NCBI GenBank assembly: GCA_028276105.1 | Contig: JAPYWZ010000001.1 | Location: 1 to 18,430, forward strand | From: Microgenomates group bacterium | Lineage (GTDB): Bacteria; Patescibacteriota; Microgenomatia; UBA1406; GWC2-37-13 | Length of the DNA: 18,430 bases | Direction: 5' to 3' | In this document: positions 1 through 18,430 of the stretch, piece by piece | Layout of the letters: each line of letters starts with the position of its first letter | How positions within the stretch are numbered: position 1 is the stretch's first letter | The notes under the pieces: model-generated | Database searches by the model: none | Seen by the model: only the letters and a program-made list of their open reading frames with translations | Told to the model about the DNA's origin: nothing | Position numbers and translations under genes: made by a program

Positions 1-78
1 GATTATATTGGGATGGTGATTGCTTGAGAATAGTAAGTTTAGTAGGCGGCTGAAAAGCGCGGCCGAATTGAAGAAGAA

Positions 79-104
79 TATACTTCATTGAATGAAAAAG
101 GAGG
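79..104 (+). promoter_or_regulatory. Putative -10 box and canonical Shine-Dalgarno for the first gene
   Basis: TATACT (79-84) could be a -10 box, with transcription starting near 91. AAGGAGG (98-104) lies 5 nt before the ATG at 110 and fixes that codon as the start rather than the in-frame ATG at 92, which lies upstream of the ribosome binding site. No convincing -35 is visible. This is the only strong Shine-Dalgarno I see in the window; the AT-rich genes to the right mostly lack one. Confidence 0.6.
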
Positions 105-109
105 AATGC

Positions 110-643
110 ATGAAGAATAAAATAATTTCCCTGATTGGATACATTTTGAAGGAGTTGGACATACCGTCACTCACGAGAGCGGCGCTGGCGATGTTGGCGA
201 TCTTGTCGTCCATCGCCATTATATGGCAGGTAGTAGCAACTTTGTTGCTACCTCCTGACCTGGAGTATATGAGACCTACCGATCTCGTTTTAAAGGCGAG
301 ATGGGCGGGCCTTAGAGAGATACGAAGTTTCGACGCTGCATTCGCAGCGTATGCTACGAATACTTCATCTTCCGCCTTTGCTGGCATTCCATTCCCTGTG
401 ATTTTTATCACAAGGGATGGAATAATCTTTAAAGGCCAGCGTTGGCAGGCCCAGGAGGGTTGCATCGTAGGAGTCCTTCTCCCCCCCGCAAAAGATCGAC
501 CAGAAGCGGTGAACTTTCTTGGACCAACATGGTTCCTTGCCGTGGAAGGTCCCGCGGGAAGGAATTGGCATGAGACTCTATCAAAATTCGCCAATGCCCT
601 TCATTGCAGAGGGGAAATTACAGAAATGATTATATCACCATAG
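110..643 (+). CDS. Hypothetical protein with one N-terminal membrane segment
   Basis: A 177-residue protein that I do not recognise. About 19 polar or mixed residues are followed by one hydrophobic stretch (roughly residues 22-47, through LAILSSIAIIWQVVATLLL), so it is probably anchored with the rest outside or facing the periplasm-like space. The remainder is a compact alpha/beta-looking domain containing PFPVIFITRDGIIFKG and GPTWFLAVEGPAGRNWHE, with two cysteines but no catalytic motif I can name. The start at 110 is chosen over the ATG at 92 because AAGGAGG sits 5 nt upstream of 110. Codons are GC-richer (GCG, GGC, CCG, CTC) than in every other gene here, and the ribosome binding site is also atypical for the window, so transfer or a different genomic compartment is possible. 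It stands alone, followed by a structured element. Function unknown. Confidence 0.75.
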   Translation: MKNKIISLIGYILKELDIPSLTRAALAMLAILSSIAIIWQVVATLLLPPDLEYMRPTDLVLKARWAGLREIRSFDAAFAAYATNTSSSAFAGIPFPVIFITRDGIIFKGQRWQAQEGCIVGVLLPPAKDRPEAVNFLGPTWFLAVEGPAGRNWHETLSKFANALHCRGEITEMIISP

Positions 644-663
644 CCCCTCCCTCCCTTTTTTTT

Positions 664-751
664 GAGAAGATGGCGTACACACTAACGCTTGTGGGCTTTT
701 AGCCCACTCTGGAGTTTTTCTCCAGACAATGCCCCCCAACGCCATCTTCTC
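664..751. other. Cloverleaf-like inverted-repeat element (possible structured RNA or folded DNA site)
   Basis: An 88-nt element closed by a perfect 13-bp stem, GAGAAGATGGCGT (664-676) with ACGCCATCTTCTC (739-751). Inside lie two abutting perfect hairpins: GTGGGCT-TTT-AGCCCAC (691-707) and TCTGGAG-TTTTT-CTCCAGA (708-726). A short extra helix is possible between GCTT (687-690) and AA-t-GC (728-732). The result is a Y- or cloverleaf-shaped fold with two adjacent arms, far beyond a simple terminator, and no T-tract follows immediately (only TTTT at 752-755). It lies 20 nt past the stop of the preceding gene and 57 nt before the pckA promoter. It could be a 3' UTR structure, a small RNA, or a folded single-strand DNA site. 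Pairings are read directly; the role is unknown. Confidence 0.6.
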
Positions 752-793
752 TTTTCCCATAATCATCAATCTTTGGTGATTAGAGGAAAAGAG
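749..793. other. Second imperfect hairpin upstream of the pckA promoter
   Basis: CTCTTTTCC (749-757) is complementary to GGAAAAGAG (785-793). Inside it, AATCATCA (761-768) pairs with TGGTGATT (774-781) with one G-U, leaving a 5-nt loop. Its left arm shares three bases with the outer stem of the preceding element. No T-tract follows on either strand, so it does not look like a normal terminator. It ends 15 nt before the pckA -35 box and could be an operator or part of a composite structure. Confidence 0.4.
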
Positions 794-807
794 AAAAAAG
801 TAAAAAT

Positions 808-836
808 TTGACAAAAGAAAATCAAAATAGTATGAT
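808..836 (+). promoter_or_regulatory. Sigma70-type promoter of pckA
   Basis: TTGACA (808-813) and TATGAT (831-836) are separated by 17 bp: a perfect -35, a 5/6 -10 and the optimal spacer. Transcription should begin near 843, only about 6 nt before the pckA ATG at 849, and no Shine-Dalgarno is present. The mRNA is therefore predicted to be leaderless or nearly so. Confidence 0.8.
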
Positions 837-848
837 AAGAAAACAAAT

Positions 849-2396
849 ATGCCTCAAAAAAGGGTTTATCACAATTTATCAACGAAGAAATTTAGAGAAA
901 TCGCTTTGGTGAGAAAAGAGGTTTTGCTTTCTAAATATCAAAATTTAGTTCTTTACACTGGCAAACACACCGGTCGCTCTCCCAATGATAAATTTATTGT
1001 CAAAACAAAAAACGTTGTCTCAATCATCGATTGGGGAAAAATCAACCAACCCCTTTCTCCCCTCTATTTTAACCGGCTTTATCAAAAGATGAAAGATTTT
1101 TTTGCCAGTCAAAAGGAGTATTTTATCGTTGACTGTTTGGCTTGCGCTTTACCAAAATATGCCTTAAAAGTAAGAGTTTACTGCGAGCATGCCTATCAAG
1201 CCCTTTTTGTCAGCCATCTTTTTAGAAAAGTGAAAAAAACCGATCTTAAAAACTTTAAACCAGATCTGACTTTATACGTTGCTCCTTCAGTTTATGCTGA
1301 TCCGGCTTTGGATGGGGTAAATTCTGAAACATTTATTGTTTTAAACTTTGAAAAAAATATCGTTTTAATTGGTGCCACAAAATATTTAGGGGAAATAAAA
1401 AAAGCAGTTTTTAGCTATCTTAACTTTCTTCTTCCAAAAAAAAGGGTTTTGCCGATGCATTGTGCTGCCAATGTTGATAAAAAAGGAAAAAATACAGCTT
1501 TGTTTTTTGGGCTTTCGGGAACTGGTAAAACCACTCTTTCTTCCGACCCCGCCCGTCGTCTTATTGGTGATGATGAGCATGGTTGGAGCAAAGAGGGAGT
1601 GTTTAATTTTGAGGGTGGCTGTTATGCTAAGTGTATCCGTTTGAAAAAAGAAGCCGAGCCTCAGATTTGGGAAGCCGTCCATCAAAAAGAAACAATTTTG
1701 GAAAATGTCGTTTTAAAAGATGATTTGGACTTTGATTTTGAAAGTGAAAAATACACCGAAAACACAAGAGCCGCCTATCCTTTAAAGTTTATTAAAAACG
1801 CGGTTTTAAAAGGGGTGGGACCTCATCCTTCTTATATTATTTTTTTGACTGCCGATGCCTTTGGTGTTTTGCCACCGGTGGCCAAACTTGATATTTATCA
1901 GGCTCTTTATCACTTTTTATCTGGTTACACCTCAAAATTAGCCGGCACAGAACAAGGAGTAGTTGAACCAAAACCGGTTTTTTCGGCTTTTTTTGGGGCG
2001 CCATTTATGCCATTAAAGCCTAAGGTTTATTTGACGCTTTTTTACCACTATTTAAAAAAATACCAAACAAAAGTTTATTTGGTGAATACCGGTTGGATAG
2101 GTGGTGGTTTTGGTGTGGGTCATCGGATTGCTATTTTGGATACGAGAAATATTGTCAAAGCCATTCTTGAGGGAAAAGTTGACAAAACTGAGTGTTTTTA
2201 TCATCCAATTTTTAACCTTAATATCCCCAAAAATATTGCCGGTGTTAACAGTAATCTTTTGGATCCTTCTTTTTCTTGGACAAACAAAAAGCAGTATCAA
2301 AAAGAGGCCAAAAAATTAGCCGCTCTTTTTGTTGAGAATATCAAAAAATACGCTGATATTCCCAAGGAAGTTATCAGTTCTGGTCCAAAAATTTAA
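849..2396 (+). CDS. pckA: Phosphoenolpyruvate carboxykinase (ATP)
   Basis: A 515-residue ATP-type PEP carboxykinase that interconverts oxaloacetate + ATP and PEP + CO2 + ADP in the cytoplasm. The substrate-site segment TGRSPNDKF is at residues 41-49, the family P-loop GLSGTGKTT at 221-229, and the metal/nucleotide motif LIGDDEHGW at 238-246, followed by VFNFEGGCYAK. The C-terminal EPKPVFSAFFGAPF and NTGWIGGGFGVG blocks are also present. The N-terminus is shorter than in many family members (usually about 530-540 residues) and enters the core almost at once, but every active-site block is there. ATG 849 follows a strong promoter by a few bases, which supports this start. The stop is 3 nt before the aminotransferase, so the two are surely co-transcribed. 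The direction in vivo cannot be read from sequence; the neighbour suggests oxaloacetate production for aspartate. Confidence 0.97.
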   Translation: MPQKRVYHNLSTKKFREIALVRKEVLLSKYQNLVLYTGKHTGRSPNDKFIVKTKNVVSIIDWGKINQPLSPLYFNRLYQKMKDFFASQKEYFIVDCLACALPKYALKVRVYCEHAYQALFVSHLFRKVKKTDLKNFKPDLTLYVAPSVYADPALDGVNSETFIVLNFEKNIVLIGATKYLGEIKKAVFSYLNFLLPKKRVLPMHCAANVDKKGKNTALFFGLSGTGKTTLSSDPARRLIGDDEHGWSKEGVFNFEGGCYAKCIRLKKEAEPQIWEAVHQKETILENVVLKDDLDFDFESEKYTENTRAAYPLKFIKNAVLKGVGPHPSYIIFLTADAFGVLPPVAKLDIYQALYHFLSGYTSKLAGTEQGVVEPKPVFSAFFGAPFMPLKPKVYLTLFYHYLKKYQTKVYLVNTGWIGGGFGVGHRIAILDTRNIVKAILEGKVDKTECFYHPIFNLNIPKNIAGVNSNLLDPSFSWTNKKQYQKEAKKLAALFVENIKKYADIPKEVISSGPKI

Positions 2397-2399
2397 TCG

Positions 2400-3569
2400 A
2401 TGAAAATCTCAACTTTGGCAAAAAACATTGCCCCATCAGTCACTTTATCAATTACCGCCAAAGCCAAAGAGATGAAAAAACAAGGTGTTGATGTTGTTTC
2501 TTTTGCTGCTGGTGAGCCAGATTTTGACACACCGCTTTTTATTAAAGAAGCAGCCAAAAAAGCGATTGATGAGGGATTTACTAAATATACGGCCACCTCA
2601 GGCATTTTAGAACTTAAAGAAGCAATTGTTAAAAAACTTTTTGAGGAAAACAATCTAAAATATACTCCCAAAGAAATTTTAGTGACCAATGGCGCCAAAC
2701 AAGCGCTTTTTAATATTATTATGACTTTGGTTGATAAAGACGATGAGGTAATTGTCCCAGTCCCCTATTGGGTGTCGTATGTTGAAATGATAAAAATGGC
2801 CCAAGGCAAACCAGTTTTTTTAAAAACAAAAGACTTTATTATTGATTCTGATTTGCTTGAAAAAACAATTACCAAAAAGACCAAGCTTTTGATTTTAAAC
2901 TCCCCCAACAATCCCACCGGCGCTGTTTACGACGAGAAGATTTTGGAAAAAATTGCCAAAATCTGTGTTAAGCATAATCTTTTGGTTATTTCCGATGAGA
3001 TTTATGAAAAGTTGGTTTATGATAAAAAACATGTCAGTATCGCCTCATTAAGTGAAAAGATAAAAAACTTAACTGTCGTTATCAATGGCGTTTCTAAGAC
3101 TTATGCGATGACTGGTTGGCGGATTGGTTATGCCGCTGGTCCTGAAGAGGTGATAAAAGCAGCCACCAAAATTCAAGATCACTCAACTTCCAATCCTTCA
3201 TCAATCAGTCAAAAAGCGGCTTTGGCCGCTTTAACTTTAGAGCAAAGTACAGTTGCAAAGATGGTTTTGGAGTATAAAAAAAGACGGGATTTTATGATGA
3301 GTGGTCTTTCTTTAATCAAAAATATTTATCCTTTTTATCCCCATGGAGCTTTTTATGTTTTTGTTAATGTTAAAAAACTTTATCAAAAAGGGATAAAAAA
3401 CTCGGTTGATTTTTGCCAAAGACTTTTGGATGAGGCTTACGTAGCCGCTATTCCCGGAGTTGCTTTTGGTGATGATTCATATATTCGCTTAAGTTTTGCC
3501 ACTGACATTCAAAGTATTAAAAAAGGTTTAGAAAGATTAAAAAATTTTTGCGAGAGGATTGGAAATTAA
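2400..3569 (+). CDS. aspC: Aspartate aminotransferase, class I/II PLP-dependent
   Basis: A 389-residue fold-type I aminotransferase, probably subgroup I-gamma aspartate aminotransferase (oxaloacetate + glutamate to aspartate + 2-oxoglutarate). AAGEPDFDTP (36-45) and YTATSGI (63-69) form the N-terminal signature. NSPNNPTG (167-174) carries the cofactor-site Asn, SDEIYEKLVY (198-207) the Asp/Tyr that hold PLP, and GVSKTYAMTGWRIGY (230-244) contains the Schiff-base lysine K233. A C-terminal IRLSFA provides the carboxylate-binding Arg. It starts 3 nt after the pckA stop with no ribosome binding site of its own, so translation is probably coupled. The 3' end overlaps the convergent antitoxin by 4 nt around TTAA. 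Exact substrate (aspartate, aromatic or another acceptor) is inferred from the family and the pckA context. Confidence 0.93.
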   Translation: MKISTLAKNIAPSVTLSITAKAKEMKKQGVDVVSFAAGEPDFDTPLFIKEAAKKAIDEGFTKYTATSGILELKEAIVKKLFEENNLKYTPKEILVTNGAKQALFNIIMTLVDKDDEVIVPVPYWVSYVEMIKMAQGKPVFLKTKDFIIDSDLLEKTITKKTKLLILNSPNNPTGAVYDEKILEKIAKICVKHNLLVISDEIYEKLVYDKKHVSIASLSEKIKNLTVVINGVSKTYAMTGWRIGYAAGPEEVIKAATKIQDHSTSNPSSISQKAALAALTLEQSTVAKMVLEYKKRRDFMMSGLSLIKNIYPFYPHGAFYVFVNVKKLYQKGIKNSVDFCQRLLDEAYVAAIPGVAFGDDSYIRLSFATDIQSIKKGLERLKNFCERIGN

Positions 3570-3822
3570 CCGCGTTTGTTTAGTTTTTTTCTTAGTTTTT
3601 TGGCATAATAACCAATTATTTTCCCCTCCTTATTATTCCAAATATCAGCAAATCTAGTGATTTTTTTTCCTTTTTTGATTCTTTGCTTTTTTGGTAATTA
3701 ACGACTTTTGTCACTATTTTTTTACCTCTTTTTAATAAGAAATACTCTTTATTGTAAATAACTCGATTAATATAGTCAGAAATATTATTGCGAAAGTCAG
3801 AAATGTTAATAATGTTGGTCAT
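3566..3822 (-). CDS. Phd/YefM-like antitoxin, apparently frameshifted
   Basis: The N-terminal part, MTNIINISDFRNNISDYINR and then LLKRGKKIVTKVV, matches the Phd/YefM antitoxin pattern: a DNA-binding N-terminal domain that represses its operon and neutralises a toxin. As it stands, the frame opened at 3822 terminates at 3616. At an A8 run on the coding strand (3661-3668) the other frame continues as ITRFADIWNNKEGKII and then YYAKKLRKKL to a stop at 3566-3568, giving 85 residues if one base is added. That tail is far more protein-like than the current one, and its stop abuts the aspC stop exactly, so I give the repaired extent. The start at 3822 is preferred over an upstream ATG at 3849 because family homology begins there; a weak TTGACA-16-TATCAC promoter would place transcription start at that ATG. 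No toxin gene is adjacent. It may be a real mutation, a sequencing error or slippage. Confidence 0.7.
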
Positions 3823-3969
3823 AAGATATGTGATAGTACAAATTGTCATTTTGTCAATATGTCCATTAAAGTATTTTTACCATCTTTTTGCGATCGTGTC
3901 AGATAGGTAAATTTTAGATAATTTTTAACGTTTAATGTTGAGTGGTTAACGTTTTTCCGATGTTAGCGA

Positions 3970-4006
3970 ATCCTCAAAATTGGAGGGTGATTTATTTAAT
4001 TTTTTT
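3970..4006 (+). terminator. Possible weak terminator between convergent units
   Basis: ATCCTC (3970-3975) pairs with GAGGGT (3983-3988), including one G-U pair, around a 7-nt loop. A T-run (4000-4006) lies downstream on the plus strand. It would face transcription leaving aspC and sits just past the 3' end of the hydroxyacid dehydrogenase gene. The rest of 3850-4008 shows only short AACGTT-type repeats and no gene. Confidence 0.3.
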
Positions 4007-4008
4007 AA

Positions 4009-5007
4009 TTAATAAACCTTATTAATTATCTCCCCTTTTAAAAATCCTTGAATATTTTTAATCGTTGTTGCCAAAATTCGAAATAAAGCTTCTTTAGTAT
4101 TAAACGCATTGTGGGGGGTAATAATCACATTGGGATGATTAACTAAAATATGGTCTAAAACTAGAGTTTTTAAATCAGTTGTTTTTTGATAACCTTCGGT
4201 TAAAATCTCAATTTCCTCCATTAGTTCTTTTTCCCCTTCCAAAACATCCAAAGCCACTCCCGCCAAAATCCCCTCTTTTAATCCCAAAACCAAAGCCTCA
4301 GTCTCAACCAACCCACCTCTTGCCGTATTGACTAAAAAAGCGCCTTTTTTGATTTTTTTGATATTGTTTTTGTTTATAATATGTTTGGTTTCGTCGGTTA
4401 AAGGTAGATGTAAAGAAATAACATCAGATAGTGCTAAAACCTCATCTAAACTTTTATAAGAAAAGCCAAGGGCTTTTGCTAAAGTCTCATCTTTTGTTCT
4501 TGTATAAACTAAAACATTCATTCCAAAACCATGAGCAATTTTTACCACTTCTTTACCAATTTTTCCCAAACCCAAAATTCCCAAAGTTTTGCCAAAAAGA
4601 TCCACCCCTCTTATTTTTTCATGATTAAAATCAAAGTTTTTTGCTTGGTTAATTGATTGATAGATTTTTCGCGTCAAAGTTAATATTAAAGCAAAAGTGT
4701 GTTCGGCAACGGTGCGTGAGCCGTATTCGGGGACGTTACAGACAGTAATATTTTTTTGATGACAAAAAGAAACATCGATATGATCAAAGCCGGTTGAGCG
4801 GGTAGCAATTAGTTTTAAGTTTGGTAGTTTTTCAATAATCCCTTTGGAAAAATTTGAGTAAATAAAACAAGAGGCAATTTCGGTATCGGCAAACTCAGAA
4901 ACATTTTCTTCAGTTAATGGTTTTTCAACTAATAAAGCTTCTGGAAAATTTCTTTTTAACTCCTCTTTTTCCCAAGAGGCCACTTCAAAAAAAACAATTT
5001 TTGGCAT
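4009..5007 (-). CDS. D-isomer-specific 2-hydroxyacid dehydrogenase (D-lactate dehydrogenase-like)
   Basis: A 332-residue NAD(P)-dependent oxidoreductase of the D-2-hydroxyacid dehydrogenase family, which reduces 2-oxoacids such as pyruvate to D-2-hydroxyacids. STGFDHID (71-78) is the family substrate-domain signature. GLGKIG (146-151) is the nucleotide-binding loop, DVISLHLPLT (195-204) follows, and NTARGGLV (227-234) contains catalytic Arg230. ITPHNAFNT (296-304) carries catalytic His299, with the conserved Glu in the DVLEGE segment. The position after the second Rossmann strand reads YTRTKD instead of an acidic residue, so NADP(H) use is possible. It is the last gene of a minus-strand cluster, 16 nt after the nucleotidyltransferase, with no clear promoter of its own. 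True substrate not determinable. Confidence 0.92.
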   Translation of the reverse strand: MPKIVFFEVASWEKEELKRNFPEALLVEKPLTEENVSEFADTEIASCFIYSNFSKGIIEKLPNLKLIATRSTGFDHIDVSFCHQKNITVCNVPEYGSRTVAEHTFALILTLTRKIYQSINQAKNFDFNHEKIRGVDLFGKTLGILGLGKIGKEVVKIAHGFGMNVLVYTRTKDETLAKALGFSYKSLDEVLALSDVISLHLPLTDETKHIINKNNIKKIKKGAFLVNTARGGLVETEALVLGLKEGILAGVALDVLEGEKELMEEIEILTEGYQKTTDLKTLVLDHILVNHPNVIITPHNAFNTKEALFRILATTIKNIQGFLKGEIINKVY

Positions 5008-5023
5008 ATTTTTTTTAAATAAA

Positions 5024-5638
5024 CTAATAATCTTTTAAACTAACTTCTTCAAGAAAGTTTTTGATTTCTTTTTCATTTTTTTCAAAGCCAGGAAGATATT
5101 CTACCTCTTCAGAATAATCAATATCATCAAAATAACTTAATTGACTTCGAAAAAGTTTTTCATTAAACTCATTTTTAAAAATTAAACGCGTTTTTTCAAT
5201 AAGCTCTTTTAGCGAATTTTTTTTTAAAATAAAATAAAGATCAACATAATCCTTCCATTTAGCTCGTTTTCCTAGCGCGAAAGACTTCATCGCTCCTAAG
5301 GTTAAAAGATTAGGTAGGGAAATAATTTTATTAAAGAAGTATTGATGATCAATTTTAAACGGATAATAGAAAAAAGTGAGTTTTACCTTCTCTACTAAGA
5401 TTGTTAACTCCCCTTCTCCTTGAGAAAAGGTATGTTCAATTGGATAATCTTTCAAAATTTTTGTTCTTATTCTTAATGGGTTAAAGTTTTTTTCAGTAAA
5501 CAAATCAAAATCAATCGATCGACGATGGCCTAAATGTAAAGCAATGGCTGTCCCCCCAACTAAATAAAAATCTGAAGAAAATTTTTTTATTAGTGGTAAA
5601 AGTTTTTTTTGATTAGTGGTTAGAATATTATCAAACAT
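5024..5638 (-). CDS. AbiEii/MenA-like nucleotidyltransferase (putative toxin)
   Basis: A 204-residue member of the AbiEii nucleotidyltransferase superfamily. The DNA-polymerase-beta-like core is plain: YLVGGTAIALHLGHRRSIDF, with the GG(T) motif at 28-30 and the metal-ligand pair D43/D45 in DFDLF. A third acidic position probably lies in the following beta strand (ELTILVEKVKLTFF). GAMKSFALGKRAKWKDYVDLYF is the typical downstream block (quoted across its length only as the segment around AKWKDYVDLYF). Proteins of this type act in AbiE or MenAT toxin-antitoxin systems by nucleotide transfer to RNA targets. Its start overlaps the end of the upstream small gene by 8 nt, as expected for an antitoxin-toxin pair. 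It is shorter than the full AbiEii toxin (about 300 residues), like many solitary CPR versions. Toxicity is inferred from family. Confidence 0.85.
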   Translation of the reverse strand: MFDNILTTNQKKLLPLIKKFSSDFYLVGGTAIALHLGHRRSIDFDLFTEKNFNPLRIRTKILKDYPIEHTFSQGEGELTILVEKVKLTFFYYPFKIDHQYFFNKIISLPNLLTLGAMKSFALGKRAKWKDYVDLYFILKKNSLKELIEKTRLIFKNEFNEKLFRSQLSYFDDIDYSEEVEYLPGFEKNEKEIKNFLEEVSLKDY

Positions 5639-5888
5639 TTTCTTTAAAATATCGGGAAAAATATGATTTAATTGCTGGTAAATAGTTGTTTCTTTTATTT
5701 TTTAATGTCTTAAAAAAAAGGGTGGCGGTTTCTTTTTTCCCTTTGATTTTAATAAACTTCTGCACGTCTTCCCAATCGCCATAATTTAAAATATGTTCTA
5801 AAACCGATTCTTCAGAAAGTTTTTTTACGTCTTTAACATACCAAGCAAGATGGGGTTTTTTTATAATTATCTGGTTGACGTTTTTCAT
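5631..5888 (-). CDS. DUF6922-like small protein, putative antitoxin partner of the nucleotidyltransferase
   Basis: An 85-residue soluble protein containing HILNYGDWEDVQKFIKIKG, then FKTLKNKRNNYLPAIKSYF. This HxLxYGDWxDVxxL pattern recalls the small DUF6922-type proteins I associate with sitting immediately upstream of AbiEii-type nucleotidyltransferases, where they are presumed antitoxins. The gene overlaps its neighbour by 8 nt, so the pair is translationally coupled. It begins exactly 6 nt after a TATAAT on the minus strand, which implies a leaderless transcript, and shares its promoter region with a divergent gene 24 bp away. Family assignment is from memory of the pattern, so moderate; the antitoxin role is inference from gene order. 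Confidence 0.7.
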   Translation of the reverse strand: MKNVNQIIIKKPHLAWYVKDVKKLSEESVLEHILNYGDWEDVQKFIKIKGKKETATLFFKTLKNKRNNYLPAIKSYFSRYFKENV

Positions 5889-5902
5889 AATGATATTATA
5901 AT
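5875..5902 (+). promoter_or_regulatory. Promoter for the DUF5674-like gene, overlapping a divergent promoter
   Basis: TTGACG (5875-5880) is followed after 16 bp by TATAAT (5897-5902). The predicted start point is about 5909, four bases before ATG 5913. The -35 box lies inside the coding region of the divergent gene. The -10 is part of the palindrome ATTATAAT (5895-5902), which also supplies the minus-strand -10. Confidence 0.7.
5895..5900 (-). promoter_or_regulatory. Minus-strand -10 box for the antitoxin/nucleotidyltransferase operon
   Basis: Read on the minus strand, TATAAT ends 6 nt (ATCATT) before the ATG at 5888, so transcription should begin at the start codon itself. It overlaps the plus-strand -10 by four bases. 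No good -35 is visible on this strand; the appropriately spaced hexamer is ACAAGT. Confidence 0.6.
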
Positions 5903-5912
5903 AAATCTTACT

Positions 5913-6254
5913 ATGAAACTTGTTGATAAAAAAATTAGTCTTTTAAAGTTAAAACAAATGGCCAAAAAAATGTATGGTGATTTGGTAAAAGCAGTGGTGG
6001 ATATTGAAAAAGAAATTATGGTGGTTGATGGAGAGATGCATGCTGATGAAGAGCAATTTCTTTTGACAAAAGGGTCAAAACAAGAAAATCTTTGGGGGAT
6101 AAATCTTTATCCCGATCTTTTTGATAAAAACTTTATTGAGTTTGACTCAGTTATTAATCTTCGGCCAAGACTCAATAATTTTTCTCGTTTTGTTGAAGAT
6201 GAAAAAATAAGAAAAAAAATTGTTGAAATTGTTAATAAATTGGTTGAAAAATGA
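5913..6254 (+). CDS. DUF5674-like conserved protein
   Basis: A 113-residue protein matching the DUF5674 pattern as I know it: KAVVDIEKEIMVVDGEMHAD, then LLTKGSKQENLWGINLYP and EFDSVINLRPRLNNFSR, ending IVEIVNKLV. No enzymatic motif is assigned to the family to my knowledge. The conserved HADEE, Trp and Arg residues suggest a small alpha/beta domain with a specific ligand. The first 21 residues of the longest possible frame (from 5850) would be antisense to the divergent gene and precede the promoter, so ATG 5913 is the start; it lies about 4 nt from the predicted transcription start. Its stop overlaps the next start as ATGA. The biological role is unknown; the TA-rich neighbourhood hints at stress or defence but proves nothing. 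Confidence 0.82.
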   Translation: MKLVDKKISLLKLKQMAKKMYGDLVKAVVDIEKEIMVVDGEMHADEEQFLLTKGSKQENLWGINLYPDLFDKNFIEFDSVINLRPRLNNFSRFVEDEKIRKKIVEIVNKLVEK

Positions 6255-6589
6255 GTTTTTTAAACGATAAGTTTTTAGAAAAATGGTTTCAACTATCTTC
6301 AATTGAGCAAATGGCCAATATTGGGGCTGAGGTTGGCCGGGCTATTAATTGGAAAAAAAAGGGAGAAAAGAATTTAAGCTTAAATGCTTTGTTTAGGGCT
6401 TTGGATTTAATCGATGCTTCTGTTGTTGATAAAAAAAACAAAAACCGTCTAAAAGAATTTTTGCGAACAAGAGAAATCTTAGTTGACTATTTTGTTGGAA
6501 AAAATGTTTATCAAACTTCTGAATCTCAATTGGAAAAGTATTTTTACTATTTTAATTTCGCGGCTAATAATATAAAATTTTTGTGTTGA
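6251..6589 (+). CDS. Conserved small helical protein of unknown function
   Basis: A 112-residue, all-helical-looking protein. It carries LSSIEQMANIGAEVGRAINW, then ALFRALDLIDASV, LKEFLRTREILVDYFVG and a C-terminal aromatic patch (KYFYYFNFAANN). I recall small proteins with this EV.RA..W / RALELID / REVLVDYF layout in CPR and other bacteria, without a known function. It resembles HEPN- or nucleotidyltransferase-substrate-type helical bundles in shape only, and I see no RX4-6H motif. It overlaps the DUF5674-like gene by 4 nt (ATGA), so the two are translationally coupled and probably act together. No Shine-Dalgarno. Confidence 0.8.
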   Translation: MSFLNDKFLEKWFQLSSIEQMANIGAEVGRAINWKKKGEKNLSLNALFRALDLIDASVVDKKNKNRLKEFLRTREILVDYFVGKNVYQTSESQLEKYFYYFNFAANNIKFLC

Positions 6590-6667
6590 CATTTTTTAAA
6601 AAACAATTATTCCCAGTAGAAAAATATTAAAAAAATATAAAAATAAATTAAAAATTATGAAAAAAAT

Positions 6668-6946
6668 ATGAAAAAAAATCGTCTTAACAATGAGGAAATC
6701 CAAATATTAAACGAGATTGAAGCGGGAAAATATAAAACAGTAAAAAATATAAAAAGAGAGATAAAAAAAGCCAAAGAAGCGGCAAAAAATACCCTTTTAA
6801 AAACAAAAAATATTAATATTAGAATTTCTTTAAAAGATCTTCAAAAGATTAAAGCCAAAGCCGCGGAAAATAATCTTCCTTATCAAACACTGATTTCATC
6901 TCTTATTCGTCAATATATTCAAGGAAAGATTCAGATTGTTTTATAG
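6668..6946 (+). CDS. CopG/RHH-family antitoxin-like protein
   Basis: A 92-residue, Lys-rich protein. The N-terminal half is a charged helix (LNNEEIQILNEIEAGKYKTV and a KREIKKAKEAAK stretch). The C-terminal half, NINIRISLKDLQKIKAKAAE followed by LPYQTLISSLIRQYIQGKI, is a ribbon-helix-helix domain of the CopG_antitoxin type: one beta strand for DNA contact and two helices for dimerisation. Such proteins normally pair with a BrnT- or RelE-like toxin, but neither neighbour looks like one, so it is solitary here or acts as a plain repressor. A TATGAA ends 6 nt before the ATG, consistent with a leaderless transcript; an out-of-frame ATG 11 nt upstream runs into a stop within five codons. A TTGACA at 6586-6591 has no well-spaced -10. 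Confidence 0.82.
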   Translation: MKKNRLNNEEIQILNEIEAGKYKTVKNIKREIKKAKEAAKNTLLKTKNINIRISLKDLQKIKAKAAENNLPYQTLISSLIRQYIQGKIQIVL

Positions 6947-6970
6947 TCAAAAAAAGAAGTACTTTATTGT

Positions 6971-6976
6971 TAAAAT
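6971..6976 (+). promoter_or_regulatory. -10 box for the SpoIID-domain gene
   Basis: TAAAAT lies 6 nt (TAATTT) before ATG 6983, again predicting transcription from the first base of the start codon. No credible -35 is visible 15-19 bp upstream, where the preceding antitoxin gene ends. Confidence 0.4.
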
Positions 6977-6982
6977 TAATTT

Positions 6983-8680
6983 ATGAAACGAGTTTTTGTT
7001 TTTATTTTAATTTTTCTTTTTGTTTTTGTCTTTATTGGAAAGAGTAACAGTCAAAATTTGAATGAATTGATTTATCAACAAACACAAAAAGAAATCGACT
7101 TTTTAAACAAAAAGTTGAGTGAAAAAACGGTTGATTTGCAAAAAGTTAAAGAACAAATCGCCTCAATTAAACAAAGAATAAAAATAGCTGAAGAAGATAT
7201 TGTTAAAAAAGAAGTTGAGGTAAAAAAAGGCGAAGAAGCCTTAAGCTTCCAAAAAAATCTTTTAAATGAAAGAGCCAGGTCCTATTACAAAAATCTTTCC
7301 AAGGCCTCGTTTTCTTTAATTAATCTTTTGGTAGCCAAAAATCTTTCCTCGTCTTTAGAAAACTTTTTCTATCAAAAATCAGTCGTTGATGAGGATAAAA
7401 ACACCATTATCAAAATCGTTTTGTATATCAAAAATCTTGAGGAAAAAAAGAAAAGTTTAGAGGAAGAAAAACAACAGATGTTGTCGTTAAATCAACAGTT
7501 AGATGCACTTTCTCAAAAATTAGGCGAAGAAATCAGCCAAATCCAAACCAAAATCGCCCAACTAACGGCTAAACAGCAAGAATTAATTGCTAAAAAGTTT
7601 GCCAGTATCTATATTCCTCGTTCAGCCGCCATTAGTTATAGTTGTAAACCTGATTTTGATCCGCGGAATGGAGATTTTCGTGATTCTGGTTTTTCACCCC
7701 GTTTTGGTTTTTTTACTTTTGGTGTGCCAAATCGAGTGGGGTTAAATCAATGGGGAGCGTATGGTCGAGCTAAAGCTGGTCAAAATGAAGAAGAAATTTT
7801 GCGTGCTTATTACAATTTCGATAGTATCGAAACCGTGGATACTAATATAAAAATAAAGGTTGAAGGATATGGAGAGTTTTCTCTAGAAGATTATGTTAAA
7901 AGAATTTATGAGGTGCCAGAAAGCTGGGGAGGTGATGGTTTTTCTGCTTTAAAAGCTCAAGCGATTGCCGCCCGCTCCTATGCTTTAGCTTATACTAATA
8001 ATGGGGAAAGAAGTATTTGCGCAACCGAAAAAAGTTGTCAAGTCTTTAAACCCGAGCCCAAAGGTGGTTTTTGGGAACAAGCGGTTAATGAGACTTCGGG
8101 AAAAGTAATGAAAAAAGATGGACAAATTATTAAAGCTTGGTACTCCTCAACTCATGGTGGTTATGTTTTTTCCTCTTCTGATGTTGGTTGGTTGGCAACC
8201 TCTTGGACAAAAAATAGCCGCGACACTACCGGCGATATTAGTAGTTTTTCTGATCTTTTTACTAAAGCTTATGATAAAGATTCGCCGATTTTTTATTGCA
8301 ACTGGGGCTCAAGGGAGAGATACAATAAAACTGCTTGGCTTAAATCAGAAGAGGTGGCTGATATTGTCAACACTATTCTTTTAGCCCGGACTGATTCCTC
8401 AACCTCTTCTCATCTTTATCAAGTTGATGCCGGTGGTGATGTTTGGAATGAAGAAAAAGTTAAAGAAGAGTTAAGAAAAAGAGGGATTACTCCTTTTAAT
8501 CGAATAAACAATGTTTCCTTAATAGCTGATTTTTCTTATGGAAAAACAATCTCTGTTTCTTTTTCTGGAGATGGCGGTAGTGTTTCTTTTGACGGCAAAG
8601 AGTTTAAAGACTGGTTTAATGCTCGAGCGCCAGCTGATATTCAAATTAGAGGACCACTTTATGATGTAGTAATTAAATAA
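6983..8680 (+). CDS. Exported coiled-coil protein with SpoIID domain
   Basis: A 565-residue exported protein. Residues 1-23 are a signal peptide or anchor (MKRVFVFILIFLFVFVFIGK). Residues about 25-205 are a long Lys/Glu/Gln-rich coiled coil interrupted by a less charged stretch (SFSLINLLVAKNL), as in PcsB/CwlO-type regulators of wall hydrolases. The C-terminal part is a SpoIID domain: VGLNQWGAYGRAKAGQ (near 253), DYVKRIYEVPESWGG (303-317) with E310 at the SpoIID catalytic-Glu position, ALKAQAIAARSYAL, then WYSSTHGGYV (near 387). SpoIID is a lytic transglycosylase acting on denuded peptidoglycan; outside spore formers the domain is thought to remodel wall glycan. Paired Cys in the domain (for example SICATEKSCQVF) could form a disulfide outside the cell. 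It stands alone between the small-gene region and the polysaccharide locus, and a T-rich tail follows. Confidence 0.9.
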   Translation: MKRVFVFILIFLFVFVFIGKSNSQNLNELIYQQTQKEIDFLNKKLSEKTVDLQKVKEQIASIKQRIKIAEEDIVKKEVEVKKGEEALSFQKNLLNERARSYYKNLSKASFSLINLLVAKNLSSSLENFFYQKSVVDEDKNTIIKIVLYIKNLEEKKKSLEEEKQQMLSLNQQLDALSQKLGEEISQIQTKIAQLTAKQQELIAKKFASIYIPRSAAISYSCKPDFDPRNGDFRDSGFSPRFGFFTFGVPNRVGLNQWGAYGRAKAGQNEEEILRAYYNFDSIETVDTNIKIKVEGYGEFSLEDYVKRIYEVPESWGGDGFSALKAQAIAARSYALAYTNNGERSICATEKSCQVFKPEPKGGFWEQAVNETSGKVMKKDGQIIKAWYSSTHGGYVFSSSDVGWLATSWTKNSRDTTGDISSFSDLFTKAYDKDSPIFYCNWGSRERYNKTAWLKSEEVADIVNTILLARTDSSTSSHLYQVDAGGDVWNEEKVKEELRKRGITPFNRINNVSLIADFSYGKTISVSFSGDGGSVSFDGKEFKDWFNARAPADIQIRGPLYDVVIK

Positions 8681-8686
8681 TTATAA

Positions 8687-8727
8687 TAAAGACTCTTTAA
8701 TCAATTAATTATTTTTTTTATTTTTTT
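8687..8727 (+). terminator. Possible AT-rich terminator after the SpoIID gene
   Basis: TAAAG-ACT-CTTTA (8687-8699) forms a 5-bp hairpin, nested in a longer AATAATTA/TAATTATT pairing (8676-8683 with 8706-8713), followed by T8-A-T7 (8712-8727). All pairs but two are A-T, so stability is low, and similar AT palindromes arise easily in this composition. Confidence 0.3.
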
Positions 8728-8744
8728 CATCGAATGAATTTTAT

Positions 8745-10373
8745 ATGATTTTTACCTTATTTTCATTTTTTAGTATCGCTTATTTTTTTACTTTTTTGGG
8801 GTTATTTTTTGATTTTATTCCTTCGATAACGTTATTTTTTTTGTTTAGTTTGATTTATATTTTTATTTTTAAAAAAAATATTTTTCTTCCAAAAAAACTT
8901 AGTCTTTTCTATCTTTTATTTTTTATCTTCTCATCATTAACTTTATTTTTTTCATATGAGAAAAATCTTGTTTTTAAAAATTTAGTAGTGATTTATCTTT
9001 GTTTTTTTTATTTTCTATTTTCAATAAATTTTTCTCAAGAAATAAAAAAAATTTTAAATTTACTGATAATTATCTTGCCTTTTGTTTCAATTGTTATTTA
9101 TTTTTTAGCAACCATTTATAAATGGTCATTTTTAAAAGAACCAACATCGTTAATCTATAATGGTTATGATCATAATCTTTTTGCTGATTTTTTATTGCTT
9201 CCTCTTATTTTTTCTTTTTATAAAATTTTTTTAGAAAACAAAAATATCTATTGGGTTTTTATAATATTTATTTTTCCTTTTTTTTTAAGATTTTTAGCAA
9301 GAGGTGCTTTTTTAGCTTTGTTTATAATTCTTTTAATTTTTATCAAAAAATATAAACAAAATAAAATTAATTTTTTATTATCGGTTTTTTTATCATTTAT
9401 TCTTTTTTTTGCGATTATTTTTTTTAATGATTTTGGTAAAAAAATAATTCTTAATCGAATTAGCTTTTTAAAAATTAACCCATCAAAAACATTTTTTTCT
9501 AAAAGACCAAATTATTATCTTAAAAGTTTAAAAATCTTTATCAATTATCCGTTTGGTATTGGACCAGAAAATCTTTATTTTCATACTGTTAAAAACCAAT
9601 TTAATTTTGAGGAAGGGATTACTACTAGTCACAATTTTTTTATAGATCTTTTGGTAGAAAACGGTTTTGGTGCTTTTATTTCTTTTTTAATTTTTTTGAT
9701 TTTAATTTTATTGAATTCTCAAAAAAATGTTTATTATTATTTGTTTTTAGGATTAAATTTTGTTTTTTTAACTGACTTTTTTCATAGAATTCCGTTTTTT
9801 TTAATTTTTTATTTTATGCTAATTGGTTTATTTTTTAAAAAAGAATCGGATGAGTTTTATCTGGGAAATATTTATTTAAAACTCATAAGCTTGGTTGTTT
9901 TTTTACTTTTTGTTATTGTTTTTTTAGGACAATTATTTTTTTCAATAAAAAATTATCATTTAGCAATCAAAATTAACCCATTTAATTGGCGATATTACTA
10001 TCCAGTTTTGGTAGAAAAAAAAGATAAAATTAATAAAGAAGCTTTTAACAATTATTTACTCCAGTTTGAAAAAATTTTTCCCAATAGTCATATTTTTAAT
10101 AATCTTAAAGCCAAAATTTATCGAGATTTAAAAGATGATCAAAAAGCAATTTATTATCAAGAAAAAGCTTTTACTGAGGCACCAATGCTTTTTGAATCAA
10201 GAAGAAATGACTATATGGAAAATGTTTTTAATCTTTATGGTGAGGAAAAAGGAAAAATTTATAGCGCTCAATTTATTAAAAACTTTATAAAAACTGCCAA
10301 AATCCCAAAAGAAAGTTTTTTATATCAAGTAATTATTGATCATTGTAGAGATTATAAATTGGAGTGTTTTTAA
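8745..10373 (+). CDS. O-antigen ligase/Wzy-like membrane protein with C-terminal TPR-like tail
   Basis: A 542-residue integral membrane protein with about ten to twelve hydrophobic helices up to about residue 400. The extracytoplasmic loop carries the Wzy_C-type signature GIGPENLYFH starting at residue 271 and SHNFFIDLLVENGFGAF with H296, the His/Arg loop characteristic of O-antigen ligases and polymerases, which join lipid-linked glycan to an acceptor. After the last helix, about 140 residues are soluble and helical (LAIKINPFNWRYYYPVL, then IYRDLKDDQKAIYYQEKAFT), spaced like one to two TPR repeats. This architecture is known in bacterial O-glycosylation ligases (PglL-like) and ligase-TPR proteins. 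No leaderless -10 or ribosome binding site is obvious. Its last 41 nt overlap the convergent glycosyltransferase gene. Ligase versus polymerase versus protein O-glycosylation cannot be settled from sequence. Confidence 0.85.
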   Translation: MIFTLFSFFSIAYFFTFLGLFFDFIPSITLFFLFSLIYIFIFKKNIFLPKKLSLFYLLFFIFSSLTLFFSYEKNLVFKNLVVIYLCFFYFLFSINFSQEIKKILNLLIIILPFVSIVIYFLATIYKWSFLKEPTSLIYNGYDHNLFADFLLLPLIFSFYKIFLENKNIYWVFIIFIFPFFLRFLARGAFLALFIILLIFIKKYKQNKINFLLSVFLSFILFFAIIFFNDFGKKIILNRISFLKINPSKTFFSKRPNYYLKSLKIFINYPFGIGPENLYFHTVKNQFNFEEGITTSHNFFIDLLVENGFGAFISFLIFLILILLNSQKNVYYYLFLGLNFVFLTDFFHRIPFFLIFYFMLIGLFFKKESDEFYLGNIYLKLISLVVFLLFVIVFLGQLFFSIKNYHLAIKINPFNWRYYYPVLVEKKDKINKEAFNNYLLQFEKIFPNSHIFNNLKAKIYRDLKDDQKAIYYQEKAFTEAPMLFESRRNDYMENVFNLYGEEKGKIYSAQFIKNFIKTAKIPKESFLYQVIIDHCRDYKLECF

Positions 10374-11442
10374 GAATTTTTTTATATATATTTTTTATTT
10401 GTTTTGACATTTTCAACCAATCAAATTTATTTTTAGTTTTTTTTCTTAATAAATAATTAAATTTTATTTTATCTTTATTTGAATTCAAAACAAAAAGCAT
10501 TTTTTGAGCTAATTGTACTTTGTCTTCAGCAAATAAACCAATATCTTTCACAATTTCTTTAAAAACCGGAATATCACTACAAATAATTGGTGTTTTTGTT
10601 TTTAGCGCCTCAACCAAAGGTAAACCAAAACCTTCACATAAGGAAAAATAGATCAGGGCCAAAGCGCCGTTGTAAAGATAGTTTAATTCTTTATCAGAAA
10701 CATATTCTAAAATCCGAATATTTTTTTCTTCTTTCAGTTTTAATTTATTTGGGCCAGCAAAAACTAGAAGCGTTTTGGGGTATTTTTCTAAGATTTTTTT
10801 AAAAGCTTCTATAATTTCTTTTGGTTTTTTTCTTGGCTCAATGTTGCCAACAACAAGAAAATAATTATCGCTAATATTAAATTTCTCTTTTAAAAATTTT
10901 TTGACTTTGTTTTTATTTTTGATGTATTTAAATATCGGATCAGCCGCCTCATAAGTAACAACGATTTTTTTCTCATTTAAAAATGGATAGTATTTTAAAA
11001 GCATATTTTTGACAAATTTTGAAGGAACAATAATGGCATCGGATTTTTTTAATGATGAGTTAAAAAAAAGATCAAAAGCAGTCTTTGATTTTGCAGAAAA
11101 TTTTTCTGGATATGTTTTAAAACAAACATCATGCACAGTATTAACAATAGGGATAGTTTTTTTGAAAGGAGCAAAGTTTTGTACATGGATTAAATCGGGT
11201 TTAAATTTTTTTATCGCTTGATTAAAGCCAAAAAATATCCGATAAAGACCGTTTTTAAATTTTGGAGTAAAAACGGTAAATTTTTGAAATTCTTTTGAAA
11301 GTTTTTCTTTGGGAAGATTAGAATAAAGAATAATATTTTTGGGATTGATAAATTTAGCCAAACTTAAAGCTAAATTTTTCCAATATCTTTCATTACCTGT
11401 TTCTTTTTGCCCAAGCATATGCGCGTCAAGAAGTATTTTCAT
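10333..11442 (-). CDS. Glycosyltransferase family 4 (GT-B fold)
   Basis: A 369-residue GT4-type glycosyltransferase using a nucleotide sugar to extend a lipid-linked glycan at the cytoplasmic face. The N-terminal domain starts MKILLDAHML with the acceptor-side GNERY loop, and has HVQNFAPF and NTVHDVCF (101-108). The donor domain has VVGNIEPRKKPKEIIEAF (197-214) and the E-x7-E motif SLCEGFGLPLVEA with E270 and E278. No membrane helices. It is divergent from the second polymerase gene (16 bp between start codons) and convergent with the first ligase, overlapping it by 41 nt. A TAAATT lies 7 nt before its ATG. Linkage and sugar cannot be deduced; the mannosyltransferase-like E-x7-E motif is generic to the family. 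Confidence 0.92.
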   Translation of the reverse strand: MKILLDAHMLGQKETGNERYWKNLALSLAKFINPKNIILYSNLPKEKLSKEFQKFTVFTPKFKNGLYRIFFGFNQAIKKFKPDLIHVQNFAPFKKTIPIVNTVHDVCFKTYPEKFSAKSKTAFDLFFNSSLKKSDAIIVPSKFVKNMLLKYYPFLNEKKIVVTYEAADPIFKYIKNKNKVKKFLKEKFNISDNYFLVVGNIEPRKKPKEIIEAFKKILEKYPKTLLVFAGPNKLKLKEEKNIRILEYVSDKELNYLYNGALALIYFSLCEGFGLPLVEALKTKTPIICSDIPVFKEIVKDIGLFAEDKVQLAQKMLFVLNSNKDKIKFNYLLRKKTKNKFDWLKMSKQIKNIYKKILKNTPIYNLYNDQ

Positions 11443-11446
11443 TTGA

Positions 11447-11455
11447 TAAAATTTA
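11447..11455. promoter_or_regulatory. Overlapping divergent -10 boxes in a 16-bp intergenic space
   Basis: TAAAAT on the plus strand (11447-11452) ends 6 nt before ATG 11459. TAAATT on the minus strand (11455-11450) ends 7 nt before ATG 11442. The two boxes overlap by three bases, and any -35 element must lie inside the opposite gene. No consensus -35 is seen on the plus strand (CGTCAA at 17-bp spacing). Confidence 0.45.
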
Positions 11456-11458
11456 GCT

Positions 11459-12691
11459 ATGAGAAAAAAAACTAATAATTTTTTCCTAAATTTATTTTTA
11501 TTATCTGTCTTTTTTTTTAAGATACCAAATTTCTATATTTTACCTTTTTTAAAAATAAGTTTCTTAACAAGCCAAGCACTATCACGTCTCATTTTACTTT
11601 TTCTATTTTTTAAAATTTATTTTTTTAATCGCAAAATTTTTGACGAATTAAAAAATAAGACAATTTTTTGGTTAATAGTTTTTTTCTTTATTATTCAATC
11701 AATTTCAATTATTCCAGCTATTAATATACCTAATTTTTGGGCAAGATATAAAGATATAGTTATCGCTCTTACTTCTTTTTTTGTTTTTTACTTTTATAAA
11801 AAAGAACATAAAAAAATCATTAATATTTTTTTATTATCGGTTTTTATCAATGCTATCTATCAATTTTTATTAATCTACTCAGGTAATATTAAAGAATTAT
11901 TGTCAACAATAATTTATCAAAAACACTTTGATTTAGTTTTAGCTAAATTAGAAAATCAAGGAAGATTATATATTGATAGTTATGACGAAATTCTTATTCC
12001 CTTTCTTTTTTTAAAAAATAATTTAAGTTGGTTAATTAAAATATTTTTATTAAGTTTAATATTTTTCTTTTCTTATGTGTCAAATATAAGATCAAGAATC
12101 TTAATGGTTTTTGTTTCATTTTTTTTGTCTTTATTTTTTATAAAAAAGATAAAGTTTGAAAAAATTTTTGCTGTTTTTTTTGTTTTTTTAATTATTGGTT
12201 TTTTAGCCAGTCGGTTTTCTTTCTATTTTTTTAAAGAATCCTTTATTGATAGAATATTTTTTGCTGAGGAATCAACCGATATTAAACCAATAAATTTTAG
12301 AAAAAATCAATTTTTTAAGTCGTTTGAAGTAGGAAGAGTTAGTTTTTTTGGAGCCGGTTTGGGTAATTATTATGATAATTTAAGCAATCAAGAAAAATTT
12401 GGCAACTCATTATTATCACGACTTGATGTTTTAAATCAAGGAGTACAAGAATATGTTCATAATATTTTCGGGTTAATTATTTCTGAATCTGGATATATAT
12501 CTTTTTTTGTTTTTCTATTAATTTTACTTTTCTTTATAAAAGATGACTTTAAAATTTTATTAGGTAAAAATAATTATCAAAAAGCAATTATTATTTCATT
12601 TTGGAGTCTTTTTTCTTATGGATTGTTTAATCCGATTGTTCCTGGTAGTTATCAATTTTTATTTTGGGGTTTAAGAGGACTTTTATTATGA
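11459..12691 (+). CDS. O-antigen polymerase/ligase-like membrane protein
   Basis: A 410-residue multi-spanning protein with about eleven hydrophobic segments and no large soluble tail. The Wzy_C-type loop is present: FFGAGLGNYYDN (GAGLGN from residue 298) followed by YVHNIFGLIISESGYISF with H334. It differs from the other ligase-like gene by lacking the TPR-like C-terminus, so the two may split polymerisation and ligation. It starts 6 nt after a TAAAAT box and ends by overlapping the epimerase start as ATGA, beginning a three-gene operon (polymerase, epimerase, GT26). Wzy-like proteins are too divergent for a firm polymerase call. Confidence 0.82.
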   Translation: MRKKTNNFFLNLFLLSVFFFKIPNFYILPFLKISFLTSQALSRLILLFLFFKIYFFNRKIFDELKNKTIFWLIVFFFIIQSISIIPAINIPNFWARYKDIVIALTSFFVFYFYKKEHKKIINIFLLSVFINAIYQFLLIYSGNIKELLSTIIYQKHFDLVLAKLENQGRLYIDSYDEILIPFLFLKNNLSWLIKIFLLSLIFFFSYVSNIRSRILMVFVSFFLSLFFIKKIKFEKIFAVFFVFLIIGFLASRFSFYFFKESFIDRIFFAEESTDIKPINFRKNQFFKSFEVGRVSFFGAGLGNYYDNLSNQEKFGNSLLSRLDVLNQGVQEYVHNIFGLIISESGYISFFVFLLILLFFIKDDFKILLGKNNYQKAIIISFWSLFSYGLFNPIVPGSYQFLFWGLRGLLL

Positions 12692-13689
12692 ATTTAAAAA
12701 ATAAAAAAATACTCATTACCGGTGTTAGTTTTATTGGTTTTCATTTAATAAGAAAACTTATTGATTTAGGTGTATCTCATATCCGCGTTGTTAATCTTAC
12801 TAATAAAAATAAAAAAATTTTAATTAAAAATTTCAAAGATATTGAATTTTATGCTTATGATTTAAGAGATATAGAAAAAGCAAGAAAAAGTGTTAAAAAA
12901 ATAGATATTGTTTTTCATTTGGCAGCTGATCATGGAGGAAGAGGATATGTTGCTTTAAAACAATCAAATACGGCTACTAATTTTATTCTTGATGGTTTGG
13001 TATTTAAAGCATGTTTGGAAAATAAAGTTGAAAAAATCTTTTATGCCTCATCGGGTTGTGTTTATCCAAATTTTCTTCAAAAAGAAAAAAATAAAAAAAT
13101 CTATTTAAAAGAAACCGATGTAAAACCGCCTTATGATGCTGATAATCTTTATGGTTGGGCAAAGCTTATGGGAGAACTAACTTTAAAACAGTATTATAAA
13201 GATTATGGTTTAAAATCAGCTATCGGTCGATTTTTTACTGTCTATGGTCCGTATGCTAAAGAGTCTCACGCTGTTATGGCAACAATTGCTAAAGCTTTTA
13301 TAAAACAAGATCCTTTTGAAGTCTGGGGTGATGGAGAGCAAATAAGAAACTGGACGTATGTTGAAGATATTGTTGATGGGATTATAAAAATTGTTGAAAA
13401 AGTTGATGATGCAACACCGGTTAATTTAGGAACAGAAGAAAGAATAAAAGTTATTGATATGGTAAATTTAGTTTTTAAATATACTGGGTTTTATCCAAAA
13501 AAAATAAAATTTATACCAATGCCAACTGGTCCTATAAATAGGGTAGCAGATATTTCTTTAGCCAAAAAACTTTTAAATTGGCAACCAAAATATGACTTTA
13601 AAACTGGATTAAAAAAAACAATTGAATGGTACTTTGAAAATAAAAACAAAGATTTTATTAAAAAAAATTTAAAAAAAATTCTTATATGA
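12688..13689 (+). CDS. NAD-dependent epimerase/dehydratase, GDP-mannose 3,5-epimerase-like
   Basis: A 333-residue extended short-chain dehydrogenase that modifies a nucleotide sugar. KILITGVSFIGFHL (7-20) is the Rossmann glycine loop, one residue shorter than the usual TGGAGFIGSHL. HLAADHGGRGYV (77-88), FYASSGCVYPNF (118-129) with S122 and C124, and YGWAKLMGE (155-163) with the Y155/K159 pair follow, then GRFFTVYGPYA and VWGDGEQIRNWTYVEDIV. The HLAAD.GG.G block and the Cys in the SS-x-C-x-YP motif resemble plant GDP-mannose 3,5-epimerase, in which that Cys is catalytic; this supports an epimerase role, but the substrate is a guess. ATG 12688 is chosen over an upstream in-frame ATG (12664) because it overlaps the previous stop as ATGA and starts right before the Rossmann strand; an AGAGG lies about 10 nt upstream. 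Confidence 0.87.
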   Translation: MNLKNKKILITGVSFIGFHLIRKLIDLGVSHIRVVNLTNKNKKILIKNFKDIEFYAYDLRDIEKARKSVKKIDIVFHLAADHGGRGYVALKQSNTATNFILDGLVFKACLENKVEKIFYASSGCVYPNFLQKEKNKKIYLKETDVKPPYDADNLYGWAKLMGELTLKQYYKDYGLKSAIGRFFTVYGPYAKESHAVMATIAKAFIKQDPFEVWGDGEQIRNWTYVEDIVDGIIKIVEKVDDATPVNLGTEERIKVIDMVNLVFKYTGFYPKKIKFIPMPTGPINRVADISLAKKLLNWQPKYDFKTGLKKTIEWYFENKNKDFIKKNLKKILI

Positions 13690-14423
13690 AATTTTGGGGG
13701 AAATTTTTAATTTTAAAAACGAAAATTACCGCATGTGATTATCAATGGATAATAGAAGAGATAATTAAAAATTTAAACAAAAAAATTATTGTTGCTCCAG
13801 TTGCCTCTCATCCGGTAACCCTTGCTTATTTTAAAAAAGATTATCAAAAAGTTTTAGATAGTATTGATTATGTTTTACCCGATAGTCAGTGGGTTAGATG
13901 GAGTTTAGATTGGCTTTATAAAATAAAACTTCCTGATCGTATTTATGGCTCTAATTTATTTTTAAAATTATGCCAAAATGCAGAAAAAAGAAACATAAAA
14001 GTTGCTTTAATTGGAAATAATCTTGAAAAACTTAAACAAAAATTAAAAAATTTATTTCCTAATTTAAAAATTAGTCTTTTGATTGAGCTTGAGAATAAAG
14101 TTATCGATGAAAAATTAACAAAAAAAATTAATAAAAAAATTAAAAAATTAAAAAAAACAATCATTTTTATTGGAATTGGTAGCCCCAAACAACATCAATT
14201 AGCTTTGAAATTAGATGTTAATTCACCAATTATATGTGTTGGAGCGGCTTTTGATTTTATATCTGGAACAAAAAAACAAGCGCCAAAATGGATGGGGGAT
14301 TTAGGATTGGAGTGGTTTTTTAGGTTGACAAATGAACCAAATCTTTGGAAAAGATATTTAATTTATGGACCTTTATTTTTGTTTTTTTTAATTATTTTAA
14401 AATTGCGTTGGAGGAAAATTTAG
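13686..14423 (+). CDS. WecG/TagA/CpsF-family glycosyltransferase (GT26)
   Basis: A 245-residue GT26 enzyme, the family that adds the second sugar (for example ManNAc or ManNAcA) to an undecaprenyl-linked primer. VAPVASHPVTLAYF (36-49) corresponds to the nucleotide-sugar pocket. LPDSQWV (64-70) holds D66 at the position of the TagA catalytic Asp, with Ser in place of the usual Gly after it. GIGSPKQH (163-170) is the family GxGxPKQE-type block. CVGAAFDFISG (184-194) with QAPKWMGDLGLEWFFRL (198-214) is the C-terminal signature, and the last 20 residues are hydrophobic then basic, fit for membrane contact. It overlaps the epimerase gene by 4 nt (ATGA). Its 3' end overlaps the convergent glycosidase gene by 27 nt. 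Assignment to the family is firm, substrate unknown. Confidence 0.92.
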   Translation: MKFWGKFLILKTKITACDYQWIIEEIIKNLNKKIIVAPVASHPVTLAYFKKDYQKVLDSIDYVLPDSQWVRWSLDWLYKIKLPDRIYGSNLFLKLCQNAEKRNIKVALIGNNLEKLKQKLKNLFPNLKISLLIELENKVIDEKLTKKINKKIKKLKKTIIFIGIGSPKQHQLALKLDVNSPIICVGAAFDFISGTKKQAPKWMGDLGLEWFFRLTNEPNLWKRYLIYGPLFLFFLIILKLRWRKI

Positions 14424-15425
14424 AAGATCATTTTTTATAATTTCTCCTTTTTTAGTTAAATTAAAATTTTCATCCATTAGACTTAACTCTCCTTCATAAG
14501 GATCTAAAGTGTAAGCAGTATAAGAGAATTTGTTTTTGTTAATATTTTCTAAAACTTTTTTTATAAAAGTTATGTCTTCCTCCGACCCAAAGTCTTTTTC
14601 CCAAACCCCACCAAATTCACCAATTAAAATTGGAAACATATTATTTTTTTGCCAAGGAAATGAGTTATTTTCAAAATTATTTAATATTTTTAAAAGACTT
14701 TTTTTATCGTTCGCAGGATAAAAATGATAAGAAAGAATAATATTTTTTATTGAAATTAAATCTTTTAAATTATCAAAATTAGACCCCCAATCAATACCGT
14801 TGATAATAGTGATTGTTTTTGGATTATATTTTTTTATTTCGATATTAATTGATTGAATTAACTTTAAATATTCTTGCCAAGAAATATCATGGGGCTCCGC
14901 CCAAATCCCGTATAAAATATGTTTTTTATCTTTATATCTTTTAGCTAAGAAACCAATCATTTTTGGAAATTCATTAACATATACTGTTGGATTGTTTATT
15001 TTTCCATCAACTGTTGGTGTAAGATAAAGATAGATTTTGTCTTCTTCAGTTTTATCAACCAATTTATCGATTAAAACTAGTTTTTCTTTATAATTTATAG
15101 GCGTGATAAAAGCACCGATTAAATTTATTCCCCATTTTTTTACCATTTCGTATCTTTTCCAAAAAGTTTTTTCATCATAACTGTTATAACCAAAAAATTG
15201 GGTGGTGACTCCTTTTAAAACAACTTCTTTTTTTGTCTTCTCCTCTTTTATTTTATTTTTGTCAACAAATAAAGAAGGAAGTAATTCTTTTTTTACATTT
15301 TTTTTAATAACTTTTTTATCTTCAAAAGCTTTAAAAAAATAAAAATAAAAAATGGCAATTAAAAACAAAAGAAAAATATTAATGAAAAACAATACAATAG
15401 CTTGTTTATTTTTAAAAAGAAACAT
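14397..15425 (-). CDS. Membrane-anchored GH5-like glycoside hydrolase
   Basis: A 342-residue protein with one N-terminal transmembrane helix (residues 9-31), a Lys/Glu-rich linker to about 68, and an outward-facing catalytic domain of the cellulase (GH5) type. Visible strand motifs are WGINLIGAFI (98-107), IYLYLTPTVDG, YGIWAEPHD (172-180) with E177 as acid/base, IINGIDWGSN (207-216), YHFYP (233-237), and ILIGEFGGVW (266-275) with E270 as nucleophile. The Asn normally before the acid/base Glu (NEP) is Ala here. It probably trims or releases the exopolysaccharide. The ATG at 15425, 4 nt after the preceding stop, is preferred over a TTG at 15437. It is second in a two-gene minus-strand operon. 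Activity is uncertain because of the N-to-A change. Confidence 0.82.
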   Translation of the reverse strand: MFLFKNKQAIVLFFINIFLLFLIAIFYFYFFKAFEDKKVIKKNVKKELLPSLFVDKNKIKEEKTKKEVVLKGVTTQFFGYNSYDEKTFWKRYEMVKKWGINLIGAFITPINYKEKLVLIDKLVDKTEEDKIYLYLTPTVDGKINNPTVYVNEFPKMIGFLAKRYKDKKHILYGIWAEPHDISWQEYLKLIQSINIEIKKYNPKTITIINGIDWGSNFDNLKDLISIKNIILSYHFYPANDKKSLLKILNNFENNSFPWQKNNMFPILIGEFGGVWEKDFGSEEDITFIKKVLENINKNKFSYTAYTLDPYEGELSLMDENFNLTKKGEIIKNDLLNFPPTQF

Positions 15426-15429
15426 GTCT

Positions 15430-16233
15430 TTATTCAAGCTTAGTAATTACAAAATCCTGAAATTGAAAGTTTTGAGTGGCAAGGTTAATAGTTTTTCCCG
15501 GAGCAATAATTTGCTCTTCAGCAAAAACAAATTGATTGTCTTTAATCTGACCTTTAAGTTTGAGTTTGATTATTATCTGCTGTCTTGTTTGAAAAAAACT
15601 TTGAGGAATAATAGATTTGTAAGGGACTAAAACGTTAGCTTCATCAGTTGTTTGTTTTTCTAAAACTTCAGCCACGTTTTCCTGTCCGTCAAAATATTGA
15701 TCACCAATTTTAATCGCCTCATACTCCCAAGGATATGCAAAAGATTTTAAGACATAAATAGTTTTTTCTTGGTATTTTTCTTTAATTGGTTTTTCCGAAA
15801 GCTCAATAATTGTCCCAGAAAATTGAACCTTTGGAAACTCAAAATCAACTGGGGCGCCAACGCCAATGGCTGAGCGTTTAAAATTATATTTTCCTGATCC
15901 CATTTTTGAGACTTTTAATTTCATCAAAAGATAAACATCATATTGATTAGAAATATAAGTTGGGTAATATCTTACTGATAAAATTTCTGCAATTGGCCTA
16001 CCAGTTAAATCAAGTTCTTGATCGCCTTTTTTAAAGTTTTTGACAAACCAAATCGATGGTTTTTGGGTTGAAGCCCACCAAAGACCTTGACCGACTTTTA
16101 CTTTAGCATAAACATAGGTTGGTTTGGCGATAAAAAGTTTATAAAAAGAAACCAAAGCAACAAAAGCAATACAGGCAAAAAATATAGAAAGAAAGTAGTT
16201 GTCGATGAGAAAGTGAATGATTTTTTTAGACAT
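15430..16233 (-). CDS. Membrane-anchored protein of unknown function (DUF4330-like layout)
   Basis: A 267-residue protein with a short cytoplasmic start, one membrane helix (about 13-35) and an outside domain rich in beta strands. The domain holds VYAKVKVGQGLWW, FKKGDQELDLTGRPIAEIL, VYLLMKLKVSK, YNFKRSAIGVGAPVDFEF and VQFSGTIIELSEKP. The 'GD...D..G....I' strand pattern and the 'G..V.F.....GTI' block look like DUF4330-type proteins often found in polysaccharide loci, possibly with two related beta modules, but I hold that loosely. No catalytic residues can be named. It is the first gene of an operon with the glycosidase (4-nt gap). A TAAAAT box 7 nt before its ATG belongs to the heptamer repeat upstream. 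A periplasm-side export or wall-attachment adaptor is a guess. Confidence 0.75.
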   Translation of the reverse strand: MSKKIIHFLIDNYFLSIFFACIAFVALVSFYKLFIAKPTYVYAKVKVGQGLWWASTQKPSIWFVKNFKKGDQELDLTGRPIAEILSVRYYPTYISNQYDVYLLMKLKVSKMGSGKYNFKRSAIGVGAPVDFEFPKVQFSGTIIELSEKPIKEKYQEKTIYVLKSFAYPWEYEAIKIGDQYFDGQENVAEVLEKQTTDEANVLVPYKSIIPQSFFQTRQQIIIKLKLKGQIKDNQFVFAEEQIIAPGKTINLATQNFQFQDFVITKLE

Positions 16234-16235
16234 TT

Positions 16236-16277
16236 TAAAAATTTTAAATTTTAAATTTTAAATTTTTAAACGAATTT
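16236..16277. repeat. Heptamer tract and first copy of a 35-bp repeat
   Basis: Tandem TTTTAAA-type heptamers run into TTTTTAAACGAATTT. Positions 16243-16277 are identical to 17382-17416 (35 of 35 by eye). The tract contains overlapping TAAAAT boxes on the minus strand, one of them 7 nt before ATG 16233, so it may also serve as promoter DNA. Confidence 0.7.
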
Positions 16278-16326
16278 TAAAACAAAAAATACAAAACATC
16301 TTTTAAATTTAACTAACAAATTTTAT

Positions 16327-16332
16327 TATACT
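16327..16332 (+). promoter_or_regulatory. -10 box for the four-helix-bundle gene
   Basis: TATACT ends 6 nt (ATATTT) before ATG 16339, again the spacing expected for a leaderless mRNA. The hexamer 17 bp upstream, TAAATT, is a poor -35. Confidence 0.45.
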
Positions 16333-16338
16333 ATATTT

Positions 16339-16692
16339 ATGATTTATGACTTAGAAGAAAGGGTGGAAGACTTTGGAGAAAACATTATTGATTTAGCAAA
16401 AAAAGTAAAAGTTACTCCAATAACAAAACCGATTATTGAACAATTAGTTGCTTCTGGTTGTAGTATTGGCGCCAATTACTTTGAAGCCAATGGGGCCTCA
16501 AATAAAAAAGATTTTCTAAACAAAATCTATATCGCCAAAAAAGAAGCAAAAGAAACCCAACATTGGTTACGGATGATTGCTAAAGCAGAACCAACGATAA
16601 AAGAAGAAGCAAAAAAATTATGGAAAGAAGCCTTTGAATTGACAAAAATTCTTTCAACAATAATTATTTCTTCTAAAAAAGGCAGTAAATAA
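16339..16692 (+). CDS. Four-helix bundle protein (23S rRNA intervening-sequence protein family)
   Basis: A 117-residue helical protein of the IVP/TIGR02436 type. The start YDLEERVEDFGENIIDLAKK aligns with the family first helix, ITKPIIEQLVASGCSIGANY with the second (the conserved 'QL.RS..SI.aNi.E' block), and then FLNKIYIAKKEAKETQHWL, which corresponds to the family 'f...l.iA.gSa.Et..wl' segment. Members occur in insertions within 23S rRNA genes and as free-standing genes in CPR and other genomes; fold relatives include the Avd accessory protein of diversity-generating retroelements. No rRNA sequence surrounds it here, so it is a free-standing copy. A leaderless-type -10 precedes it. A 35-bp direct repeat lies on its left and beyond the next gene. 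Function unproven; nucleic-acid binding is likely from its basic surface. Confidence 0.9.
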   Translation: MIYDLEERVEDFGENIIDLAKKVKVTPITKPIIEQLVASGCSIGANYFEANGASNKKDFLNKIYIAKKEAKETQHWLRMIAKAEPTIKEEAKKLWKEAFELTKILSTIIISSKKGSK

Positions 16693-16729
16693 TTTTTAAT
16701 GTTTTTATAATGTTTTATAATTAAAAATT
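16691..16729. terminator. AT-only inverted repeat after the four-helix-bundle gene
   Basis: AATTTTTAAT (16691-16700) pairs perfectly with ATTAAAAATT (16720-16729) around a 19-nt loop. It overlaps the stop codon of the preceding gene and could end transcription, though all pairs are A-T and no clean T-tract follows. The next 18 nt (AAAATTTGTTTTAAAATT, 16724-16741) recur at 17466-17483. Confidence 0.25.
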
Positions 16730-16755
16730 TGTTTTAAAATTTAGCCTTTAAAATT

Positions 16756-16761
16756 TAAAAT
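16756..16761 (+). promoter_or_regulatory. -10 box for the sugar transferase gene
   Basis: TAAAAT ends 6 nt (TATTCA) before ATG 16768. A 4/6 -35 (TTTAAA, 16733-16738) lies 17 bp upstream. The mRNA would start at the ATG. Confidence 0.45.
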
Positions 16762-16767
16762 TATTCA

Positions 16768-17367
16768 ATGTTTGAAAGATTATTGGCTTTATTTTTGTTA
16801 ATCCTTTTTTCTCCAGTATTTTTTATTTTATATGTTTTTATAAAACTTACCTCCCAAGGCCCCTTTTTATTTAAACAACTTCGTACTGGAAAAAATAAAA
16901 AGCCGTTTTGGATTTATAAGATAAGAACAATGGTGAAAGATGCAGAAAGTTTAAAAGAAAAAATAAAACATCTAAACCAAGCCGATGGCCCGGTATTTAA
17001 AGTTTATGATGATCCACGCTTTACAAAAATAGGCCGATTTTTGGCAAAAATTGGCATTGATGAACTACCGCAGTTGATAAATATTGTAAAAGGGCAGATG
17101 TGTTTTGTTGGCCCAAGACCACTCCCCTTAGATGAAGCCAAAAAAATTCCAAAAAAATATAAGAAGCGATTTTCGGTTTTGCCTGGTATTTTTTCCTCTT
17201 GGGTAGCTTATGGTGCTTTTCATAATGATTTTAAAAAATGGATGGAGTTGGATTTAAAGGATGTTGAAAACAAAAGTTTTTGGTATGATTTAAAAGTTAT
17301 GTTTCGATCGTTGGGTTTTGTTTTAAAATTGGTAATAAGAAGTGTAAAAAGTGATATAAACGTGTAA
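16768..17367 (+). CDS. Initiating sugar transferase (small phosphoglycosyl transferase, PglC-like)
   Basis: A 199-residue monotopic phosphoglycosyl transferase (bacterial sugar transferase family) that moves a sugar-1-phosphate onto undecaprenyl phosphate, the first membrane step of glycan synthesis. The N-terminal hydrophobic helix (residues 4-26) contains the Ser15-Pro16 break typical of the re-entrant helix. QGPFLFKQLRTGKNKKPF (30-47), KIRTM (51-55), and IDELPQLINIVKG (97-109) with the catalytic D98/E99 pair follow, then CFVGPRPLP (112-120) and LPGIFSSW. Length matches the minimal PglC type, not the long WcaJ/WbaP type with four extra helices. The start is fixed by the -10 box 6 nt upstream. 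It is flanked by AT-rich repeats. Donor sugar is unknown; with GT26, GT4 and the Wzy-like proteins it completes a plausible pathway. Confidence 0.94.
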   Translation: MFERLLALFLLILFSPVFFILYVFIKLTSQGPFLFKQLRTGKNKKPFWIYKIRTMVKDAESLKEKIKHLNQADGPVFKVYDDPRFTKIGRFLAKIGIDELPQLINIVKGQMCFVGPRPLPLDEAKKIPKKYKKRFSVLPGIFSSWVAYGAFHNDFKKWMELDLKDVENKSFWYDLKVMFRSLGFVLKLVIRSVKSDINV

Positions 17368-17381
17368 ACATTATTCAAAAC

Positions 17382-17416
17382 TTTAAATTTTAAATTTTAA
17401 ATTTTTAAACGAATTT
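17382..17416. repeat. Second copy of the 35-bp repeat
   Basis: Identical in sequence and orientation to 16243-16277. The copies are 1,139 bp apart (start to start) and enclose the four-helix-bundle and sugar transferase genes. The sequence is AT-rich and partly heptameric, but the shared unique end TTTTTAAACGAATTT makes coincidence less likely. Confidence 0.7.
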
Positions 17417-17485
17417 CTAAATTTTAAAACTATTTTTTTTAAATTAAAATTAGTTTTATCGTTTTAAAATTTGTTTTAAAATTAA

Positions 17486-17516
17486 ACCCTCCGAATCGGA
17501 GGGTAGTAATTTTTTT
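17486..17516 (+). terminator. Intrinsic terminator-like hairpin before the PqqD-like gene
   Basis: ACCCTCCG-AAT-CGGAGGGT (17486-17504) is a perfect 8-bp GC-rich hairpin with a 3-nt loop, followed after 5 nt by seven Ts (17510-17516). It would end the sugar transferase transcript. It finishes 2 nt before the next ATG, so it must also overlap that gene's promoter or leader. Confidence 0.65.
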
Positions 17517-17518
17517 AT

Positions 17519-17782
17519 ATGTACCAAATCCAAAAAGGCTTAATCATCCAAAAAATAGACAAAGAAACAGTGATTTTTGATGCTGAGGAATCAGTACTTT
17601 ATACTTTAAACGCAACCGCCGCTGAGATTTTTCGCCTTATAAAAAAAGGTTTAGAAGAAGATAAAATTATTGAGAAAATAGTAAAAAAATATGATGTGAG
17701 AAAAGAAAAAGTGGAAAAAGATGTGAGAGAATTGGTTGAAGAATTAAAGAAAAGGAAAATAATTAATTTAAAAACAAAATAA
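17519..17782 (+). CDS. PqqD-like (RRE-type) protein
   Basis: An 87-residue PqqD-family protein. VIFDAEESVLYTLNATAAEI and then FRLIKKGLEEDKIIEKIVKKY give the beta-wing plus helices of the RiPP precursor recognition element, followed by VEKDVRELVEELKKRKII, the family's 'v..Dv..f...L...gli' end. Such proteins bind leader peptides and hand them to modifying enzymes, as in PQQ and lasso-peptide pathways; others sit in HPr-rel-A loci next to exopolysaccharide genes. It is 34 nt upstream of an HPr-kinase-like gene, the classic partner in both settings. No precursor peptide is evident inside the window. A terminator-like hairpin ends immediately before the ATG, and no ribosome binding site is seen. 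Confidence 0.85.
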   Translation: MYQIQKGLIIQKIDKETVIFDAEESVLYTLNATAAEIFRLIKKGLEEDKIIEKIVKKYDVRKEKVEKDVRELVEELKKRKIINLKTK

Positions 17783-17816
17783 TAAAACCCAAATTATTTA
17801 AAAAATAAAAACTTCT

Positions 17817-18430
17817 ATGTATTTTGAAATTAATTTTTATTTGGATGAGTTTTTAATCACTTTAAATATAAATAATAAAAATGTTTATAAAAGATTAAGC
17901 AACTTTTTTTCTTCTAAAAAAAACAATTTTTCTTATAAAAAAAAATTGAAAATATTTATTGATTGTAATTTAAAAAAATGCAAAATTTATACTAAAAAAA
18001 TAACAAAATTTATTGTTTTAAATAAAAAAAATAAGAAAAATTTAACTAACATGATATTATGGGTAATAATTTACTTTGTTCAAGATTTTTTAGCGCCTTA
18101 TGGATATTTATTTATTCATGCCTCTTCATTTTTTTATAAAAAAGACGGATATTTGTTTATTGGACCACCTGGTTCAGGAAAGTCAACGATAATTAGTAAT
18201 CTTCCCCATTCTAATTTATTAAGTAATGATATTGCTATTATCAAAAGAAAAAAAGGCGGTTTTTTTATCCAAACTAATTTTTTTGAAAAAAATAAGTTGA
18301 AAATAAAAAAAATAAATTTAGTAAATTTAAAAAAAATATTTTTTATAAAAAAATCTAAAGTTTTGAAAGCCAAACAAATCAGCAAAAAATTAGCCTTTAT
18401 TAAATTGGTAAAAAATATTTGTTCCGTAAC
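17817..18430 (+). CDS. HPr kinase-like P-loop protein, truncated at the window edge
   Basis: An open frame from ATG 17817 to the last base, 204 complete codons with no stop, so the gene is incomplete at its 3' end. The N-terminal part (1-90) is Lys/Asn/Phe-rich and poorly conserved. Then YGYLFIHASSFFYKKDGYLF (95-114) and GPPGSGKST (116-124) form the strand plus Walker A of HPr kinase/phosphorylase-like proteins, and LLSNDIAII (134-142) corresponds to the family LLSDD motif, with Asn for the first Asp. In HPrK-related proteins next to PqqD, the substrate is not HPr itself and is often a peptide in RiPP-type or EPS-linked systems. The start follows the PqqD-like stop by 34 nt in an AT-only spacer; a TAAAAA lies 5 nt before the ATG. 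Very low GC, like its neighbours. Confidence 0.85.
   Translation, partial: MYFEINFYLDEFLITLNINNKNVYKRLSNFFSSKKNNFSYKKKLKIFIDCNLKKCKIYTKKITKFIVLNKKNKKNLTNMILWVIIYFVQDFLAPYGYLFIHASSFFYKKDGYLFIGPPGSGKSTIISNLPHSNLLSNDIAIIKRKKGGFFIQTNFFEKNKLKIKKINLVNLKKIFFIKKSKVLKAKQISKKLAFIKLVKNICSV

Follow-up and report, generated by a model that had tools for sequence, protein, structure and literature searches.

A PqqD protein and HprK-like kinase gene pair in a CPR bacterium, probably part of an LPP-like RiPP locus

CPR bacteria have tiny genomes, are mostly uncultured, and have few known peptide products. The described systems closest to the locus considered here are the linear polyphosphorylated peptides (LPPs), known from the lpp cluster of Paenibacillus alginolyticus (Popov et al. 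2026; PMC13381572). The accessible portion of that paper places LPP clusters in capsule loci, states that LPPs are restricted to Bacillota, and reports no visible action of the cluster's NTP transferase in the host used. Hexose addition on a phosphorylated Ser of pseudomycoidin has been linked to the nucleotidyltransferase PsmN, and a His-Lys-Asp-Asp motif is known from lasso kinases (PMC9266682, available text). RiPPs described from CPR bacteria include LAP clusters (PMC7298704) and graspetides (PMC8939145), both as given in the available parts of these papers. A literature search of partial coverage returned no report that joins the parts described below in CPR bacteria.

The stretch analysed here, referred to as the window, comprises 18,430 nucleotides of a Microgenomates group bacterium (GCA_028276105.1, contig JAPYWZ010000001.1) and is the complete contig C64 of its source genome, G000, an assembly of 692,944 bases in 122 contigs that is 86% complete. 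Two plus-strand open reading frames (ORFs) close the window: a PqqD protein at 17519-17782 and, after a gap of 34 bases, an HprK-like kinase at 17817-18428. This pair had been recognized in a sequence-only reading and is confirmed here. Because the window is the entire contig, the kinase ORF stops at the assembly edge with its N-terminal 204 amino acids, and nothing is readable past 18430. The missing parts of the locus we infer from relatives, and the pair is probably the left part of an LPP-like RiPP locus.

The PqqD protein, 87 amino acids long (Pfam PqqD, 60.5 bits), is a predicted leader-peptide-binding, discrete RRE by its Pfam and RRE profile matches, a feature also found in LPP clusters. 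It matches the lasso RRE TbiB1 at E 1.3e-6 from its own sequence and at 1.7e-11 with the family profile, which also matches LppB (9x8z) at E 3.7e-7 but scores higher against TbiB1 and TfuB1, both lasso RREs. A 95% identical PqqD protein (P0008) exists outside G000. Another sequence, P0079, in which PqqD is fused to a sugar transferase, was set aside because its two parts stand in reverse of the genomic order, and it looks like a chimeric read. In six of seven loci of relatives (L036, L042, L044, L045, L048, L052, and L058), GTATAC lies a few bases 5' of the pqqD start, with TATACT in L044; this element may be the -10 box of a leaderless transcript.

The lasso-type PqqD scores, best against lasso PqqD models and TbiB1, would fit a lasso-peptide cluster, one of the two kinds of system named in the sequence-only reading, with B1 PqqD and a tailoring kinase in the window and the B2 protease and cyclase past the edge; YxxP leaders, found in relatives as described below, are also common to lasso precursors according to the part of PMC13381572 available. 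However, the B2 protease family PF13471 is matched in 0 of 72 genomes of the window's family (the control was positive in 2 of 14 known genomes). No asparagine-synthase match was found in the 86% complete G000 in a PF00733 search over the same 72 genomes, and among the PF00733 matches only those at G071:C24 and G050:C92 lie within ~5 kb of a core gene. A lasso cluster is thus highly improbable, and this reading is rejected.

The kinase retains an intact Walker A motif (18162-18188, +) and carries an SND variant of the DD motif (18222-18230, +), both as originally read. Where other kinases begin the DD pair with Asp, this one has Asn, a substitution shared by 2 of the 18 others. Across the 19 aligned kinases, invariant positions include H101 (18117-18119, +), K122, and D138, in line with the His-Lys-Asp-Asp motif of lasso kinases. 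Sequence models match the kinase weakly, and a protein search returned six relatives, the best of which, P0001, is 244 amino acids long and 94% identical. The AlphaFold model of P0001, built with 18 relatives, has a pLDDT of 89.9; in Foldseek it falls among PEP carboxykinase and HPr kinase structures, and the best 50 rows from VIA are all PEP carboxykinases. By the predicted fold of this relative, the window protein is an HprK-like kinase, a part also present in LPP clusters. Kinase-profile matches of 17-31 bits were taken as general P-loop proteins and left out of the counts below. One ORF elsewhere in the window (849-2396) matches the kinase-family profile weakly, at 24.3 bits; by eye it is PEP carboxykinase-like, a fold superfamily shared with HprK-like kinases.

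Membership in the HPr-rel-A system, also suggested earlier, is not borne out, although the parts resemble those of that system: the PqqD protein scores 28.5 bits against TIGR04353 (cut-off 35), and the kinase, scored as a truncated protein, reaches 23.2 bits against TIGR04352 (HprK_rel_A; cut-off 200).

To place the pair in context, up to 20 kb around each PqqD match in relatives was extracted, and ORFs were called and clustered. The recurrent partners of PqqD are the kinase, a peptidase-nucleotidyltransferase (SpI-NTase) fusion, a small membrane-type protein lacking a Pfam match (cluster 6), the sugar transferase, and a DUF4330 protein. The fusion, of ~417 residues, joins an archaeal-type signal-peptidase domain (TIGR02228, 51.9 bits against a cut-off of 51.85; Peptidase_S24, 26.5 against 23.3) to a nucleotidyltransferase domain (NTP_transf_5, 70 bits against 31.2, scored in a family member). 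For the fusion model, Foldseek alone returned nothing from the PDB at E<=0.001. PqqD is present in 22 of the 72 family genomes, G000 included; a fusion match accompanies it in 22/22, against 1/50 of the other family genomes, and a kinase match in 21/22, against 0/50. Proximity was counted over 43 PqqD places, of which 14 belong to loci selected through the fusion; some loci are cut by contig ends. The kinase lies within 1 kb of PqqD in 23/43 places. For the fusion, or its peptidase, a distance of at most 1.5 kb was found in 33/43, or in 20/29 when the fusion-chosen loci (L159-L176) are left out. More broadly, the fusion occurs in 32 of 373 sampled class genomes from seven families, two of the 32 at just 131-136 bits, and in 4 of 379 phylum-drawn genomes; these four include G000 and all belong to the same class.

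G000 has its own intact fusion (612 bits to the family profile) on a contig other than that of the pair. The source genome holds an NTP transferase, as LPP clusters do, and fused to it an archaeal-type signal peptidase, both unlinked to the pair. In G013, the closest relative by PqqD, PqqD and the fusion are present and no kinase-profile match exceeds 20 bits; at the position of the window's kinase, Fic/Doc-like and AbrB-like proteins (L035:2643-3285, -; by eye) adjoin PqqD.

In alignment A2 of the peptidase, 12 of the 13 rows that can be read at the Ser position have Ser, and 14 of 15 have both His and Asp; only the fused copy of G047 departs from this, having lost all three. Loss of leader cleavage in G047 was considered and dropped, since a separate, triad-bearing peptidase is encoded 2.5 kb from the dead fused domain. 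Counting this one, stand-alone peptidases with Ser, His, and Asp occur at the QueC-type loci L038 (G047), L044 (G059), and L051 (G071); the fusion and stand-alone peptidase entries of these loci are at 1163-2395 (-) and 4887-5324 (-), at 5816-6253 (+), and near 3216-3509, respectively.

Candidate precursors were sought as small ORFs with Y/F-x-x-P near the start around the loci of relatives. Stand-alone, Lys-rich YxxP ORFs were kept by eye and the rest, many of them parts of larger genes, were dropped; a further YxxP ORF (L038:5383-5529) was left out, and for several precursors an inner start codon was chosen by eye. Successive scans yielded 36 precursors (16 + 6 + 13 + 1, the last with WxxP), a family with a K[KR]YxKPx[I/V]...KKIxV leader followed by a highly variable and often Cys-rich tail. 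A leader model built on 21 leaders of the window's family gives 24 matches at E<1e-3 in the 72 genomes, matches above 1e-3 being uncounted, and none of the 24 is, by its coordinates, more than 3 kb from a kinase or fusion match, a relationship that is partly circular. Taking the 373-genome class draw as the same set for fusion and leader counts, leaders at E<=1e-3 occur in 21 of 32 genomes with the fusion, compared with 3 of 341 without it, and those three score between 7.5e-4 and 9.9e-4. Beyond the training family, leaders occur in 8 of 17 fusion genomes, within 3 kb of the fusion in six of the eight; those of G148 and G332 lie 18-23 kb from it and may be unrelated to it. The window has no leader match (best E 0.13), and the 86% complete G000 has no precursor by the leader model at E<=0.05 apart from one match on C20 (E 0.03), dropped as chance since it sits among other genes. 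A precursor search near three f18 loci found none.

The tails of these precursors carry a putative cut site. The pattern [LVIYFM][LVIYFMQ]A, which was picked after the tails were seen, occurs in 29 of 34 tails, compared with a mean of 5.4 and a maximum of 13 in 2000 shuffles; two of the 36 precursors were excluded from this test, their tails being too short. A looser pattern is found in 31/36. The Ala lies 22-37 residues past the Tyr or Trp of the leader motif, and a leader peptidase of the signal-peptidase type would require such an xA site. The precursor cores show no conserved phospho-acceptor, and 2 of 29 lack both Ser and Thr.

Some loci add further enzymes to this core. YcaO occurs in 11 of 22 PqqD genomes, compared with 4 of 50 others (TIGR03604, 223.5 bits in L044; cut-off 219.25), and a SagB-type dehydrogenase adjoins it in several loci (149 bits in L041; cut-off 78). 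This distribution, with the LAP clusters published for CPR in the part of PMC7298704 available, raises the alternative of an azole (LAP/TOMM) cluster, in which the kinase and nucleotidyltransferase would be accessories to YcaO and SagB. However, the other 11 PqqD genomes, G000 among them, have no YcaO match, and the kinase and fusion occur without YcaO, making this reading unlikely. For the LPP-like reading, YcaO and SagB would instead be additions at part of the loci.

Radical SAM/SPASM proteins also occur at some loci, with PapB as the best NCBIfam model, below its cut-off; a PqqD domain was sought in 16 of them and found in 0/16. QueC-like proteins form another group (Pfam QueC, 54.6 bits in L051), and three of six, QueC-like ATP-pyrophosphatases at L038:5539-6807 (-), L044:3406-4671 (+), and L053:8227-9465 (-), have a C-terminal PqqD domain. 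At the QueC-like loci L038 and L053 there are also short leader-only peptides with a W-T-x-(S)-Y end. QueC makes a nitrile. C-terminal nitriles in RiPPs have been reported in a preprint (PMC13060819, available text).

Some precursors extend into larger C-terminal domains. Five carry a HINT domain (L036, L039, L046, L101, and L169), PT-HINT being scored for L046 (45.7 bits) and the other four joined by BLAST or a local profile; Cys, TxxH, and HN/HS, which we take to be the HINT motifs, are present in 5/5 tails. Three of the five share their locus with YcaO and SagB. Two further precursors extend into Peptidase_S74 (57.3 and 45.6 bits). A literature search of partial coverage found no report of RiPP precursors fused to HINT or Peptidase_S74. 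Conceivably, although we regard it as doubtful, CPR bacteria have a RiPP platform in which one chassis (PqqD, kinase, and peptidase-NTase) and a shared YxxP leader serve interchangeable enzymes, some with their own PqqD domain, acting on hypervariable cores. In some cases a self-processing C-terminal domain, either HINT (with Cys1, TxxH, and a terminal HN/HS) or Peptidase_S74, would free the core from its C-terminal side, HINT release giving a thioester or cyclic peptide, and the phosphate-linked peptide would finally be joined to surface glycan through the adjoining sugar-phosphate transferase pathway.

Upstream of the pair, the window carries a phosphoglycosyl (sugar) transferase (16768-17367, +; Pfam Bac_transf, 177.7 bits) and a DUF4330 protein (15430-16233, -; 33.5 bits). 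In relatives and the window together, the sugar transferase lies within 700 bases of PqqD in 9/43 places and DUF4330 within 3 kb in 20/43. Beside the sugar transferase, at 16339-16692, is a 23S rRNA-intervening-sequence protein (57.3 bits), found in the same place in G013, and the polysaccharide locus also includes a family 5 glycosyl hydrolase-like protein (14397-15437, -; Pfam Cellulase, 68.6 bits) with, by eye, a hydrophobic N-terminal stretch. Between the sugar transferase and PqqD, a hairpin at 17486-17504 ends 14 bases 5' of the PqqD start, is followed by a T-rich run, and is terminator-like on both strands (z -3.45); inspection by eye of the sequence upstream of PqqD in relatives showed no similar stem. 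With this hairpin, simple co-transcription of PqqD and the sugar transferase seems unlikely, and the tie to glycan genes is one of neighbourhood alone.

Several of these observations weigh against the LPP-like reading, namely the lack of a precursor in the window or G000, the unlinked fusion, G013 without a kinase match, the Asn variant of the kinase, the hairpin, the lack of a conserved phospho-acceptor, the two cores without Ser or Thr, the f18 loci without a precursor, and the fusion model without a Foldseek match. The first four, along with an NTase fragment in G000 (C37:1170-1457), could also indicate a decayed or reused pair, the pathway being a remnant in G000 and the kinase acting on a capsule protein. 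The ORFs are open, however, a 94% identical kinase and the 95% identical PqqD occur elsewhere, G000 is incomplete, and the contig ends within the kinase; decay or reuse is quite unlikely.

An LPP-like pathway would run as follows. The PqqD protein would bind a small precursor by its YxxPx[I/V/L] leader and pass the peptide to the HprK-like kinase, which would phosphorylate Ser or Thr of the core. The signal-peptidase domain, usually within the SpI-NTase fusion, would then cut after [L/V/Y]xA, ~30 residues past the motif, and the nucleotidyltransferase domain would load the phosphate with a nucleotide or sugar. The product might, as a guess, be exported and act at the cell surface. In relatives, the same core could also be modified by YcaO/SagB, radical SAM, or QueC-like enzymes. 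The first four steps are modelled on characterized relatives (PMC13381572; PadeK, PsmK, and PsmN in PMC9266682; available text), and the same order is proposed because the CPR loci hold the same parts as LPP and pseudomycoidin loci in a similar setting. The parts, co-occurrence, leader, cut-site motif, catalytic residues, and folds come from sequences or models, and all chemistry and the role of the system we infer.

Next to surface-sugar genes, a shared handling kit seems to act on a wide variety of small peptides. The earlier suggestion of a peptide-modification system next to surface-glycan genes in CPR has held up, as pairs in relatives are accompanied by a nucleotidyltransferase, a leader-peptidase-like domain, leader-bearing precursors, and peptide-modifying enzymes. 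Of the parts it placed past the right edge, the nucleotidyltransferase, protease, and precursor are found in relatives and the fusion on another contig of G000, whereas G000 has no asparagine-synthase match and none of the 72 genomes has the lasso B2 family; the protease is of the signal-peptidase type and usually fused to the NTase. A shared leader on very different cores offers concrete precursors and enzymes to express. An LPP-like pathway here would extend LPP logic past Bacillota, unite leader cleavage and phosphate tailoring in a single protein, and give a second, distant group in which peptide phosphorylation is tied to surface-glycan loci.

Like HPr-rel-A (TIGR04352/TIGR04353), the window combines a kinase with PqqD, and differs in that both proteins fall below the curated cut-offs, the kinase as a truncated protein. 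HPr-rel-A also has a nucleotidyltransferase partner. Known CPR RiPPs share RiPP genes in CPR and, in Microgenomates, YcaO with a nitroreductase, whereas the available parts of PMC7298704 and PMC8939145 do not name a PqqD-kinase-nucleotidyltransferase set for LAPs or graspetides. The paeninodin and pseudomycoidin systems resemble the CPR loci in their nucleotidyltransferase, tied there to a hexose on phosphorylated Ser (PMC9266682, available text); the CPR loci differ in having no B2 protease (72 genomes) and, as a rule, no lasso cyclase. Compared with LPPs as given in the available text of PMC13381572, the host is CPR rather than Bacillota, the peptidase is mostly fused to the NTP transferase, leaders show YxxP and not the rest of YxxPxVLxHQxIxFETxxS, the cut site ends in xA rather than T, and part of the loci add YcaO/SagB, radical SAM, or QueC-like enzymes or HINT or S74 tails. 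LPP clusters have an MsbA-like transporter; ABC transporter proteins lie near core genes in L159 and L049, and none was seen in the window. The locus is not filed as an LPP locus because of the motif beyond YxxP, the other cut site, and the transporter, which is not established. The CPR loci as seen in relatives have in common with LPP clusters a discrete RRE, an HprK-like kinase, an NTP transferase, an archaeal-type signal peptidase bearing Ser-His-Asp, precursors with YxxP and a variable C terminus, and a capsule-locus setting, and by analogy the island would work most like the LPPs of Bacillota.
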